Shown piece by piece: positions 1-64,000 of a stretch of 64,000 nucleotides of DNA. The DNA comes from Rhabdaerophilum sp. SD176 (GTDB taxonomy: Bacteria; Pseudomonadota; Alphaproteobacteria; Rhizobiales; Beijerinckiaceae): the NCBI RefSeq assembly GCF_030143245.1, contig NZ_JARJNS010000005.1, forward strand, positions 186,001 to 250,000, in the 5' to 3' direction. The notes beneath the pieces were generated by a model. The model ran no database searches. It worked only from the letters and a program-made list of their open reading frames with translations, and was not told the origin of the DNA. The translations under genes were made by a program, and so were the position numbers. Within the stretch, counting starts at the first letter, position 1. Each line of letters opens with the position of its first letter.

Positions 1-1
1 G

Positions 2-694
2 CGGCGGAACATGAATCCCCGCATGCTGGTGGAGTTCATCGACGGCTCCAAGACGATGGTGGAAATGGCGGCCATCGCCAACGCTACCGGACTCACCGTC
101 GACGTGCCGGGCATGCATGGGCCGGAAGCCACGCTCGCCATGCTCGAGAAGGTGCTGGTGCCCAAGGCCGATGGCGGCATCCTGACGCGCAAGGGCGTGG
201 TGGACTACACGGTGGGCAAGGGTGTTGCACCCGGCGTCTTCATCGTCGTCGAGATGGACCATCCGCGCCTTTGCGAACGGATGCATGACCTCCGGATGGG
301 CGGCGAGGGCCCCTACTACACCTTCTACCGGCCGCACCACCTGACCAGCCTCGAAGTGCCGCTCTCGGCCGCGCGGGCTGTGCTCTATGGCGAGGCGGAG
401 ATGTTTCCCCTGCCCACGCCCAGCGCCGAAGTCTGTGCCCGGGCCAAGCGGGCTTTGGCGCCGGGCGAGCAGCTCGATGCGATTGGCGAGACCTGCTACC
501 GCTCCTTCACGCTGACCGTTGCCGATGCCCGTGCCGCCAGGGCCTGGCCGGTCGGCATGCTCCATGGCGGCACGGTGCTGGCGCCGATCGCCAAGGGCGA
601 GCTGATCACGCGGGATAAGGTCAGCCTGCCCGCGGATTCCGTGCTTGTGCAGATGCGTTCCGAGATGGACGCCCTGATCTGGGGGGACGCATGA
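2..694 (+). CDS. NAD(P)-dependent oxidoreductase with SAF domain, C-terminal part (5' truncated by window edge)
   Basis: The frame is open from the first bases of the window, so the N-terminal Rossmann part lies upstream and only about 230 residues are seen. The visible part matches the C-terminal half of the predicted homoserine-dehydrogenase-like family that carries a SAF domain (COG4091 type): a catalytic-domain stretch with GEGPYYTFYRPHHL, then a SAF-like tail in which HGGTVLAPIAKGELITRDKV is the recognisable core. Substrate is not known for this family. The stop codon overlaps the start of the downstream TauE/SafE gene in an ATGA junction, so the two are probably co-transcribed and translationally coupled. 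The family call is fairly firm; a specific reaction is not. Confidence 0.75.
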   Translation, partial: RRNMNPRMLVEFIDGSKTMVEMAAIANATGLTVDVPGMHGPEATLAMLEKVLVPKADGGILTRKGVVDYTVGKGVAPGVFIVVEMDHPRLCERMHDLRMGGEGPYYTFYRPHHLTSLEVPLSAARAVLYGEAEMFPLPTPSAEVCARAKRALAPGEQLDAIGETCYRSFTLTVADARAARAWPVGMLHGGTVLAPIAKGELITRDKVSLPADSVLVQMRSEMDALIWGDA

Positions 695-1452
695 TCTTCC
701 TGCCGCCGGGGATCGATCTGGCGACGGCCCTGCTGCTGATCGGCGTCTCGTTCTTCACCTCCGCGCTCACGGCGGCGTTCGGCATTGGCGGCGGGGTGGC
801 GATGCTGGGTGCGTTGGCCGGCACGGTCGCGCCGAATGTCGTGATTGCTGTCCATGGCGTGGTGCAGGTCGGCTCGAATCTCGGCCGGGCCATTCTCCAG
901 CGCAAGCATGCCCATTGGCCGGCCATTGCCCGGTTCCTTGTCGGCGCCCTGATCGGCGTGGCGCTCGGCGCGTGGCTCTTCGTCAGCCTGCCCGAGCGCT
1001 TCCTGCTGGGCACGCTCGGGGTTTTCATTCTGGTGATGGTCTGGGTGCCGAAGCCGCAGATTCCGGGCCTTTCCTCGGCGGGTCTGGTGGTCGGCGGTGC
1101 CTTCGCCTCGATCCTGACGATGTTCGTCGGGGCGACGGGCTCCTTCGCGCAGGCGCTGCTGCTGCCGCTCAAGCTCGACCGCAAGGGCCTGATCGCCACC
1201 CATGCGGTGATGATGACGGCGCAGCACCTGCTCAAGGTGATCGCCTTCAGCCTGATCGGCGTGGCGCTCATGCCGTGGCTGCCCCTGATCGCGGCGATGA
1301 TCGTCAGCGGCTTCATCGGCACGGTGATGGGCACGCGGCTGCTGGAAAAAATGCCGGAGCGCCTGTTTCAGACCATCCTGAAGGTCGTACTGACGCTGAT
1401 CGCGCTGGATCTGCTCCGCCGGGCCGCCGGTTTGCGCATCCCCGGTTTCTGA
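691..1452 (+). CDS. TSUP family (TauE/SafE) membrane permease
   Basis: A 253-residue integral membrane protein with about eight hydrophobic segments and the two-repeat organisation of the TauE/SafE family. The glycine-rich first helix (AAFGIGGGVAML) and its second-half counterpart (FVGATGSFAQALLLPL) are the family signatures. Members export or import sulfite, sulfonates or small organic acids; the substrate cannot be read here. The start codon overlaps the stop of the SAF-domain oxidoreductase (ATGA), suggesting the permease serves the substrate or product of that enzyme. The gene ends immediately beside the convergent thioredoxin-fold gene with no intergenic base. Confidence 0.85.
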   Translation: MIFLPPGIDLATALLLIGVSFFTSALTAAFGIGGGVAMLGALAGTVAPNVVIAVHGVVQVGSNLGRAILQRKHAHWPAIARFLVGALIGVALGAWLFVSLPERFLLGTLGVFILVMVWVPKPQIPGLSSAGLVVGGAFASILTMFVGATGSFAQALLLPLKLDRKGLIATHAVMMTAQHLLKVIAFSLIGVALMPWLPLIAAMIVSGFIGTVMGTRLLEKMPERLFQTILKVVLTLIALDLLRRAAGLRIPGF

Positions 1453-2091
1453 TCAGGCGCAGCGCGTCTTCTCGCAACGCCGCCAGGCTTCGACGGCCTT
1501 CTGCTTGGCCGCACGATCGAGGAAGCCCGTGAACCCTTCCGTTCCGACGAGATAAGACGGCGTCGCCTGGAAGCCGAGCGTCGAGCCAAGCTGCGACGCC
1601 GCGCGCATGGCGGCGGTCACGGCATCGGAATCGGCATCGTCGAGCAAGCGCTTCCGGTCGATTCCGAACGTGCCGGCGACATCCATTGCAATCTGGCCGT
1701 CGATCGTGCCACGGCGCCTGAACAGCGCCTCGTGGAAATCGAGATAGCGGTCCGCCTTCTGGCGCGAGAAGGCGAGGGCGACCCGCGTCGCGCTGATCGA
1801 GGGAATGCCGAGTACGGCATAATTGACCAGCACGACCGCAAGGTCCTTGTTCGCCTTGATCAGGGCGCGGGAATCGACCGATGTCCGGCGGCACCAGCCG
1901 CAATTATAGTCGAAGAATTCATACAGCCGGATTTCGGCATTGCGCGGGCCCAGCGTGACGGCCCCCTGCAGGCGCTCGAGATTCGCGATCAACTCGACCG
2001 GAACGGGGTAGAATTCCGGTTCGTTCGCCTGTGCGATCGCCATGGCTGGCATACCGGCAAGCCCGGCCAGGATGAGTCGACGGGAGATCAT
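1453..2091 (-). CDS. DsbA family thiol oxidoreductase, exported
   Basis: A 212-residue protein with an N-terminal export signal (MISRRLILAGLAGMPAMAIAQA, cut after about residue 21) and a thioredoxin fold of the DsbA/DSBA-like type. The redox centre is CGWC at residues 64-67, preceded by the typical EFFDYNC beta strand; a cis-proline-like segment (GFQATPSYLVG) follows near residues 170-180. It should act in the periplasm on disulfide bonds. It is the last gene of the leftward fabA-fabB-DUF3303-fabI run, starting 22 bases after fabI, so it probably shares that transcript although a link to lipid synthesis is not obvious. An extra cysteine pair sits near the C-terminus. Confidence 0.85.
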   Translation of the reverse strand: MISRRLILAGLAGMPAMAIAQANEPEFYPVPVELIANLERLQGAVTLGPRNAEIRLYEFFDYNCGWCRRTSVDSRALIKANKDLAVVLVNYAVLGIPSISATRVALAFSRQKADRYLDFHEALFRRRGTIDGQIAMDVAGTFGIDRKRLLDDADSDAVTAAMRAASQLGSTLGFQATPSYLVGTEGFTGFLDRAAKQKAVEAWRRCEKTRCA

Positions 2092-2113
2092 GCTCTGCTC
2101 CTCTGGGCCGGGC

Positions 2114-2923
2114 TCAGCCCTCGGCTTCGGCCTTCATGTCGTCGGCCCTTGGCATTTTCATGATCGAATAGCCGGAATCGACATAATGGATCTCGCCTGT
2201 CACCCCGCCCGACAGCGACGAGAGCAGGTAGAGCGCCGAGCCGCCCAGCTCCTCGAGCGTGATCGGCCGCCGCAGCGGCGAATGCTTCGTCTGGTAGGAG
2301 AAGGTGAATCGGGCATCGGTGATGCCGGCGCCCGCCAGCGTCCGGACCGGGCCCGCCGAGATCGCATTGACGCGGATATTGTCCCGACCGAGATCGGCGG
2401 CGAGATAGCGCACCGAGCTTTCCAGCGCCGCTTTTGCCACGCCCATCACGTTGTAATTGGGCGAGACGCGATTCGCGCCGCCATAGGTCAGCGTCAGCAA
2501 GGTGCCGCCTTCCGGCGGCATCATGGCCGCCGCCCGCCGGGCGATCTCGGTGAAGGAGAAGCAGGAAATCACCATCGTCCGTACGAAATTCTCGCGCGTC
2601 GTGTCGGCATAGCGGCCTTTCAGCTCGTTCTTGTCCGAGAAACCGATGGCATGGACGACGAAATCAAGCCCGCCCCATTCCGCTTTGAGCGTGTCGAACA
2701 CCGCATCGACCGAGGCAATGTCCTCGACATCGCAAGGCAGCACGAGGCTCGAGCCAAGACTTTCCGCCAGCGGCTTCACCCGCTTGCCAAGCGCTTCGCC
2801 CTGATAGGTGAAGGCCAGGCTGGCGCCGTGTTCGGCGAGCGTGCGGGCAATGCCCCAGGCAATCGAATTCTGGTTGGCGACCCCCATGATGAGGCCGCGC
2901 TTTCCTGCCATCAGCGACGTCAT
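2114..2923 (-). CDS. fabI: Enoyl-[acyl-carrier-protein] reductase (NADH), FabI
   Basis: A 269-residue short-chain dehydrogenase-fold protein of the FabI class, catalysing the last reduction of each fatty-acid elongation cycle in the cytosol. The N-terminal cofactor motif is the atypical SDR form GVANQNSIAWGIA that identifies FabI, and the catalytic Tyr-x6-Lys is seen in SPNYNVMGVAKAAL. The length is normal for FabI. It lies 30 bases downstream of a DUF3303 gene within the leftward operon that begins with fabA and fabB, as in other Hyphomicrobiales. FabI is the usual target of triclosan and isoniazid-like inhibitors. Confidence 0.96.
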   Translation of the reverse strand: MTSLMAGKRGLIMGVANQNSIAWGIARTLAEHGASLAFTYQGEALGKRVKPLAESLGSSLVLPCDVEDIASVDAVFDTLKAEWGGLDFVVHAIGFSDKNELKGRYADTTRENFVRTMVISCFSFTEIARRAAAMMPPEGGTLLTLTYGGANRVSPNYNVMGVAKAALESSVRYLAADLGRDNIRVNAISAGPVRTLAGAGITDARFTFSYQTKHSPLRRPITLEELGGSALYLLSSLSGGVTGEIHYVDSGYSIMKMPRADDMKAEAEG

Positions 2924-2953
2924 GCGCGCCCGGCTCCTTGTTCTTGACGAGGA

Positions 2954-3226
2954 TCAGAGATGTTTCTGCACCGCGGCATAGGTCTCCTTCGACCCGGCCA
3001 GCGGCACGATTTCGAACCGGGCGAGATCGCCCCATGCGAGAACCCATTCCTGCAGCTTGGTCACATCGTCGGTTTCCATGACCTGGAAGCAGCGCGAGAA
3101 ATCCGCAGAGATCCAGCTGCTGACATAGGAAAGGCCATCCGGGATCATCCGTCCCTTCTCGTGGAAGCGGGCATAGATTTCCCTTACCCGGGCCTGGTCG
3201 AAATGCTCGATCACCATGAACAGCAT
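2954..3226 (-). CDS. DUF3303 family small protein
   Basis: A 90-residue soluble protein beginning MLFMVIEHF, which matches the DUF3303 family: a short alpha/beta fold, probably a dimeric ferredoxin-like barrel, with a conserved tail segment on which the family is defined. Function is unknown. It is placed between fabB (34 bases upstream) and fabI (30 bases downstream), all leftward, so it is almost certainly translated from the fatty-acid operon message. Many alphaproteobacteria carry fabB and fabI as direct neighbours, so the insertion is a local addition. No catalytic residue can be proposed. Confidence 0.8.
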   Translation of the reverse strand: MLFMVIEHFDQARVREIYARFHEKGRMIPDGLSYVSSWISADFSRCFQVMETDDVTKLQEWVLAWGDLARFEIVPLAGSKETYAAVQKHL

Positions 3227-3260
3227 CGGCGTCTCCCCTGCTGGCCGAGGCGGACGGGCC

Positions 3261-4481
3261 TCACGCCTCCGGATGTTTCAGGATGATGGTCGCGTTCGTG
3301 CCGCCGAACCCGAAGGAATTCGACATCACGTGGCCCAGCTTGGCATTGTCGATCCGCTTCCGGACGATGTTCATGTCAGCCATGTCCGGGTCGAGTTCGG
3401 TAATATGCGCGCTCTCGCAGACGAAGCCGTTCCGCATCATGAGAACCGAATAGATCGCTTCCTGCACGCCTGTCGCGCCGAGGCTGTGCCCGGTCAGCGA
3501 CTTGGTCGAGGAAATCGGAATCGACTGGGCCTTCGCGCCGAAGACCGTGCGGACTGCCTCGATTTCCTTGATGTCGCCGACCGGGGTCGAGGTGCCATGC
3601 GGGTTGATATAGTCGATCGGCGCCTTGAGATCGCCAAGCGCCAGGCGCATGCAGCGCACAGCGCCCTCGCCAGATGGGGCAACCATGTCATAGCCGTCCG
3701 AGGTCGCGCCGTAGCCGACAATCTCGGCGAGGATCCGTGCCCCGCGGGCCTTGGCCACCTCGTATTCCTCAAGCACCAGCACGCCCGCACCGCCGGCAAT
3801 GACGAACCCGTCGCGGTTCTTGTCATAGGCGCGCGAGGCCGTGGAATCGTTGTAGGTCGAGGACATCGCGCCCATCGCGTCGAACAGGACCGAGAGCGAC
3901 CAGTCGAGTTCCTCGCAGCCGCCCGCGAAGACACGGTCCTGTTTGCCCCACTGGATCATCTCGTAGGCATTGCCGATGCAATGGTTCGAGGTCGCGCAGG
4001 CGGAGGAGATCGAATAATTCACGCCCTTGATCTTGAACCAGGTCGCCAAAGTGGCGGAGGCTGTAGAGGACATTGCCTTCGGCACGGCGAACGGGCCGAC
4101 GCGCTTCGAATTGCCGCTTTCACGCGCCTTGTCGATCGCTTCCATCAGGGTCCGCGTCGACGGCCCGCCCGACCCCATAATGATGCCTGTGCGCTCGTTC
4201 GAGACTTCTTTCTCCTCAAGCCCGGCATCGCGGATCGCCTGTTCCATCGCGACCTGGTTCCAGGCGGTGCCGCCGCCATGGAAGCGCATCGCGCGGCGGT
4301 CGAGGATGGTCGAGGGATCAAGCGTCGGCTTGCCATAGACCTGGCTGCGGAATCCATGCTCGGTGAATTCGGCGGCCGGCGTGATGCCCGACTTCGCCTC
4401 GTGCAGCGAGGCGAGGACTTCTTGCGTATTGTTGCCGATGGACGAAACGATGCCCATGCCCGTGACGACAACGCGTCTCAT
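3261..4481 (-). CDS. fabB: 3-oxoacyl-[acyl-carrier-protein] synthase I, FabB
   Basis: A 406-residue condensing enzyme that elongates acyl-ACP with malonyl-ACP and is needed for unsaturated fatty acids. The start is placed at 4481 ([16 protein letters not shown]) because this is the conserved family N-terminus and a GGAGTGA ribosome site precedes it; a longer frame exists but is not needed. The Cys-His-His triad is visible: nucleophile in [11 protein letters not shown], histidines in [11 protein letters not shown] and [14 protein letters not shown]. It follows fabA by 90 bases, the classic fabAB pairing of the anaerobic-type unsaturated fatty acid pathway. Confidence 0.95.
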
Positions 4482-4571
4482 TCTGCTCACTCCGTCTTTC
4501 GCCATCGGGGCCGCTATCCGTGTGCCGCCCCGGTTCAAGTGGCCTGTCTGGTGCCGTTCCGCAAGAGGCGG

Positions 4572-5093
4572 TCAGGTCGGCTGGAATAGCCCGACCCGCA
4601 TGTCGGTCGTCGTGTAGATGCGCTTGCCATCGGCTTCAAGCCAGCCATCGGCGATGCCGAGAACCAGCTTGCCCTTGAAGACCCGCTTCACGTCGACACC
4701 ATAGACGACCTTCTTCACGCTCGGCAGGACCTGGTCGGCGAATTTCACTTCGCCGACGCCCAAAGCGCGGCCCCGGCCCGGCAGGCCGAGCCAGCCGAGG
4801 AAAAATCCGGTCAGCTGCCAGAGTGCGTCGAGGCCGAGGCAGCCCGGCATGACCGGATCACCCTTGAAATGGCACGGGAAGAACCAGAGATCAGGCCGGA
4901 CATCGAGTTCGGCACGGATCTCGCCCTTGCCATAGGCGCCGCCGGTCTCCGAGATCAGGGCAATCCGGTCGAACATCAGCATGGGCGGCGCCGGAAGCTG
5001 GGCATTGCCCATGCCGAACAACTCGCCACGCCCGCATGCCAGAAGCTCTTCGTAGGAAAAGCTGGATTGCCGTTCGCCAGTCTCGTTGCTCAT
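4572..5093 (-). CDS. fabA: 3-hydroxydecanoyl-ACP dehydratase/isomerase, FabA
   Basis: A 173-residue hot-dog fold protein that dehydrates 3-hydroxydecanoyl-ACP and isomerises trans-2 to cis-3-decenoyl-ACP, the branch point to unsaturated fatty acids. The active-site histidine is in [14 protein letters not shown] and the partner Asp in GLDALWQL. The start at 5093 ([12 protein letters not shown]) is chosen because a GAAGGG ribosome site precedes it. It is the first gene of the leftward fab operon and is divergent from irr, with 228 bases of shared upstream region. Length is normal for FabA. Confidence 0.95.
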
Positions 5094-5321
5094 TGTCGCC
5101 CTTCGATGCGTCCCGGCCATGCGAGGCCTTTGACGTCATAAATCGGTCAAATCCGTTCCCGTCTAGTCCAAATCCGTGCCGCACTGAATCGATTTTTGAT
5201 GTTCGCTGCATTTTTGCCCCGAAGGCGCGCAGGAATACGGGTTCGTTAGGCCTTTGGGGCAGGATGAACCGGACGACCTTGTTTCGACGGGGTTAAAGCG
5301 ATAGGTAGGAGTGGCAATCAG

Positions 5322-5831
5322 ATGGAGCGACCTGTGGCGCGGATGGTCAATGTGATCCGGGGTCTGGACGGCGCAAGGGCGGCGTCAGAGGCGGCACGCC
5401 TGCCGGCGAGCCTTGCCGGATGCCCTGTCCATGACCTGAAGGAGCGCCTGCGCGATGCGGGCCTGCGCCCGACGCGCCAGCGCGTGGCGCTTGGCTGGCT
5501 GCTCTTCGGCCGCGGCGATCGGCATCTCGCGGCAGAAACCCTGTTCGAAGAGGCCCAGCGCGCCCGCGTGCCGGTTTCCCTCGCCACAGTCTACAACACG
5601 CTGAACCAGTTCACCCAGGCCGGGTTGCTGCGCGAGATCGCGGTGGATGGCGGCCGGACCTATTTCGACACCAACACCTCCGACCACCATCATTTCTTCG
5701 TCGAGGGCGGTGATACGCTGGTGGATATTCCCGGCCACGATCTCGCGGTCAACAACTTGCCGGAACCGCCGGAAGGCATGGAAATCGCCCGCGTGGAAGT
5801 CGTTGTCCGGCTGCGACGCAAGGCCTCCTGA
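5322..5831 (+). CDS. irr: Iron response regulator Irr (Fur superfamily)
   Basis: A 169-residue Fur-superfamily protein of the Irr type, the haem-responsive global iron regulator of Hyphomicrobiales. A winged helix (about residues 35-95, with LRPTRQRVALGWLLF and SLATVYNTLNQF) is followed by the dimerisation domain. Two Irr hallmarks are present: a Cys-Pro haem regulatory motif at residues 34-35 (AGCPVHDLKERL) and the histidine cluster SDHHHFF, which is the second haem site. The AGGAG ribosome site 10 bases upstream supports this start. It is divergent from fabA, the usual neighbourhood, so fab genes may share regulatory DNA with irr. Confidence 0.93.
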   Translation: MERPVARMVNVIRGLDGARAASEAARLPASLAGCPVHDLKERLRDAGLRPTRQRVALGWLLFGRGDRHLAAETLFEEAQRARVPVSLATVYNTLNQFTQAGLLREIAVDGGRTYFDTNTSDHHHFFVEGGDTLVDIPGHDLAVNNLPEPPEGMEIARVEVVVRLRRKAS

Positions 5832-5854
5832 TTGCTTTCAGGGCATCCTGACCG

Positions 5855-6397
5855 TCACTTGATGGTTTCGTCCGGATAGACACCCCAGACGGCATCCTTC
5901 CGCACATAGCCCGAATAGCTTTCGACGCCGACCTTGCACCAGTCCCGCGAGCAGTTCTGCACATTCGCGATCACGCCCGGCTGCAGCCGCGCGACCACAG
6001 CGCTGGTCTCGCGGTCGTCACGATAGAGGTTCTGCTCGGCCGAGCTCTTGCCCGCCCGGATGATCACCGTGCGGCGGTTGGACAGCCGGCCGAAATACAC
6101 CCAGCCATCCGTGCTTTCGGAATCCCGCACGCGGCGCCAGTGATCGTGCTCGCCGATCACTTCCACCGGCAGGCCCTCGCGCTTGAAAACCCATTTGATC
6201 CGGTGGTCCTTGCTCGGCCCCTCCCGCATCGGGGTATCGGACGGCTTCAGGCTGACAAAGCGCGGGATCGGCAGCTTGGTCACCGAGCCTGTCGTCGCGG
6301 GATCCTCGGCCTGCACCGGCGCGGCGGCGAAAGCGAGCGCGGCAATTCCGAGGCTGAAGGCAAGCCGGACCGATCCTGACCCCATATGACGCATCAT
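5855..6397 (-). CDS. Exported SH3 domain protein
   Basis: About 180 residues. The start at 6397 is chosen because GAGGAACGGG stands just upstream; longer starts at 6409 and 6451 are possible. An N-terminal signal peptide (LAFSLGIAALAFAAAPVQA) is followed by two bacterial SH3-like repeats: one around FVSLKPSDTPMREGPS to DGWVYFGRL and one around AEQNLYRDDRETSAVVARL to YSGYVRKDAVWGVYPDE. Such periplasmic SH3 proteins usually bind peptidoglycan or protein partners, with no catalysis known. It is convergent with irr (23 bases apart). The second repeat ends with the WGVYP motif common to this alphaproteobacterial family. Confidence 0.82.
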   Translation of the reverse strand: MMRHMGSGSVRLAFSLGIAALAFAAAPVQAEDPATTGSVTKLPIPRFVSLKPSDTPMREGPSKDHRIKWVFKREGLPVEVIGEHDHWRRVRDSESTDGWVYFGRLSNRRTVIIRAGKSSAEQNLYRDDRETSAVVARLQPGVIANVQNCSRDWCKVGVESYSGYVRKDAVWGVYPDETIK

Positions 6398-6566
6398 CCC
6401 GTTCCTCATTCTGCGCCTGCTTCGCCCGCCAATACGGCAAGTCCGGGGCATGCGCCGCCTGTCACCCTTCGTTTTTTGTCGACGCGCGTTAACGTCCCGT
6501 TTATTGCACGCTAATCAGATCGAAACGGCAGCGTGCCCCATGGGCCGCCACTGGACGGGAGCGCTC

Positions 6567-7562
6567 ATGAACCGGGAGAAACCGCTTGTCATCCTGACCC
6601 GCCGATTGCCCGAGGGCATCGAAACGCGGATGGCCGAGCTGTTTGATCTCGTCCGGAATGAAACCGACGAGCCGATGTCGCGCGAGGCGCTCGTGGCGGC
6701 TGTCCGGCGGGCGAAGGTCCTCGTGCCGACCATCACCGACCGGATCGATGCCGAGCTGCTTGCCGAGGCAGGGCCCCAGCTGAAGCTGATCGCCAATTTC
6801 GGCAACGGCACCGACAATATCGATGTCGCTGCAGCCATGAAGCGGCACATCACTGTTACCAATACGCCCGGCGTCCTCACCGAGGACATGGCCGATTTCA
6901 CGATGGCGCTGATCGTGGCGGTTGCGCGCCGCTTTGTCGAGGGCGTGCGCGTCATTCCCGGCGGGCAATGGCATGGCTGGTCGCCTGGCTGGATGCTCGG
7001 CCATCGCATCCATGGCAAGCGGCTGGGCATCATCGGCATGGGCCGCATCGGCCTTGCGGTGGCCCGGCGCGCCCGCGCCTTCGGGCTGCAGGTGCATTAC
7101 CACAACCGCCGCCCGGCCGCGAAACGCGTCGAGGAGGAGTTGCAGGCCACCTATTGGGACTCGCTCGACCGCATGCTCGCGCGGATGGACATTGTCACTG
7201 TCCATTGTCCGCACACGCCGGCAAGCTTTCACCTGCTTTCCGGCCGCCGCCTGCGCCTGCTCAAGCCGGATGCGATTCTCGTGAACACGGCGCGCGGCGA
7301 GATCGTCGATACCGAGGCGCTGACGGACATGCTCGAGCAGGACCTGCTCGCCGGCGCCGCGCTGGATGTCTACGAGAGCGAGCCCGCTGTTTCGGCGCGG
7401 CTGATCCGGCTCGCAGAACTGGGCAAGGTCGCGCTGATGCCGCATATGGGGTCGTCCACGGTCGAAAGCCGGAACGAGATGGGCGAGAAGGTCATCATCA
7501 ATATCAAGACCTTCATCGACGGCCATACCCCGCCGGATCGCGTGCTGGCCCTGCCGGGCTGA
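6567..7562 (+). CDS. D-isomer specific 2-hydroxyacid dehydrogenase (glyoxylate/hydroxypyruvate reductase-like)
   Basis: A 331-residue protein of the D-2-hydroxyacid dehydrogenase family. The NAD(P)-binding motif is GIIGMGRIGLAVARR in the central Rossmann domain. The catalytic Arg-Glu-His set is visible: Arg in VNTARGEIVD, Glu in DVYESEPAV, His in LMPHMGSST. The start at 6567 is preferred over an earlier in-frame codon because GGGAG precedes it and the family N-terminus begins there (KPLVILTRRLPEGIE). The family reduces glyoxylate, hydroxypyruvate or related 2-keto acids; which one is not decided by the sequence. It is convergent with the following gene with no gap. Confidence 0.88.
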   Translation: MNREKPLVILTRRLPEGIETRMAELFDLVRNETDEPMSREALVAAVRRAKVLVPTITDRIDAELLAEAGPQLKLIANFGNGTDNIDVAAAMKRHITVTNTPGVLTEDMADFTMALIVAVARRFVEGVRVIPGGQWHGWSPGWMLGHRIHGKRLGIIGMGRIGLAVARRARAFGLQVHYHNRRPAAKRVEEELQATYWDSLDRMLARMDIVTVHCPHTPASFHLLSGRRLRLLKPDAILVNTARGEIVDTEALTDMLEQDLLAGAALDVYESEPAVSARLIRLAELGKVALMPHMGSSTVESRNEMGEKVIINIKTFIDGHTPPDRVLALPG

Positions 7563-8534
7563 TCAGCCTGCGGATTCGGGCCGGTCGAACTGGCCATGCG
7601 GCCGGAACGAATAGAGATAGGTCGGGACAATCGCCTCGAAGGATGCCGGGCTGATGCCGAGACCGGCCAGCGTGCGGCCCTCGGCTTCCGCCACCGAGCT
7701 GACGACATTGTCGGTCTCGAGCATCGTCACCTGATCGACCGTCAGCATCTTGCCGGGCAGCGCTTCCAGCACGCTGGCCTGCAGCCGCGCCAGCGGGAAC
7801 GGCACCGGCAGAAGCAGGCGGCGGCGATGCGTCACGGTGAGGATGTATTCGAGCAGCGCCTTGAAGCTGCGGATATCCGGCCCGCCCAGTTCGTAGGTCG
7901 TGCCGGCACGGGCGCTGCCATCCAGCGCCTTCGCCGCCGCCAGGGCCACATCGCCCACAAAGACGGGCTGGAACCGCGTCTCTCCGCCGCCGATCAGCGG
8001 CAGGAACGGCAGGAACTGCGCCATCCGCGCAAAGCGGTTGAAGAACTGGTCCTCCGGACCGAACACGATCGAGGGCCGCAGGATCACGGCCTCCGGGATG
8101 GCAGCCCGGACGAAGGCCTCGCCCTGCGCCTTGGTGCGCGCATAGGCCGCGGCCGAATCAGCATCGGCGCCAATGGCGGACAGCTGGACGAACCGGGCGA
8201 TGCCGGCTTTCGCCGCCTCTTCCGCCACGGCTCGCGCACCCTGCGCCTGCACGGCATTGAAACTCTGCCGGCCGCTCTCCGCGAGGATGCCGACAAGGTT
8301 CACCGCCGCATCCGCGCCCTGCAAAGCCCGCGCAACCGAATCACGGTAGCGCAGGTTGGCCTGCACGGCATGGATCTGCCCGACGGCGCCCAGCGGCTGG
8401 AGATGGCCGGCAAGGTCCGGCCGGCGCACAGCAACGCGGATCCTCCAGCCCTCGCGGGCCAGCGCCCGGACCAGATGCCGGCCGACAAAGCCGGAACCAC
8501 CGAAAATCGTGACGAGCCGCGAACCGTGCGTCAT
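7563..8534 (-). CDS. NDUFA9-like NAD(P)-binding SDR protein (complex I-associated type)
   Basis: An atypical short-chain dehydrogenase of about 323 residues resembling the NDUFA9 accessory subunit of respiratory complex I. The cofactor motif FGGSGFVGRHLVRALAREG stands at the N-terminus. The usual catalytic Tyr-x3-Lys appears only as AAYARTKAQGE, so an enzymatic role cannot be excluded. The start at 8534 is supported by a GAGG ribosome site; a start at 8549 is also possible. Bacterial homologues are thought to have structural or assembly roles linked to quinone enzymes. No complex I genes are in this window, so the connection is only by family. Confidence 0.8.
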   Translation of the reverse strand: MTHGSRLVTIFGGSGFVGRHLVRALAREGWRIRVAVRRPDLAGHLQPLGAVGQIHAVQANLRYRDSVARALQGADAAVNLVGILAESGRQSFNAVQAQGARAVAEEAAKAGIARFVQLSAIGADADSAAAYARTKAQGEAFVRAAIPEAVILRPSIVFGPEDQFFNRFARMAQFLPFLPLIGGGETRFQPVFVGDVALAAAKALDGSARAGTTYELGGPDIRSFKALLEYILTVTHRRRLLLPVPFPLARLQASVLEALPGKMLTVDQVTMLETDNVVSSVAEAEGRTLAGLGISPASFEAIVPTYLYSFRPHGQFDRPESAG

Positions 8535-8667
8535 GGATGCCAACCTCATTCTCCCGGGTGCTCCGCTGCTCTAGTCCTTTCGTCGTCGTCGATCAATCAC
8601 AACGACCTTATCAAGAAGAACAGAGCCGGTTGACAATCGCCGCGCGGGCCGGCATTGAGGCGCCGTT

Positions 8668-8752
8668 GCCCAGGTGGCGGAATTGGTAGACGCGCTGGTT
8701 TCAGGTACCAGTGGTGAAAGCCGTGGAGGTTCGAGTCCTCTCCTGGGCACCA
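8668..8752 (+). tRNA. tRNA-Leu (anticodon CAG)
   Basis: An 85-base class II tRNA. The acceptor stem is GCCCAGG/CCTGGGC with discriminator A at 8749 and an encoded CCA at 8750-8752. The anticodon stem is CTGGT/ACCAG (8695-8699, 8707-8711) with a seven-base loop carrying CAG at 8702-8704, which reads the leucine codon CUG. The T arm has GTTCGAGTC. A TTGACA box at 8630-8635 lies at a suitable distance upstream and could be the -35 element, though the -10 is poor. A strong terminator follows at 8784. Confidence 0.96.
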
Positions 8753-8783
8753 AATTGACTTTCGGCACCAACCGCAAGTACCC

Positions 8784-8811
8784 AAAAACCGGCCCGAAAG
8801 GCCGGTTTTTT
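8784..8811 (+). terminator. Rho-independent terminator after tRNA-Leu
   Basis: An 11-base-pair hairpin AAAAACCGGCC / GGCCGGTTTTT (8784-8794 and 8800-8810) around a five-base loop, ending in a run of T. The A-rich 5' arm and T-rich 3' arm make it usable in both directions, but the position 31 bases after the tRNA 3' end indicates tRNA termination. Confidence 0.9.
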
Positions 8812-8949
8812 GCTGTTTGGGGTTCGCTTTGCTTCACCGGCCGCCATCGCCAATTGTTGATTGCCGCGCGCCTTGTTGGCCTCGGCTTGAGGCGACATGC
8901 AATGTGCCTGCATTCTTTCGGGGCATCGCGTCTCCCGACGGGTCATTCA

Positions 8950-10146
8950 TCAAGAGACCTGCTCTCTTTTTTGCGTGGCCCGGTATTCGGACGGCGCAAA
9001 ACCGGTTTGCTTCTTGAAGGCAAGGTTGAATGTTGATCTTGAATTGAAGCCAACATCCTCACCAATCTCGATGATGCTCTTGCTCGTCCCGATGAGCAAT
9101 TCACAAGCCTCTTTGACCCGCCAGGAATTTATATAGTCATAAAAATTGGAATTCAGTTCCATATTGAGCGTTTGACTGATATAATTTTCTGGTATTATTG
9201 TAATATCTGACAAATTTCTCAACGTGATGTTGTGATTCCGATAGAGTTTTTCGTCGCTCATGGATCGATCAAGTTTTTGTCTGATCCGCTGAATTCGTTC
9301 TTTGTCGAGACCCGATCGACTATATTTGGTCGCACCACTTTGCCGATCGTCCAATTGATCAGCGGAGTCCTGAGGATCGAATTCCTTGGCCGGTCGTGGC
9401 GTGAAAATGGCCGGCTGCCAGAGCACCATCAACGAAAACACGTAGACCCATGCTGCCTCGATCCCCGCCTCGAGGTCATTCGAGAACCCGAGCGCTCCGA
9501 TCAATGTGTCGTCGAGCAGAATAACAACATTGATGACCCAGATCACGGTCAGGGCCCCGATCATCCATTCGAACCAGGTCAGGCTCCGCCCCTGCAACGA
9601 TGAGAAATAGTCGAAACGGCTGCGTCGATACCGGGCCAGCAACCGTACGATGCGGATCACGTACCAGCTTGTCGCAACAATGAAGAGCGCGATCAACGTG
9701 AGGCTGAGCGACGCATAGATGATGACGGCACCCTGCGAGAATGCGGGGCTTCCTTGCTCGATGGAACCATTGCTCGCGAAGATCATGAGCAGGAGAACGG
9801 TTGGAATCGAGATGAAGAACGGGAGCAGGTGCCGCCAGTCCTTCCGCTGCAATTGCACGATGCTCGGGCTGACCAGCGCGCGGGCATAGAAGAAGACAGC
9901 AGGGCCCAGCAGCATGACGAACGGAAAGGCTATGTTGCCAATGACGATCGGCGGTAGCCCCGGCCAGAAATAGCCAAGGAAAACCGGGATGCTCGTCTGG
10001 AGGTTGGCCCCGAAAAAGACGGCCATGGCCAGCGAGTGGTCTTTCCGGTCTTCCCTTCGCACCAGCAGCAGCACAACGACGAAGATCTGGTGGAGAATGA
10101 GTGCGCCAATGAAGATCTGACCGATCAGCGTGTTCTGCGGAGGCAT
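8950..10146 (-). CDS. Membrane-anchored AraC family transcriptional regulator
   Basis: About 398 residues from the ATG at 10146 (MPPQNTLIGQIFIG). The first 240 residues hold seven hydrophobic segments; a linker with charged residues follows; the last 100 residues are an AraC-type double helix-turn-helix (LRNLSDITIIPENYISQTLN, then IIEIGEDVGFNSRSTFNLAFKKQTGFAPSEYR). A membrane sensor joined directly to DNA-binding helices is the seven-transmembrane AraC arrangement. It is divergent from an outer-membrane barrel gene, with two inverted repeats between them that may be its operators. The 3' end is visibly more AT-rich than the flanking genes, which hints at acquisition. Ligand unknown. Confidence 0.82.
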   Translation of the reverse strand: MPPQNTLIGQIFIGALILHQIFVVVLLLVRREDRKDHSLAMAVFFGANLQTSIPVFLGYFWPGLPPIVIGNIAFPFVMLLGPAVFFYARALVSPSIVQLQRKDWRHLLPFFISIPTVLLLMIFASNGSIEQGSPAFSQGAVIIYASLSLTLIALFIVATSWYVIRIVRLLARYRRSRFDYFSSLQGRSLTWFEWMIGALTVIWVINVVILLDDTLIGALGFSNDLEAGIEAAWVYVFSLMVLWQPAIFTPRPAKEFDPQDSADQLDDRQSGATKYSRSGLDKERIQRIRQKLDRSMSDEKLYRNHNITLRNLSDITIIPENYISQTLNMELNSNFYDYINSWRVKEACELLIGTSKSIIEIGEDVGFNSRSTFNLAFKKQTGFAPSEYRATQKREQVS

Positions 10147-10236
10147 CGGTTCTCGTCTCGTATGGTCCGGCGGCAGGCTCCTAGCACAGTCCCGGTCCTT
10201 TGGGTCAATCGAACACCGGCATTCCATCGGGCTCGC

Positions 10237-10289
10237 ATGTCCGAGCGGGCCGGCTCGGACATGATGGGTGTCCGAACAAACGCGTTCGG
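10237..10289. promoter_or_regulatory. Two inverted repeats between the AraC-like gene and the outer-membrane barrel gene
   Basis: The first dyad has perfect ten-base arms ATGTCCGAGC (10237-10246) and GCTCGGACAT (10253-10262) around six bases. The second has CCGAAC (10272-10277) and GTTCGG (10284-10289), also six bases apart. The half-site TGTCCGA occurs at 10238, reversed at 10255, and again at 10269. Placement in the divergent promoter region suggests binding by the membrane AraC-like regulator, which is an inference. Confidence 0.45.
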
Positions 10290-10385
10290 TCGAGATTTCC
10301 ACGGAAGCGATGCAGGTGGCGGGCAGCGTCCTCCTCGGAGCCGGGTCGCCATTCAGGCCACCCGAACACATGTTAGGAATGATTG

Positions 10386-11114
10386 ATGACCACCCAAGCC
10401 AAAGCTGTTGCCGCTGCGCTTCTCGGCGCGTGTTGCGCAGGCTCTCCCGTTTTCCAGATGCCGGCCCATGCCGCGGATCCCGTGACCGCAAGCCGGCGTG
10501 TCGATCCGGCCATGGCTGCCAACCCCACGCGCGCAACCGACTGGTCCGGGGCCTATCTCGGCATTCATGGTGGTCTGATCGGTCGGGGGTTCAAGAGCTC
10601 GGGTGCGACCCCGAATATCCCCGCACTCAATTTTTCTGGCAAGAACAACACACAATCGCTCTCCGGTGCCACCTTCGGAATCCAGGCTGGCTACAACTTT
10701 CAGTCCGGCAATGTCGTCTACGGTGTCGAAGCAGAAAGCAGCCTTGGCACGACCGACCGGAAGAAGTCGACGACCCATCTGTCCGCCGAGCAGAATGCCC
10801 GGCATGCGGTCAAGGTCCGGGCGGGCTATGCCTTCGGCTCGACGCTTGTCTATGCAATGACGGGCGTGGCAATCGCCCAGACCCGGCTGCATAGCCCGGC
10901 AGTGGGCCTGACACCGCGGGGCCGCAAGGACCTCACGCGCGCCGGGTTTCTGGTTGGCGTCGGCATCGAGCAGAAACTGACCCGGGCGATTTCTCTCAAG
11001 GGCGAGGTCGATTACGCCGCCTTCGGCGAGTCCCGCGTGACGCTCCCCGGCGGAGCGACCAAGGTCCGTTCGGGCAACCTGACGGCAAAGGTCGGCCTCA
11101 ACTACCATTTCTGA
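10386..11114 (+). CDS. Outer-membrane beta-barrel protein (Omp25/31-like porin family)
   Basis: A 242-residue exported protein. A signal peptide (AKAVAAALLGACCAGSPVFQMPAHA) is followed by the short linker typical of this family and then by alternating aromatic and polar strands that begin WSGAYLGIHGGLIG. The C-terminal strand ends in AKVGLNYHF with terminal Phe, the signal recognised by the BAM complex. This is the Omp25/Omp31 OmpA-type barrel family of Hyphomicrobiales. An AGGA box eight bases before the ATG at 10386 fixes the start. It is divergent from the AraC-like regulator, a likely controller. Confidence 0.85.
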   Translation: MTTQAKAVAAALLGACCAGSPVFQMPAHAADPVTASRRVDPAMAANPTRATDWSGAYLGIHGGLIGRGFKSSGATPNIPALNFSGKNNTQSLSGATFGIQAGYNFQSGNVVYGVEAESSLGTTDRKKSTTHLSAEQNARHAVKVRAGYAFGSTLVYAMTGVAIAQTRLHSPAVGLTPRGRKDLTRAGFLVGVGIEQKLTRAISLKGEVDYAAFGESRVTLPGGATKVRSGNLTAKVGLNYHF

Positions 11115-11163
11115 AGCGTGCCGATTCCGCATATCCGCGAGATTGAAGCACCAAGGTTGCCCC

Positions 11164-11787
11164 ATGAACTCTGCCAACAACGAAGTCGAGCCATCTCTTG
11201 CTGTATTTGACGGGTTCCCGGATCAAGACAGAAACGAGATCGCCCGGATGTACTGGGCTGCATTCGGCCCAAAGTTGGGTGTTGCCATCGGCCCGCCCGA
11301 CAAGGCGATTGCCCTGCTGTCAGAGCTGCTCAACCCCGCTTCATCGATTGTCGCACGCGGAAGGGATGGAGAACTGCTTGGCGTCGCTGGCTACAAGACG
11401 CCGATGGGGGCATTCTTCAGCATCGATTTCAAGGTCCTGAGGCGGCATTTTGGATTTGTCGGGGCTGTCTGGCGCGGGGCGATTCTTTCCCTTCTGATGC
11501 GGAAGCCCCAGGCTGGCACGCTGCTGATGGACGGAATCTTTGTGACAGAGCGCGCGAGAGGGCAAGGCGTGGGCACCTTCCTCCTGAACGCGATCAAACA
11601 AAAAGCCAGGGCCCACGGATGTTCGTCGGTGCGTCTCGATGTCATCGATACGAACCCGCGGGCCCGGCAACTGTACGAACGCGAGGGCTTTCGCGCCGTC
11701 GCCGTTCGAAAGCTTGGGCCATTCCGCCACATCTTCGGGTTTGGAAGCGCGACGACGATGATCGCCAGGAGTGACCAGGGATCGTGA
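11164..11787 (+). CDS. GNAT family N-acetyltransferase
   Basis: A 207-residue acyltransferase of the GNAT fold. The acetyl-CoA pyrophosphate loop is ERARGQGVGTFLLNAIKQKA at about residues 130-150, preceded by the beta-4 strand GTLLMDGIFVT and followed by the conserved VIDTNPRARQLYEREGF segment. The start at 11164 is chosen over an upstream TTG because of an AAGG box. The acceptor substrate is not predictable; the long N-terminal region before motif A suggests a small-molecule or peptide acceptor. It lies 49 bases after the outer-membrane barrel gene in the same direction and may share its message. Confidence 0.83.
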   Translation: MNSANNEVEPSLAVFDGFPDQDRNEIARMYWAAFGPKLGVAIGPPDKAIALLSELLNPASSIVARGRDGELLGVAGYKTPMGAFFSIDFKVLRRHFGFVGAVWRGAILSLLMRKPQAGTLLMDGIFVTERARGQGVGTFLLNAIKQKARAHGCSSVRLDVIDTNPRARQLYEREGFRAVAVRKLGPFRHIFGFGSATTMIARSDQGS

Positions 11788-11891
11788 CCTCCCGCTGAGA
11801 CCTGCAAACCCCTTACGCCATCAGGATTCGGTCAATCGTCCGGTGCGTGGCCGCGCGCGAAGCTGCCGGTGCGGGAACAGAAACACGACAT

Positions 11892-12632
11892 TCAGCCTCC
11901 GTGATCCCGGTTCTCCGAAACTGGCGCGGAATCGTTGCGTGTGCCTGGCAAAAGACGGATGCCAATCAGCATGAGCCAGGCCGTCAGGCCGAGGAACCCG
12001 GCGATGGTGAAGAGGGAAAACAGATCTCCATCTCGGCCGAGTGCGATCGCAAGCCCTTCGGTCGTGCCGATCGCAATCGCCGAAGCGGTGAGAAACCCCG
12101 TGCCGCCGGACAGGCGTCGTTGCTGCCGCCACTGGATCGTCGACAGAGCCAGAACAAAGAAGACGAGCAGCCATTGGCCCAGATGCTCGCCGATTGCGAC
12201 ACCGCCATAGGCATTCAGGGTTGCAAAGGTGGATTCGGCGCTGGCCCGCGCCGACGCATCACCACCCTGATGGTTTCGTGCAAGGCCGGGCACCACGAAG
12301 ACCCACCGCCAAAGCCCCATGGCCTGGGCTATTCCGGACAATGCGCCCGTGATGGCCGCGAGAAACGCAAGGCGCTCGGACGAGGCCCTGTTCTCGGCTG
12401 TCAAGGCGAGCGCGACCGTCAGCGGCGTCAACAACAGGGCAGCCCAGGCGAAGGCGTGCCAGGTCAGGACCAGGGATGCTCCGCCGTCAGCAAAGCGGGC
12501 CAGGACCTCGCCCGCCGGACGCCGAAGGATGTCGGGATAGTCGAAGACCGTCGCGAGATGCGCATACGGCAGGTTGAAGCCGATGGCCAGGGCAATGGTG
12601 GAAAGGCCGAGAATGCGCGCTTTGTGAGTCAC
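11892..12632 (-). CDS. DUF4386 family membrane protein
   Basis: A 246-residue protein with seven or eight hydrophobic segments, matching the DUF4386 family of uncharacterised bacterial membrane proteins (LATVFDYPDILRRPAGEVLARF near the N-terminus and the LWRWVFVVPGLA segment are typical). The start is a GTG at 12632 with GAGGG eight bases before it. No function is known. It is divergent from a TetR regulator, and three copies of a TCACC-n4-GGTGA operator lie between them, so it is very probably the repressed target gene. Confidence 0.78.
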   Translation of the reverse strand: MTHKARILGLSTIALAIGFNLPYAHLATVFDYPDILRRPAGEVLARFADGGASLVLTWHAFAWAALLLTPLTVALALTAENRASSERLAFLAAITGALSGIAQAMGLWRWVFVVPGLARNHQGGDASARASAESTFATLNAYGGVAIGEHLGQWLLVFFVLALSTIQWRQQRRLSGGTGFLTASAIAIGTTEGLAIALGRDGDLFSLFTIAGFLGLTAWLMLIGIRLLPGTRNDSAPVSENRDHGG

Positions 12633-12711
12633 GATGAGTCCCTCATGTCATGAATGTCAGGCCAGCCAGATGTGACGGCGGCAAATGTCTCTGTTCGGTG
12701 ACATCTGTAAG

Positions 12712-12804
12712 TCACCGACTGGTGATACGTCAAGTCACCAATCGGTGATGTGACTGCAGGCCTGATTGCCGTTTCGGTTGAGCTCGAATATCACTGGTTG
12801 GTGA
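12712..12804. promoter_or_regulatory. Three TetR-type operators (TCACC-n4-GGTGA)
   Basis: Three fourteen-base inverted repeats: TCACCGACTGGTGA at 12712-12725, TCACCAATCGGTGA at 12735-12748 and TCACTGGTTGGTGA at 12791-12804. The first two have perfect arms; the third differs in one arm position. A further GGTGAC half-site is at 12698. The copies sit in the 191-base gap between the DUF4386 and TetR genes, and the third ends 19 bases before the proposed TetR start. Repression of both genes by the adjacent TetR protein is the natural reading. Confidence 0.8.
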
Positions 12805-12823
12805 CGTGAGGGGGACAACAACA

Positions 12824-13462
12824 TTGACCGAGCGGAACCCAGGCGAAGACACCGGGCGTAGCCGCGATCGGCGGGCGACAGAGGCGCGGATCCTCGAGGC
12901 GGCTCAGGCCATCTTGCTCGCTGCCGGGCCGGGCGGCTTTGGCGTCAATGTGGTCGCGCGAGAGGCAGGTGTCGATAAGCAGCTGATCTATCGCTATTTT
13001 GGCGGTCTGGATGGGCTGCTGGAAGCGCTTGGTATCCGACTGGCGCAATGGTGGCAGGAGAAGCTCCTCGAGACGTTGCCGGAACAGCCCGCGACGAGCT
13101 ATGCCGACCTCATCGAACGACTTGCCCTGCGATTGCTTCACATCATGCGAACGGAACCGCTTGCGCAGCAATCCCTGCTCTGGGAACTCACCGGTTCCGA
13201 AAACTTTGCAAGATCCCTCTCGGCATCCCGTACACGCATGCTGGGCGATTGGATGGCACGCATGCGGGGCAATCTTGTGCCACCCGCTGGCATCGATGCG
13301 TCCGCTGTGAACGCGCTTCTGATCGCCGCCAGCAGCCAGATCGTCCTTGCCGGCCGAAACACGGACACCGTCATCGGACTGCCCGCTCATGTCCCGTCGA
13401 CATGGGATCGCATCGAGAGATCCTTGGTCCAGCTCGTTCGAAGCATTTATCGGGAAGTCTAG
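12824..13462 (+). CDS. TetR/AcrR family transcriptional regulator
   Basis: About 212 residues. The helix-turn-helix lies at residues 15-60 (RRATEARILEAAQAIL, then VVAREAGVDKQLIYRYFGGLDGLLEAL), followed by an all-helical ligand and dimer domain with no recognised ligand. The start is placed at a TTG at 12824, nine bases after GAGGGGG, because a GTG at 12806 would fall right against the third operator. It is divergent from the DUF4386 membrane gene and most likely represses itself and that gene. The inducer is unknown. Confidence 0.82.
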   Translation: MTERNPGEDTGRSRDRRATEARILEAAQAILLAAGPGGFGVNVVAREAGVDKQLIYRYFGGLDGLLEALGIRLAQWWQEKLLETLPEQPATSYADLIERLALRLLHIMRTEPLAQQSLLWELTGSENFARSLSASRTRMLGDWMARMRGNLVPPAGIDASAVNALLIAASSQIVLAGRNTDTVIGLPAHVPSTWDRIERSLVQLVRSIYREV

Positions 13463-13949
13463 CTTCGCAACGTGCTGTGCTGTGAGTTCACGGCGCGGTA
13501 TCGAAGAAGCTACGGACATCCTTCGCCATTTCGGAACGGCTCGCAGTGCGCAGATAGGACACGTGCCCGCCATATAGGTGCGGTTGCGATCCCCCTGTCA
13601 GCAGCGTTGTTCCTTGAGCCTAACGGAGCACGGGAACGCAGGCGATACCGCGCCGATCGTTTGTGCATGTCCGCTTCAGGGCATTGCCTCGTTGAATCTG
13701 AGCGACCGCCATGGCGGCGCGAAGCGGCCGTGATCCTCTGCCACAACCGGATGAAAAGCCGGGGTCACGGCAGCACAAGGCGGCCAGTGAAGAACCAGCC
13801 CGGAGAGCCACGTGATGAATCATCGTATGGCTGGCTTTCGAAGACCCTTGTTCTCGGCGAAGACGGATTGCACGATGCGGCAACAGGAAAGGCCATGGCC
13901 CTGCCGCCCGGCGGGGGTCCGATCACTGGCCTTCGCGCCGAGGAAACCT
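13463..13949. other. Gene-poor stretch between TetR and transketolase
   Basis: 487 bases without an intact gene. Apart from the hydrolase remnant at 13488-13619 I see no coding pattern that resembles a known family, no tRNA and no strong terminator. Open frames across it run into transketolase out of frame and have atypical composition. Confidence 0.5.
13488..13619 (-). pseudogene. Remnant of the C-terminus of an S10-type carboxypeptidase or related alpha/beta hydrolase
   Basis: Read leftward, this 44-codon segment ends at a stop at 13490-13488 and encodes LLTGGSQPHLYGGHVSYLRT followed by ASRSEMAKDVRSFFDTAP. The pattern Y-x-GGH-x-x-Y-L, then S-R-x-x-x-x-x-D-V-x-x-F, is that of the C-terminal end of serine carboxypeptidase-like (S10) enzymes, where the His is catalytic. 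An in-frame TAG at 13622-13620 cuts it off and no earlier part of the enzyme is recognisable upstream, so it looks like a decayed fragment. The family call is from memory of the motif and is tentative. Confidence 0.38.
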
Positions 13950-15950
13950 ATGAACACCCAGCCGGATGCCCGCTCCCTCCCCGCCGAGGCCATGGCGCAT
14001 GCCATCCGCTTCCTCGCGGTCGATGCCATTCTCGCGGCGGGCGAGGGGCATCAGGGCGTACCGCTCGGCATGGCCGAGATCGCGACGGTACTTTATGCCC
14101 GGCATCTGCGTTTCGACCCCGCCAACCCGCTCTGGCCGGACCGCGACCGCGTGGTCCTGTCGAACGGCCATGGCTCGATGCTGCTTTACGCATTGCTCCA
14201 TCTCTCGGGCTACCACCACATCTCGCTGGACGCGGTAAAGCGCTTCCGCGAGCTCGGCTCGCCCTGTGCCGGCCATCCGGAATATGACCCGCCGGCCGGG
14301 ATCGAGACGACGACCGGCCCGCTCGGCCAGGGCATTGCCAATGCCCTCGGCATGGCGATCGCCGAGGCCCATCTTCGCGCCAGTTTCGGCGAGGATCTCG
14401 TCAACCACCGGACCTGGGCCTTTGTCGGCGACGGCTGCCTGCAGGAAGGCGTGGGGCAGGAGGTGATCCAGCTGGCCGGCCATCTCCGGCTCGGTCATCT
14501 CACCTTCTTCTGGGATGACAACGCCATCACCGATGACGGGGCGACCACGCTCTCGATTTCCGAGAATGTGGCGGAGCGCTTCCGCGTGGCCGGTTGGCAC
14601 GTCGTGGAGATCGACGGCCACGACATGGCAGCGATCGACGCCGCCATTGCGGCAGCCAAGGCTGACCCCCGCCCCTCGATGATCGCTTGCCGCACGGTGA
14701 TTGCCCGCGGCGTGCCGCGGCTGGAGGGCCAGCGTGGCGGGCATTCCGGCAAGCTTTTCCCCGAGGATCGCGCCGCCATGGCTGCCCGGTTCGGCTGGAC
14801 CGGCGGCAGCTTCGACATTCCCGCCCCGGTCGCTTCGGCCTGGCGCGCAACCGGGCTTCGTGGCGCCGAGGCATCCCGCCTGTGGCAGGCCCGGCTTGAT
14901 GCCGCCCCTGCGGCGCTGCGGGAGGAATTCACCCGCCGCGTCGAGGGTCGGTTGCAATCGGGCTGGCGCGATGCGCTGCACCGGCTCAAGGCCGAGTCAG
15001 CCGCAGCCGGTCAGCCGGAATTCTCGATCGCTGCTTCCGGCACCATCGCCGGCGCGCTCTATGAAATCCTGCCCGAGATGATGACAGGCTGCGCCGATCT
15101 CGAGGCGCCGACCAACCACAAACGCCAGCTCGCCGCCTTCACGGCGGAGCATCCGGCCGGACGATACATCCATTGCGGCGTGCGGGAACATGCGATGGGC
15201 GCGCTGGCCAATGGAATGGCGGCACATGGCGGCTTCATCCCGGTGGCGGTCACTTATCTGCCCTTCTCGGATTACGAGCGGCCGGCCATGCGGATGGCGG
15301 CGCTGATGGGCCTGCCGGTCCGTTTCGTCTTCAGCCATGATTCCATCGGCATCGGCAAGAACGGGCCGACCCACCAGCCGGTCGAGATTATCGCCTCGCT
15401 GCGGGCCATGCCGAACATGCTGGTCCTCCGCCCCTGCGATGCGGTCGAGGCGGCGGAGGCGTGGGAAATCGCCCTGGAACACCGCACTGGCCCGGTCTCG
15501 CTTGTCTTCGCCCGGCAGAGCCTGCCGCAGCTGCGGCGGGATGGCGGCGCCGAGAACCGCTCGGCACGCGGGGCCTATATCCTGGCCGAGGCGGAAGCTG
15601 GCCCGCGCCGCGTCACCCTGCTCTCGACCGGCTCGGAAGTGCAGATCGCGCTGGCGGCCCGGGCCATCCTCGAGGCGGAAGGCATCGGCACCGCTGCGAT
15701 ATCCATGCCCTGCTGGAGCCTGTTCGAGGCGCAGGACCGCGCGTACCGGCAGGCGGTGCTCGGCCCCGGCACTGTGCGCGTCGCCGTCGAGGCGGCCGTG
15801 AAATTCGGCTGGGAACGCTGGATCGGCGAGGAGGGCGGCTTTGTCGGCATGACGGGCTTCGGCGCCTCAGGCCCGGCGGATGAACTCTATCGCCATTTCG
15901 GGATCACGGCCGAGGCCGTGGCCAAGGAGGCGCGGGAACGCCTCGCCTAG
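13950..15950 (+). CDS. tkt: Transketolase
   Basis: A 666-residue thiamine diphosphate enzyme of the non-oxidative pentose phosphate pathway, moving two-carbon units between ketoses and aldoses in the cytosol. The start at 13950 (MNTQPDARSLPAEAM) has a GAGGAA ribosome site; longer in-frame starts lack support. Visible motifs are GEGHQGVPLGMAE and SNGHGSMLLYA at the N-terminus, the ThDP motif GDGCLQEGVGQE with the following DDNAITDDG, and the pyrimidine-domain GVREHAMGALANGMAAHGG. Length matches the family. Its end overlaps the stop of the convergent D-amino-acid transaminase by four bases. Confidence 0.93.
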   Translation: MNTQPDARSLPAEAMAHAIRFLAVDAILAAGEGHQGVPLGMAEIATVLYARHLRFDPANPLWPDRDRVVLSNGHGSMLLYALLHLSGYHHISLDAVKRFRELGSPCAGHPEYDPPAGIETTTGPLGQGIANALGMAIAEAHLRASFGEDLVNHRTWAFVGDGCLQEGVGQEVIQLAGHLRLGHLTFFWDDNAITDDGATTLSISENVAERFRVAGWHVVEIDGHDMAAIDAAIAAAKADPRPSMIACRTVIARGVPRLEGQRGGHSGKLFPEDRAAMAARFGWTGGSFDIPAPVASAWRATGLRGAEASRLWQARLDAAPAALREEFTRRVEGRLQSGWRDALHRLKAESAAAGQPEFSIAASGTIAGALYEILPEMMTGCADLEAPTNHKRQLAAFTAEHPAGRYIHCGVREHAMGALANGMAAHGGFIPVAVTYLPFSDYERPAMRMAALMGLPVRFVFSHDSIGIGKNGPTHQPVEIIASLRAMPNMLVLRPCDAVEAAEAWEIALEHRTGPVSLVFARQSLPQLRRDGGAENRSARGAYILAEAEAGPRRVTLLSTGSEVQIALAARAILEAEGIGTAAISMPCWSLFEAQDRAYRQAVLGPGTVRVAVEAAVKFGWERWIGEEGGFVGMTGFGASGPADELYRHFGITAEAVAKEARERLA

Positions 15951-16828
15951 CGGGCGTCCTCGCGCGGCTGCTCCATCACTGCGGCGAGGTAGCGTTCGCG
16001 CAAGGCCCGCACCACCGGTCCCGGCTGGCCGCCGCCGACCTGCCGGCCGTCGACCTGCACCACCGGCATCGCAATGGTCGAGGCGCTGGTGAAGAAAGCC
16101 TCGCGTGCTGTCGCGATCTCTTCGACCGAGAAGGGTCGCTCGACAAGCCGCAGCCCAATCGCCTTGGCTACGTCGATGATGGCCATCCGGGTGATTCCGG
16201 GCAGCACAGCCTGTGACAGGGGTCGGGTGATGATCTCGTCATTCTCGGTCACGAGGAAGGCCGTCGAGGAGGCGCCCTCCGTGACGAAGCCATCTTCCAC
16301 CATCCAGGCCTCGGCCACGCCGGCGGCCTTGGCCTCCTGCTTGGCCAGCACCTGCGCGAGCAGGGCAGTGGACTTGATGTCCCGCCGGGCCCAGCGGAGA
16401 TCCGGCACGGTGATGATCGCCGCGCCTCGCGTCAGGTTGGGATTGTCCCGGACAGGCTTGACCTGCGTGAACATCACCACAGTCGGTGGAATATCCGGCG
16501 GGCAGGTGAACTCGCGTTCGTAGACGCCCCGTGTCACCTCGATATAGATCAGCCCCTCTTCCAGCGCGTTGTCGCGCATCAATTGGCGCTGGATCGCCGT
16601 CCATTCCGCGAGGGAATAGGGGTTGCGGATGCCGATCCCGGCAAGGGAGCGGTCCAGCCGGAGGAGATGCGGGTCGTTGTCGATCAGCCGCCCCTCCAGC
16701 ACAGCAGTTACCTCGTAGATGCCGTCACCGAACAGGAAGCCGCGATCCATGATCGGGATCCGGGCTTCCTCGAAGGGCAGGAACGCCCCGTTGACATAGA
16801 CGATGCGGGGAGCATGCAGGCGGGTCAT
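15947..16828 (-). CDS. D-amino-acid transaminase (fold-type IV PLP enzyme)
   Basis: A 293-residue class IV aminotransferase. The N-terminal signature IMDRGFLFGDGIYEVT is that of D-alanine/D-amino-acid transaminases, the PLP lysine is in WARRDIKSTALLAQV, and the phosphate-binding EGASSTAFLVTE and the PGITRMAIID segment follow. It would move the amino group of D-amino acids (D-Ala, D-Glu and others) to 2-keto acids in the cytosol; a branched-chain L-enzyme cannot be fully excluded but fits less well. The start at 16828 has AAGGA upstream. It is followed on the same strand side by a LysR gene 58 bases upstream and is next to dgcN-dgcA, which strongly supports a D-amino-acid role. Confidence 0.85.
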   Translation of the reverse strand: MTRLHAPRIVYVNGAFLPFEEARIPIMDRGFLFGDGIYEVTAVLEGRLIDNDPHLLRLDRSLAGIGIRNPYSLAEWTAIQRQLMRDNALEEGLIYIEVTRGVYEREFTCPPDIPPTVVMFTQVKPVRDNPNLTRGAAIITVPDLRWARRDIKSTALLAQVLAKQEAKAAGVAEAWMVEDGFVTEGASSTAFLVTENDEIITRPLSQAVLPGITRMAIIDVAKAIGLRLVERPFSVEEIATAREAFFTSASTIAMPVVQVDGRQVGGGQPGPVVRALRERYLAAVMEQPREDAR

Positions 16829-16886
16829 GGCAGGTCCTTCGGGCAGACGGGAATGGTGGGGCAGGCAGTCCGGAATGCGGTGCCGG

Positions 16887-17852
16887 TCATGGTGACGGCC
16901 CCGGCCTGGGGCGTGCGGCAACGAGATTTGGCCGAGACCGTGTCTGGGCCGGGCCCGCCCGCTTCCGGCTCAGCAGGCTCCAGAGCCGGGCCACGGCGGC
17001 ATTCGGGTTTGCCCGGTCCCGGAAGGCCATCACCGAGAGCGGCATCGACCAGCGCGCCCCGCCGATCGGCACCAGCGAATCTGCCGGGCCGGCGGCCACG
17101 GTGCTTTCCGTCAACCAGGCAATACCATGCCCGGCAATCGCCATGTCCCGGAGCACATCAGCCATGTCGTTCTCGATAACGCGGTGCCCGTTGGGAAGGC
17201 CGCCGGCATTCTCGATGATCAGATCAACCAGGCGCGAGAAATAGACCCCGCTCGAATACATCAGCAGCGGTAAAGGCGTCTGTTTCTCGCCCGGCAGGGC
17301 ATAACCCTCGCGGCGCAGCAAGGCCGGGCTGATGAAGGGGCGCAGGAAGTCGGTCTCGATCTCGATGGCATCGACCCGTTCCGGTTCGGGATGGATCGGC
17401 TGCTGCGCGGCATGGAAGCAGATCATCAACTCGGTCGCGCCCGAGAGAAGCCCGATTCCGAGATCATGCACATTGCCAACGGTCAGCGCGGCGGTGAGCC
17501 GGAGATCGCGGCCCCATTCCGACCACCAGGCCGGGAACCGCGCCGTGGCCAGCGCGAAAGGCAGCCCGATCCGGAGATGGTCCGGCCGCTGGTCCGGCAT
17601 ACCCTGCAGGTCGGCCCGGGCATCGAGGATCTCGGCCAGCAGCCGGCTCGCCATGACGCGGAACTGCTCGCCCTCGCGGGTGAGTTGCGTCGGCAGGATC
17701 GAGCGGTCGATGAGCGGCACGCCGAACCAGGATTCAAGCTGCTGGATCCGCCGGCTGAAGGCCGCCTGCGACGTGTTCCGCAAGGCGGCCGCCCGGGTGA
17801 AGTTCCCGGTTTCCGCGACCGCCAGAAAATCCTGAAGCCACCGGATCTCCAT
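16887..17852 (-). CDS. LysR family transcriptional regulator, probable activator of the D-amino-acid genes
   Basis: A 321-residue LysR protein: winged helix-turn-helix at residues 1-60 (MEIRWLQDFLAVAETGNFTRAAALRNTSQAAFSRRIQQLE) and an effector domain of two alpha/beta lobes from residue 90. The ATG at 17852 follows GGAG by ten bases. It is divergent from dgcN-dgcA and precedes the D-amino-acid transaminase on the same strand, the standard position for a LysR activator of both. Two matching T-N11-A boxes lie in the divergent region. A D-amino acid is a reasonable co-inducer but this is inference. The C-terminal tail is unusually rich in Pro, Arg and Ala. Confidence 0.85.
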   Translation of the reverse strand: MEIRWLQDFLAVAETGNFTRAAALRNTSQAAFSRRIQQLESWFGVPLIDRSILPTQLTREGEQFRVMASRLLAEILDARADLQGMPDQRPDHLRIGLPFALATARFPAWWSEWGRDLRLTAALTVGNVHDLGIGLLSGATELMICFHAAQQPIHPEPERVDAIEIETDFLRPFISPALLRREGYALPGEKQTPLPLLMYSSGVYFSRLVDLIIENAGGLPNGHRVIENDMADVLRDMAIAGHGIAWLTESTVAAGPADSLVPIGGARWSMPLSVMAFRDRANPNAAVARLWSLLSRKRAGPAQTRSRPNLVAARPRPGPSP

Positions 17853-17935
17853 CCGTGTTGTCTCCACGTTCGACCGGGCGGGACCGGCCCTGTCCTGTGC
17901 TCTCTATCGTAGGGGCGCGGGCCTCGCCATGGCCA

Positions 17936-18045
17936 ATGCAAATTTTGCATCGACAACGGAGCCGTCATCGCCTCGCCGGTCTCGACGGCGCCGGACCGGG
18001 CAGCTACGTGGGCCTTCTGCTCCCGGGGCCTTGCGAAACTTGCAT
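17936..18045. promoter_or_regulatory. Two LysR-type T-N11-A boxes upstream of dgcN
   Basis: Box 1 at 17936-17950 is ATGCAAATTTTGCAT, a perfect seven-base dyad about one central base. Box 2 at 18031-18045 is TTGCGAAACTTGCAT, matching box 1 in 11 of 15 positions. Both have T and A separated by eleven bases, the LysR core. Box 2 ends 58 bases before the dgcN start. The two may be the recognition and activation sites of the divergent LysR protein. Confidence 0.55.
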
Positions 18046-18103
18046 TGGCCTCGGAGGCGTCTCGCGAGCATGATCCGGCCATGTTCCAGCAAGGACCGGA
18101 CCC

Positions 18104-19135
18104 ATGCTCGTTACCCCTCCCTATCTGATGTTCCTCGGCGATGTCGGAGATCAGCTTGCCGCCAAGACGGCTCATGGCATTGTCGACTGGCGACCCGAAT
18201 GGTGCCTGGGCCAGCGGCGCCTGCCGGGCTGCAAGGCCGATCTCGGCATCGCGGAGATGTCGATTGCCGAAGCAGCGGGCAAGGGGGCCCGGACGCTGAT
18301 CGTCGGCGTGGCCAATGCGGGCGGCATCCTGCCGGATCACTGGACGGCCGAGATCGTCGCCGCCATCGAGGCCGGGATGGATGTGGCCAGCGGCCTGCAT
18401 ACCCGGCTCGGCTCGAAGCCGGAGATCCGCGAGGCGGCGTCCCGTCACGGACGACAATTGCTGGATGTCCGGCATTCGGACCAGCGCTTCGATACCGGCA
18501 AGGGCACGAAGCGGCCCGGCCTGCGCCTGCTCACCGTCGGCACGGATTGCTCGGTCGGCAAGAAATACACCGCGCTGGCGCTCGAGCGCGGCATGCGCGC
18601 ACGCGGCATGGATGCCGATTTCCGGGCGACCGGCCAGACCGGCGTTTTCATCTCCGGCCGTGGCGTGGCCATTGATGCCGTGGTGGCGGATTTCATCTCC
18701 GGCGCGGTTGAATGGATCTGCCCGGCGGCTGCCGAGACCCATTGGGACCTGGTCGAGGGTCAGGGTTCTCTGTTCCACCCGTCCTTCGCCGGCGTCAGCC
18801 TCGGCCTGCTGCATGGGGCCCAGCCGGATGCCTTCGTGGTCTGCCATGAACCGACCCGCACCACGATGCGCGGCGTCAAGCAAACGCTGCCAGGCATTGC
18901 CGACGTGATCGACCTGACAATCCGCTGCGGGTCGCTCACCAATCCGGGCATCCGCCCGGTTGGCATCGCCATAAACACCGAGAAGCTTGGCGAAGCGGAG
19001 GCCCGCGCCCTGATTGCGGAAACCGCCGACCGCCATAAACTGCCCGCGACCGATCCGATCCGCTTCGGCGTGGAATCGATCATCGATCAGGTTCTTGCGG
19101 AGTTTCCGCATTCTGAAAACGGGAAGGCCCGCTGA
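18104..19135 (+). CDS. dgcN: DgcN family N-acetyltransferase (DUF1611), D-glutamate catabolism
   Basis: A 343-residue protein of the DUF1611 family, known as DgcN in the DgcN-DgcA route in which D-glutamate is N-acetylated, racemised and returned as an L-compound. An N-terminal Rossmann-like part (residues 1-130) is joined to a P-loop domain; the phosphate loop TVGTDCSVGKKYTALAL is at about residues 144-160, followed by an acidic switch in EGQGSLFHPSFAG. AAGGA eight bases before the ATG supports the start. The gene overlaps dgcA in a TGATG junction and is divergent from the LysR gene. Confidence 0.85.
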   Translation: MLVTPPYLMFLGDVGDQLAAKTAHGIVDWRPEWCLGQRRLPGCKADLGIAEMSIAEAAGKGARTLIVGVANAGGILPDHWTAEIVAAIEAGMDVASGLHTRLGSKPEIREAASRHGRQLLDVRHSDQRFDTGKGTKRPGLRLLTVGTDCSVGKKYTALALERGMRARGMDADFRATGQTGVFISGRGVAIDAVVADFISGAVEWICPAAAETHWDLVEGQGSLFHPSFAGVSLGLLHGAQPDAFVVCHEPTRTTMRGVKQTLPGIADVIDLTIRCGSLTNPGIRPVGIAINTEKLGEAEARALIAETADRHKLPATDPIRFGVESIIDQVLAEFPHSENGKAR

Positions 19136-20124
19136 TGCCGAAGCTCGATATCCGCGTTGAACGCTGGCCGATCGCCGGCACATTCACCATTTCGCGCGGT
19201 AGCCGCACCGAAGCGGTGGTCGTGGTGGTCGCGTTGCAGGAGGGGCCGGCCATCGGCCATGGCGAATGCGTGCCCTATGCGCGCTATGGCGAGAGCATCG
19301 AGGGGGTCGTCGCAGCCCTGGAGGCCTTGCGCCCGCAGATCGAGGCCGGCGTGAGCCGCGCCGGGATCCGCACGCTCCTGCCCGCCGGCGCCGCCCGCAA
19401 TGCGCTGGATTGTGCGCTCTGGCAGCTCGAGGCGAGCCGGGCCGGCCTGCCGCTGCATCAGCTTGCCGGCCTGCCGCCGCCCCGGCCCGTCACCACCGCC
19501 TACACGCTGAGCCTCGGGACGCCGGACACCATGTTCGAGGCGGCACGCAAGGCTTCTGCACGCCCGCTGCTGAAGATCAAGCTCGGCGGCGAGGGCGATG
19601 CCGAGCGGCTCGCTGCCGTGCGTGCCGGCGCGCCGGCTTCGACGCTTGTTGTCGATGCGAACGAGGCCTGGCACCGGGAAACGCTTGGCGCCAATCTCGC
19701 GGCCTGCGAGAGGGCCGGCGTTGCGCTGATCGAGCAGCCCATGCCGGCGGGAGAGGATGCCGCGCTGGCGGATATCCGCACGCCGATTGTCATCTGCGCC
19801 GATGAAAGCATCCATGATGCCGCCAGCCTCGGCCATCTTCCGCCCTGGTATGATGCGATCAACATCAAGCTCGACAAGACCGGCGGCCTGACCGACGCGC
19901 TGGAATTGCGCGATGCCGCCCGGGCGCGGGGTCTGAAGATCATGGTCGGCTGCATGCTCGGCACATCGCTCGCCATGGCGCCGGCCATCCTTCTCGCGCA
20001 GGGCGCGGAATTCGTCGATCTTGACGGCCCGCTCCTGCTGGCGAAGGACCGTGAGCCCGGCCTGATCTATCAGGGCAGCGAACTCGTGCCGCCGCTGGGC
20101 GCCGTGGGTGCCAACCCGCCCTGA
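19135..20124 (+). CDS. dgcA: DgcA family N-acetyl-D-glutamate racemase (enolase superfamily)
   Basis: A 329-residue enolase-superfamily protein of the muconate-cycloisomerase subgroup, close to L-Ala-D/L-Glu epimerases; the pairing with dgcN points to the N-acetyl-D-Glu racemase DgcA. Catalytic residues are visible: the KxK pair in LLKIKLGGEG, the metal ligands in VVDANEAW, LIEQPMP and ICADESI, and the second-face Lys in INIKLDKTGG. The start codon overlaps dgcN by one base (TGATG). The gene converges with the dipeptide transporter genes. Dipeptide epimerase activity remains an alternative. Confidence 0.85.
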   Translation: MPKLDIRVERWPIAGTFTISRGSRTEAVVVVVALQEGPAIGHGECVPYARYGESIEGVVAALEALRPQIEAGVSRAGIRTLLPAGAARNALDCALWQLEASRAGLPLHQLAGLPPPRPVTTAYTLSLGTPDTMFEAARKASARPLLKIKLGGEGDAERLAAVRAGAPASTLVVDANEAWHRETLGANLAACERAGVALIEQPMPAGEDAALADIRTPIVICADESIHDAASLGHLPPWYDAINIKLDKTGGLTDALELRDAARARGLKIMVGCMLGTSLAMAPAILLAQGAEFVDLDGPLLLAKDREPGLIYQGSELVPPLGAVGANPP

Positions 20125-20127
20125 GCC

Positions 20128-20883
20128 TCAGGCGGAGGCGAGGGCGACACGCCGTGAAGCAGCGATCAGTTCCTGCGTATAGGCATCCTGCCCGCCCTGC
20201 TTGCGCAGGGACTCGATATCGGCTTCCTCGACAATCCGGCCAAGCTTCATCACCGCCACGCGGCTGCACATATGGCCAACCACGGCGAGGTTGTGGCTGA
20301 CCAGCAGCATGGTCAGGCCGAGCCGAAGCTTGAGGTCCTGGAGCAGGTTCAGCACTTCGGCCTGGATCGAGACATCCAGCGCCGAGGTCGGCTCGTCCAG
20401 CAGCAGGATCCGCGGCTCGAGGATCAGCGCCCGCGCAATCGCCACACGTTGGCGTTGCCCGCCCGACAATTGATGCGGAAACCGGAAGCGGAAGCCGCCA
20501 TCCAGCCCAACCTCCGCCAGCGCGCGTTCGATCCGCCGGTCCGGCTGGTCGAGCCCGTGGATGGCCAGCGGCTCGGCAAGGATCGCATCGATCGTCATGC
20601 GGGGATGGAGGCTGGCGAACGGGTCCTGGAACACCATCTGCACCGAGCGGAAGAACGCCTTGTCTGGCCGCTGCGGCAGGGGATTCCCGTCGATCTCCAC
20701 CACACCGTCCCAGTTCCGGTTGAGGCCTGACAGGACGCGCAGGACGGTGGATTTTCCCGAGCCGGATTCGCCGACAAGGCCGAAGCTTTCTCCGGATCCG
20801 ACCATGAAGGACACGTCCTTGAGAACATGCGCCTCGCCGAAGCGCACGTTGAGGTTGCGGACGATAATCGAACCGGGTCCCAT
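20128..20883 (-). CDS. Dipeptide/oligopeptide ABC transporter ATPase (DppF-like)
   Basis: A 251-residue ABC ATPase, the second nucleotide-binding subunit of a peptide importer. Walker A is GESGSGKSTVL, signature LSGGQRQRVAIARAL, Walker B ILLLDEPTSALD, and the switch His is in VSHNLAVV. The start at 20883 lies one base after the stop of the DppD-like gene, so these two are coupled. This is the last gene of the leftward five-gene transporter operon and it converges with dgcA. It is a little shorter than most DppF proteins because the C-terminal peptide-transporter extension is brief. Confidence 0.9.
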   Translation of the reverse strand: MGPGSIIVRNLNVRFGEAHVLKDVSFMVGSGESFGLVGESGSGKSTVLRVLSGLNRNWDGVVEIDGNPLPQRPDKAFFRSVQMVFQDPFASLHPRMTIDAILAEPLAIHGLDQPDRRIERALAEVGLDGGFRFRFPHQLSGGQRQRVAIARALILEPRILLLDEPTSALDVSIQAEVLNLLQDLKLRLGLTMLLVSHNLAVVGHMCSRVAVMKLGRIVEEADIESLRKQGGQDAYTQELIAASRRVALASA

Positions 20884-20884
20884 C

Positions 20885-21733
20885 TCAGCCTCCCCGCAGC
20901 CAGGACTCATCGCGCTGCAGGGTCGCCAGCCGCCGGACCGGCCGGTCGAGATCGGGCAGGCAGCCCAGCAGCCCGCGCGTATAGGCATGCTGGCCCTTCG
21001 CCAGTTCCCGCGCCGGCAGGCTTTCCATAACCCGGCCGCCATACATTACGATCACCCGATCGCAGAAGGCGGAGACCAGCGGCAGGTCATGGCTGATGAA
21101 GATCAGCCCCATGCCGCGATCGGTCACCAGTTTTTCGAGAATGTCGAGGATCTGCGCCTGCACCGTCACATCGAGCGCCGAGGTCGGTTCGTCGGCGATC
21201 AGGACATCCGGTTCGCCGATCAGCATCATCGCGATCATCACGCGCTGTCCCATCCCGCCCGACACTTCATGCGGGTAAAGATCGAAGACGCGCGCGGGCT
21301 CCCGGATCAGCACATCCTCGAGCATCGCCAGCGCCCGGTCCCGGGCCTCGCTCTTGCCGGCCCGGCGATGCAGCTGGTACGCCTCGGCGATCTGCCGGCC
21401 CACACTCATCACCGGGTTGAGCGAGAATTTCGGATCCTGCATCACCATGGAGAGATGGCGCCCGCGCAGGCGCCGCCGGGCCTCGCCCGACATGCCGATG
21501 AGGTCCTGCCCCTTGAAGCGCATCGCATCGGCCTGCACTTCGCCGGGCCATGGCACGAGATCAAGCAGGGCCCGGCCGGTCATCGACTTGCCGGAACCGG
21601 ATTCGCCGACAATTGCCAGCTTCTCGCGGCCAAGGCTGAAGGACAGGCCGCGCACAGCCTCGACAATGCGGGTTGGCGTATGGAACCGGACCCGGAGATT
21701 GCTGACCTCGACGAGAGGCGGTTCTTCGGTCAT
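20885..21733 (-). CDS. Dipeptide/oligopeptide ABC transporter ATPase (DppD-like)
   Basis: A 282-residue ABC ATPase. Walker A is GESGSGKSMTGRAL, the signature is the DppD-type VSGGMGQRVMIAMML, Walker B is VLIADEPTSALD and the switch His is in ISHDLPLV. The start at 21733 (MTEEPPLVEVSNL) has GAGG upstream. It forms a heterodimer with the DppF-like subunit to drive peptide uptake across the inner membrane. It starts ten bases after the DppC-like permease gene. Confidence 0.9.
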   Translation of the reverse strand: MTEEPPLVEVSNLRVRFHTPTRIVEAVRGLSFSLGREKLAIVGESGSGKSMTGRALLDLVPWPGEVQADAMRFKGQDLIGMSGEARRRLRGRHLSMVMQDPKFSLNPVMSVGRQIAEAYQLHRRAGKSEARDRALAMLEDVLIREPARVFDLYPHEVSGGMGQRVMIAMMLIGEPDVLIADEPTSALDVTVQAQILDILEKLVTDRGMGLIFISHDLPLVSAFCDRVIVMYGGRVMESLPARELAKGQHAYTRGLLGCLPDLDRPVRRLATLQRDESWLRGG

Positions 21734-21743
21734 TCGCCGCTCC

Positions 21744-22634
21744 TCACTGGGCATCGAGAACGTCCCGCAGGCCATCCCCGAGCAGGTTGAAGCCGAGCGC
21801 GACAAGGCAGATGGCGAGGCCCGGAAAGGCCGCGACCCACCATTGGTCGAAGATGAACTCGCGCCCGGTGGCGATCATCGCGCCCCATTCCGGCAAGGGC
21901 GGCTGCGCGCCGAGGCCGAGAAAGCCGAGACCGGCCGCCGTGAGGATGATGCCGGCCATGTCCAGCGTGGTCCGGACAATGACCGACGAAAGGCACATCG
22001 GCACGACATGCTTGAGAATGATCCGTCCATGCCCTGCGCCCTGCAGCCGGACCGCGGCGATGTAATCGGCATTGCGGATGACCAGCGTCTCCGCCCGGGC
22101 CACCCGGGCATAGGGAGGCCAGGCCGTGCAGGCAATGGCGATCACGGCATTCTCGATGCCCGGCCCCAGCACGGCCACAAAGGCCAAAGCCAGCACCAGG
22201 CGCGGAAAGGCCAGGAACACATCGGTCACGCGCATCAGCACGGTATCCACCCAGCCACCGAAATAGCCGGCCACGGTACCGATCATCAGCCCGACAGGTC
22301 CGACCGAGATCACGACCAGCACGACGATGGCGAGGGTGATCCGCGCGCCATGGATGATCCGGCTGAAAATGTCGCGCCCCAGCGCATCCGTGCCGAACCA
22401 GTGCGTCGCTGAGGGCGGCAGCAGGCGCTGCGACAGGTTCTGGGCCAGCGGGTCATAAGGCGCGATCAGCGGCGCGAAGGCCGCGATCAGCAGTAATGCC
22501 ACCACAATGATCAGCCCGATCAGCGCAAGCGGGTTTTTCCGCAGCGCCAGCCATTGCCGGTAGGCCTGCCCGATCCGGGCCTGCCGCCGCGAGGCCGGGG
22601 TTTCTGTCGTCAAGTAGGCATAGAGACCGGCCAT
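21744..22634 (-). CDS. Dipeptide ABC transporter permease (DppC-like)
   Basis: A 296-residue inner-membrane permease with an N-terminal extension, one early transmembrane helix (ALIGLIIVVALLLIAAFAPLI) and the five-helix BPD_transp_1 core. The EAA loop that contacts the ATPases is recognisable around YIAAVRLQGAGHGRIILKHV. The family motif FGTDALGRDIFSRIIHGARI is present before the core. It pairs with the DppB-like permease, from which it is three bases away. Confidence 0.9.
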   Translation of the reverse strand: MAGLYAYLTTETPASRRQARIGQAYRQWLALRKNPLALIGLIIVVALLLIAAFAPLIAPYDPLAQNLSQRLLPPSATHWFGTDALGRDIFSRIIHGARITLAIVVLVVISVGPVGLMIGTVAGYFGGWVDTVLMRVTDVFLAFPRLVLALAFVAVLGPGIENAVIAIACTAWPPYARVARAETLVIRNADYIAAVRLQGAGHGRIILKHVVPMCLSSVIVRTTLDMAGIILTAAGLGFLGLGAQPPLPEWGAMIATGREFIFDQWWVAAFPGLAICLVALGFNLLGDGLRDVLDAQ

Positions 22635-22637
22635 GAC

Positions 22638-23663
22638 TTACCTCGCCCGCGGGTCGAAGGCCCGCCCGATCATGTCGCTCAGCAGGTTGATGCCGACGAA
22701 GATCAGCCCGACGACGATGGTTCCTCCCAGCACGGCATTCATGTCCGCATTGAGCAGGGAATTGGTGATGTAGCGGCCGAGGCCCGGCCAGGCGAAGACA
22801 GTTTCGGTCAGCACCGAGCCTTCGAGCAGGTTGGCATAGGACAATGCGATCACAGTCAGCAGCGGCACGATCGCGTTGCGCAGCGCATGGCCCCAGACCA
22901 CGCGGCGCTCGCTCAGCCCCTTGACCCGCGCCGTCATGACATAGGGCTGCTGCAGCTCGGTGATCATGAAGGAGCGTGTCATGCGGCTGATATAGGCCGT
23001 CGAGAACAGGCCCAGCACGGCCGAGGGCAGGACGAGATGCGAGACGGCGTTCCGGAACGCATCCCATTCGCCCTGCAACGCGCAATCCAGCAGGAGAACC
23101 CCGGTAATGGGCTGCACGAAATCCTGGTAGGACACCGCAATCCGCCCGGGGCCGGAAACCCAGCCCAGCTTGGCATAGAAGATCAGCAGGCCCATCAGGC
23201 CAAGCCAGAAGATCGGGATGGAATAGCCGAAAAGCCCGATGAACCGGGCGATATGGTCGGGCCATCGCCCCTGTTTCGTCGCCGCCAGCACGCCGAGCGG
23301 GATGCCGAGGCAAATGCCGATCAACGTGCCCAGCGTCGCCAGTTCCAGTGTGGCCGGGAAGACCCGCTTGATATCCTCGATGACGAGGTTCGAGGTCAGG
23401 ACCGACTTGCCGAAATCACCCTGCACCACTTTCTGGAGATAAAGCCAGAACTGCACGAGGACGGGCTTGTCGAGCCCCATATCCTGGCGCGCCTTTTCGT
23501 AGACATCCGGTCTTGCATTGTCCCCCACGACCGCGAGGACCGGATCGACCGGCATGACCCGGGCGATGAAGAAGGTGACAGCGAGCAGGCCGAGGATCGT
23601 CACCAGCACGGTGATCAGCTCCCTGGCGACAGTTCGGGCACCCCGGCTGAGGGCATGGGACAT
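22638..23663 (-). CDS. Dipeptide ABC transporter permease (DppB-like)
   Basis: A 341-residue permease of the DppB class. An N-terminal helix (LITVLVTILGLLAVTFFIARV) is followed by the DppB-type periplasmic region (MGLDKPVLVQFWLYL, GDFGKSVLT) and the permease core, with the EAA loop in YVMTARVKGLSERRVVWGHALRN. It lies 89 bases downstream of the substrate-binding protein gene; a strong hairpin stands in that gap. Together the permeases form the channel of the peptide importer. Confidence 0.9.
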   Translation of the reverse strand: MSHALSRGARTVARELITVLVTILGLLAVTFFIARVMPVDPVLAVVGDNARPDVYEKARQDMGLDKPVLVQFWLYLQKVVQGDFGKSVLTSNLVIEDIKRVFPATLELATLGTLIGICLGIPLGVLAATKQGRWPDHIARFIGLFGYSIPIFWLGLMGLLIFYAKLGWVSGPGRIAVSYQDFVQPITGVLLLDCALQGEWDAFRNAVSHLVLPSAVLGLFSTAYISRMTRSFMITELQQPYVMTARVKGLSERRVVWGHALRNAIVPLLTVIALSYANLLEGSVLTETVFAWPGLGRYITNSLLNADMNAVLGGTIVVGLIFVGINLLSDMIGRAFDPRAR

Positions 23664-23690
23664 GGGATGTCTCGCGATGGGCGGAAGGGA

Positions 23691-23723
23691 AATCGCCGCC
23701 CGGCACGGGGCCGGGCGGCGATT
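23691..23723 (-). other. Intercistronic stem-loop between the binding-protein and permease genes
   Basis: Perfect fourteen-base arms AATCGCCGCCCGGC and GCCGGGCGGCGATT around a five-base loop. It lies between the substrate-binding protein stop at 23753 and the DppB-like start at 23663. There is no proper T run after it on the minus strand, so it is more likely a partial terminator or a 3' stabiliser that lets the binding-protein message outlast the rest, as is common in importer operons. Confidence 0.65.
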
Positions 23724-23752
23724 CGGGGAGCGTCACGCCATCAGGCGCCCGC

Positions 23753-25366
23753 TCATTCCTTCGAGATCGTATGGTAGAAGTTCGTGTCCGATGTCGGACC
23801 CACGACGAAGCCCTTCGCGTTGGACCGCGCCGCCGCCACTTCGATCTGCTGGAACATGATCACGAAGGGCGAGGTCTTCTGGTGCTCGCGCTGCAGGGCC
23901 TCGTAGACCGCCTTGCGCTTGTTGGCATCGCGCTCGAGCACGTTGGCCTGCGTGGTCTTGGTCATTTCGGGGATGTCCCATGCATTGCGCCAGGCCAGCG
24001 TCTTCGACTTCGCGTTATCCGTGTTGTCGACATTGATCGCGAAAGTCTCGGCATTGGTATGCGGATCGAGATAATCCGGGCCCCACTGGCCGATATAGAT
24101 GTCGTGCTGACGGGCGCGATACTTGGTCAGCGTGGCGCGGCCATCGCCGGGGATCAGCTCCAGCTTGATGCCAGCCTGTGCCCATCCCGCCTGGATCGCC
24201 TGCGCGATATCGGTGATCGGCGAGGTCGAGCGGACATCCATCGTCACGGTGAAGCCGTTCGGCAGGCCGGCCTTGGCGAGCAGCTCCTTCGCCTTGGCGA
24301 CGTCGAACTTGTACGGCTTGTCGGTGATCGCCCCGAGGAAGCCTTTCGGCAGGAAGCTCTGGTGCTGCTGGAACGTGCCCTGCACGATGTTCTTCTCGAT
24401 GGCTTCGTAATCGACGAGCCATTTCACCGCCTCACGCACTTCCGGCTTGGCGAAATTCGGGTTTTTCGTGTTCAGCCCGAGATAGAGGATATAGCCCTTG
24501 TCGCCCTGCACGGTCGTGATCTGCGGGTTGCCCTTGACGGCCGCCAGCTGGTCTTTCGAAAGGTTGCGGGCGAAATCGATATCGCCCTTTTCGAGCAGCA
24601 GGCGCTGGGAGGCCGGCTCCGCGACATGGCGGACGATGACACGGCGGTTCTTCGGCGCGCCCTTGAACCAGTTCGGATTGGCCTCGAGCGCATATTGCTC
24701 GTTCGGCCGCCAGGCGCGGACGATATAGGCACCGGTGCCGGCCGAATTGGCCTTCATCCAGGCATTGCCGAAATCGCCGTCCTTCTCGTTGGCCTTTACC
24801 GTCTTCGAATCGACGATCGAGGCGACGCCCGAGGTCAGGCAGTTCAGGAAGAAGGTCGGCGCGAAGGGCTTCGACACCGTGATGCTCACGGTGCTGTCAT
24901 CCACCGCCTTCACCTTCTCGAGCACGTTTTCCTTGGTGAAGCCGAACTGCGCCAGGATGAAGCCCGGAGACTTGTTGAGCACGATCGCCCGCTGGAAGGA
25001 ATAGACCACATCGGCCGCGGTCAGCGGGTTGCCGGAATGGAACTTCACGCCCGGGCGCAGCTTGAACGTATAGGTCAGGTTGTCATCCGAAACGGTCCAG
25101 CTCTGGGCGAGATCGCCGACCAGCGCATTGCCGTTCTTGATGTCCACGCCGATCAGCTTGTCATAGACATTCGCGCCGACCTCGACGCCCGAGAACTCGA
25201 AGGCTTCGGCCGGATCGAGCGAGATGATATCGTCGATCTGCTTGGCCATGACGACCGTGTCCTTCGGCGTCTGGCCGAGGGCCGGGCCCATGGCGGTCAG
25301 GGAAGAAGCCGCCATCAGGGCAGCGGAAAGGCCCAGCGCATGGCGGCGGGACAGGTTGATTTTCAT
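23753..25366 (-). CDS. Dipeptide/oligopeptide ABC transporter substrate-binding protein (family 5)
   Basis: A 537-residue periplasmic binding protein (SBP_bac_5). The start at 25366 has GGGAG upstream; a Tat-like signal (LSRRHALGLSAALMAASS) precedes the cut near residue 32. Core markers are LDPAEAFEFSGVEVGANVYDKL, the LTYTFKLRPGVKFHSGNPLTA segment and IYIGQWGPDYLDPHTNAE. It collects peptides for the permease-ATPase genes downstream. Its neighbours dgcN-dgcA and the D-amino-acid transaminase suggest D-amino-acid-containing peptides, for example from murein, but nickel or other ligands of the family are not excluded. Confidence 0.88.
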   Translation of the reverse strand: MKINLSRRHALGLSAALMAASSLTAMGPALGQTPKDTVVMAKQIDDIISLDPAEAFEFSGVEVGANVYDKLIGVDIKNGNALVGDLAQSWTVSDDNLTYTFKLRPGVKFHSGNPLTAADVVYSFQRAIVLNKSPGFILAQFGFTKENVLEKVKAVDDSTVSITVSKPFAPTFFLNCLTSGVASIVDSKTVKANEKDGDFGNAWMKANSAGTGAYIVRAWRPNEQYALEANPNWFKGAPKNRRVIVRHVAEPASQRLLLEKGDIDFARNLSKDQLAAVKGNPQITTVQGDKGYILYLGLNTKNPNFAKPEVREAVKWLVDYEAIEKNIVQGTFQQHQSFLPKGFLGAITDKPYKFDVAKAKELLAKAGLPNGFTVTMDVRSTSPITDIAQAIQAGWAQAGIKLELIPGDGRATLTKYRARQHDIYIGQWGPDYLDPHTNAETFAINVDNTDNAKSKTLAWRNAWDIPEMTKTTQANVLERDANKRKAVYEALQREHQKTSPFVIMFQQIEVAAARSNAKGFVVGPTSDTNFYHTISKE

Positions 25367-25693
25367 GACAGACGCTCCCGAATTGGGCCGGGCGCTTGAG
25401 CGCGTTCGGCTTATCTGCGGATCGGAGAATCTGTTGACGCCATTGTCAATGGCTGTTGACGGCGCCAGCCCCGATTTTGGGCCGGCAAGGGCCGCTTCCG
25501 CCATGGGGACGGCCTCTTGTTTTTTCTGCGCAGCGGCGGGATCGGGCCTGAACTGCCTGTGACCGGCGGGCGGCTGACAAGAATTCGCGCCTTTCTGGCC
25601 GCGGGACTCATCCAAACCGGACCATTTGCCGTAAACCGCGTTGAACACCGGAATCTTGCCCTGAAGGCACCGGGACATCGACGTGGAGGCGTG
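25367..25693. other. Divergent gap between the peptide-transporter operon and the RegA-like gene
   Basis: 327 bases with no gene that I recognise. The notable content is the palindrome with flanking repeats at 25432-25461, placed to control the transporter promoter. The remainder looks like ordinary leader sequence. Confidence 0.5.
25432..25461. promoter_or_regulatory. Palindrome flanked by direct repeats upstream of the peptide-transporter operon
   Basis: The palindrome GCCATTGTCAATGGC (25439-25453) has perfect seven-base arms about a central T. The octamer TGTTGACG flanks it at 25432-25439 and 25454-25461. It is 66 to 95 bases upstream of the binding-protein start, a normal operator or activator distance. 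The RegA-like regulator is divergent from here and is a candidate binder, but no link is shown. Confidence 0.45.
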
Positions 25694-26284
25694 ATGTCGT
25701 TGCGCATTGGAACCGATCCGACCGGAATAGGCGGAAGCACTGGCGGTATGGCGGCAGCGGGCCGCCGGACCCTCGTCATCGTCGACAATGACCGGCTTGC
25801 CGTGTCGCGGCTGCTGCGGGGGCTGGAGCCCCGCGGCTTCGATGTCGAGGTCATCGAATCGATCGGCGAGGCTATCGCCGTGATCAGCCGGAATGCACCC
25901 GATTGCCTTGTCGTGGAATCACGCCTGCCCGATGGCAACGGGCTGGATGTTATCGTCGCGCTGAAGCGGCATCGTCCGGATGCGCGGGCCGTGGTCCTGA
26001 CCGGCTACGGTAATATCGCGACCGCCGTGGCGGCCATCAAGCGCGGCGCGGCTGATTATCTGCCGAAGCCGGCCGATATCGAGGATGTCTTTGCCGTCCT
26101 TGTCGGCGAGGAACGGGTCCGCGTTGCCGTGCCGGAAAACCCCATGTCGGCTGATCGCGTGCGTTGGGAGCATATCCAGCGGATTTTCGAATTGTGCGAC
26201 CGGAATGTCTCCGAAACCGCGCGCCGGCTGAACATGCATCGACGGACGCTCCAGCGCATCCTTGCGAAACGCGCGCCGCGTTGA
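25694..26284 (+). CDS. ActR/PrrA/RegA-type response regulator with Glu at the phosphorylation site
   Basis: About 196 residues from the ATG at 25694, which has GGAGG upstream. Residues 25-140 form a CheY-like receiver; residues 150-196 form the Fis-type helix-turn-helix (NVSETARRLNMHRRTLQRI) that is almost identical to ActR/RegA proteins. In the receiver the strand that normally ends in the phospho-acceptor Asp reads CLVVESRLPDGNGLDV: residue 75 is Glu (GAA at 25916-25918). The acidic pair is D31-N32 in place of Asp-Asp. T103 (LTGYGN) and K125 (PKPAD) are kept. No sensor kinase is nearby. It may act as a constitutively active or phosphorylation-independent redox-type regulator. Confidence 0.85.
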   Translation: MSLRIGTDPTGIGGSTGGMAAAGRRTLVIVDNDRLAVSRLLRGLEPRGFDVEVIESIGEAIAVISRNAPDCLVVESRLPDGNGLDVIVALKRHRPDARAVVLTGYGNIATAVAAIKRGAADYLPKPADIEDVFAVLVGEERVRVAVPENPMSADRVRWEHIQRIFELCDRNVSETARRLNMHRRTLQRILAKRAPR

Positions 26285-26291
26285 GTGATCG

Positions 26292-26309
26292 GGGCCGGGA
26301 ATCCGGCCC
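26292..26309. terminator. GC hairpin after the RegA-like gene
   Basis: Seven-base arms GGGCCGG and CCGGCCC with a four-base loop, beginning eight bases after the regulator's stop codon. The following sequence is pyrimidine-rich (GCCTGCCCTTCTTTCC) without a clean T run, so termination would be weak or factor-assisted. Confidence 0.4.
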
Positions 26310-26394
26310 GGCCTGCCCTTCTTTCCTGCCTGGATCCATGCGTGGCGACTGATTTGACGCAGTCGTCGCAGGGAGGCTTGACAGCTTTAGAAAG

Positions 26395-26414
26395 ATAGGA
26401 CAACCATAGGACAA
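26395..26414. repeat. Tandem nonamer ATAGGACAA
   Basis: ATAGGACAA occurs at 26395-26403 and again at 26406-26414, eleven bases apart start to start, so the two copies face the same side of the helix. The reverse complement provides a TTGTCC -35-like element. This looks like a regulator site rather than chance, but the regulator is not identified. Confidence 0.4.
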
Positions 26415-26743
26415 GTTCGACGTCTGTTTTTCTGCTCTTTGTTTGATCACGCGTTTCCATTGCATGTTTCCAAGCCCCGGGGAGGGCGTAATGGCGCAGG
26501 CCTTTGCAATCCATGAGTACCGCAATCTTCCCGATCGGCGCCGCCGGCTTGCCCATCTGCGGGCAGGGGTTTTGCCCGGTTCCGGTTCACCCTATCCGCG
26601 GGACTGACCGCCCCTTTTCTGCAGGCTGCGCCCGGATGGTCCGGTGGCTTGCTTTCCCGTTTCGGCTCGCTCACTTCGCCCCCGCTACAGGACGAGCCGG
26701 AATGTAGGTGCATGGCGGGTTTCCTGCCCCTCCATGGCGCCTC

Positions 26744-26781
26744 GCGCCCTGCCTGTCACCCCCTGCTGACAGGCAGGGCGC
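26744..26781 (+). promoter_or_regulatory. Strong leader hairpin upstream of the AMP-binding-like gene
   Basis: Perfect fifteen-base arms GCGCCCTGCCTGTCA (26744-26758) and TGACAGGCAGGGCGC (26767-26781) around an eight-base loop. It ends 45 bases before the ATG at 26827. The tract after it (TCTTCTCTCCC) is pyrimidine-rich without a T run, so it may work as an attenuator, a factor-dependent terminator or an operator. Confidence 0.5.
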
Positions 26782-26826
26782 TCTTCTCTCCCGTCATCCC
26801 AAAGAGTCCGATAGCCGGAGGGGTTC

Positions 26827-28350
26827 ATGGCCGAATGGCCTGCCTTGCTCTCCCGTGATCTCGCCACAACCGGCGCTGAGCTGGCGCTCGCGGATGCCTC
26901 GGGCGATCTGTCCCGCGCGGATCTCGATGCCCGGGTCAAGCTCTGGGCGACGATCCTCGCGAGGCGAAGTGTCCTGCCGGGCGATCGCATCCTCCTTCTT
27001 CTTCCGCAAGGCATGGACGGCTGGGTCGCCTTGCTGGCGGTCCTCGCGCTGGGGGCAACCGCCATGCCCTTCCCGCCCGATCTGTCTACGGCCGATCTCT
27101 GTCATATCGTCCGTCTCTGGCGTCCCTCCGCCTGCCTGACCTTTGAGCCGTCCATGGCCGGCGGCAAGGAGGTCGGGCTGTCGCCGGAGCGCATCCATTT
27201 CATCGAAACACTCCCACGGAAATGGCCCCGGAGCCGGCCTCCGGGGGAAGCCGGTCGGGAAAGCCCGTTGCGCTTCGCAATGCGCGGGCAGGTCCTGATG
27301 GCGTCAGGGTCCCTGACGGGCGAGGCGGGCTACCTGCATGGGATCGGGCCGGTCCTGGCCAATGCGCGGCGTCTGGTGAGGTCCCTTGATCTGGCCCCAG
27401 CTCTCTCCGGCCTCCTCGCCATGCCGATGACGCATTGGGCCGGCCTCGTCGTCGGTCTGGGCCTCCTCGATGCAGGCCGGCCCGTCTGGCTGGCCGATCC
27501 GGAGAATGCCCGAGTTATCCCCGAAGAATGCGGCCCCGTGGCCTGCTTCACGACCGTGCAGGCATGGCGGCGCTGGCTCGCCCGGCCGGACGGAGCCGGG
27601 GAAAGCGGCTCCATCCGGCATCTGGTCGCCACGTCCGGAAGCCTCGGCCGGGCCATGCTTGGCCAGACCCGCAGCCGGATCGATGCTGCACCGATCGATT
27701 GCGTCTACGGAACATCTTTTCACCTCGCTGCGGCACGGCTTCGCATCGGCTCGGAACTCCCGCCCCCCGGCTGCATCGGCTATCCCCTGCCAGGGACCGA
27801 AATCCGTGTCATGCGCCGGCCGCGGGGGGAGGCTCGGCCCGGGCAGGCCGGGTATCTGGTGCATTCCGGCGACAGCGGCATCCCCTGCCGGCCTTGTGGC
27901 AGCGAGCCGGCAACGGATCCGCCGTTCGACCAGGGCGAGATCGGCTGGCGGGAGGCAGACGGGCGGCTGTTCCGGTTGCCCTCCCCGAAGGATCTCATCC
28001 GCACGGCCGGGCGCATCCTCGCGCCGGAGGATCTCGAGCAGCAGGTCCTTGATAGCGGGCTTGTTGACGAGGCTTTCGCCTTCGGTGTTCCGCACCCGCT
28101 TCTCGAAGAGGCCGTCGTGCTTGTCGCGGTGGCACGTCCGCGCGTGACGCCGCACCTGCTGCGCGAATTCTGCCGCCAGACGCTTCCGGACTTTATGGTG
28201 CCGCACCGGATCGAGCTGCATGCCCGTCTGCCGGCCGAGGCGCTGGCCCAATCGGGCAGGCACCATTTTCGGCTTCGCTATGCGGGCCTCTATGGCCAGG
28301 CCGCTACATCATGTCCGGGTAACGACCCTCCGGGTCGAGCAGGCTGCTGA
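26827..28350 (+). CDS. Degenerate ANL (acyl-CoA synthetase/AMP-binding) family protein
   Basis: 507 residues with the outline of an AMP-forming acyl-CoA synthetase. The C-terminal hinge region is clear: RLFRLPSPKDLIRTAGRILA with EDLEQQVLD, then the small-domain strand EEAVVLVAVARP. But the phosphate loop (normally TSGTTGxPK) reads LMASGSLTGEAGYLHG, and the catalytic Lys near the end (normally in PxxxxGK) is absent: LPAEALAQSGRHHFRLRY. It is therefore likely inactive or much changed. GGAGGGG precedes the start. Its 3' end overlaps the convergent mmcB gene by 47 bases. Confidence 0.7.
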   Translation: MAEWPALLSRDLATTGAELALADASGDLSRADLDARVKLWATILARRSVLPGDRILLLLPQGMDGWVALLAVLALGATAMPFPPDLSTADLCHIVRLWRPSACLTFEPSMAGGKEVGLSPERIHFIETLPRKWPRSRPPGEAGRESPLRFAMRGQVLMASGSLTGEAGYLHGIGPVLANARRLVRSLDLAPALSGLLAMPMTHWAGLVVGLGLLDAGRPVWLADPENARVIPEECGPVACFTTVQAWRRWLARPDGAGESGSIRHLVATSGSLGRAMLGQTRSRIDAAPIDCVYGTSFHLAAARLRIGSELPPPGCIGYPLPGTEIRVMRRPRGEARPGQAGYLVHSGDSGIPCRPCGSEPATDPPFDQGEIGWREADGRLFRLPSPKDLIRTAGRILAPEDLEQQVLDSGLVDEAFAFGVPHPLLEEAVVLVAVARPRVTPHLLREFCRQTLPDFMVPHRIELHARLPAEALAQSGRHHFRLRYAGLYGQAATSCPGNDPPGRAGC

Positions 28351-28762
28351 GGCGGGCGGATGCCACGCGCGCCAGCCGGATCGTGAGTGCCTTCCGGGTC
28401 GCGGCAGCCAGCGGCCGGGGCGGAGCCTCGCGCAGGATTTCCGCGCCGAATCCGTCGGCGAGGATCAGGCCTGTCTCCTCCGGGAAGATCGCCAGCGGCA
28501 TATCGGGATGGGTCGCGAAGTAGAAATGCTCGCAATAGGGCAGGTAGTCCCGCCACTTGGTGTCGGCCCGGAAATCTTCCACCGACGACTTGATCTCGAT
28601 GATGTGAATGGCCCCGCGTTCCGACAGGGCAACGAGATCGGCCCGGCGCCCGTTCGGCAGGGACAATTCCGGAAAGACCGACAGCCCCCTCTGGGCAAAA
28701 TGCCGGGCAAGGCCTCGCGCCAGCAGCCGGGCGAGCCCGTCACGGGCCGGCCCGCCGCTCAT
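28304..28762 (-). CDS. MmcB family DNA repair protein (PD-(D/E)XK nuclease fold)
   Basis: A 152-residue protein of the MmcB family, a damage-inducible alphaproteobacterial protein of the PD-(D/E)XK nuclease-like fold. The core motif is seen: Asp in RADLVAL, then EIKSS in IHIIEIKSSVEDF. It acts on DNA in the cytosol, reported as part of a mutasome-independent repair response in Caulobacter-type bacteria. Its start overlaps the stop of the upstream GMC oxidoreductase gene (ATGA), and its 3' end overlaps the convergent AMP-binding-like gene. Confidence 0.87.
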   Translation of the reverse strand: MSGGPARDGLARLLARGLARHFAQRGLSVFPELSLPNGRRADLVALSERGAIHIIEIKSSVEDFRADTKWRDYLPYCEHFYFATHPDMPLAIFPEETGLILADGFGAEILREAPPRPLAAATRKALTIRLARVASARLSSLLDPEGRYPDMM

Positions 28763-30384
28763 CGCGTGTCGGCCATCAGCATGGCCGCGCCCTTCTCGGC
28801 GATCATCAATGTGGGCGAATTCGTATTGCCGGAGGTGATCGTCGGCATCACGGAAGCGTCGATCACGCGCAGGCCCTCGACGCCGATCACCGCGAGGCGT
28901 TCATCGACCACGGCCAACGGGTCGTCCCGTCGGCCCATCCGGGCCGTTCCGACCGGGTGAAAGATCGTCGTGCCGAGATCACCCGCCGCGCGGATCAGGT
29001 CTGCCTCGCTCCGGATCTCCGGGCCGGGGCGGTATTCCTCCGGCTCATAGGGGCGCAAAGCCTCGGAGGTCACAATTCGCCGCACCAGCCGCAGCGAATC
29101 CGCCGCCACCTGCCGGTCTTCCTCGGTGGCCAGATAATTCGGGTCGATTACCGGCGCCTCGAACGGGTCGGCGCTGGCCAGCCGGATCTCGCCCCGGCTC
29201 GTAGGCCGCAGGTTGCAGACCGAGGCCGTGAAGGCCGGGAAGGGATGCAGCCCCTCGCCGAACTTGTCGAGCGAGAGCGGCTGGACATGGAATTGCAGGT
29301 TCGGCATGGCATAGCGGGCATCCGACCGGGTGAACACGCCGAGTTGCGAGGGCGCCATGGTCATCGGCCCGCTGCGGAACAATGCGAATTCCACGCCCAT
29401 CCAGGCGCGCTTCATCAGGTTGGCATAATCAGCATTGAGCGTCCGGACATTGCGGACCTTGTAGATCGGCCGGATCTGGAGATGGTCCTGCAGGTTCTGC
29501 CCGACGCCGGGCCGATCCGCCACGACATCGAGGCCGAAGCCGCGCAGGGTTTCGCCGCGCCCGATCCCGCTGAGCATCAGCAGTTTCGGCGAGGCGACGG
29601 CGCCGGCCGCCAGCACGACGCTCCGCCGCGCCCGGACGATCCGACTTTGGCCATCCTGGCGGAAGGCCAGGCCGGAAGCCCGGTTCCCGTCAAACAGGAT
29701 CCGCTCAGCCTCGGCCCCGGTCAGGATGGTAAGGTTCGGCCGGCTCCGGACCGGATCGAGGAAACCCCGCGCGGCGCTCCAGCGCAGGCCCTTCTTCTGG
29801 TTGACCTGAAAATAGGCCGAGCCCTCGTTCGAGCCGCGGTTGAAATCCTCGACCTTGGGGATGCCGCATTGCTCCGCGGCATCGCGGAAGCGGTCGAGGA
29901 TCTCCCAGCGCACGCGGGGCGGCTCGACGCGCCATTCGCCGCCCGCGCCATGCAGGGCATCGGCCCCGGCGAAGAAATCCTCGTGCTGGCGGAAATAGGG
30001 CAGCACATCGTCCCAGCTCCAGCCCGACAGGCCGAATTGCGCCCAGCCATCGTAATCCGTTGACTGGCCACGCATGTAGATCATGCCGTTGATGGCCGAG
30101 CAGCCGCCCAGCACCTTGCCCCTCGGGTAGAGCAGCGAGCGGCCGTTGAGCCCGGCCACCGGCGCTGTCTTGAACAGCCAGTCGGCCCGCGGATTCCCGA
30201 TCAGGAAGAGATAGCCGACCGGAATGTGGAACCAGATGTAGCGATCGTTTCCACCCGCCTCGAGCAGGAGAACCCGGCGCGCGGGATCGGCGCTCAGCCG
30301 GTTCGCCAGCAGGCAGCCGGCCGTACCGGCGCCCACGATGATGTCGTCGAATTCCCCTGCCGGATCTGCCGGGATTGTGCCCAT
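28759..30384 (-). CDS. GMC family FAD-dependent oxidoreductase (choline dehydrogenase-like)
   Basis: A 541-residue flavoprotein of the glucose-methanol-choline family. The FAD motif IIVGAGTAGCLLANRLS opens the protein; the GMC signature follows in GKVLGGCSAINGMIYMRG; the active-site His is in TTIFHPVGTARMG and the partner Asn in GNTNSPTLMIAEKGA. It oxidises an alcohol group; the substrate (choline, polyethylene glycol, aliphatic alcohols) is not fixed by sequence. The start at 30384 is followed by the family N-terminus. Its stop overlaps mmcB. RND efflux genes lie 91 bases upstream on the same strand. Confidence 0.88.
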   Translation of the reverse strand: MGTIPADPAGEFDDIIVGAGTAGCLLANRLSADPARRVLLLEAGGNDRYIWFHIPVGYLFLIGNPRADWLFKTAPVAGLNGRSLLYPRGKVLGGCSAINGMIYMRGQSTDYDGWAQFGLSGWSWDDVLPYFRQHEDFFAGADALHGAGGEWRVEPPRVRWEILDRFRDAAEQCGIPKVEDFNRGSNEGSAYFQVNQKKGLRWSAARGFLDPVRSRPNLTILTGAEAERILFDGNRASGLAFRQDGQSRIVRARRSVVLAAGAVASPKLLMLSGIGRGETLRGFGLDVVADRPGVGQNLQDHLQIRPIYKVRNVRTLNADYANLMKRAWMGVEFALFRSGPMTMAPSQLGVFTRSDARYAMPNLQFHVQPLSLDKFGEGLHPFPAFTASVCNLRPTSRGEIRLASADPFEAPVIDPNYLATEEDRQVAADSLRLVRRIVTSEALRPYEPEEYRPGPEIRSEADLIRAAGDLGTTIFHPVGTARMGRRDDPLAVVDERLAVIGVEGLRVIDASVMPTITSGNTNSPTLMIAEKGAAMLMADTR

Positions 30385-30475
30385 TGCTCGTTCTCCCCGG
30401 GGAACAGGTTTAGGCAGGCCCCGGGAAGGCGGCAAGGTTCGATTTTGCCGCCCCGTTCTGCATCGTTTGAGACCG

Positions 30476-33400
30476 TCAGGCCGCAGCCTGCGTGCTTGGC
30501 TCCGATCCTTCGCTGTCATTGGCCGGCGTGATGTCGGCCGCGCGCCGGCTGGCCTTTTCCTCGTCCCGGATCCGCTTCCGGAACCAGAAGGAGTAGAGGG
30601 CAGGCAGGAAGAGCAGCGTCATGAAGGTGGCCACGAAAAGCCCCCCCATCACCGTGACGGCCATTGGTCCCCAGAAGGCGCTGCGTGAGAGCGGGATCAT
30701 CGCCAGGATAGCCGTCATGGCCGTCAGGATGACCGGCCGCGCCCGCCGGATCACCGATTCAACGATGGCTTCCCGCATAGGCAGGCCACGATCCATGTCA
30801 TGCTGCACCTGGTCGACAAGGATGATCGAGTTGCGCATGTCCATCCCGCCGAGCGCGATCAGGCCGAGCAGCGCCACGAAGCCGAAGGGCATGCCCGACA
30901 GGTTCAGCGCCAGCGAAGCACCGATCACGCCGAGCGGCACGCTCATCAGCACCAGGAAGACCTTGGTGAAACTCTGCAGCTGCACCATCAGCAGCAGCAG
31001 CATCACCATGAACATGACCGGGAACAGCTTGAAGATCGATTCGTTGGCTTTGGCCGATTCCTCGATCGCCCCGCCGATCTGGATCTGGTAGCCCAGCGGA
31101 ACCGCATCGCGGATCGGCTTCAGCGCGGTCCAGATCTCGGTGGTGACATCCGGCGCCTGGACGCCGTCGATAATGTCCGCCCGGACAGTGATCGACATGT
31201 CGCGGCTGCGGCGCCAGAGGATCGGTTCCTCGTAATCCTGCGTGATCCGCGCCACTTGGGCGAGCGGCACCGGCACGCCATTGCGGGCGGTGAGGGTGAA
31301 ATCGCCCAACCGGGTCGGATCAAGCCGCTCGCCCGGCACGGCGCGGGCGACGACCTGCACCTGTTCGGTGCCGTCGCGGATCGTCGTCACCGTGACACCC
31401 GAGATCAGCGTCTGCAGGGTCTGCGCGATCGCGCTCGGATCGAGCCCGAAGGCGCGGGCCCGGTCCTGATCGACCACAAGGCGGATGGCCGGCATCAGCT
31501 CGTTCCAGTCGAGATGCGGGTCGATCGCCTTGTTGTTCCGGAGCATCGTATCCCGGACCTGATAGGCGATGCGGCGCACCTCGGCCGGATCTGTGCCGAC
31601 AACGCGGAACTGTACCGGGAACCCGACTGGCGGGCCGAAATTGAACCGGTCGACGCGCACCCGGGCGGCCGAGAGCGCCCCTTCCCGGACCCGGGTTTCG
31701 AGCCGGGTCTTGATCCGCTCCCGCGCCGGGACATCCTTCGAGAGGATGACGATCTGCGAGAAGGCCTCGTTCGGCAGGACTTGGTTCAGCCCGAGCCAGA
31801 ACCGCGGCGAGCCTTGCCCGATATAGGTCGTGGCATGGATGATATCGGGATCGCCCTTGAGCAAAGCTTCGGCCTCGCGGGCGACGGCGTTGGTCGCGGT
31901 GATCGACGACCCCTCCGGCAGGCGCATCTCGAGGAACAGTTCCGGCCGCTCCGACAGCGGGAAGAATTGCTGCGGCACCCGCGAGAAGCCGGCAACGGCG
32001 ATCGCGAAGACGGCAGCCGTGGCCCCGAGCGCCTTGATCCGGTGCGTGACGCACCAGGTGACGATCCGGCGGAGCAGCATGTACCAGCGCCCTTCGTACA
32101 GGGAGGCATGGCCTTCACCATGGCCCTTCTTGAAATCGGGCAGGATCTTCACGCCGAGATAGGGGGTGAAGATCACGGCGACAAACCACGAGGCGACGAG
32201 CGCGATTCCGACAATATACAGGATGCTGCCCGTATATTCGCCGACCGCCGAGCTCGCGAGCCCCACGGGGAGGAAGCCCGCTGCAGTGATCAGGGTGCCG
32301 GTCAGCATCGGGAAGGCCGTGGAATCCCACGCATAGGCGGCCGCCTTCATCCGGTCCCAGCCCTCCTCCATTTTGACGATCATCATCTCGACCGCGATGA
32401 TGGCGTCATCAACGAGAAGGCCAAGCGCGATGATCAGGGCGCCGAGCGAGATGCGGTGCAGGTCGATCCCGGCGAAATCCATCACGGTGAACACGATGCC
32501 GAGCACGAGCGGCACCGAGGTGGCCACCACGATTCCGGTCCGCCAGCCCAAAGTCAGGAAAGAGACGCCAAGGACAATCACAAGCGCCTCGACGAAGGCC
32601 TTGACGAATTCGTAGACGGAATCGCCGACCACCTTCGGCTGGTTGGCGATCCGGTCGATCTGGAACCCGACCGGCACCGTTTCCTGGAATTCGGACAGCG
32701 CCTTCTCGATATCCTTCCCGAGGGTCAGGATATTCGCGCCCTTGAGCATGACGACGCCGACGCCGATCGCGGGCTTGCCATCCTGTCGGATCAGGAAATC
32801 GCTCGGGTCCTCGAAGCCGCGTGTCACATTGGCGATATCGCCAAGCCGGATCGTCCGGCCATTCGCCTCGACCGGGATCGCTGCCACGGCCTCCGTGCCG
32901 GTGAGCGCACCGGTCACGCGGACGGGGATTCGTTGGGCCTGCGTCTCGAACGTGCCTGCGGGCGTGACGGCATTCTGCCGGGCGATTGCGTCGAAGATCG
33001 CGCTGGCGGGAATGCCGAGGGTTGCCAGCTTGGTATGGCTGAACTCGACAAAGATCTGCTCGTCCTGTGCGCCGTAGAGCGTCACCTTGGTGACGTTCGG
33101 CACCTTCAGCAAGGCCCGCTTCAGGTCCTCGCCAATCCGCTTGAGCTGGGCATAGTCAGCGCCGTCGCCGGTGATCATGGTGAGGATGGAATCGACATCG
33201 CCGAACTCGTCATTGACATTCGGCCCGATCACGCCCGAGGGCAGCTCGGGTTTCAGATCGCCCAGCTTCTTCCGCATCTGGTAGAAGAGTTCGGGCACCT
33301 GCCGCGCGGGCGTGTAATCCTTGAACTCCATCTGCAAGGCAGCGAAGCCCGGCTTGTTGTAGGTCAGGACGCGGTTGAAATAGGGCAGTTCCTGCAATTT

Positions 33401-33616
33401 CTTCTCGATCCGGTCGGTCACCTGGTTCTGCATCTCGAACGCGGTTGCGCCCGGCCAGGCCACGGTGATCACGCTGACCTTGATCGTGAAGGACGGGTCC
33501 TCGGCCCGGCCGAGGCGCATGTAGGACAGGGTTCCGACCGCGCCGATCAGCAGGATCAGGAAAAGCACAAGCGTCTGGTGCCGGACGGCCCAGGCCGAGA
33601 GATTGATGCCGCGCAT
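30476..33616 (-). CDS. Efflux RND transporter permease subunit
   Basis: A 1046-residue inner-membrane RND pump with twelve transmembrane segments and two large periplasmic loops. The proton-relay aspartates are in LGLLVDDAIIAVEMM of helix 4; in helix 10 the usual Lys is Arg (GGMDMRNSIILVDQ), as in the subgroup related to small-molecule or heavy-metal-free efflux pumps. The N-terminus MRGINLSAWAVRHQTLVLF is typical of this subgroup. It begins four bases after the adaptor gene and forms a tetR-adaptor-pump operon. No outer-membrane factor is encoded here, so a TolC-like partner must come from elsewhere. Confidence 0.93.
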   Translation of the reverse strand: MRGINLSAWAVRHQTLVLFLILLIGAVGTLSYMRLGRAEDPSFTIKVSVITVAWPGATAFEMQNQVTDRIEKKLQELPYFNRVLTYNKPGFAALQMEFKDYTPARQVPELFYQMRKKLGDLKPELPSGVIGPNVNDEFGDVDSILTMITGDGADYAQLKRIGEDLKRALLKVPNVTKVTLYGAQDEQIFVEFSHTKLATLGIPASAIFDAIARQNAVTPAGTFETQAQRIPVRVTGALTGTEAVAAIPVEANGRTIRLGDIANVTRGFEDPSDFLIRQDGKPAIGVGVVMLKGANILTLGKDIEKALSEFQETVPVGFQIDRIANQPKVVGDSVYEFVKAFVEALVIVLGVSFLTLGWRTGIVVATSVPLVLGIVFTVMDFAGIDLHRISLGALIIALGLLVDDAIIAVEMMIVKMEEGWDRMKAAAYAWDSTAFPMLTGTLITAAGFLPVGLASSAVGEYTGSILYIVGIALVASWFVAVIFTPYLGVKILPDFKKGHGEGHASLYEGRWYMLLRRIVTWCVTHRIKALGATAAVFAIAVAGFSRVPQQFFPLSERPELFLEMRLPEGSSITATNAVAREAEALLKGDPDIIHATTYIGQGSPRFWLGLNQVLPNEAFSQIVILSKDVPARERIKTRLETRVREGALSAARVRVDRFNFGPPVGFPVQFRVVGTDPAEVRRIAYQVRDTMLRNNKAIDPHLDWNELMPAIRLVVDQDRARAFGLDPSAIAQTLQTLISGVTVTTIRDGTEQVQVVARAVPGERLDPTRLGDFTLTARNGVPVPLAQVARITQDYEEPILWRRSRDMSITVRADIIDGVQAPDVTTEIWTALKPIRDAVPLGYQIQIGGAIEESAKANESIFKLFPVMFMVMLLLLMVQLQSFTKVFLVLMSVPLGVIGASLALNLSGMPFGFVALLGLIALGGMDMRNSIILVDQVQHDMDRGLPMREAIVESVIRRARPVILTAMTAILAMIPLSRSAFWGPMAVTVMGGLFVATFMTLLFLPALYSFWFRKRIRDEEKASRRAADITPANDSEGSEPSTQAAA

Positions 33617-33620
33617 GTGA

Positions 33621-34808
33621 TTACCCCTGCCGTGCGTCCGTCAGCACCCGGACCTTCTGGCCGGCGCGCAAGGTATGGACCCCCATCGTGACCACCTGGT
33701 CGCCTTCGGAGAGGCCCGAGCGGATTGTGGCCAGCCGGCCATCTGTTGCCAGCAGCTCCACCTTCCGGCGGACCAGCTGGCCGGTTCCGGCCTCGACCAC
33801 GAAGACCTCGGTTCCCTGGCCTTCGTTCAGCACTGCGGAAAGCGGGATCCGGGCCATACGGACCGATTCCGGCGGTGCGAGCGTGATCGTGGCCGTCATG
33901 CCGAGCGGGGCATCGGGCGCGATTCCGGAAAGCGTGAACCGCGCCGCGAAGGTGCGCGTTCCCGCATCGGCGCTGGGCGACAATTCCCGCAAGGTGGCGG
34001 GGTAGCGCTTGCCGGGTTCCGACCAGAGTTCCGCCTCGGCGCGGCCCTGCCGGGCCAGCGCCAGTTCCTGTTCCGGCAGCGCGACCAGCGCCTCGCGATC
34101 GCCATCGCGGGCGATGCGGACGATGGTCTGGCCGGCGGCAACCACCTGGCCGACTTCCGCCGCGACGCTGATGACGATGCCGTCGGATTCCGCCCGAAGA
34201 TCGGCATAGGATTGCGAATTGGTGGTCAGTTCGACCTGCCTTTCGGCACGCCGGACCCGGCCGATCGCCTCGTCGCGCGTCGTGCGCTGGCGGTCGCTGG
34301 CCTGCTCGGTGGACCAGCCTCGGGCGCGAAGATCGAGGATCCGCTCGAGTTCCAGCTCGGCCTGCCGGGCTGCCGATCGGGCTGCCGTAAGGTCGGCCTC
34401 GGCGCTCTCGCGGTTCAGCCGGAAATCGGTGTCGTCGAGACTGGCCAGCACGGTGCCGGCGGAAATCCGGTCGCCAACCTGCACCTTGCGTGCGGCGATC
34501 TTTCCGGCGACGCGGAAGCCCTGGTCCGTCTCGATCCGCGCCCGGACCGTTCCGACGAGGACCTTCGGCTGCACGATTTCCTGCAGCCGGACGGCCTGCA
34601 CCTGAACCGGGCGGACAAGGAGATCGGGGGATGCCGCAACCGTTTTTTCGGGCGGCTTCCCGGTCAGGGCCCAGCCGGCGGCACCGGCCCCGGCCAAAAG
34701 GATCACGGCAAGCGGAATGAAGCGGCGTGCCCTGGCGCCGAGCCGGGTTTTCGGCTGGTGCGGTTCGGCGGCGGGCGGGGTCTCGGCGGCGGGGGTCGGA
34801 TCGGTCAT
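33621..34808 (-). CDS. Efflux RND transporter periplasmic adaptor subunit
   Basis: A 395-residue membrane-fusion protein. A single membrane anchor (FIPLAVILLAGAGAAGWAL) follows a proline-rich cytoplasmic tail. Then come the lipoyl half-motifs (GFRVAGKIAARKVQVGD and DGIVISVAAEVGQVVAAG) around an alpha-helical hairpin, the beta-barrel domain (ATLRELSPSADAGTRTFAARF) and the membrane-proximal domain. It links the RND pump to an outer-membrane channel. The pump gene begins four bases downstream and a TetR gene ends fifteen bases upstream. Confidence 0.92.
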   Translation of the reverse strand: MTDPTPAAETPPAAEPHQPKTRLGARARRFIPLAVILLAGAGAAGWALTGKPPEKTVAASPDLLVRPVQVQAVRLQEIVQPKVLVGTVRARIETDQGFRVAGKIAARKVQVGDRISAGTVLASLDDTDFRLNRESAEADLTAARSAARQAELELERILDLRARGWSTEQASDRQRTTRDEAIGRVRRAERQVELTTNSQSYADLRAESDGIVISVAAEVGQVVAAGQTIVRIARDGDREALVALPEQELALARQGRAEAELWSEPGKRYPATLRELSPSADAGTRTFAARFTLSGIAPDAPLGMTATITLAPPESVRMARIPLSAVLNEGQGTEVFVVEAGTGQLVRRKVELLATDGRLATIRSGLSEGDQVVTMGVHTLRAGQKVRVLTDARQG

Positions 34809-34823
34809 GGGGGGCTCGATGGG

Positions 34824-35420
34824 TTACGGGCGCAGGGCAGCAAGGATCAGGTCGGTCAGGCGGCCGGTCTGCTCCTCCTGATCCTCATCCGCGCTATGGG
34901 CGATCAGAGTGGGGTGAATGATCTTCGCGGACGCCTCTAAAGCGGTCTGCGCGAATTCCGGCAGCAGCACGGTGCGGAAATGTCCCGAGAGGATGCCTTC
35001 GCCGATGATCTCGGCCATGACGCCAACCATGGAATCGATATGGGCCTTAATGGCGGGCCAGTTCTCGGCCATTGCGACCTCGACCATGTCGTGGATGCGG
35101 TGTTCATGCGTCAGCGTTGACTTGTTGTGCCGGTGCAGTTCGAGCAGGAAGATGCGGAGCTTTTCCGGCGCCGGCAGTGGACGGGCCAGAATCTCCCGTG
35201 CCATGTCGTCCACCTCGTGCATCATCTTGGCGCAGATCGCGTCGTTGATGGCGCTCTTCGACGGAAAGAAGCGATAGATATTGGCCGGTGACATGCCGAG
35301 CGCGGCGGCAATGTCGGCTACAGCGGTCTTGGCATAGCCGACGCGCCGGAAATGCTCCTCCGCGACAGCGATAATGCGTTCCCGCGTGGCTTCTGCAGAG
35401 AGGCGATGACGGATGTTCAT
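34824..35420 (-). CDS. TetR/AcrR family regulator of the efflux operon
   Basis: A 198-residue TetR protein: helix-turn-helix at residues 8-55 (RERIIAVAEEHFRRVGYAKTAVADIAAALGMSPANIYRFF, in part), then a C-terminal helical ligand domain. It is the first gene of the leftward tetR-adaptor-pump operon, so it most likely represses its own transcript and responds to a pump substrate. The promoter region on its right (35421-35610) is AT-rich near the start and contains ATCAGTTATCAATCATAAT, a partial dyad that could be its operator. Confidence 0.88.
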   Translation of the reverse strand: MNIRHRLSAEATRERIIAVAEEHFRRVGYAKTAVADIAAALGMSPANIYRFFPSKSAINDAICAKMMHEVDDMAREILARPLPAPEKLRIFLLELHRHNKSTLTHEHRIHDMVEVAMAENWPAIKAHIDSMVGVMAEIIGEGILSGHFRTVLLPEFAQTALEASAKIIHPTLIAHSADEDQEEQTGRLTDLILAALRP

Positions 35421-35610
35421 TGCACAGATTATGATTGATAACTGATGATTTTCGAATTTTATCAGGAATCATGTGTCAGTCAAGCCATGAGTGCGGTCGT
35501 GCTGGGCGAGTGCGCCCGATGATGGTGCCCCTCCGGCGGGGCGGGCTGGCCAAGTCCCGGGGCTGCGGCTAAAGAACCGCACCAGAGCCTGCTGCCGAAG
35601 AGGGTGCCGC

Positions 35611-36774
35611 GTGTCCAAACCCATGAATCCGGTCTATGCCGGACTGCCGACCACGATCTTCGAGACCATGTCGCGCCTGGCCCGCGAGCATCAGGCGGTG
35701 AATCTCGGGCAAGGCTTCCCGGATGATCCCGGCGCCGAGGATATCCGCGCGAAAGCGGCGGAAGCACTGGTCTCGGGCTGGAACCAGTATCCCCCTATGA
35801 TGGGCATCCCCGAATTGCGGCAGGCCACCGCCGCCCATTTCGCCCGCCATCAGGGCCTCGCTTTCGATCCTGACAGCGAGATCATGGTGACATCGGGTGC
35901 GACCGAGGCTCTGGCTGGCGCGCTCTTCTCGCTGATCAACCCGGGCGACGAGGTCGTACTCTTCCAGCCGATGTACGATGCCTATCTGCCGCTCGTGCTC
36001 CGGGCAGGCGGCGTGCCGAAATTCGTGACGCTCAGGCCCCCGCACTGGCGGTTCACGGCCGAAGATCTGGCAGCCGCGTTCTCGCCGCGGACCAAGCTCG
36101 TGCTGTTCAATGACCCGCTCAATCCCGCCGGCACGGTCTGCCCGCTCGAGGATCTCTCGATGCTCGCGCATTTCTGCATGGCGAATGATGCCATCGCCGT
36201 CTGCGACGAGGTCTGGGAGCATGTTGTTTTCGACGGCATCCGCCACCAGTCGCTGATCGGCCTGCCGGGCATGCGCGAGCGCGTCGTGAAGATCAGCTCG
36301 GCGGGCAAGATCTTCTCCCTGACCGGCTGGAAGGTCGGGCTGGTCATGGCCGCGCCCGCACTGATGCGGGTGCTTGCCAAGGCGCACCAGTTCCTCACCT
36401 TCACGACGCCACCGAACCTGCAGGCTGCGGTAGCTTACGGCCTCGGCAAGGAGGACAGCTTCTTCCACGCGATGCGTACCGATTTCCAGCAGGCACGGGA
36501 TTATCTGGCCGGCGGCCTGCAGGATCTCGGCTTTCCGGTCCTGAATTCGCGCGGGACCTATTTCCTCAATATCGACATCGCCCCGCTTGGCGAGACCGAC
36601 GATGCCGCCTTCTGCCAGAGGCTGGTTGCCGAACACGGCGTCGCGGCGATCCCGGTCTCGGCCTTCTACGCCGAGGATCCGGTCCGGACAGTGGTGCGGC
36701 TCTGCTTTGCCAAACGCCAGTCGACGCTCGATGCCGCGCTCGAGCGGCTCGCCGGCGTGCTGCGCAAGGGCTGA
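35611..36774 (+). CDS. Pyridoxal-phosphate aminotransferase (class I, methionine/kynurenine-type)
   Basis: A 387-residue fold-type I aminotransferase. The GTG at 35611 is chosen because AAGAGGG is six bases upstream; an ATG at 35623 is an alternative. Family markers are VNLGQGFPDDPG and YPPMMGIPELRQA near the N-terminus, the N-P-A of NDPLNPAG, D-x-x-W in CDEVWEHVVFDG, and the PLP lysine in SSAGKIFSLTGWKVG. The subgroup includes kynurenine aminotransferase and methionine aminotransferase (YbdL) and succinyl-diaminopimelate relatives; the exact substrate is open. It is convergent with mepA. Confidence 0.87.
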   Translation: MSKPMNPVYAGLPTTIFETMSRLAREHQAVNLGQGFPDDPGAEDIRAKAAEALVSGWNQYPPMMGIPELRQATAAHFARHQGLAFDPDSEIMVTSGATEALAGALFSLINPGDEVVLFQPMYDAYLPLVLRAGGVPKFVTLRPPHWRFTAEDLAAAFSPRTKLVLFNDPLNPAGTVCPLEDLSMLAHFCMANDAIAVCDEVWEHVVFDGIRHQSLIGLPGMRERVVKISSAGKIFSLTGWKVGLVMAAPALMRVLAKAHQFLTFTTPPNLQAAVAYGLGKEDSFFHAMRTDFQQARDYLAGGLQDLGFPVLNSRGTYFLNIDIAPLGETDDAAFCQRLVAEHGVAAIPVSAFYAEDPVRTVVRLCFAKRQSTLDAALERLAGVLRKG

Positions 36775-36790
36775 TCGTCTGGGCTGTTCG

Positions 36791-37780
36791 CTAGCGCGAT
36801 ACGGCAACCTGCCGGCACTCATCCGGGAGGTCGTCCAGCGTCCATGGCTTCGGCGGCGGCTTGGGCTTGCTGGCCGGTCCCGGTGGCCGCTTGGGCTTGT
36901 TCATCGCCGCATATTGCTTTTTCAGCCAGTCCTGCAGTTCCGTGCCGCAGCCATCCCCGTCTGCCGGAAGCGGCTGGTCGACACAGGAGGCATCGCCCTT
37001 CGGGCAGGCCATGCGGATGTGGAAATGGAAATTATGCCCCCACATTGGCCGCACCTTGGAGAGCCAGGCCCTGTCGGCCCCGGCATCGCGGCACAGGGCG
37101 ACCTTGATGGCGGGGTTGACAAAGATCCGGCTCACCTTGCCTTCACGCGCTGCCAGGCGGATCAGCGCGAGATGGCTGCGCGTATAGACGGAGGGGTCGA
37201 CATCCATCCAGTCGGACCGGACGACATTGGTCGCGCTCATGGTTTCCCGCTCCGCCCGGCTCAGCGTCCTTTCCGGCATCGGGGTCAGCCAGATATCCGC
37301 GTCGAGGCCGATCTGGTGCGAGGCATGGCCGGTCAGCATCGGCCCGCCCCGCGGCTGGGAAATATCGCCGACCAGAAGGCCGTTCCACTTGGCCTCGCGC
37401 GGGGCCCTGCGCGCAAGGCCCTCGATCAGGGCGATGAGATCGGGATGGCCCCAGTTGCGGTTGCGCGAGAGGCGCATCACCTGCCAGGTCTCGCCATCGA
37501 CAGGAAGGGCCTTCGCGCCGGCAAGGCAACCGCGGGCGAATGATCCGATGGCGCGCGGCTCCAGATTGGCCGGGCCCGGTGTCGTGCCGAAAATGCGTTT
37601 GGCCGCATTGTTGGGAAGCAGCGACAGGACCTTTGCCCGCCGCTCCATTTCCTCGGTCTGGGTCTGCTGGCCGAGGGCCGGACCCGTCACGGCCACGAAT
37701 GCGAGGACAAGGGCGGCAAGCCCCGGTCTGCCCCCCGTCCTTTGCCGCCGTGCATGTGTCGTCAAGGCCTCGTCCGGCAT
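36791..37780 (-). CDS. mepA: Penicillin-insensitive murein endopeptidase MepA
   Basis: A 329-residue exported LAS-type metallopeptidase that cuts D-Ala-meso-DAP cross-links in peptidoglycan. The start at 37780 has GAGGG eight bases upstream; a signal peptide (GLAALVLAFVAVTGPALG) follows. Zinc and catalytic motifs are in GHASHQIGLDADIW and WGHNFHFHIRMACP; a third is DWMDVDPSVYT. The C-terminal part is a Pro/Lys-rich tail absent from shorter homologues. MepA releases fragments that contain D-Ala, so it fits the D-amino-acid theme of the window, although it is not in that operon. Confidence 0.9.
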   Translation of the reverse strand: MPDEALTTHARRQRTGGRPGLAALVLAFVAVTGPALGQQTQTEEMERRAKVLSLLPNNAAKRIFGTTPGPANLEPRAIGSFARGCLAGAKALPVDGETWQVMRLSRNRNWGHPDLIALIEGLARRAPREAKWNGLLVGDISQPRGGPMLTGHASHQIGLDADIWLTPMPERTLSRAERETMSATNVVRSDWMDVDPSVYTRSHLALIRLAAREGKVSRIFVNPAIKVALCRDAGADRAWLSKVRPMWGHNFHFHIRMACPKGDASCVDQPLPADGDGCGTELQDWLKKQYAAMNKPKRPPGPASKPKPPPKPWTLDDLPDECRQVAVSR

Positions 37781-37926
37781 CGATTCGACCCTCGTGATGG
37801 TGGGCAGAGCATGGCAGCAAAGGGTTAACCAGACCAGCCGGACCAGAACATTTCGAGGGAAAGGATTCAGGATTTCGGCGTGTCGAGAGAGCAGGATGGG
37901 GTGGTGAAAATGAAGGGGAATCGCCC

Positions 37927-38046
37927 ATGTCCAGATCCTCTGCCCGCCGGCTCCTGCCGCTTCTGGTGATCTTTCTCGGCATCCTGGTGCAGACCCAGGC
38001 CAGCTTCGCCCTGAGCGAAAGGCCTCCGGTGACCTGGCCGGTCTGA
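37927..38046 (+). CDS. Small exported or membrane peptide, 39 residues
   Basis: A short frame encoding MSRSSARRLLPLLVIFLGIL, then VQTQASFALSERPPVTWPV. It has a basic N-terminus, a hydrophobic stretch and an A-S-F-A cleavage-like site. AAGGGG stands eight bases before the ATG. It lies alone between the divergent mepA gene and the Bug receptor gene. No homologue comes to mind; the function is unknown. It could be cut by signal peptidase to a twelve-residue mature peptide or remain as a membrane anchor. Confidence 0.4.
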   Translation: MSRSSARRLLPLLVIFLGILVQTQASFALSERPPVTWPV

Positions 38047-38155
38047 AAGCCCGATTTTTTCGCTTTTCAATCTGCCGGTCTTGGATAGGCTGGCCGCAAA
38101 TCCCGGACGCGCCGCCCCATGCGGCCGTGTGACCTGAGGGATACGAGGAGGAATG

Positions 38156-39145
38156 ATGAGCGACCCGAACAGGACGATCCCGCGCCGTGCCGTGCTGGCC
38201 GGCCTTGCCGCAACGCCGCTTCTTGCAACCGCTGCGCGCGGGCAGGGCGCCTGGCCGAAAGCGGGAACAATCCGGATGGTCATTCCCTTTCCGCCGGCCG
38301 GCGCAACCGATGTGATCGGTCGCATTGTTGCCGAGCGGCTGGGCGCCATCTGGGGCAACCAGATCGTTGTCGAGAACAAGGGCGGCGCCGGCGGCAATAT
38401 CGGTACCGATCAGGCCGCCAAGGCCGCGCCGGATGGCAATACCATGCTCGTCGTTTCGGTCGGCATGGCCACCAACCCCTATCTCTACAAGTCGCTGCCC
38501 TATGACCCGGTGAAGGATTTCGAACCCGTCAGCCTGATGGCGATGGTCCCGAACATCATGGTCGTGCCACCCAACCACCCGGCGAAATCGGTCGCGGAAT
38601 TCATCGCCCTGGCGAAAGCCAAGCCGGGCACCATGTCGTTCGGCTCCTCGGGTATCGGCACCTCGGTCCATCTCTCGGGCGAGCTGTTCCAGAAGCTGAC
38701 CGGCACGAAGATGATCCATGTGCCCTACAAGGGCACGGCCGAGGCCAAGAACGATCTCATTGCCGGCCGGCTGGACTGCATCTTCGACAACATCACCGCC
38801 GCTCTGCCGCAAGCTCAGGCTGGCACGATCAGGGCCCTTGGCATCACCACCGCCAGGCGGTCGAAACTGGCACCCGACCTCGCGCCGATCAATGATACCG
38901 TGCCCGGCTTCGATGTCTCGTCGTGGTTCGCCTTGTTCGTTCCGGCCAAAACGCCGCCGGCCATTGTGGCCCGCATGAATGCCGATGTGAAGGCTGTGCT
39001 GGCCGAGGCTGAAGTCGCGAGCAAGCTCGGCAAGCTCGGCGGCGAGATCGTCGGGTCGAGCCAGCAGGAACTGGCGGCCTTCCTCAAGTCGGAAAGCGAC
39101 AAATGGGGCGCGCTGATCAAGGAGATCGGTGTCAAGGCGGGCTGA
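38156..39145 (+). CDS. Bug family tripartite tricarboxylate transporter substrate-binding protein
   Basis: A 329-residue periplasmic binding protein of the Bug/TctC family. The ATG at 38156 is preferred (AGGAGG four to five bases upstream) over the ATG at 38153. A signal peptide with Arg pair (TIPRRAVLAGLAATPLLATA) is followed by the family opening WPKAGTIRMVIPFPPAGATDVIGR and the ligand loop GGAGGNIGTDQAAKAAPDGN. It binds small carboxylates. No TctA or TctB membrane genes are adjacent, as is common for Bug receptors. The gene follows the small exported peptide by 109 bases. Confidence 0.88.
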   Translation: MSDPNRTIPRRAVLAGLAATPLLATAARGQGAWPKAGTIRMVIPFPPAGATDVIGRIVAERLGAIWGNQIVVENKGGAGGNIGTDQAAKAAPDGNTMLVVSVGMATNPYLYKSLPYDPVKDFEPVSLMAMVPNIMVVPPNHPAKSVAEFIALAKAKPGTMSFGSSGIGTSVHLSGELFQKLTGTKMIHVPYKGTAEAKNDLIAGRLDCIFDNITAALPQAQAGTIRALGITTARRSKLAPDLAPINDTVPGFDVSSWFALFVPAKTPPAIVARMNADVKAVLAEAEVASKLGKLGGEIVGSSQQELAAFLKSESDKWGALIKEIGVKAG

Positions 39146-39273
39146 GGCTTGATGCGGGCCACCGAATCCGGTTCATTGGCGACCAACTGATCGCCATTGC
39201 CGGGACAGGCCCGCCGCCTTCGTTGCTTGAGGCCGGAGGCGGGCACGCCCGCTTCACGCCTGCTGAGCCCCAC

Positions 39274-41136
39274 ATGCACCGTTTCCTTGCCTGGCTGGAG
39301 GGATTGATCCCTCCGGTCATGCCCGCTCCGCCGGGCGAACCGACTTCGCTTTTCCCGTTCCTCGGGCAGCAGATCCGGCAGGTCCGTGGACCTCTGGCGG
39401 TCCTGACGACCCTGACCATGATTGACGCGCTGCTCGACACGGTGGTGCCGTTCTTCATCGGGCACCTTGTCGGGCTGCTGGCAACGACTCCGCGCGAGCG
39501 CTTCTTCGCCGAAGCCATGCCGACGCTGCTGGCCATGCTCGCGGTCGTGCTCATCCTGCGCCCGCTGGTTTTTCTCTCCGCCTTCTCGCTGGGGCGGCTT
39601 GGTATCGAGCCGGGCTGGCAGAGCCGGATGCGCTGGCAATTCTATGGCCGGCTCATCGGCCAGAGCCTGCGCTTCTTTCACAACGACTTTGCCGGGCGCC
39701 TGGCCAACCGGGTCATGCAGAGCGGGGCAGCAGTCCGCCAGGCGACCATCTCCTTCATCCAGGCCATCATCTATATCGCCTGTTACGGGCTCGGCTCGGT
39801 CGGGCTGATCGCTGCGCAGGACTGGCGGATGGCACTCCCTGTCGCACTCTGGTTCTGCGCGTATCTCCTGATCCTGCGGCTCTTCCTGCCCCAGCAGCGC
39901 CAGCGGGCACAGGCGGCTTCCGAGGGCCGCTCGATGCTGATGGGCAAGGTCGTTGATGCCTTCGGCAACATCCAGACGCTGAAGCTCTTCGGCGAGAAGG
40001 CCAGGGATGATGCCTATATGGCGGCGGCCGTGCGCGAGGCCAACCACCTGTTCCAGGCCCAGCAAAGGCTGCAGATCGGCTTTTCCGGCTTCCTCTCCTT
40101 TCTCAGCGCCACCACGGTCTGCACCACCTGCGCGATTGGCCTCTGGCTCTGGAGCCGCGGCGCCATCGAGGTCGGCGGCTTCACCATGGCGATGACGCTT
40201 GTCCTCTCGCTGGTGCGCGCCTCCGGCTGGATCGCGTGGGAAATCTCCGGCATCATGGAGAATATCGGCATCGTGCAGGAGGGCATGGAAAGCCTGACCG
40301 CCCCGGTCACGATGCAGGACCGCCCGGATGCCGTGCCCCTGCGCTTCGAACGCGGCGAGATCGCCTTCCGCAAGGTCTCCTTTTCCTACGATGACCGGTT
40401 GCCCATCCTCCGCGACATCGACCTCGTGATCCGCCCCGGCGAGAAGATCGGCCTTGTCGGGCGCTCCGGCGCCGGCAAGTCCACCCTTGTCAACCTCCTG
40501 CTGCGCTTCAACACCGTCATGGAGGGCCGTATCCTTGTCGACGGGCAGGATATTGCCGGCCTGAAGCAGGAATCGTTGCGCGGGGTCATCGCAATGGTGA
40601 CTCAGGATACCGCGCTGCTGCACCGCTCGATCCGCGACAATGTGCTCTATGGCCGCCCGGATGCGTCCGAGGCCGAGTTGCATGCGGCGCTCGCCCGGGC
40701 GCAGGCGACCGATTTTGTCGGAAACCTGCAGGACTGGCTCGGCCGCCGCGGGCTGGACGCCCATGTTGGCGAAAGGGGTGTCAAGCTCTCCGGCGGTCAG
40801 CGCCAGCGGATCGCGCTTGCCCGCGTGATCCTGCGTGACGCTCCGATCCTCGTGCTCGACGAGGCCACAAGTGCGCTCGACAGCGAGGTCGAGACCGTGA
40901 TTCAGGAGAATCTCGGCACGCTCATGGCCGGCAAGACCGTGATCGCGATCGCGCATCGCCTGTCGACGCTGCAGATCATGGACCGCCTCGTTGTGCTGGA
41001 TCAGGGCCGGATCCTCGAGCAGGGCACGCATGCCGAATTGCTTGCGGCCGGCGGTCTCTATGCCGATCTCTGGGCCCGCCAGTCCGGTGGGTTCATTGTC
41101 GCGCCGAAGAAGCTGGAAATCGCCGGCGCCGAATAG
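39274..41136 (+). CDS. ABC transporter, fused permease and ATPase (MsbA-like exporter)
   Basis: A 620-residue half-transporter. Six transmembrane helices (residues about 40-330) precede the ATPase. Walker A is GRSGAGKSTLVN, the signature LSGGQRQRIALARV, Walker B ILVLDEATSALD, D-loop and switch His in IAHRLSTL. The start at 39274 (MHRFLAWLEG) fits the family better than upstream frames. As a homodimer it would export a lipid, drug or peptide. Its position 129 bases after the Bug receptor gives no functional clue. A Pro-rich N-terminal segment (LIPPVMPAPPGEP) is unusual. Confidence 0.88.
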   Translation: MHRFLAWLEGLIPPVMPAPPGEPTSLFPFLGQQIRQVRGPLAVLTTLTMIDALLDTVVPFFIGHLVGLLATTPRERFFAEAMPTLLAMLAVVLILRPLVFLSAFSLGRLGIEPGWQSRMRWQFYGRLIGQSLRFFHNDFAGRLANRVMQSGAAVRQATISFIQAIIYIACYGLGSVGLIAAQDWRMALPVALWFCAYLLILRLFLPQQRQRAQAASEGRSMLMGKVVDAFGNIQTLKLFGEKARDDAYMAAAVREANHLFQAQQRLQIGFSGFLSFLSATTVCTTCAIGLWLWSRGAIEVGGFTMAMTLVLSLVRASGWIAWEISGIMENIGIVQEGMESLTAPVTMQDRPDAVPLRFERGEIAFRKVSFSYDDRLPILRDIDLVIRPGEKIGLVGRSGAGKSTLVNLLLRFNTVMEGRILVDGQDIAGLKQESLRGVIAMVTQDTALLHRSIRDNVLYGRPDASEAELHAALARAQATDFVGNLQDWLGRRGLDAHVGERGVKLSGGQRQRIALARVILRDAPILVLDEATSALDSEVETVIQENLGTLMAGKTVIAIAHRLSTLQIMDRLVVLDQGRILEQGTHAELLAAGGLYADLWARQSGGFIVAPKKLEIAGAE

Positions 41137-41236
41137 CCTCGCCGTCAGGCATGACGGTGGTGCCCGTTGATCATGGTCAAGGACAGGCCTGGGCCAAAGG
41201 CCAGAATTCAGGTCGTATCAACGGGGGATCCGGTCC

Positions 41237-42337
41237 ATGGTGGACCTTGAAGCACTTGTCTCGGATTGGGGAATCGGCCCCGCCCTGGCCGTGGCCGGTC
41301 TGCTGGCCGGGCTGTTCTTCGGGTTCATGGCGCAACGCAGCCAGTTCTGCCTGCGCGCGGCCGTTGTCGAATTCGTGTCGCGGGCCTATGGCCGCAAGCT
41401 CGCGATCTGGTTGCTTGCCTTCGGCAGTACGATTCTCGTGCTGCAGGGACTTGTCGCAGCCGGTCAGGTCGATCTCGCCGGAATCCGCGCACTCGAGAGC
41501 CGGGGGTCGCTCTCGGGCGCGGCCTTGGGAGGGCTGATGTTCGGCATCGGCATGGTCCTCGCCCGCGGCTGCGCCAGCCGGCTCCTCGTCCTTTCGGCAA
41601 CAGGCAACATGCGGGCGCTCGTCACCGGGCTGGTCTTCGTCGTGACGGCACAGGCCGCCTGGCAGGGCGCGCTGGAACCCCTGCGGATCGCGCTGTCCGA
41701 ACTCTGGACCATCGAGGGTGGCCCCTCGCGGGACTGGATGGCCCAGCTCGGCGGCGGATCCGCCGGCCGCCTCGGCTTCGCGGGACTCTGGTTCTCTGCC
41801 GCGCTTGTCTTCGCCTGGCGGGGCAAGGTCGGCCTCTGGGGCTGGATCGGCGGAATGGGCGCCGGTCTTTCCGTGGCTCTCGCCTATCTGCTCAGCGCGC
41901 AGATCGGCATGGCAGCGATGGAAACCGGGACTGCGCGGGGCATCACCTTCTCCGGGCCCTCGGCGGAACTGCTGATGCGCGTCCTTGCGCCGAACAATCG
42001 TCCGCCGGGTTTCGATACCTTGCTCGTGCCCGGTGTTTTCGTTGGTTCAGCACTGGGGGCCCTGCTTGCCGGCGAATGGCGGCTGACCGTGTTCGACACC
42101 CGGTCCGGCATGATGCGCTACATGGTGGGCGCAGTGCTGATGGGGTTTGGCTCGATCATGGCAGGGGGCTGTGCCGTCGGCGCCGGCATTTCCGGCGGGG
42201 CGATCTTCTCCGTCACGGCCTGGCTGGCCCTGCTGGGCATGTGGCTCGGTGCCGGAGCCACCCACCTGCTGCTTGATGAGCCAAAACCCACCGGTCTCGA
42301 CCTGCCGGCCGGGCTGGATCCGGCCCCAGCAAGCTGA
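41237..42337 (+). CDS. YeeE/YedE family sulfur transporter, full-length
   Basis: A 366-residue membrane protein with about ten helices and the two-repeat YeeE/YedE fold, which imports thiosulfate or related sulfur species. Conserved cysteine motifs are visible: RSQFCLRAAVV, LARGCASRLLV and AGGCAVGAGISGG; these form the path for sulfur by reversible thiol contacts. The ATG has GGGGGAT upstream. It is convergent with lepA. Two half-length paralogues lie 2 kb away, so this strain has both the fused and split forms. Confidence 0.87.
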   Translation: MVDLEALVSDWGIGPALAVAGLLAGLFFGFMAQRSQFCLRAAVVEFVSRAYGRKLAIWLLAFGSTILVLQGLVAAGQVDLAGIRALESRGSLSGAALGGLMFGIGMVLARGCASRLLVLSATGNMRALVTGLVFVVTAQAAWQGALEPLRIALSELWTIEGGPSRDWMAQLGGGSAGRLGFAGLWFSAALVFAWRGKVGLWGWIGGMGAGLSVALAYLLSAQIGMAAMETGTARGITFSGPSAELLMRVLAPNNRPPGFDTLLVPGVFVGSALGALLAGEWRLTVFDTRSGMMRYMVGAVLMGFGSIMAGGCAVGAGISGGAIFSVTAWLALLGMWLGAGATHLLLDEPKPTGLDLPAGLDPAPAS

Positions 42338-42343
42338 TCGTGC

Positions 42344-44149
42344 TCAGCTGTCCATCTTCAGGGCAGCGATGAAGGCTTCCTGCGGAATCTCGACCTTGCC
42401 GAACTGCCGCATCTTCTTCTTGCCTTCCTTCTGCTTGTCCAGAAGCTTGCGCTTGCGGCTGATATCGCCGCCATAGCACTTGGCCGTCACGTCCTTGCGC
42501 AGGGCACGCACCGTCTCGCGGGCGATGATCTTGCCGCCGATCGCCGCCTGGATCGGGATCTGGAAGAGATGCGGCGGGATCAGGTCTTTCAGCTTCTCGC
42601 ACATCACCCGGCCGCGGCCTTCGGCGCGGTTGCGGTGAACTAGCATGGAGAGCGCATCCACCGGCTCGGAATTGACCAGCACCGACAGTTTCACGAGGTC
42701 GCCCTCGCGGTAATCGGTGATCGTGTAGTCGAACGAGGCATAGCCCTTCGAGATCGATTTCAGCCGGTCATAGAAGTCGAACACCACCTCGTTGAGCGGC
42801 AGGTCATAGACCACCATGGCGCGCTTGCCGACATAGGTCAGGTCGATCTGGTTACCGCGGCGCTCCTGGCAGAGCTTGAGGATCGCACCGAGGTAATCAT
42901 CCGGTGTGAGGATCGTGGCGCGGATCCAGGGTTCGCGGATCTCCGCGATCTTCATCACATCCGGCAGGTCGGCCGGGTTGTGCAGGTCGATCTCTGAGCC
43001 GTCGCGCAGGGCGATCTGGTAGACGACGCTCGGTGCCGTGGCGATCAGGTCGAGGTTGAATTCGCGCGTCAGCCGCTCCTGGATGATTTCCAGATGCAGC
43101 AGGCCGAGGAAACCGCAGCGGAAACCGAAGCCAAGCGCGGCGGAGGATTCCATCTCGTAGGTGAAGCTGGCATCGTTGAGCCGCAGCTTGCCCATCGCGG
43201 CCCGCAATTCGTCGAACTCCGCCGCGTCCACAGGAAACAGCCCGCAGAACACCACCGGCTGCACCGGCTTGAAGCCCGGCAGCGCCTGCGCGGTCGGCTT
43301 CTTCTCCTCGGTGATCGTGTCGCCGACGCGGGTATCCGCCACTTCCTTGATCGAGGCGGTGATGAAGCCCACCTCGCCCGGGGTGAGTTCCGCCAGGTCG
43401 ATCATCTTGGGCGTGAACACGCCGACCCGGTCGATATCATAGACAGCATCCGTGCCCATCATCTTGACGCGCATGCCTTTCCGGAGCTTGCCGTCGATGA
43501 TCCGCACCAGCACGACCACGCCGAGATAGACATCGTACCAGCTGTCGACCAGCAGGGCCTTCAGCGGCGCCGAGACATCGCCCTTCGGCGGCGGCAGGCG
43601 GGTCACGATGGCCTCGAGCACACCCTCGATATTGAGCCCGGTCTTGGCCGAGATCGGCACGGCTTCCGACGCGTCGAGCCCGATCACTTCCTCGATCTGC
43701 TCCTTCACCCGGTCCGGCTCGGCCGCAGGCAGATCCACCTTGTTGAGGACGGGGACAATCTCGTGATTGGCATCGAGCGCGTGATAGACATTGGCCAGCG
43801 TCTGCGCCTCGACGCCCTGGCTCGCATCCACCACCAGCAGCGAACCCTCGCAGGCTGCGAGGCTGCGCGAGACCTCGTAGGCGAAGTCGACATGGCCCGG
43901 CGTGTCCATCAGGTTGAGGATGTAGTCCTTGCCGTCATTGGCCCGGTAATTCAGCCGGACGGTCTGCGCCTTGATGGTGATGCCGCGCTCGCGCTCGATC
44001 TCCATGCTGTCGAGCACCTGCTCGACCATCTCGCGCTCCTGCAGACCCCCGGTTTTCTGGATCAGGCGGTCGGCGAGGGTCGACTTGCCGTGGTCGATAT
44101 GCGCCACGATGGAGAAGTTGCGAATATTGGTGATCGGTTCCGTGCTCAT
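42344..44149 (-). CDS. lepA: Elongation factor 4 (LepA)
   Basis: A 601-residue translational GTPase that back-translocates or repairs stalled ribosomes and aids 30S assembly. The G motifs are in [14 protein letters not shown] (P-loop), [15 protein letters not shown] (G3) and [13 protein letters not shown] (G4). The LepA-specific C-terminal domain closes with [21 protein letters not shown]-like charged residues. The ATG at 44149 ([21 protein letters not shown]) gives the usual family length; the longer frame start at 44185 is not needed. It is convergent with the full-length YeeE gene, seven bases apart. Confidence 0.96.
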
Positions 44150-44215
44150 GGCGCGGGAGATAGCGAAGCTGGCGCAAATGTCCAAGGAAATCGCGCTCTG
44201 ACGGATACCTGCGAC

Positions 44216-44250
44216 AAAACAAAACGGGCAGCCCGGGGGAGCGGGCTGCC
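44216..44250 (-). terminator. Rho-independent terminator of the YeeE/YedE pair
   Basis: Read leftward, GGCAGCCCG (44250-44242) and CGGGCTGCC (44235-44227) form a nine-base stem with a six-base loop, followed by CGTTTTGTTTTG. It lies 27 bases after the stop at 44277 and isolates the sulfur-transport pair from lepA. Confidence 0.82.
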
Positions 44251-44276
44251 AGAGTCAGGGAGAGGAATGCTGCTGT

Positions 44277-44900
44277 TCAGCGCGAGGCGGCGCCTGCCGC
44301 CGCCGCCGGCAGCGGCACCGGATCTTCCGGCACGCCATCGGCATTCGGGCCGATTTCCTTTTCCCAGGGAGAAACCTTCTCCAGCCAGATGAGGAACCCG
44401 ATGATCACGGCAGCAAAGCCCAGCGCGACGGCCGGGAAAGGCACGCCCAGCAGCTGGTCGAGGGTCAGCTTCCCGTAGGAGCCGGCCGTCAGGACAGGCT
44501 TCAGGATGTTCGGCTCCATGTAGGTGAAGGCGAGGGCACCGAAGAGGCCGCCGATGAAGGTGAAGATCGCATCCTTGTAGCCGGTGCCGATCTGCGCCAG
44601 GACCGTGCCAGGGCAGGCGCCGGCAATCACGATCCCGACGCCGAGAATGGCCCCGCCGACAATGTCCGCCGCGAACAGCGTCGCCTTGGGCGAGAGCTTG
44701 GCAAAGCCGAAGCCGACCAGGATCGACAGCACGATCAGCCCGGTGGCCACGGCACTGAGGAACATCTTCAGCATGGCATGGCGGGACATCTGCATCTGGC
44801 AGACGATGACTCCGCCTTCGCAGACACGGCCCTTTTCCAGCGCCATGCCGAAGATGGCGCCCATGGCGAGCCCGATGAGAATGGCAGCAAAAACGCTCAT
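44277..44900 (-). CDS. YeeE/YedE family half-transporter, second subunit
   Basis: A 207-residue membrane protein of about five helices. The helix-1 motif EKGRVCEGGVIVCQMQ and the glycine-rich GVGIVIAGACPGTVLAQIG carry the conserved cysteines of the YeeE/YedE fold. It is the second half of a split transporter, with its partner 10 bases upstream. A charged, Pro/Ala-rich C-terminal tail is on the cytosolic side. Such pairs commonly move sulfur species and are under sulfide-sensing ArsR regulators. Confidence 0.87.
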   Translation of the reverse strand: MSVFAAILIGLAMGAIFGMALEKGRVCEGGVIVCQMQMSRHAMLKMFLSAVATGLIVLSILVGFGFAKLSPKATLFAADIVGGAILGVGIVIAGACPGTVLAQIGTGYKDAIFTFIGGLFGALAFTYMEPNILKPVLTAGSYGKLTLDQLLGVPFPAVALGFAAVIIGFLIWLEKVSPWEKEIGPNADGVPEDPVPLPAAAAGAASR

Positions 44901-44910
44901 GACTGTCTCC

Positions 44911-45429
44911 TCAGACGCGCTTGTAGATGAGATTGGCCGTGATCATGCCAGCGGCGAACATGGCCGTGACGGCGATGAAGGAGCCGATGGCGAGCTGGGC
45001 GATGCCCGAGACACCATGGCCGGAGGTGCAGCCATCGGCGATCCGCGCACCGAACACCATGATGAACCCGCCGAGGGTGGCCATCGCATAGCGACGGGCC
45101 GGCGTATGGGCGCCCATTGCCTTGGCCCAGAACGGGGAATGGCCCCAGCGCGGCGTGCCGGACAGGCGCGACGACAGGAAGGCGCCGAGCACGATCCCGG
45201 CAATCAGCGCCACCTGCCACCAGTTCTTCGCGCCGCTCAGGTGATTGGCGGCATATTTGATCTCGGCGATCGAGGGATCGACGAACTGGGCGATGTTGGC
45301 GGAAATGGTGACATAGGACGAGGACGTGCCGAGCGCCGTGCCGATCAGCAGGAAGGCGGGAATCTGCAGCAGCCCGACAACGATGCCGGCCGTATAGGGC
45401 GACCAGGCGCGCTTGGTGATACCGAGCAT
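44911..45429 (-). CDS. YeeE/YedE family half-transporter, first subunit
   Basis: A 172-residue membrane protein of about five helices, starting MLGITKRAW after GGAGG. The motif FGARIADGCTSGHGVSG carries the conserved cysteine of the first half of the YeeE/YedE fold. It is the promoter-proximal gene of the pair and is preceded by a promoter whose spacer holds a strong dyad (45469-45488), the mark of ArsR-type repression. With the second subunit it would form a complete sulfur-species transporter in the inner membrane. Confidence 0.87.
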   Translation of the reverse strand: MLGITKRAWSPYTAGIVVGLLQIPAFLLIGTALGTSSSYVTISANIAQFVDPSIAEIKYAANHLSGAKNWWQVALIAGIVLGAFLSSRLSGTPRWGHSPFWAKAMGAHTPARRYAMATLGGFIMVFGARIADGCTSGHGVSGIAQLAIGSFIAVTAMFAAGMITANLIYKRV

Positions 45430-45465
45430 GGGACCTCCGGGAGGACGGGAGTGATGATCCCGTCC

Positions 45466-45493
45466 TTTACATTCATACATATGAATGTGTCAA
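45466..45493 (-). promoter_or_regulatory. Promoter of the YeeE/YedE pair with an ArsR-like operator in its spacer
   Basis: On the minus strand the -35 is TTGACA (45493-45488) and the -10 is TGTAAA (45471-45466), sixteen bases apart. The operator is ACATTCATA-CA-TATGAATGT (45469-45488), a perfect nine-base dyad around two bases. An occupied operator would cover both promoter elements. Dyads of this AT-rich ATTCATA type are typical for ArsR-family repressors (SqrR/BigR-type sulfide sensors among them). No such regulator is in the window. Confidence 0.65.
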
Positions 45494-45518
45494 GAGGTCG
45501 ACTTGGTTTTCCCCGCCT

Positions 45519-46484
45519 TCAGGCAGCCTCCACCATCGGCGCCAGCATGGCCTTGAGCTTGCCGAGATCGGCCGCGAACAGGCGGATCCCTTCGGCCAGT
45601 TTTTCGGTGGCCATGGCATTCTCGTTCATCGCCCAGCGGAAGGAGGCCTCGTCAACAGCGATCCGCGCCGGAGCGGTTGCACCGCGGCTGTCGGGGGACA
45701 GGACCCGCGCAAGCGGCCCGTGATCCTGCGCCAGTTGGTCGAGCAGGGCCGGAGCGATGGTCAGGCGGTCACAGCCGGCCAGCGCTTCGATCTCGCCGAG
45801 ATTGCGGAACGAGGCGCCCATCACCACGGTTCCGTGGCCATGCGCCTTGTAATACGCATAGATCGAACGGACGGAGACAACGCCGGGATCGGTTTCGGCC
45901 ATGTAGTCCTGCCCGGTCGCCTTCTTGTACCAGTCGAGGATCCGCCCGACGAAGGGCGAGATCAGGAAGGCGCCGGCTTCCGCCGCAGCCACCGCCTGGG
46001 CCAGACTGAATAGCAGCGTCAGGTTGCAGTCGATTCCGTCCTTCTGGAGGATCTCCGCCGCGCGGATGCCTTCCCAGGTCGAGGCGATCTTGATCAGGAC
46101 CCGATCGCGGCCGATCCCCCGGCTCTCGTAATCAGCGATGATCCGTCGGGCCTTGGCCACACTCCTGGCCGTATCGAACGAGAGATCGGCATCGACCTCT
46201 GTCGAAACGCGGCCCGGCACCCGGCGCGTCAGTTCGCTGCCGAAGGTCACGGCGAGCCGGTCACAGGCGGCCTCGACGCGCTGCGCCGCCGGGAGGTTCT
46301 GCGCCTGCGCCCAATGCACGGCTTCCTCCACCAAAGGGCGATAGGCCGGCATTTCCGCGGCCTTGAGGATCAGTGTCGGGTTGGTCGTGCAATCCGTGGG
46401 CTTGAACGCCTCGATCGCGGCCATGTCGCCGGTATCGGCGACAACGACGGTCATGGCTTTCAGTTGTTCGAGCTTGCTGGGCAT
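45519..46484 (-). CDS. tal: Transaldolase (TalB type)
   Basis: A 321-residue class I transaldolase of the pentose phosphate pathway, transferring dihydroxyacetone units. The N-terminal Asp is in [14 protein letters not shown], the conserved CTTNPTLIL follows, and the Schiff-base Lys is in [17 protein letters not shown]. The Asp of DYESRGI and the late GCDRLTIAP are also family features. The length fits TalB. It is on the minus strand 18 bases after the acyl-CoA regulator gene, so the two may share a transcript. Confidence 0.93.
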
Positions 46485-46502
46485 TCCGGCGCGGTTCCTT
46501 CG

Positions 46503-47930
46503 TCAGCCGCCCATCGAATAGGTCGACAGGCCGCGCTTGTTTTCGTCGATGGACAGCCGCTGCGCAAGCGCGGGCATGGCACGGTCGGCGCAATCCGTGC
46601 GCGGGCAGGTCCGGCACGAGACGCCGATCGGTGTGACCACCTGCGGATCGTCGAGATTGAGGCCATCGGCATAAACGATCTCGCGGGCATGGGAGATCGC
46701 GGTGCCGAGCCCGATGGCCAGGGTGCCGGCGCGCTGCGGCATACCGCCCCGGATGAAGGCCCGGCCTGCCGGCGTGAGCGTGCGGGCGATGCAGAAGAAC
46801 TGGCTGCCATCCGGCATTTTGGATACCTGCACGCGCAGCATTCCGGGCGTGGCGAAGGCATCATAGACATTCCAGCGCGGGCAAGCGGCGCCGAACCGGG
46901 CAATCTGGATCCCGGACAGCGAGAATCGCTTCGAGATGTTGCCGGCAATGTCGACCCGGATCAGGTGGAACGGGATGCCTTCATTGCCCGGACGCTGCAG
47001 GGTGGTCAGCCGGTGGCAGACCTGCTCGAAGGACAGGCCGAACCGGTGCTGGAGGATGTCGATCGCATAGCGCGTGCTCCGCGCCGCCTCGAGGAACCGG
47101 TCATAGGGCGCCATCACCGCCGCTGCGAAATAATTCGCGAGCGCCGAGGCGGCCAGCGCATCCGCCTCCAGGCTGGAGGACTTGCCGCCCGAAACCGCCT
47201 GGTCGATTTCCTTCCGGTAGCCGAGAAAGGCAATCTGGTGCGCCAGCTGGAAGGTCCGGCTTGGCAGGGGCAGCAGTTCCGAGAGCATCAGCCGTCGGGT
47301 CAGCGGGTTGTAGTGCCGCAGCAGGCCCTGCATCGCATCGACCGACGCAATCTCGACATCGACGGCGAAGCGCATGTTCAGCACCTTCACCAGATCCTGC
47401 TGGAGCGTCAGCAGCGCGAGGCCGTTCTCCTGCCAGAGCTGCTCGGCTGCTTCTTCCAGTTCGGCGAAATGGTTGCGGCGCCGTTGCAGGAATTCGGTCA
47501 CTTCCTCGGAGGGCAGGGCATGGATGCCGCCTTCGCCATCGGCCTCGTCGCCGAAACGGCTGTCGCCGGCCCCGCCGCGCCGATAGGCCTGGTAAAGGCC
47601 GAGGAAAGCGCGCCCCATGGCTGGCAGTTGCGCGACCAGTTCCTTCACATCACTGGCCTTCACGTCAGCCGCCTCGAAGACGGGGTCCGACAGGGCTTCC
47701 ATCAGGTCGGTCTGGAGCTGTTCGTCGCCCTCGCCGCCAAGGCTGGCAAGGTCGACCTGGAATTTCTCGGCAAGGCGCAGCAGCACCGGCACCGTGACCG
47801 GGCGCTGGTTGCTCTCGATCAGGTTGAGATAGCTCGGCGAGATCGCGAGTTCGGCGGCCATCTGCGCCTGGCTGAGCCGGCGCTCCTGGCGAAGGCGGCG
47901 GATCTTGCCGCCGATCCGGAGAGATTTCAT
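46503..47930 (-). CDS. XRE-type short-chain acyl-CoA regulator (ScfR/RamB family), next to aceA
   Basis: A 475-residue regulator: an XRE helix-turn-helix at residues 7-60 (LRQERRLSQAQMAAELAISPSYLN in part) and a long metabolite-sensing region with the ImmA/IrrE-like and DUF2083 parts. The C-terminus holds a cysteine cluster C-x2-C-x4-C at residues 439-447 plus a Cys in GAACPRW near residue 350. The family (RamB, ScfR, PccR) senses acyl-CoAs and controls glyoxylate-cycle or propionyl-CoA genes. It is divergent from isocitrate lyase, its classical target. AGGAGG precedes the ATG. Confidence 0.9.
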   Translation of the reverse strand: MKSLRIGGKIRRLRQERRLSQAQMAAELAISPSYLNLIESNQRPVTVPVLLRLAEKFQVDLASLGGEGDEQLQTDLMEALSDPVFEAADVKASDVKELVAQLPAMGRAFLGLYQAYRRGGAGDSRFGDEADGEGGIHALPSEEVTEFLQRRRNHFAELEEAAEQLWQENGLALLTLQQDLVKVLNMRFAVDVEIASVDAMQGLLRHYNPLTRRLMLSELLPLPSRTFQLAHQIAFLGYRKEIDQAVSGGKSSSLEADALAASALANYFAAAVMAPYDRFLEAARSTRYAIDILQHRFGLSFEQVCHRLTTLQRPGNEGIPFHLIRVDIAGNISKRFSLSGIQIARFGAACPRWNVYDAFATPGMLRVQVSKMPDGSQFFCIARTLTPAGRAFIRGGMPQRAGTLAIGLGTAISHAREIVYADGLNLDDPQVVTPIGVSCRTCPRTDCADRAMPALAQRLSIDENKRGLSTYSMGG

Positions 47931-47939
47931 GCAACCTCC

Positions 47940-47977
47940 TGTAAATATATTTACACTTCACAACATTACATTTGTGA
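47940..47977. promoter_or_regulatory. Palindrome and dyad between the acyl-CoA regulator and aceA
   Basis: TGTAAATATATTTACA (47940-47955) is a perfect sixteen-base palindrome beginning on the last base of the regulator's ribosome-site complement, so binding would block its own expression. A second dyad is TCACAA (47958-47963) and TTGTGA (47972-47977) with an eight-base spacer. Autoregulation and control of aceA by the regulator are the likely purpose. Confidence 0.6.
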
Positions 47978-48147
47978 GTATGTCAATCATTTTCCGTGTT
48001 TCTCGACTAATTCCAACGGCTTATTGCATCTGCGAATGGCGCGTGAGAGGAGAATGCGTGTGAAGGCTTGTAAATGATGTTTGCTTGCTCCGGCATCAGG
48101 GATGAGCCGCGCATCCTCGACGATCTTCTGACTTGAAAGGAAAGACC

Positions 48148-49440
48148 ATGTCCGCCCCCACCACATCTTACAACCCGCAGAACAAGCGCGACTATACCCC
48201 CGCGGATGTCGCGAAGCTCGCCGGTTCGTTCAAGATGGAATACACGCTCGCCCGTATGGGCGCCGAGCGTCTCCGCATGCTGCTCGCCAACCGCCCGTTC
48301 GTCCGCACCCTCGGCGCCCTCACCGGCAACCAGGCGATGCAGCAGGTGAAGGCCGGCCTCGAAGCCATCTATCTCTCGGGCTGGCAGGTCGCCGCCGATG
48401 CCAACAATGCCGGCCAGATGTATCCGGACCAGTCGCTCTATCCGGCCTCGTCCGTGCCGGACGTGGTGCGCCGCATCAACAACACGCTGCGCCGCGCCGA
48501 CCAGATCGCCCATATGGAAGGGGACACCTCCATCCATTACATGGCGCCGATCATCGCCGATGCCGAAGCCGGCTTCGGGGGCCCGCTCAATGCCTTCGAA
48601 CTGATGAAGGGCATGATCGAATCGGGCGCTGCCGGCGTGCATTTCGAGGACCAGCTGGCCTCGGAAAAGAAGTGCGGCCATCTCGGCGGCAAGGTGCTGG
48701 TCCCGACCAAGACCTTCATCCGCACTCTGAACGCGGCGCGTCTCGCGGCGGATGTCTGTGGTGTGCCGACCGTGCTGCTCGCCCGCACCGACGCCCATGC
48801 CGCCAACCTGATCACCTCGGATGTGGATGATTACGATCATCCGTGGATCGATCGCGACAGCCGCACAGAGGAAGGCTTCTTCCGCCTGAAGCAGGGCAAC
48901 AAGCACTCGGTCGAGCATGCGATCGCCCGTGGCCTGGCTTATGGCGATTACGCTGACCTCGTCTGGTGGGAAACCTCGGAGCCGGATCTGGGCGAGGCCC
49001 GCGAATTCGCCACCGAGTTCAAGAAGAAGTACCCGAACAAGCTGCTCGCCTACAATTGCTCGCCCTCCTTCAACTGGAAGAAGAAGATGAGCGATGCCGA
49101 GGCTGCGAAGTATCAGGAAGAGATCGGCGCGATGGGCTACAAGTACCAGTTCGTAACGCTGGCCGGCTTCCACTCGCTCAACCTCTCGATGTTCGAGCTG
49201 GCCAAGGGCTATTCGCAGCGCGGCATGGGTGCCTATTCGGAAATGCAGCAGCGCGAATTCGCGGCCCAGGACATCGGCTTCACCGCCGTCCGTCACCAGC
49301 GCGAAGTCGGCACCGGCTATTTCGATGCCGTCGCCATGGCAATCTCGCAGGGCAAGTCCTCGACGACCGCGATGGCCGGCTCGACCGAAACCGAGCAGTT
49401 CCACGGCGATGCGCCGGCCAAGGCGATCGCGGCCGAGTAA
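48148..49440 (+). CDS. aceA: Isocitrate lyase
   Basis: A 430-residue glyoxylate-cycle enzyme splitting isocitrate to glyoxylate and succinate. The catalytic motif KKCGHLGGK and the metal-ligand region [17 protein letters not shown] are clear; the C-terminal lid region is present ([22 protein letters not shown]). AAGGAAAG lies before the ATG at 48148. It is divergent from the acyl-CoA regulator and is followed by a strong hairpin at 49480. No malate synthase is in the window. The length fits the shorter bacterial ICL class. Confidence 0.95.
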
Positions 49441-49479
49441 ACCTTTGGGGCCGGTGCTCATCCCCCCGGCCTTAGACTG

Positions 49480-49515
49480 GCCGGATCGCGGATTGTCCCG
49501 CGATCCGGCATTTCT
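49480..49515 (+). terminator. Hairpin terminator after aceA
   Basis: Twelve-base perfect arms GCCGGATCGCGG and CCGCGATCCGGC with a six-base loop, 40 bases after the aceA stop. The tail ATTTCTCTCC has only a weak T run, so termination could be incomplete and let the DUF4170 gene be read. Confidence 0.6.
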
Positions 49516-49567
49516 CTCCAACCTTAGAAAGAACGCGTTCCGCTCGGGGACAGAAAGGAGAACCACG

Positions 49568-49786
49568 ATGCCAAGACAATTCTGGGTGATTGGCGGCGAA
49601 TATCAATGCGTGGAATTCCACGAGGTCATTCCGGGGACAGCACGCGTATTCGGGCCGTTCTCCTCCTATGAGGAAGCCAACCGGATCTGGCGCGAGCGCT
49701 CGCTCGCCAGCCGGTCCTCGGCCACCACGCGCTATTCCATCGTGGCAAACGCGCCCAATCCGAACCGCCAGAATGAGGCTGCATAA
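49568..49786 (+). CDS. DUF4170 domain-containing small protein
   Basis: A 72-residue protein starting MPRQFWVIGGEYQCVEF, after AAAGGAG. It matches DUF4170, a small family widespread in Hyphomicrobiales, with the conserved VFGPFSSYEEANRIWRERS segment and the ARYSIV-like strand (TTRYSIVAN). Function unknown. It follows aceA by 127 bases with a hairpin in between and is itself followed by a UUCG-loop terminator, so it is probably its own short transcription unit. Confidence 0.85.
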   Translation: MPRQFWVIGGEYQCVEFHEVIPGTARVFGPFSSYEEANRIWRERSLASRSSATTRYSIVANAPNPNRQNEAA

Positions 49787-49833
49787 GACAGCGGCGGCAA
49801 AATAATATTGGAGGAATCGCCGGAGCAGGCGAG

Positions 49834-49859
49834 GCCGGGTCTTCGGACCCGGCTTTTTC
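49834..49859 (+). terminator. Rho-independent terminator after the DUF4170 gene
   Basis: An eight-base stem GCCGGGTC / GACCCGGC closed by a TTCG tetraloop and followed by five T bases. It is a textbook intrinsic terminator 47 bases after the DUF4170 stop. Confidence 0.9.
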
Positions 49860-49962
49860 TGTTTCAGACACCCTGAAACAGGCGTTCCGCCGATTGTTGC
49901 TTGCCTCGGGCCCGGCTGCATGCCATTAGCCCGCCCCCGCAAGCAAGAAGGGCCATCCGGCC

Positions 49963-50904
49963 ATGCGCAATCCGCAATCAGGCTCCGAATTCTCGTTATC
50001 CCACCTGCTGGACGACATCCGGGATCATGTCCGGCCGGCTTTCGGGCGCGGCCGCGTGGCGGATTACATCCCCGAACTCGCGCGGGTCGATCCGCGGAAA
50101 TTCGGGATGGCGGTGGTGACCCTCGATGGCGAGGAAGTCGGCACCGGCGATTGCGACGAGCCGTTCTCGCTGCAGAGCATCACCAAGCTGTTCGCGCTGA
50201 TCCTTGCGCTGAACCGGGGCGGCGACGAGATCTGGACGCGCGTCGGCAAGGAGCCCTCGGGCACGGCCTTCAACCATCTGGCCATTCTCGAGGCCGAGCA
50301 GGGCGCGCCGCGCAACCCCTTCGTCAATGCCGGAGCGCTGGCAGTGACGGATTACCTGATGGGGCGCAGCGCGGATGTCGCCGGGCTCATGGCTGGCCTG
50401 GTTCGCGTCAGCGGCGGGATTTCCGGCGGGCAGGTGAACGAGGCAGTTGCCCTGTCCGAACAGGCGACGGCCCATCAGAACCGTGCCATCGCGCATATCC
50501 TCAAGGTCCATGGTACGATCGACCATGCCCCGGATGCCGTGGTCGACGCCTATTGCCGGCAATGCGCCCTGGAATTCTCGGTGCGCGACCTGGCCCGCGC
50601 CGCCTTGCCACTGGCCGCTTCCGGCTTTTCGCCCTTCTCGCGCGAGACGATCATGCCGGCACGCCTCGCCCGCCGCGTCAATGCAGTGATGATGACCTGC
50701 GGCATGTACGAATCCACGGGCAGTTTCGCCTATCGCGTCGGCCTGCCGGCCAAGAGCGGTGTCGGCGGCGGGATCGTCGCCGTTGCGCCGGGGCGGGGCG
50801 CGGTGGCCGTCTGGTCGCCCGAACTGGATCGCGTCGGCAATTCCCTTGTCGGCACGATCGCGCTCGAACTTTTCGTCCAGAATGCCGGCTGGTCGGTCCT
50901 TTGA
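49963..50904 (+). CDS. glsA: Glutaminase (GlsA family)
   Basis: A 313-residue serine-dependent beta-lactamase-fold glutaminase that hydrolyses L-glutamine to glutamate and ammonia. The Ser-x-x-Lys of the active site is S72-x-x-K75 (FSLQSITKLFAL). NAGALAVTDY and the Tyr of MYESTGSFAYRVGLPAKSGVGGG complete the family pattern. It is in the cytosol. The gene converges with usg, with three bases between the stops. It adds to the ammonia and glutamate supply suggested by the D-amino-acid and dipeptide genes. Confidence 0.93.
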   Translation: MRNPQSGSEFSLSHLLDDIRDHVRPAFGRGRVADYIPELARVDPRKFGMAVVTLDGEEVGTGDCDEPFSLQSITKLFALILALNRGGDEIWTRVGKEPSGTAFNHLAILEAEQGAPRNPFVNAGALAVTDYLMGRSADVAGLMAGLVRVSGGISGGQVNEAVALSEQATAHQNRAIAHILKVHGTIDHAPDAVVDAYCRQCALEFSVRDLARAALPLAASGFSPFSRETIMPARLARRVNAVMMTCGMYESTGSFAYRVGLPAKSGVGGGIVAVAPGRGAVAVWSPELDRVGNSLVGTIALELFVQNAGWSVL

Positions 50905-50907
50905 GAC

Positions 50908-51177
50908 TCAGTTCAACCGGAACTCGACGCCAACCTTCCGGATTTCCGCCGGGGTGATCAGCCGGTTATGGGCCACCTTGATCGAATGCAGGGCGCCCTC
51001 GATCTCGCGGCGCCAGAAATCGATGAACCGATGCAGCACCGGGAAGTTCGGATAGACATCGTAATCCTGCCAGATGAATTCCTGGAGCAGGGCCGGATGA
51101 TCCGGAAGGCGGTAGAGGATATTCGCCGTCGTCAGCCCATATCCTTCAAGCTGGCGGCGGAACTGCAGATCAACCAT
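50908..51177 (-). CDS. usg: Usg family protein
   Basis: An 89-residue protein of the Usg family, named from a gene near a tryptophan locus. Typical is the VDLQFRRQLEGYGLTTANILYRLPDHP start and the FLVWQDYD-like segment (FIWQDYDVYPNFPVLHRFI). AGGAGG lies before the ATG. Function is not known, but the family is restricted to alphaproteobacteria and is often near lipid A or phosphate genes. Here it sits between glutaminase and a CDF transporter, both on the other strand. Confidence 0.85.
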   Translation of the reverse strand: MVDLQFRRQLEGYGLTTANILYRLPDHPALLQEFIWQDYDVYPNFPVLHRFIDFWRREIEGALHSIKVAHNRLITPAEIRKVGVEFRLN

Positions 51178-51236
51178 GACGTCCTCCTTTCTCGAAAGAG
51201 CGTCATTATTTCACTGCGGAACTCCTTGCGCAGAAG

Positions 51237-51264
51237 TTGACAAACGGTCGCAGGGATGTAAAAA
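51237..51264 (+). promoter_or_regulatory. Predicted promoter of the CDF transporter gene
   Basis: TTGACA at 51237-51242 and TAAAAA at 51259-51264 are sixteen bases apart. Transcription would start near 51271, giving a GC-rich leader of about 165 bases with hairpins such as CCGGG-AAAT-CCCGG (51348-51361). No known metal riboswitch was recognised. Confidence 0.45.
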
Positions 51265-51437
51265 AGCATAGAAATTCCAATTTGTTAGCAGCATGTTTCG
51301 CCGGCTGCCAACAATCGTCGCCCGGGTAACGCCGGCAGGGCACCGGCCCGGGAAATCCCGGTCGCAGGGCTTGACCGGAGCCCGGGCCTCGGCCACGGAA
51401 AGCCCAGTTTCCCGCAACGCAGCACCGGAGGCGCGAC

Positions 51438-52328
51438 ATGCAGGATCGTGCATCCTTCCTCGCGCTCGGCACCATCGCGATCGGGCTGGCTGTGCTCGGC
51501 CTGAAATTCGGGGCCTATTGGCTGACGGGTTCTGTCGCGCTTTATTCCGATGCCCTCGAAAGCTGTGTCAACGTGGTCGCGGCGTTGGTTACGTTCGGGG
51601 CCCTGCGCGTCAGCGCCAAGCCGGCCGATGCAAAACACCCGTATGGCCATCAGAAAATCGAGTATATCGCCGCCGTTTTCGAGGGCGCACTGATCCTGCT
51701 AGCCGCCGTTATTGTCTTCCATGCCGCGTGGGAATCCTGGCGGAACCCGAAGCCGGTGACGATCGATGCCCTCGGTGTCGGTCTGAACGTGGCCGCCGGG
51801 CTCATCAATGGCGGTTGGGCCGCCCTGCTGCTCGCCCGCGCCCGGACGCTGCGTTCGCCAGCCTTGCGGGCCGATGGACAGCATCTGATGACCGATGTCA
51901 TCTCCTCGATCGGCGTTCTGGCCGCCCTGGTCATTGCCGTCGCGACCGGCCTTTCCTGGCTGGATCCGCTGCTGGCCTGCCTTGTGGCCGTCAACATCCT
52001 CGTTTCCGGCTGGAAGCTGATGCAGCAATCCTTCTCCGGCCTGCTCGACGAGGCCGCCGCCCCGGAGGAACTGGACCGCATCCGCGCGCTCATCGCGCTC
52101 CATGCCGAGGGCGCAATCGAGGCACACGACCTGCGCACGCGCCATTCCGGCCGTCTCACTTTCATCGAGTTCCATCTCGTGGTGCCGGGCGACATGCGCG
52201 TTGACCGCGCCCATGACATCTGCGACCGGATCGAGGCCGCGCTGAAAGAGGCGGTCGGGTCGGCCTTGATCACCATTCATGTCGAGCCGGAGAACAAGGC
52301 CAAGCATCAGGGCATCGTCGTCTTGTAA
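51438..52328 (+). CDS. Cation diffusion facilitator (CDF) family transporter
   Basis: A 296-residue protein with six transmembrane helices and a C-terminal cytosolic domain (residues 210-296) rich in His and Asp. The metal site of helix 5 is seen as HLMTDVISSIG (H-x3-D). In helix 2 the usual D-x3-D reads SDALESCVNV, so the second Asp is not in its place; an E is adjacent. This variant occurs in a subgroup thought to favour other divalent metals. It exports Zn, Fe, Mn or Co using proton exchange. GGAGG precedes the start. Confidence 0.88.
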   Translation: MQDRASFLALGTIAIGLAVLGLKFGAYWLTGSVALYSDALESCVNVVAALVTFGALRVSAKPADAKHPYGHQKIEYIAAVFEGALILLAAVIVFHAAWESWRNPKPVTIDALGVGLNVAAGLINGGWAALLLARARTLRSPALRADGQHLMTDVISSIGVLAALVIAVATGLSWLDPLLACLVAVNILVSGWKLMQQSFSGLLDEAAAPEELDRIRALIALHAEGAIEAHDLRTRHSGRLTFIEFHLVVPGDMRVDRAHDICDRIEAALKEAVGSALITIHVEPENKAKHQGIVVL

Positions 52329-52393
52329 TCCGGCCGGAATCGGCCGAGCCTTCACGGGCTTGATTGACGATTCGGAAGCGCCAGGAATTCACG

Positions 52394-52978
52394 ATGCCGT
52401 CGTTTCTTGCAGACAATGCCGCCTATCTGCTGCTGGCTGTTATCGGATTCTGGTTCGCGGCCCGGTTTCTTGTGATGCCCGGCCGCAGCCGTTCCGGGCT
52501 GGCGGGCATGTTCCGGCGCGAGGCCCCGGTCCGCGAGGCCGGTCTCGATCAGGCGGCCATCCGGACCCTTGTGGAGGACAGCCGCACCTTCGCCCGCCAC
52601 CGGCCGGATATCCGCGGCCTGCTGCTGGCGGGAGAGTTTGCGTCCGGCACCGCCCGCCCGGATTCTGCGGTGGTCCTGATCTTCCTGTCCGAAAGTCCGG
52701 GTGTCTTCTCCGGCAGGGAAAGCCTGTCCGGCTGGCCATATCCCGAAAGGGGCCATGCCATCCTTGCCCATGACAAGGTGGTCGAGGACGGGGCCGTCCT
52801 CCATCGCCTTGTGCTGAAAGGCGCGCCGCCTGTCACGCTGGCCTTCATTGCGACCGAGGGCAGGTCGCTGCCGGCTCCGCTAGCGCCGCCTGTCCGGGCG
52901 GGATGCCAGATCCTCGATGATCCCGCCGGGCAGGCCGCGTCACTGCGGCAGGCCTGGCGCGAGCGCGCCGCGGTCTGA
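52394..52978 (+). CDS. Membrane-anchored protein with a nucleotidyltransferase-like domain
   Basis: 194 residues. Residues 5-27 form one membrane helix (NAAYLLLAVIGFWFAARFLV). The rest resembles a small minimal nucleotidyltransferase: GEFASGTARPDSAVVLIFL occupies the place of the G-S-x-A-R-G...S-D-x-D motif, and GCQILDDPAGQAASLRQAW resembles the closing strand and helix. The two catalytic aspartates are missing (SAVVL), so activity is unlikely. AGGA stands eight bases before the start. No known homologue with this anchor is recalled; function unknown. It is convergent with the nitroreductase gene. Confidence 0.6.
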   Translation: MPSFLADNAAYLLLAVIGFWFAARFLVMPGRSRSGLAGMFRREAPVREAGLDQAAIRTLVEDSRTFARHRPDIRGLLLAGEFASGTARPDSAVVLIFLSESPGVFSGRESLSGWPYPERGHAILAHDKVVEDGAVLHRLVLKGAPPVTLAFIATEGRSLPAPLAPPVRAGCQILDDPAGQAASLRQAWRERAAV

Positions 52979-52981
52979 GTC

Positions 52982-53566
52982 TCAGCCGTTCCAGGTCCCG
53001 AACACCGTATCGAGTGCCGGCTTCGGCTTCGCCGGCGGCCAGTCTTTCGTGGTCCCGATCGCAACGATCGAGACGAAATGTTCATTCGGTCCGAGTCCGA
53101 AGCCTTCGCGGAAGGCTTTCGTCTCGAGGAAGCGGCCTGAACGGATCGCGGCGGCAAAGCCAAGCGCCTGAACAGCCAGGACAAGGTTCTCGAGGGCACA
53201 GCCCACGGCGAGCCATTGGTCGGAGGCCGGGATCTTCGGATGGCCGGCATCGATTCGGGCGAGAACCCCCACCAGGCACGGCCCCTGATGGGCCTTTTCT
53301 CGGGCCCGCTGGATTTCCTCTTCCGGTGCGTCCGGCATCATTTCGCGGGTCGCGGCGCCGAGAAGGTCAGCCAGCCGGCCACGGGCCGCATCGGCCAGGG
53401 CCAGGAAGCGGAACGGCACGATCCGCCCATGATCCGGCGCCCGGGAGGCTGCCTCGACAATCAGTCGAAGCTGCGCATCGTCGGGGGCAGGGCCGGTCAA
53501 CATGCGGGCATTGGCCGAGCGGCGGGCAAAAAGGGCGTCGATCACGGGATGCGTGGAGGGGGGCAT
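52982..53566 (-). CDS. Nitroreductase family protein
   Basis: A 194-residue FMN-dependent oxidoreductase of the single-domain YdjA-type nitroreductase group. The phosphate motif ARRSANARML and the ASRAPDHGRIVPFRF region bind FMN; the family's G-A-A-I-R-S-G segment (LGFAAAIRSGRFLE) is present. The ATG at 53566 is chosen for its GAAGGA upstream. It would reduce quinones, nitro or enal compounds using NAD(P)H. It converges with the membrane-anchored gene at its left and is divergent from the ligase-like gene to its right. Confidence 0.87.
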   Translation of the reverse strand: MPPSTHPVIDALFARRSANARMLTGPAPDDAQLRLIVEAASRAPDHGRIVPFRFLALADAARGRLADLLGAATREMMPDAPEEEIQRAREKAHQGPCLVGVLARIDAGHPKIPASDQWLAVGCALENLVLAVQALGFAAAIRSGRFLETKAFREGFGLGPNEHFVSIVAIGTTKDWPPAKPKPALDTVFGTWNG

Positions 53567-53752
53567 GGCATGTCCTTCGGTCATGGTTGGGGGGGAGTTA
53601 AGCTGCCCGCCCTCCGCCGGCAAGGGGCATCCGGTGCCGGATCCTGCGACCAGTCAGGGCAAATTCGTGCTGATTTTGTCACGAGTGTGGCTTGCGCCAT
53701 ACAGCCAGCCCCCGGCCAGCTCTTCTAGGGTTGCTCCGGGAGAGGAATGGCC

Positions 53753-55045
53753 ATGGCCTTCGAATCGCACAATGCCACGGGGCCTGATGACCCCGCCAAG
53801 GCCGCCGCCGGCATGTTGCTGCGGTTCGGTTTCGCGATTCTCGCCATCGTCACGCCGAGCGCCACCTTGCTTTCGCGCTGGGTCATCGTGGTTCTCGTGC
53901 CCATCGCCGCCGTGCTGATCATCCTTGCAGTGCTTCTCCGGCGTGACCCTGCCCGCCTGGTCGATGCCTGCCGGGATGCCCTGCTCTCCTGGCCGGGCGT
54001 GACGGCGATGCTGCTGGTCAGCTGGGCGCTGTTTTCCCTGCTCTGGACCCCGGCGCCGGGCGAAGCAGCCGCGCGCTTTTTCAAGACAATCGGCGTGGTC
54101 CTGCTCGGCTTCATGGCGGTGCAGGCCCTGCCGAAAAAGATGCGCGCCACCAACCTGCATCTGGTGACGATCGGCGTCGCGCTCGGCGCCGTCCTGCTTC
54201 TGGCAGGCCGGGGCTTTGAACTGGCCGGCTTCGCCTCGATCCAGTTTCCGGCGGCCACGCCCGGCCGCGCCACCGTCCTGATCGCCTGCCTCGGCTGGGC
54301 GGCGGCGGCGTGGCTGATGATCAAGAACCGGCGGCTTCTGGCGGCGATCCTGCTGGTGCTCGTCTTTGCCGCAGCGCTCTCGGGCCCGACCAGCGAGGCA
54401 ATCCTGCCGACCGGGATCGGCTTCCTGGTCTTCGCGCTGGCCTGGGCTGTTCCGGAGCGCGCCGGCCGCATCCTTGCAGCCTTCTTCGCCCTGCTGGTCG
54501 CGATCGCGCCTGTCCTGCCGCTTCTTGCCAAGCTCGCGTCTCTCATTCCCGGTGTCACGCTCGGTGACGCGCTGGCGACCCGCGCGCTCTGGTGGGACCT
54601 GATCCTGCAGGATCCCCTTTCCTTGCTCACCGGCCGCGGGATTGAGGCCATCGGCAAGGCACGACAGGACGGCCTGGTTCCAGCAACAGTCCCGAGTACG
54701 CTGATTTCCGACCTCTGGTTCGATCTTGGCCTTCTGGGTGCGCTGGCGACGGCTTTCCTCGTGTTTCTCGCCTTCCGTGCGGCGGGGCGTTTCGGACTGG
54801 AAGTGGCCCCGTTCGCGCTGGCCGGTCTCGCTTCGGCCTTTGCCTTCACCTTCCTCGAACGGGGCGCCACGCAGACGTGGTGGCTCAATGGCATGACCGT
54901 TTTCGCCATCGTGCTGATGTCGGTTGAACGCGGCCGCTATCGCACCGTCCGCCCCCGCGCTGCGATCGAGAATACCCGTACCCGGCGGGAGCCCTCCATG
55001 CGCGACAGGCATGATCCTATGCATCCTGCTGAACCGATTCCGTGA
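53753..55045 (+). CDS. O-antigen ligase family-like membrane protein
   Basis: About 430 residues with 11 or 12 hydrophobic segments and a large loop region in the C-terminal half. The arrangement and the RALWWDLILQDPLSLLTGRGI motif recall the Wzy_C/O-antigen ligase (WaaL) superfamily, but the loop histidine usually found in H-N-x-x-L is absent: VPSTLISDLWFDLGLLGAL. The ATG at 53753 lies seven bases after GAGAGG. It may be a polymerase or ligase of surface polysaccharides or have lost that function. No polysaccharide genes are nearby. Confidence 0.6.
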   Translation: MAFESHNATGPDDPAKAAAGMLLRFGFAILAIVTPSATLLSRWVIVVLVPIAAVLIILAVLLRRDPARLVDACRDALLSWPGVTAMLLVSWALFSLLWTPAPGEAAARFFKTIGVVLLGFMAVQALPKKMRATNLHLVTIGVALGAVLLLAGRGFELAGFASIQFPAATPGRATVLIACLGWAAAAWLMIKNRRLLAAILLVLVFAAALSGPTSEAILPTGIGFLVFALAWAVPERAGRILAAFFALLVAIAPVLPLLAKLASLIPGVTLGDALATRALWWDLILQDPLSLLTGRGIEAIGKARQDGLVPATVPSTLISDLWFDLGLLGALATAFLVFLAFRAAGRFGLEVAPFALAGLASAFAFTFLERGATQTWWLNGMTVFAIVLMSVERGRYRTVRPRAAIENTRTRREPSMRDRHDPMHPAEPIP

Positions 55046-55136
55046 AGACCGGCATGGCCAAGGGCGCCCGATACGCTAGAATGGCCGTTGACACGGTGAT
55101 GCGATCACCGATTTTTCCCGAGATTGGACCCTGACA

Positions 55137-56303
55137 ATGACGATCGACCCCCGGATCCTTGCCCTGAAGGATGAAGTCACCGCATGGCGCCGTGATTTCC
55201 ACGCCCATCCCGAAACGCTCTATGACGTGCACCGGACGGCGGGGATTGTTGCGCAGAAGCTGCGGGAATTCGGCTGCGACGAGGTTGTCGAGGGCATCGG
55301 CAAGACGGGTGTGGTCGGGGTGGTCCATGGCCGGAACGGGCCAGGCGGCCGGGTCGTCGGGCTGCGCGCCGACATGGACGCCCTCCCCATCTCGGAGGAA
55401 ACCAACCTGCCGCATCGCTCGACCATTCCGGGCAAGATGCATGCCTGCGGACATGACGGTCACACCTCGATGCTGCTCGGTGCTGCCAAGCACCTGGCTT
55501 CGGCCCGCGATTTCGAGGGGACGGTCGTCCTGATCTTCCAGCCCGCCGAAGAAGGCGGCGCCGGCGGCAAGGCCATGGTCGATGACGGCCTGATGACCCG
55601 CTGGAAGATCGACGAGGTCTACGGCATGCACAACATGCCGGGCCTGCCGCCCGGGCATTTCTCGCTGCGGCCCGGCCCGCTCATGGCCGCCACGGCCTAT
55701 TACACGATTACCATCGAGGGCCGCGGAGCCCATGCCGCCAAGCCGCATGAGGGGATCGACCCCGTTCTTGTCGGCGCGCATATCATCACGGCGCTGCAAT
55801 CGATCGCCTCCCGGACGATCGACCCGCTGAAGTCGATCGTTGTCTCCAACACGGTCTTCCAGGCTGGCGAGGCGCAGAATGTCATCCCGCAGCGGGCGAT
55901 CCTGCGCGGCACTGTACGCACATTGGACAACGATGTGCGGGATCTTGCCGAGGAGCGCTTCAAGGCCATCGTCGAAGGCACGGCGCGGATGCTCGGTGCG
56001 GAGGTAACCCTCGATTACCGCCGCGGCTATCCGGCGACGGTCAATCATCCGCGTGAGACGCGCTTCGCTTCCGACATCGCCCGCAAGATCGCCGGGGCCG
56101 CGCAGGTGGATGACGATGCCGTGCCGACCATGGGCGGCGAGGATTTTTCCTACATGCTGCTGGAGCGGCCCGGCGCCTTCATTTTCATCGGCAACGGCGA
56201 CACCGCTGGCCTGCATCACCCCGCCTATGACTTCAACGACGAGGTGATCCCGGTCGGCATCCAGTACTGGGCGGAACTCGCCCGGGCCCGCACGGCGGCC
56301 TGA
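55137..56303 (+). CDS. M20 family metallohydrolase (N-acyl-amino acid amidohydrolase/HipO-like)
   Basis: A 388-residue M20D metallopeptidase. Metal-binding motifs are visible: RADMDALPISEE, MHACGHDGHTSMLLG with the CGHD-x-H ligands, and FQPAEEGGAGG with the catalytic Glu; the dimer domain is at about residues 185-300. Enzymes of this group hydrolyse N-acyl-amino acids such as hippurate, N-acetyl-cysteine or indole-amide conjugates. It starts the rightward run with otnK, otnC and mgsA, 16 bases before otnK. The N-acetyl-amino acids made by the DgcN-DgcA pathway are possible substrates, but this is inference. Confidence 0.88.
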   Translation: MTIDPRILALKDEVTAWRRDFHAHPETLYDVHRTAGIVAQKLREFGCDEVVEGIGKTGVVGVVHGRNGPGGRVVGLRADMDALPISEETNLPHRSTIPGKMHACGHDGHTSMLLGAAKHLASARDFEGTVVLIFQPAEEGGAGGKAMVDDGLMTRWKIDEVYGMHNMPGLPPGHFSLRPGPLMAATAYYTITIEGRGAHAAKPHEGIDPVLVGAHIITALQSIASRTIDPLKSIVVSNTVFQAGEAQNVIPQRAILRGTVRTLDNDVRDLAEERFKAIVEGTARMLGAEVTLDYRRGYPATVNHPRETRFASDIARKIAGAAQVDDDAVPTMGGEDFSYMLLERPGAFIFIGNGDTAGLHHPAYDFNDEVIPVGIQYWAELARARTAA

Positions 56304-56319
56304 GCCGGGATCTGGCGGC

Positions 56320-57588
56320 ATGCTGCTCGGTTCGGTTGCAGATGACTTCACCGGCGCGAGCGATCTCGCCAACACGCTCGCCCGGGGCGGGATGCGGACG
56401 ACCCTGTTCGTTGGCATCCCTGATGCCGTTCGTCCCGAATGCGAGGCGGGCGTCATCGCGCTGAAGTCGCGATCGATTCCTGCTGCGGAGGCGGTGGCGC
56501 AGAGCCTCGCCGCGCTTCAGGCCCTCCGCGCGGCGGGGGCGGGGCAGATCCTCTTCAAATACTGCTCCACCTTCGATTCGACCCGCGATGGCAATATCGG
56601 CCCGGTAGCCGATGCAATGATCGAGGCGCTGTCCGCGCCCGTGGCCATCGTCTGCCCGGCCTTCCCCACCAATCTCCGCACGATCTATCGCGGCCATCTC
56701 TTCGTCGGCGACAGGCTGCTCAACGAGAGCGGCATGGAGAAGCATCCGCTCACCCCGATGACCGATGCCAATCTCCAGCGCTGGCTGTCCTACCAGTCGC
56801 AGAACCGCATTGGCCTGATCACGCTTGAAACCGTGCGCAAGGGGCCGGACGCCATCCGCGCGGCTTTGGAGGAGGCGGCTCGCCGCAAGGAGAAGCTGGT
56901 CGTCTGCGATGCCATCACCGATGATGATCTCGTCCGGCTGGGCGAAGCAGCCAAGGGCATGGCCCTCATCACCGGTGGATCCGGGATCGCGCTGGGGTTG
57001 CCCGCCAATTTTGGCCGAAGCGCTGCCGCTGCCGCGCCCGCCCCGCGCGCGCCGCTTGGCAAGGCGATCGCCCTGTCCGGCTCCTGCTCGCGTGCCACGC
57101 TGGCGCAGGTCGCCCGGCACCGGGCGGAGGCGCCGGCTCTGGCGCTGGATGCCGCCGCCATCGTCGAATCGCGCTTTGCCCCGGCCGACGTCCTGGCCTG
57201 GCTCGGCGGCGAAGCCGGCACCGCGGCGCTGCCGCTGGTCTATTCCAGCGCTGCGCCGGAAGAGGTTTCTGCCCTTCAGGCCCGGTTCGGCACAGAGAAG
57301 GCCGCCCATGCGGTCGAAGGCTTCTTCACCGGGCTGGCCCAAATGCTGGTGGCCTCGGGTTACCGCCGCCTGATTACCGCCGGTGGCGAGACCTCGAGCG
57401 CGATCGTCAGCGGATTGCAACTGAAAGCCTTGGCAATCGGCCCAGAGATCGATCCCGGCGTTCCGGCGCTCGTCCATGAGGGCGAGCCGTCGCTGGTCCT
57501 TGCCTTGAAGAGCGGCAATTTCGGCGCGCCTGATTTCTTCGCCAAGGCGCTGGCTGTGATGGACGGCATGGCCGGGGAGCCAGGCTGA
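56320..57588 (+). CDS. otnK: 3-oxo-tetronate kinase (four-carbon acid sugar kinase)
   Basis: A 422-residue kinase of the DUF1537 (four-carbon acid sugar kinase) family. The opening LLGSVADDFTGASDLANTL carries the conserved D-D-x-T-G motif that binds the sugar acid. The segment KYCSTFDSTRDGNIGPV and GHLFVGDRLLNESGMEKHP are typical of OtnK. It phosphorylates 3-oxo-tetronate at C4 in the cytosol. The stop codon overlaps the otnC start (TGATG). It lies 16 bases after the M20 hydrolase gene. Confidence 0.92.
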   Translation: MLLGSVADDFTGASDLANTLARGGMRTTLFVGIPDAVRPECEAGVIALKSRSIPAAEAVAQSLAALQALRAAGAGQILFKYCSTFDSTRDGNIGPVADAMIEALSAPVAIVCPAFPTNLRTIYRGHLFVGDRLLNESGMEKHPLTPMTDANLQRWLSYQSQNRIGLITLETVRKGPDAIRAALEEAARRKEKLVVCDAITDDDLVRLGEAAKGMALITGGSGIALGLPANFGRSAAAAAPAPRAPLGKAIALSGSCSRATLAQVARHRAEAPALALDAAAIVESRFAPADVLAWLGGEAGTAALPLVYSSAAPEEVSALQARFGTEKAAHAVEGFFTGLAQMLVASGYRRLITAGGETSSAIVSGLQLKALAIGPEIDPGVPALVHEGEPSLVLALKSGNFGAPDFFAKALAVMDGMAGEPG

Positions 57589-58229
57589 TGATGCCCGAAG
57601 CCCAGGCCCGGCAGGCTCTGGTCGAGGCCGGTCGCCATTTCGCGGCCATGGGCATGGCGATCGGCAGTGCGGGCAATCTCTCGATCCGCATTCCCGACGG
57701 CTATCTCGTCACGCCCACCAATGCGGCGCTCGGCCGGCTGGATCCGGCCCGGCTCAGCAAGCTTGACGCGGGCTTCATGCCGGTCTCCGGCGATCCCCCG
57801 ACCAAGGAGGTCTCGCTCCACCGCGCCTTTTACGAGACGCGTTCGGACTGCGAGGCCGTGGTGCATCTCCACTCGACTCATGCTGCCGCGCTGTCCTTCC
57901 GCGCCGACCTGCCCGAGCAGGATCCGATCCCGCCCTTCTCGCCCTATTTCATCATGCGCGTCGGCCGGGTTGCGGTCCTGCCCTATGCCCGGCCGGGCTC
58001 CGACCGGATCGGCGAGATGATCCGGGCTCTCGGGGGCCGCTACCGGGCCGTCCTTCTGGCCAATCACGGGCCGGTCACAGCCGGGCGCAGCCTCACCGAG
58101 GCCATTTCAGCCGCGGAGGAATTCGAGGAGACGGCCCGGCTCTTCCTGATGCCGGGCATCCATCCGCTCCGTCTCCTTTCGGAGGCCGAGATTGCCGATC
58201 TCGTAGCCACCTTCCGGCTGGAATGGTGA
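57588..58229 (+). CDS. otnC: 3-oxo-tetronate 4-phosphate decarboxylase (class II aldolase)
   Basis: A 213-residue class II aldolase/adducin-family zinc enzyme. It decarboxylates 3-oxo-tetronate 4-phosphate to dihydroxyacetone phosphate and CO2. Zinc ligands are in VVHLHSTHAAAL and LLANHGPVTAG; SAGNLSIRIPDGYLVTPTN is the conserved substrate loop. The first ATG is at 57588, overlapping otnK; a second ATG at 57591 is equally possible. The mgsA gene begins three bases downstream, which is notable because its substrate is dihydroxyacetone phosphate. Confidence 0.92.
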   Translation: MMPEAQARQALVEAGRHFAAMGMAIGSAGNLSIRIPDGYLVTPTNAALGRLDPARLSKLDAGFMPVSGDPPTKEVSLHRAFYETRSDCEAVVHLHSTHAAALSFRADLPEQDPIPPFSPYFIMRVGRVAVLPYARPGSDRIGEMIRALGGRYRAVLLANHGPVTAGRSLTEAISAAEEFEETARLFLMPGIHPLRLLSEAEIADLVATFRLEW

Positions 58230-58232
58230 ACC

Positions 58233-58622
58233 ATGGAAGCAGCCGCCAAGACCCTCGCTCTCGTGGCGCATGACCGGATGAAGGAAGCTCTGGCGGATTG
58301 GGCCGACGCGAACTCCGCCGCCTTGGCCGCCCATCGTCTCTTCTGCACGGGGACAACCGGGGCTGTTTTGCAGAAACGCTGCCCCGGGCTCTCGATCACC
58401 CGGCTTGCTTCCGGCCCGCACGGGGGTGATCAGCAGATCGGGGCGCTGATCGTTGAAGGCCGCATCGATGCGGTGGTCTTCTTCATCGACCCGCTCTCAC
58501 CCATGCCGCATGACGTCGACATCAAGGCCCTGCTCCGGCTGGCTGTCGTTTATGACGTGCCGATTGCGCTCAGCCGCCGCACCGCCGATCTCTTCGTTGC
58601 GGCTGGCCTGCTTGCAGTGTGA
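58233..58622 (+). CDS. mgsA: Methylglyoxal synthase
   Basis: A 129-residue enzyme that turns dihydroxyacetone phosphate into methylglyoxal and phosphate. The catalytic Asp is D66 in SGPHGGDQQIGA; the phosphate-binding His and Asp are in ALVAHDRMKEAL and MPHDVDIKALL (H93); the Thr motif is GTTGAVLQK. The length is a little shorter than E. coli MgsA (152). It is preceded by otnC with a three-base gap, so both products would be made together. In other bacteria this is a phosphate-starvation or overflow bypass. Confidence 0.92.
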   Translation: MEAAAKTLALVAHDRMKEALADWADANSAALAAHRLFCTGTTGAVLQKRCPGLSITRLASGPHGGDQQIGALIVEGRIDAVVFFIDPLSPMPHDVDIKALLRLAVVYDVPIALSRRTADLFVAAGLLAV

Positions 58623-58635
58623 CAGGGGCCGGAAC

Positions 58636-58664
58636 TTGTGGAATGCCCGTTTTCGCGCTATAAA
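58636..58664 (+). promoter_or_regulatory. Promoter of the cold-shock gene
   Basis: TTGTGG at 58636-58641 and TATAAA at 58659-58664 are separated by seventeen bases. The resulting leader to the ATG at 58838 is about 165 bases, which is the long 5' untranslated region that cold-shock genes use as a thermal sensor. Confidence 0.65.
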
Positions 58665-58837
58665 ACAGTCCATCGATTTGGCCGGACGACTGGGCCGCTT
58701 TGGGACTACCGGGCGCACGTTCAGACTGCTTCTCCAAAGATCGACCATCGGGGCGCGGAACTTCCAAACTCCAAACGTGTAACGATTGCCGAGTGATCGG
58801 CAACCTGTTGAGACCTGATAGTCCAAAGGATAGACCC

Positions 58838-59047
58838 ATGAGCACCGGAACCGTGAAGTGGTTCAATGAACAGAAGGGCTACGGATTCATTCAGCCGGAT
58901 GATGGCGGCAAGGATGTGTTCGTGCATATCAGTGCCGTGCAGCGCTCGGGCCTGCAGGGCCTGCGCGATGGTCAGAAAGTCACCTATGAACTGCAGGCCG
59001 ATCGCCGCACCGGCAAGATGGCCGCGGTGAACCTGCAGGCGATCTGA
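58838..59047 (+). CDS. Cold-shock protein (CspA family)
   Basis: A 69-residue OB-fold RNA/DNA-binding protein. The RNP-1 motif [11 protein letters not shown] and RNP-2 motif VFVHISAV are intact, with the usual [13 protein letters not shown]-terminus. It binds single-stranded nucleic acids and acts as an RNA chaperone on cooling or growth change. AAAGGA lies before the ATG. The leader of about 165 bases supports post-transcriptional control. A hairpin terminator follows at 59094, and infA is next. Confidence 0.94.
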
Positions 59048-59093
59048 CGGAAGTCCGCGGCCCGGTTTGCGGGTCGTGATCGGGTAGGGCGGA

Positions 59094-59130
59094 GCCGTTC
59101 CGGGTTTCGGAGCGGCTTTGTCCTGTTTTT
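59094..59130 (+). terminator. Terminator after the cold-shock gene
   Basis: A nine-base stem (GCCGTTCCG / CGGAGCGGC with one G-T pair) and a five-base loop, followed by TTTGTCCTGTTTTT. It lies 46 bases after the cold-shock stop. Confidence 0.7.
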
Positions 59131-59166
59131 GCGCGTGGATGCGCGCCACAGAGGAAGGTTTGCCGG

Positions 59167-59454
59167 ATGGCGAAAGAAGAAGTGATCCAGTTCGAAGGCT
59201 TGGTGCTGGAATTGTTGCCCGATGCGCGTTTCCGGGTCCAGCTCGATAGCGGACACGAGATCATCGCCTACACGGCCGGCAAGATGAAGAAGAACCGCAT
59301 CAAGACCCTCGCCGGAGATCGGGTGACGGTCGAGATGTCGCCGTATGATCTGGAGAAGGGTCGCCTCGTTTTCCGCCACAAGGACGAGCGTTCGGGCTTC
59401 ACGCCGGGCGGCGCCCGCCCGCCCCAGAAAGGCCAGCCGCCGAAGCGTCGCTGA
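59167..59454 (+). CDS. infA: Translation initiation factor IF-1
   Basis: A 95-residue OB-fold protein that binds the 30S A site during initiation. The core IF-1 (residues 1-72) opens with [18 protein letters not shown] and has [15 protein letters not shown] and [16 protein letters not shown] basic, Gly/Pro-rich tail of about 23 residues ([20 protein letters not shown]) is added relative to the usual 72-residue protein; tails like this occur in many Hyphomicrobiales. It follows the cold-shock gene and precedes ribokinase by twelve bases. Confidence 0.93.
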
Positions 59455-59466
59455 CCGGACATCCCG

Positions 59467-60375
59467 ATGACGGGCCGCGTCGTTGTTCTCGGCAGCGTCA
59501 ACCGCGATCTGGTCCTGTCGGTGCCCCGTCACCCCCGACCGGGCGAGACGCTGACCGCGACTGCCCTTGCGGAGTATCCCGGCGGGAAGGGCGCGAACCA
59601 GGCGGTCGCATCAGCCCGCGCCGGCGCACCGACAAGCCTCGCCGGGGCGATCGGCACCGACGGGTTCGGTGCCGCGATGCAGGAATTCCTGTCCGGCGAG
59701 GGGATCGACCTTACCGCGCTCACCGTCTTGCCTGACCATCCGACCGGGCTGGCGGTAATCGCCGTTGACGCGACCGGGCAGAACAGCATCCTTGTCGTTC
59801 CCGGGGCCAATGCCGCGCTTGGCGCAAAGGATACCGCCGCGCTCGACTTCCGGCCCGGCGATCTGGTTATTGCCCCCTTCGAGGTGCCGGATCAGTTCCT
59901 GATTGAAGGGTTCCGCAGGGCGCGCAAGGCCGGTGCCCGCACGCTGCTGAACCCGGCGCCGATGCGCGCGCATGATCCCGCTTTGATCGGCCTGACGGAT
60001 CTCCTCGTTCTCAACGAAACCGAATTCGCGCTGCTGACGGGCGTTGCCGACGTGCCGGAAGGGCCGGCTCTCGCGGCGGCTTTGGCCGTGGCGCTGCCGG
60101 ATATTCCGGTTCTTGTCCTCACGCGTGGCCCGGATGGCGCCCTCGTCCGCGATCAAGGCAGCATCCGTGCCGTGCCGGGTCATCGCGTCGCTGCGCGGGA
60201 TACAACCGGCGCTGGCGATTGCTTCGTCGGCGTGCTCGCCGCCTCGCTGGCCCTCGGGCTGGATCTGGAGGCCGCGCTGTCACGCGCCAACCGCGCGGCA
60301 GCCATCAGCGTCACGCGGGACGGTGCGGGCGCCTCGATGCCGAAGGCCGTGGAGATCGAGGCCTTCGGCGCCTGA
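59467..60375 (+). CDS. rbsK: Ribokinase
   Basis: A 302-residue PfkB-family sugar kinase. The N-terminal GGKGANQAVASARAG and the C-terminal DTTGAGDCFVGVLAASL with the catalytic Asp are family signatures; NPAPMRAHDP contributes to sugar binding. It phosphorylates D-ribose (possibly other pentoses or deoxyribose). It follows infA by twelve bases, but no ribose transporter or RbsD is next to it, so ribose specificity is by family only. Confidence 0.88.
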   Translation: MTGRVVVLGSVNRDLVLSVPRHPRPGETLTATALAEYPGGKGANQAVASARAGAPTSLAGAIGTDGFGAAMQEFLSGEGIDLTALTVLPDHPTGLAVIAVDATGQNSILVVPGANAALGAKDTAALDFRPGDLVIAPFEVPDQFLIEGFRRARKAGARTLLNPAPMRAHDPALIGLTDLLVLNETEFALLTGVADVPEGPALAAALAVALPDIPVLVLTRGPDGALVRDQGSIRAVPGHRVAARDTTGAGDCFVGVLAASLALGLDLEAALSRANRAAAISVTRDGAGASMPKAVEIEAFGA

Positions 60376-60402
60376 CAAGGCCTTGTTGCTTGTGGCCCCG
60401 CC

Positions 60403-61056
60403 TTACGCGGGTTCGGCATCCCGGCGGGCCATCATGTCCTGATAGGCTGGCCGGGCATGGCAGGTCCGCAGCCAGGCGCTCACCGCCGGTGCGGCTTCCC
60501 AGAGCGTCTTGGCCGGCAGGGCGTAGCGCATCACTTCCGCCACATTGATGTCGGCGACAGTGAAGCGGTCACCGAGAATGAAGGGCTGGCGCGCGAGATG
60601 CTCGTTCAGCACGCGGAACGGCGCCGCAAGCGCCTCCACCGCAGCGGCGGCGGCCTTGGCGTCCCGCTCTTCCGGCGGCTTTGCCGCCATGTTGTACAGC
60701 ACCTGGATCGAATGCGGCTCGACCTCCGTGGCCGCCCACAATGTCCACATCATTGCCTGGCCTTCTTCCGCCACATTGGCCGGCGCCAGCGGGCCGCCAT
60801 GCTTGCGGGCGAGATACAGCGTGATGGCGAGCGATTCGTGCAGGACGAGGCCATCATCCTCGATCGAGGGGATATGCCCGTTCGGATTGACCTTCAGGAA
60901 TTCCGGCGAGCGGGTATGCACCGTGCCCGGCGGGATCTCGCCCTTGAAGCGGTTGGCCTGGATCACCGGGATCTGCTTGAACGGCAGCCCAAGTTCCAGC
61001 GCGAGCCAGACGATCCGCGACGCGCGCGAGCGATAGACACCATAGAGCGTGAACAT
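60403..61056 (-). CDS. Glutathione S-transferase family protein
   Basis: A 217-residue cytosolic GST: thioredoxin-like domain (residues 1-82, MFTLYGVYRSRASRIVWLAL, then GHIPSIEDDGLVLHESLAI) and helical C-terminal domain. The E-S of LHESLAI is the typical glutathione-binding turn. The active residue is likely the Ser of YRSRAS rather than Tyr. GGAG is ten bases before the ATG at 61056. It is convergent with ribokinase and divergent-free, following the siroheme synthase gene on the same strand. Confidence 0.87.
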   Translation of the reverse strand: MFTLYGVYRSRASRIVWLALELGLPFKQIPVIQANRFKGEIPPGTVHTRSPEFLKVNPNGHIPSIEDDGLVLHESLAITLYLARKHGGPLAPANVAEEGQAMMWTLWAATEVEPHSIQVLYNMAAKPPEERDAKAAAAAVEALAAPFRVLNEHLARQPFILGDRFTVADINVAEVMRYALPAKTLWEAAPAVSAWLRTCHARPAYQDMMARRDAEPA

Positions 61057-61109
61057 TCGAGTGAGTCTCCTGAGGGAATGCCCTGTGATCGCACAAGGTC
61101 TCCCGGAAC

Positions 61110-62570
61110 TCAAACGGCCTGGCGGAACGCTTCGGCGGCTATCGCTTCGTTTCGGGATGCGAAAACAGACCCGATCCCGATCAGGATCGGCGCGCCGGCA
61201 GGCAGGGTTGTCACGCCCTGCGGCAACGCGTCGAGGCAGCCCTCCCAGCGGGCCTCTTCAGGGCGCGAAAGCGAGGCCATGGCAATCGCCGGCGTCGCCC
61301 CGCCCATGCCATGCTGCCGCAAAGCTGCGACGATGGCGCCGGCCTGCCGTGCACCCATATAGATGACGAGGGTGGCGCGCCCGCTGGCTGCCAGCGCCCA
61401 GTCGATTGTGTCAGGCAATTCCCCCTGCCGCGAATGGCCGGTCACCAGCATGAGGCTCTGGGCGTGGTCGCGATGCGTGAGCGACCGGTTGAGGCTCATC
61501 GCCAGCGCCTGCGCCGAGGTGATCCCCGGCACCACGCTGACCGGGATTCCCGCCTTTTCCAGCGCCTCGATTTCCTCGCCGGCCCTGCCGAACACCATCG
61601 GATCGCCCGATTTCAGCCGGACGACATGCTTGCCCTGCCGAGCGAGCCCCATCATCAGGGTGTTGATGTCGCCCTGTGCGCAGCTTTCCCGCGCCCCCCG
61701 CTTGCCCACCATCATCCGCTTGGCCTCGCGCCGCGCCAGTTCCAGCACGGCATCCGAGACAAGGTCGTCGAAGAGGATGACATCCGCCGATTGCAGCGCC
61801 CGCACGGCCTTGATGGTCAGCAGGTCGGCATCGCCCGGCCCGGCCCCGACCAAAGTCACGCGGCCGCCGGTCGCGCCACCGGCAAGGCAGCTCTCGCCGA
61901 TCATCGCATCGATGGCGGCATCATCCGCCCGTGCCTTGTCGCGAAAGGCAAGATCGGTAAAGGCCTCCCAGAACCGGCGCCGTTCCGGCCCCGGCTTCAG
62001 CCTGCCCATCACGCGCTGGCGGATGGCCTGCGCGCGGCCGGCCCAATCGGCGAGGCTCGGGGGCAGCAGCATCTCGATCCGGCGGCGGATGCCCTGCCCG
62101 AGAATTGGCGCCGCTCCATCGGTCGAGATGCCGATCACCACGGGCGAGCGGTTGACGATCGAGCCGAACAGGAAGTCGCAGGTCTCGGGCTTGTCGACCG
62201 TGTTGACGATCACGCCCGAAGCGCGTGCGGCGCAGCGGAAGGCCTTGGCTTCGGCCTCGTCCTCGAAATCGCCGACGGCCAAAGCCGCATGGGTGAAGAT
62301 GTCGAGGGACCAGGGCCGTTCGAGCAAGGTCAGGCTGCCCGCCTCGGCGCCCCGCGCCACGATGGCGAGCATCTCCTCGCTGGGTTCGGACGCATAGATC
62401 GCGACATCGGCCCCCGCAGCGGCCAGAAGCTCGGCTTTCCACGCCGCGCCGGCGCTGTTCCCGGCCAGCACGGCACGCTTGCCGGCGAGATCGAAGAAGA
62501 CGGGAAGCTTCGCCAGCGCGCCCATCCGGGGCGGCATGGCCTCAGCCGGCTTTCTCGAGGCGATTTTCAT
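61110..62570 (-). CDS. cysG: Siroheme synthase (CysG)
   Basis: A 486-residue multifunctional enzyme. The N-terminal half (residues 20-220) is the precorrin-2 dehydrogenase/sirohydrochlorin ferrochelatase domain; its Rossmann motif is GKRAVLAGNSAGAAWKAE, altered from the usual GGG. The C-terminal half is uroporphyrinogen-III methyltransferase (RVTLVGAGPGDADLLTI, VVRLKSGDPMVFGRAGEE). It makes siroheme for nitrite and sulfite reductases. GGAGG is seven bases before the ATG, which overlaps the end of the nitrate reductase gene by 29 bases, so the two are coupled. Confidence 0.92.
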   Translation of the reverse strand: MKIASRKPAEAMPPRMGALAKLPVFFDLAGKRAVLAGNSAGAAWKAELLAAAGADVAIYASEPSEEMLAIVARGAEAGSLTLLERPWSLDIFTHAALAVGDFEDEAEAKAFRCAARASGVIVNTVDKPETCDFLFGSIVNRSPVVIGISTDGAAPILGQGIRRRIEMLLPPSLADWAGRAQAIRQRVMGRLKPGPERRRFWEAFTDLAFRDKARADDAAIDAMIGESCLAGGATGGRVTLVGAGPGDADLLTIKAVRALQSADVILFDDLVSDAVLELARREAKRMMVGKRGARESCAQGDINTLMMGLARQGKHVVRLKSGDPMVFGRAGEEIEALEKAGIPVSVVPGITSAQALAMSLNRSLTHRDHAQSLMLVTGHSRQGELPDTIDWALAASGRATLVIYMGARQAGAIVAALRQHGMGGATPAIAMASLSRPEEARWEGCLDALPQGVTTLPAGAPILIGIGSVFASRNEAIAAEAFRQAV

Positions 62571-64000
62571 CGAGCATCCTCCGGATGTCATGGCGGCAGG
62601 AGCCGCAATTGGTGCCGGCCTTCAGCGCATCGCCGATGACCTCCACCGAAGCCTTGCCCTCGCGGATGGCCGCCAGGATCTCGTTCACGCCGACCTGGAA
62701 ACAGGCGCAGACGATCGCGCCGCGATCCGGCCGGTCCGCCCCGCCGCGCCCGGCGAGGATCCGGAACCGTTCCGCCGCCGAATGGGCGCTGCCGATGGCA
62801 TCCGACAGGAAGGACCGCGAAAGCCGCACCGGCTCCGGCGCGAGGAAAAGCGCCCCGGCCAGCGCCTCGCTGCGGAACGCGGCAAGGCGGGCCCGCCCGG
62901 CCTCGCGATCATGCAGCGCCACCCACTCGGCGTCGTCTTCGGGCAGGCCGAACAGCCGCGCGGCCATGGCCTGCGGATCGGCGAGCGGGGTCTCCCCCGC
63001 CATCTCGATGCGGTAACCGCCCTCGACTGGCGCGATGGCCCAATAGGTATCGGGCGGCGGGTCAGGACGACGCGCGGTCACTGCGAAGCCGAACCATTGA
63101 GCGGCATAGCGCTCGATCCGGGCCGGCGTGCGCTTCAGGCCGGGCTGGCCGGAAACAGGGTCGGTCATCCGGTCGACCAGCTTGTCGACGCGGCCATCGC
63201 TGGCGAAGCGATCCGTCCAGTGGATCGGCACGAAGACCGAGCCCCGGCGCTGGCGCGGGGTCACCATGGCGCGGACCACGGCTTCCCCGTGGCGGGAGCG
63301 AACCCGGACAAGATCGGCCGGCGCGATACCTGCCGCCGCAGCGTCATCCGGGTGGATCTCGGCAAAGGGTTCGCCGAACTGGCCGAGCAGGGCCGGCGCC
63401 CGGCCGGTCCGCGTCATCGTGTGCCATTGATCGCGGATGCGGCCGGTATTGAGCCAGAGCGTGTGTTCCGCATCCCTCGGCTTCGTCTCCGGCGGCAGGG
63501 CGATGGCGATCATCCGCGCCTTGCGGTCCGGCGTGAAAAACCCGCCTTTCGCAAAGAACCGTCCGCCATCCGCTCCATCGGTGGGTTTCGGCCAGAGGAA
63601 CGGGGCCATCGCATCGAAAGCGGCATCCCCGATCCCGGCCACGCCGCCCAGATCGAAATCGCGCGTGCCGCCATTCTCGAAAGCCGAGAGGGCGGCATGC
63701 TCGCGGAAGATCGCGGCGGCATCCGGATAGTCGAACCCGGCAAAGCCCATCCGCCGCGCCACTTCGGCCATAGCCCACCAATCGGCACGGGCCTCGCCTG
63801 GCGGCAGCAGGAAGCCGCGCTGGCGCGAGATCCGTCGCTCGGAATTCGTCACCGTCCCGTCCTTCTCGCCCCAGCCGAGTGCGGGGAGCAGCACATGGGC
63901 ATGGCGGGTCGTGTCGGTCTCGGTCAGGATGTCGGAAACCACCACGAAGGGGCAGGCCGCGAGGGCGGCGTCGATGCGCCCGGCTTCTGGCAGCGAATCG
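62542..64000 (-). CDS. Assimilatory nitrate reductase catalytic subunit with C-terminal BFD-like [2Fe-2S] domain (truncated by window edge)
   Basis: The frame is open to the window end; about 485 C-terminal residues are seen. They cover the third and fourth domains of a molybdopterin oxidoreductase of the NasA type (WLNTGRIRDQWHTMTRTG, and the molydopterin-dinucleotide-binding segment with GEPFAEIHPDDAAAAGI). The C-terminus carries a bacterioferritin-associated-ferredoxin-like domain: CACFQVGVNEI and GTNCGSCRHDIRRML, ligands of a [2Fe-2S] cluster. It reduces nitrate to nitrite in the cytosol using NADH or ferredoxin electrons. cysG overlaps its end, fitting siroheme need of nitrite reductase. 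Confidence 0.88.
   Translation of the reverse strand, partial: DSLPEAGRIDAALAACPFVVVSDILTETDTTRHAHVLLPALGWGEKDGTVTNSERRISRQRGFLLPPGEARADWWAMAEVARRMGFAGFDYPDAAAIFREHAALSAFENGGTRDFDLGGVAGIGDAAFDAMAPFLWPKPTDGADGGRFFAKGGFFTPDRKARMIAIALPPETKPRDAEHTLWLNTGRIRDQWHTMTRTGRAPALLGQFGEPFAEIHPDDAAAAGIAPADLVRVRSRHGEAVVRAMVTPRQRRGSVFVPIHWTDRFASDGRVDKLVDRMTDPVSGQPGLKRTPARIERYAAQWFGFAVTARRPDPPPDTYWAIAPVEGGYRIEMAGETPLADPQAMAARLFGLPEDDAEWVALHDREAGRARLAAFRSEALAGALFLAPEPVRLSRSFLSDAIGSAHSAAERFRILAGRGGADRPDRGAIVCACFQVGVNEILAAIREGKASVEVIGDALKAGTNCGSCRHDIRRMLDENRLEKAG

Follow-up and report, generated by a model that had tools for sequence, protein, structure and literature searches.

The window analysed here, a stretch of 64,000 nucleotides from the genome of Rhabdaerophilum sp. 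SD176, encodes a regulator of the ActR/PrrA/RegA family with a glutamate (Glu75) at the position of the aspartate that is phosphorylated in RegA. How does such a response regulator work? The original prediction, made on the same DNA, held that an Asp-to-Glu change often mimics phosphorylation, and that the protein may be always on or controlled by another signal. The features relevant to this question are the following (window positions, with the basis of each assignment in brackets). Genomes, loci, and families are designated below by our own identifiers, the window genome being G000.

20128-25366, minus strand: dipeptide-type ABC transporter operon, at the place of the relatives' ActS gene (gene-order comparison)
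25685-25689, plus strand: GGAGG, Shine-Dalgarno-like, 5' of the ATG (read from the sequence)
25694-26284, plus strand: gene of the Glu-type ActR/PrrA/RegA-family regulator, 196 aa, the sole ActR-family match in the genome (NF033791 profile)
25784-25792, plus strand: pocket codons Asp31-Asn32-Asp33, with Asn replacing the second pocket acid (comparison loci)
25904-25906, plus strand: Cys71, in strand beta3, four residues N-terminal of the acceptor position (7/7 of the Glu group, 0/234 others)
25916-25918, plus strand: Glu75 (GAA), phospho-acceptor position (alignments to 3RQI and other receivers)
26000-26002, plus strand: Thr103, conserved switch residue (comparison loci)
26066-26068, plus strand: Lys125, conserved pocket lysine (comparison loci)
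26141-26281, plus strand: Fis-type helix-turn-helix DNA-binding domain, residues 150-196 (likeness to 1UMQ; dN/dS)
26195-26197, plus strand: Cys168, equivalent of Rhodobacter capsulatus RegA Cys156 (RegA peptide VYELCDR; comparison loci)
28304-33616, minus strand: downstream block of a small conserved gene, a GMC oxidoreductase, and an RND permease (common to the examined ActS-bearing genomes)

The protein matches the NCBIfam model NF033791 (ActR/PrrA/RegA) over residues 25-196 with 265.4 bits against a cut-off of 250, and its receiver domain matches PF00072 with 71.8 bits; the HTH_8 profile matches right at its cut-off (22 bits). The DNA-binding end, with a Fis-type domain and a conserved recognition helix, had been described as nearly identical to that of ActR/PrrA/RegA proteins, and indeed 47 of 51 residues are as in the solved 1UMQ chain (counted on the sequence alignment). 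In the pocket, the first acid (Asp31) and Tyr122 are retained, as are Thr103 (ACC) and Lys125 (AAG), both correctly read in the original prediction; Thr103, Tyr122, and Lys125 are conserved in all seven proteins of the Glu group defined below. The second acid is Asn32 (AAT), again as proposed, where 233 of 234 comparison loci have Asp and one is unreadable.

The placement of Glu75 at the acceptor position agrees with all the alignments considered. The best solved match over receiver and DNA-binding domain is 3RQI, whose title mentions a phosphorylated aspartic acid and whose acceptor Asp aligns with Glu75; among the receivers of the same genome, 16 of 26 loci could be aligned under the applied threshold, each of them with Asp in that column. 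A misalignment, with the acceptor Asp lying elsewhere in the protein, is thus excluded. A predicted model built on a 43-row alignment (mean pLDDT 80.2, against 44.8 for the single-sequence fold) places Glu75 at the end of strand beta3 and Cys71 at its start, and a Foldseek search with this model matched receivers, with 3RQI as the top structural match.

The absence of a RegB/PrrB-type kinase, previously stated for the window, holds across the whole genome as searched: the ActS/PrrB/RegB model gave 25 matches, none above the cut-off, the best at 72.6 bits against 350. A second, normal RegA was also sought in the genome; the query matches itself at 100% and otherwise 26 loci at 21-38% identity. 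Neither a concealed second ActR nor a distant ActS kinase was found in these genome-wide searches. That the protein cannot use the usual Asp phosphorylation and is without a RegB-type kinase is well supported. Of the acceptor and the two pocket acids only Asp31 remains; the receiver fold, by profile and by structure, is kept, with both the acceptor and the second acid replaced, as in pseudo-receivers. The protein is an ActR by descent and, because the acceptor and the kinase are both missing, no longer a demonstrated two-component regulator by function.

We then considered the distribution of this form in the genus. Among 17 genomes, full ActR is present in 13: six carry ActR with Asp at positions 32 and 75 and ActS directly upstream of it, and seven carry a Glu-type ActR and no ActS (the Glu group: G000, G108-G111, G065, and G099). 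The remaining four (G026, G101, G102, and G103) have neither full ActR nor ActS, so that 4 of the 11 genomes without ActS also lack a full ActR. Position 32 in the Glu group is Asn in six and Pro in one. Codon 75 shows synonymous variation only (GAA/GAG) across the seven genomes, which excludes a sequencing error at 25916-25918, and none of the 13 ActR genes has an internal stop. In an unrooted rpoB tree, which covers 16 of the 17 genomes, the six ActS-bearing genomes split from the ten ActS-less ones with support 100/100. The genome outside this tree is G102, which gave no rpoB match; it is listed as complete, yet it also lacks matches to full ActR and to the transporter binding protein, and its placement or assembly may be doubtful.

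Gene order, read in three of the six ActS-bearing genus genomes, suggests how the kinase was lost. G106 and G104 have the order up707-up398-up256-up430-ActS-ActR-MmcB-GMC-RND-MFP, where MmcB is a small conserved gene that we take to be MmcB-like; NCBIfam gave no match for its protein. G094 shares ActS, ActR, and the genes upstream with these two, while MmcB was not found and a gap precedes RND. In all seven Glu genomes, the ABC transporter operon lies immediately upstream of ActR and MmcB-GMC-RND-MFP lie downstream, a shared block indicating that ActR sits at its ancestral locus. In G101, which has no ActR, the operon is flanked by GMC on one side and by up430-up256-up398-up707 on the other, and these flanks mark the former actS site. 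In G026, the operon is next to MmcB-GMC and ActR is absent; searches for ActR remnants at the locus in G026 and G101 gave chance-level matches only. The arrangement was not seen in G103, where the closest homologue of the binding protein (47% identity) lies at another place in the order. Five of the six ActS-bearing genomes have a binding-protein homologue (72-75% identity to that of the operon) at another locus, accompanied by the remaining operon genes in the two inspected (G104 and G107). Taken together, this suggests a single replacement of ActS by the transporter operon in a common ancestor. A horizontal replacement of ActR is disfavoured by the gene order, the gene tree being weak on its own.

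Other observations were made around the locus. The N-acetyl-D-Glu racemase gene dgcA (19135-20124; 465 bits, cut-off 400) adjoins the peptide ABC operon, and the two may serve the uptake and conversion of D-amino-acid peptides. In the 90 bases that precede the actR start codon (25604-25693), 78 positions are invariant in five Glu-group genomes, more than in the mid-intergenic stretch; they may belong to a leader, an operator, or an N-terminal extension. Between actR and the downstream block lies an AMP-binding ligase-like gene (26827-28350), fast-varying (67-87% identity) and restricted, among the genomes examined, to G000 and the four genomes closest to it. Ahead of this gene, a GC-rich inverted repeat of 15 pairs (26744-26781) is terminator-like by a simple scan, for which 1.6 sites are expected by chance and two were found.

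Outside the genus, two more genomes have ActR without ActS. In G675, both the acceptor position and position 32 are Glu, while its congeners G766 and G792 have ActS and an acceptor Asp; G029 has Ser at position 32 and retains the acceptor Asp, and its congener G097 has ActS and an acceptor Asp. In both, ActR adjoins the genes that flank ActS-ActR in their relatives (G029 is also without two neighbouring genes), which is consistent with an in-place deletion of ActS. The receiver of G675 is 54% identical to that of G792 against 39-44% to three Glu-group proteins. A tree of 51 rows groups G675 with its congeners (83/74, not starred), and a clade uniting it with the Glu group is not rejected either (p-AU 0.471). 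Judged by gene order and receiver identity, the kinase loss in G675 is probably independent of that in the Glu group. All three kinase-loss lineages have a changed second acid, and two of the three have Glu as the acceptor residue; since G029 lost ActS but keeps Asp, Glu is not a necessary outcome.

The wider surveys covered the class, the family, and the order. Among 387 genomes of the class (at least 90% complete; E <= 1e-55 for ActR and E <= 1e-50 for ActS; up to eight ActR and four ActS candidates scored per genome), ActR was found in 209 and ActS in 208, and ActR without ActS only in the window genome, the other 208 of the 209 having ActS at E <= 1e-50. Of the 208 ActS matches, 203 are above the curated cut-off. 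Residues were read in this survey at 60 chosen loci among the matches listed, plus low scorers. In the family and order, ActS was searched for in 80 genomes (72 of the 90 other family genomes with ActR, and eight of the order; G001 and G008 are counted in both this and the class survey), and it was absent in two, G675 and G029. A Glu-type profile run on 397 genomes of the order scored 355 bits in G000 and 319 in G065 and then fell to 275. In all, 243 ActR loci were read, second copies being left out, and the 234 outside the Glu group, G675, and G029 have the acceptor Asp without exception; these comparison loci come from similarity-favouring searches and include a few repeats (e.g., G008 twice). 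Of the first 138 (80 genome_contigs, 30 family, 28 order), five (L030, L040, L052, L231, and L240) show no ActS within the stretch around the locus, a check at the level of the stretch only. As for second copies, that of G095 (G095:C10; L333, 4031-4546, minus strand) has Arg32 and keeps the acceptor Asp, and the sole ActS found in that genome adjoins the other ActR copy; G438 has a tandem pair of ActR genes next to ActS (G438:C29; L339, 1621-2744, minus strand).

We also compared the constraint acting on ActR with and without the kinase. By the NG86 method (sums over 10 of 10 pairs per group), receiver dN/dS is 0.058 in five of the seven Glu genomes and 0.048 in five of the six Asp genomes; for the DNA-binding domain, the values are 0.007 and 0.017, respectively. 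The more distant Glu members have receivers 57-59% identical and DNA-binding domains 89-94% identical. The ActR gene tree keeps the Glu-type and Asp-type proteins of the genus apart, and their union is not rejected (p-AU 0.398). In the tree of 117 ActR rows, in which the bootstrap had not settled, the four longest terminal branches are G675, G099, G065, and G029, all kinase-less. The kinase-bearing families f42, f20, and f28 are on long stems as well, so that fast change is not peculiar to kinase loss. These sequence comparisons are coherent with change following the kinase loss, succeeded by constraint in at least the five close Glu genomes.

Two residues mark the Glu group: Cys71, present in 7/7 of its proteins, in 0/234 others, and absent from G675 and G029, and Pro79, in 7/7 and 1/234. 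Cys168 is found in 7/7 and in 233/234 others, the remaining one being unreadable; two or more extra cysteines elsewhere occur in 47 of the 234 other proteins. In phosphate-free R. capsulatus RegA, Cu2+/O2 drives a disulfide dimer at Cys156 that binds DNA (PMC9147068). A phosphate-free input is therefore already present in the family, and the other signal first envisaged may act on the Glu-type ActR, which keeps the equivalent cysteine; RegA itself is phosphorylated by its kinase RegB.

Given the lack of the Asp and of the kinase, together with the purifying selection, we infer that the Glu-type ActR would work without Asp phosphorylation. The explanation to which we give about even chances is that of a kinase-independent pseudo-receiver, with Glu75 as a probable phosphomimetic and an activity that would be constitutive; "always on" is the likeliest mechanism on the sequence evidence. 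After the loss of ActS, its place probably being taken by the transporter operon in a common ancestor, Glu75 would reach Thr103 and Lys125 and keep the receiver in a phosphorylated-like, dimer-prone state, and the nearly unchanged helix-turn-helix would bind ActR sites without phosphorylation. The amount of ActR protein would then determine the output, perhaps together with Cys168 oxidation, with the classical two-component function lost and DNA binding retained. The 6 + 7 + 4 distribution in the genus, the Glu in the ActS-less G675, the low receiver dN/dS with synonymous-only change at codon 75, and the G101 operon between both flanks of the old actS site all count for this explanation. Furthermore, receivers that lack the Asp have Glu in its place more often than any other residue (26%; PMC4395418), and an Asn at the second acid position is common among pseudo-receivers (PMC12632262). 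Counting against it, full ActR is absent in G101, G026, G102, and G103, so the regulator is dispensable in close relatives; the operon was not seen at the actS site in G103; and in the pseudo-receiver ChxR, replacing the Glu did not abolish DNA binding (PMC4395418). The proposal that Asp-to-Glu mimics phosphorylation therefore stands in part: the change often activates receivers but not always, an acceptor Glu may activate or may need further changes, and in some pseudo-receivers the activity is not due to it (PMC4395418, PMC12632262).

Four alternatives to this explanation were considered. The protein could be a direct redox regulator, its activity set by oxidation of Cys168, possibly with Cys71, and Glu75 serving only fold or dimer competence. 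The disulfide dimer of RegA, the conservation of Cys168, and the restriction of Cys71 to the Glu group favour this reading, which we nevertheless consider rather unlikely: Cys168 is near-universal with or without the kinase, so its retention is not special, additional cysteines are not rare in the family, and Cys71, which opens beta3 in the model, is probably buried there, may be a plain core substitution, and is missing from both G675 and G029. We find it similarly doubtful that Glu75 is neutral or locks the receiver off, with the protein acting as an unphosphorylated ActR at a subset of sites. Asp-to-Glu alone is indeed often insufficient in CheY, PhoB, and Spo0A (PMC4395418), norC of Bradyrhizobium japonicum needs RegR and not RegS (the authors consider cross-talk from another kinase; PMC4064962), and repression of fdp by unphosphorylated PrrA has been suggested (PMC7561615). 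Yet Glu appears specifically in two kinase-loss lineages and is constant in seven genus genomes despite synonymous change, where a neutral site should drift.

Two further readings remain. The long terminal branches of the kinase-less proteins and the four ActS-less genomes without full ActR would fit a relic en route to loss, in which the receiver drifts after kinase loss and the DNA-binding end is kept temporarily. This is improbable: the dN/dS of the receiver in the five close Glu genomes is similar to the low value of the kinase-bearing ones, the 13 genus genes are free of internal stops and all keep the pocket Thr and Lys, and long stems in kinase-bearing families mean that long branches are not proof of decay. 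Least credible, and very improbable, is that a non-cognate kinase or a small phosphodonor modifies another residue; the 25 histidine-kinase-like matches in the genome offer candidates, but every one is far under the ActS cut-off, and with acceptor and second pocket acid both changed, normal transfer to Asp is not expected. Beyond this locus, we advance as quite speculative the idea that loss of ActS repeatedly makes ActR a self-sufficient one-component redox regulator, with a rebuilt pocket, an active-like receiver lock, and sensing by its own cysteines (Cys168; here also Cys71).

Compared with the ActR/PrrA/RegA family, the window protein shares the full-length match, the architecture, the near-identical DNA-binding domain, the Thr, Tyr, and Lys of the pocket, and Cys168; it differs in the Glu acceptor, the Asn second acid, Cys71, Pro79, and the lack of an ActS/RegB in the genome. 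With pseudo-receivers such as ChxR, it shares the Glu acceptor, the replaced second acid, the orphan gene, and the DNA-binding output (PMC4395418, PMC12632262), but here sister species within the genus still have the ancestral pair of Asp and kinase. Pseudo-receivers of the Glu type form an established class, whose characterised members are mostly orphans, and their activation, including whether the acceptor Glu causes activity, is an open question (PMC12632262). A Glu-type pseudo-receiver in the ActR/RegA family appears to be new; among the matches listed from the open-access literature, there was no report of a Glu-type, lost-kinase, or Asp-less ActR/RegA.

For such genes, the annotation "redox response regulator" says more than may be assumed. 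One locus in one genus presents the states before (Asp with kinase), after (Glu without kinase), and lost, and the DNA-binding domain is conserved, so that a comparison of them could use the same promoters. G675, as a second and probably independent case, and G029, as a counter-case, make the pattern testable. The locus could thereby show a two-part signalling system turning into a one-part regulator.
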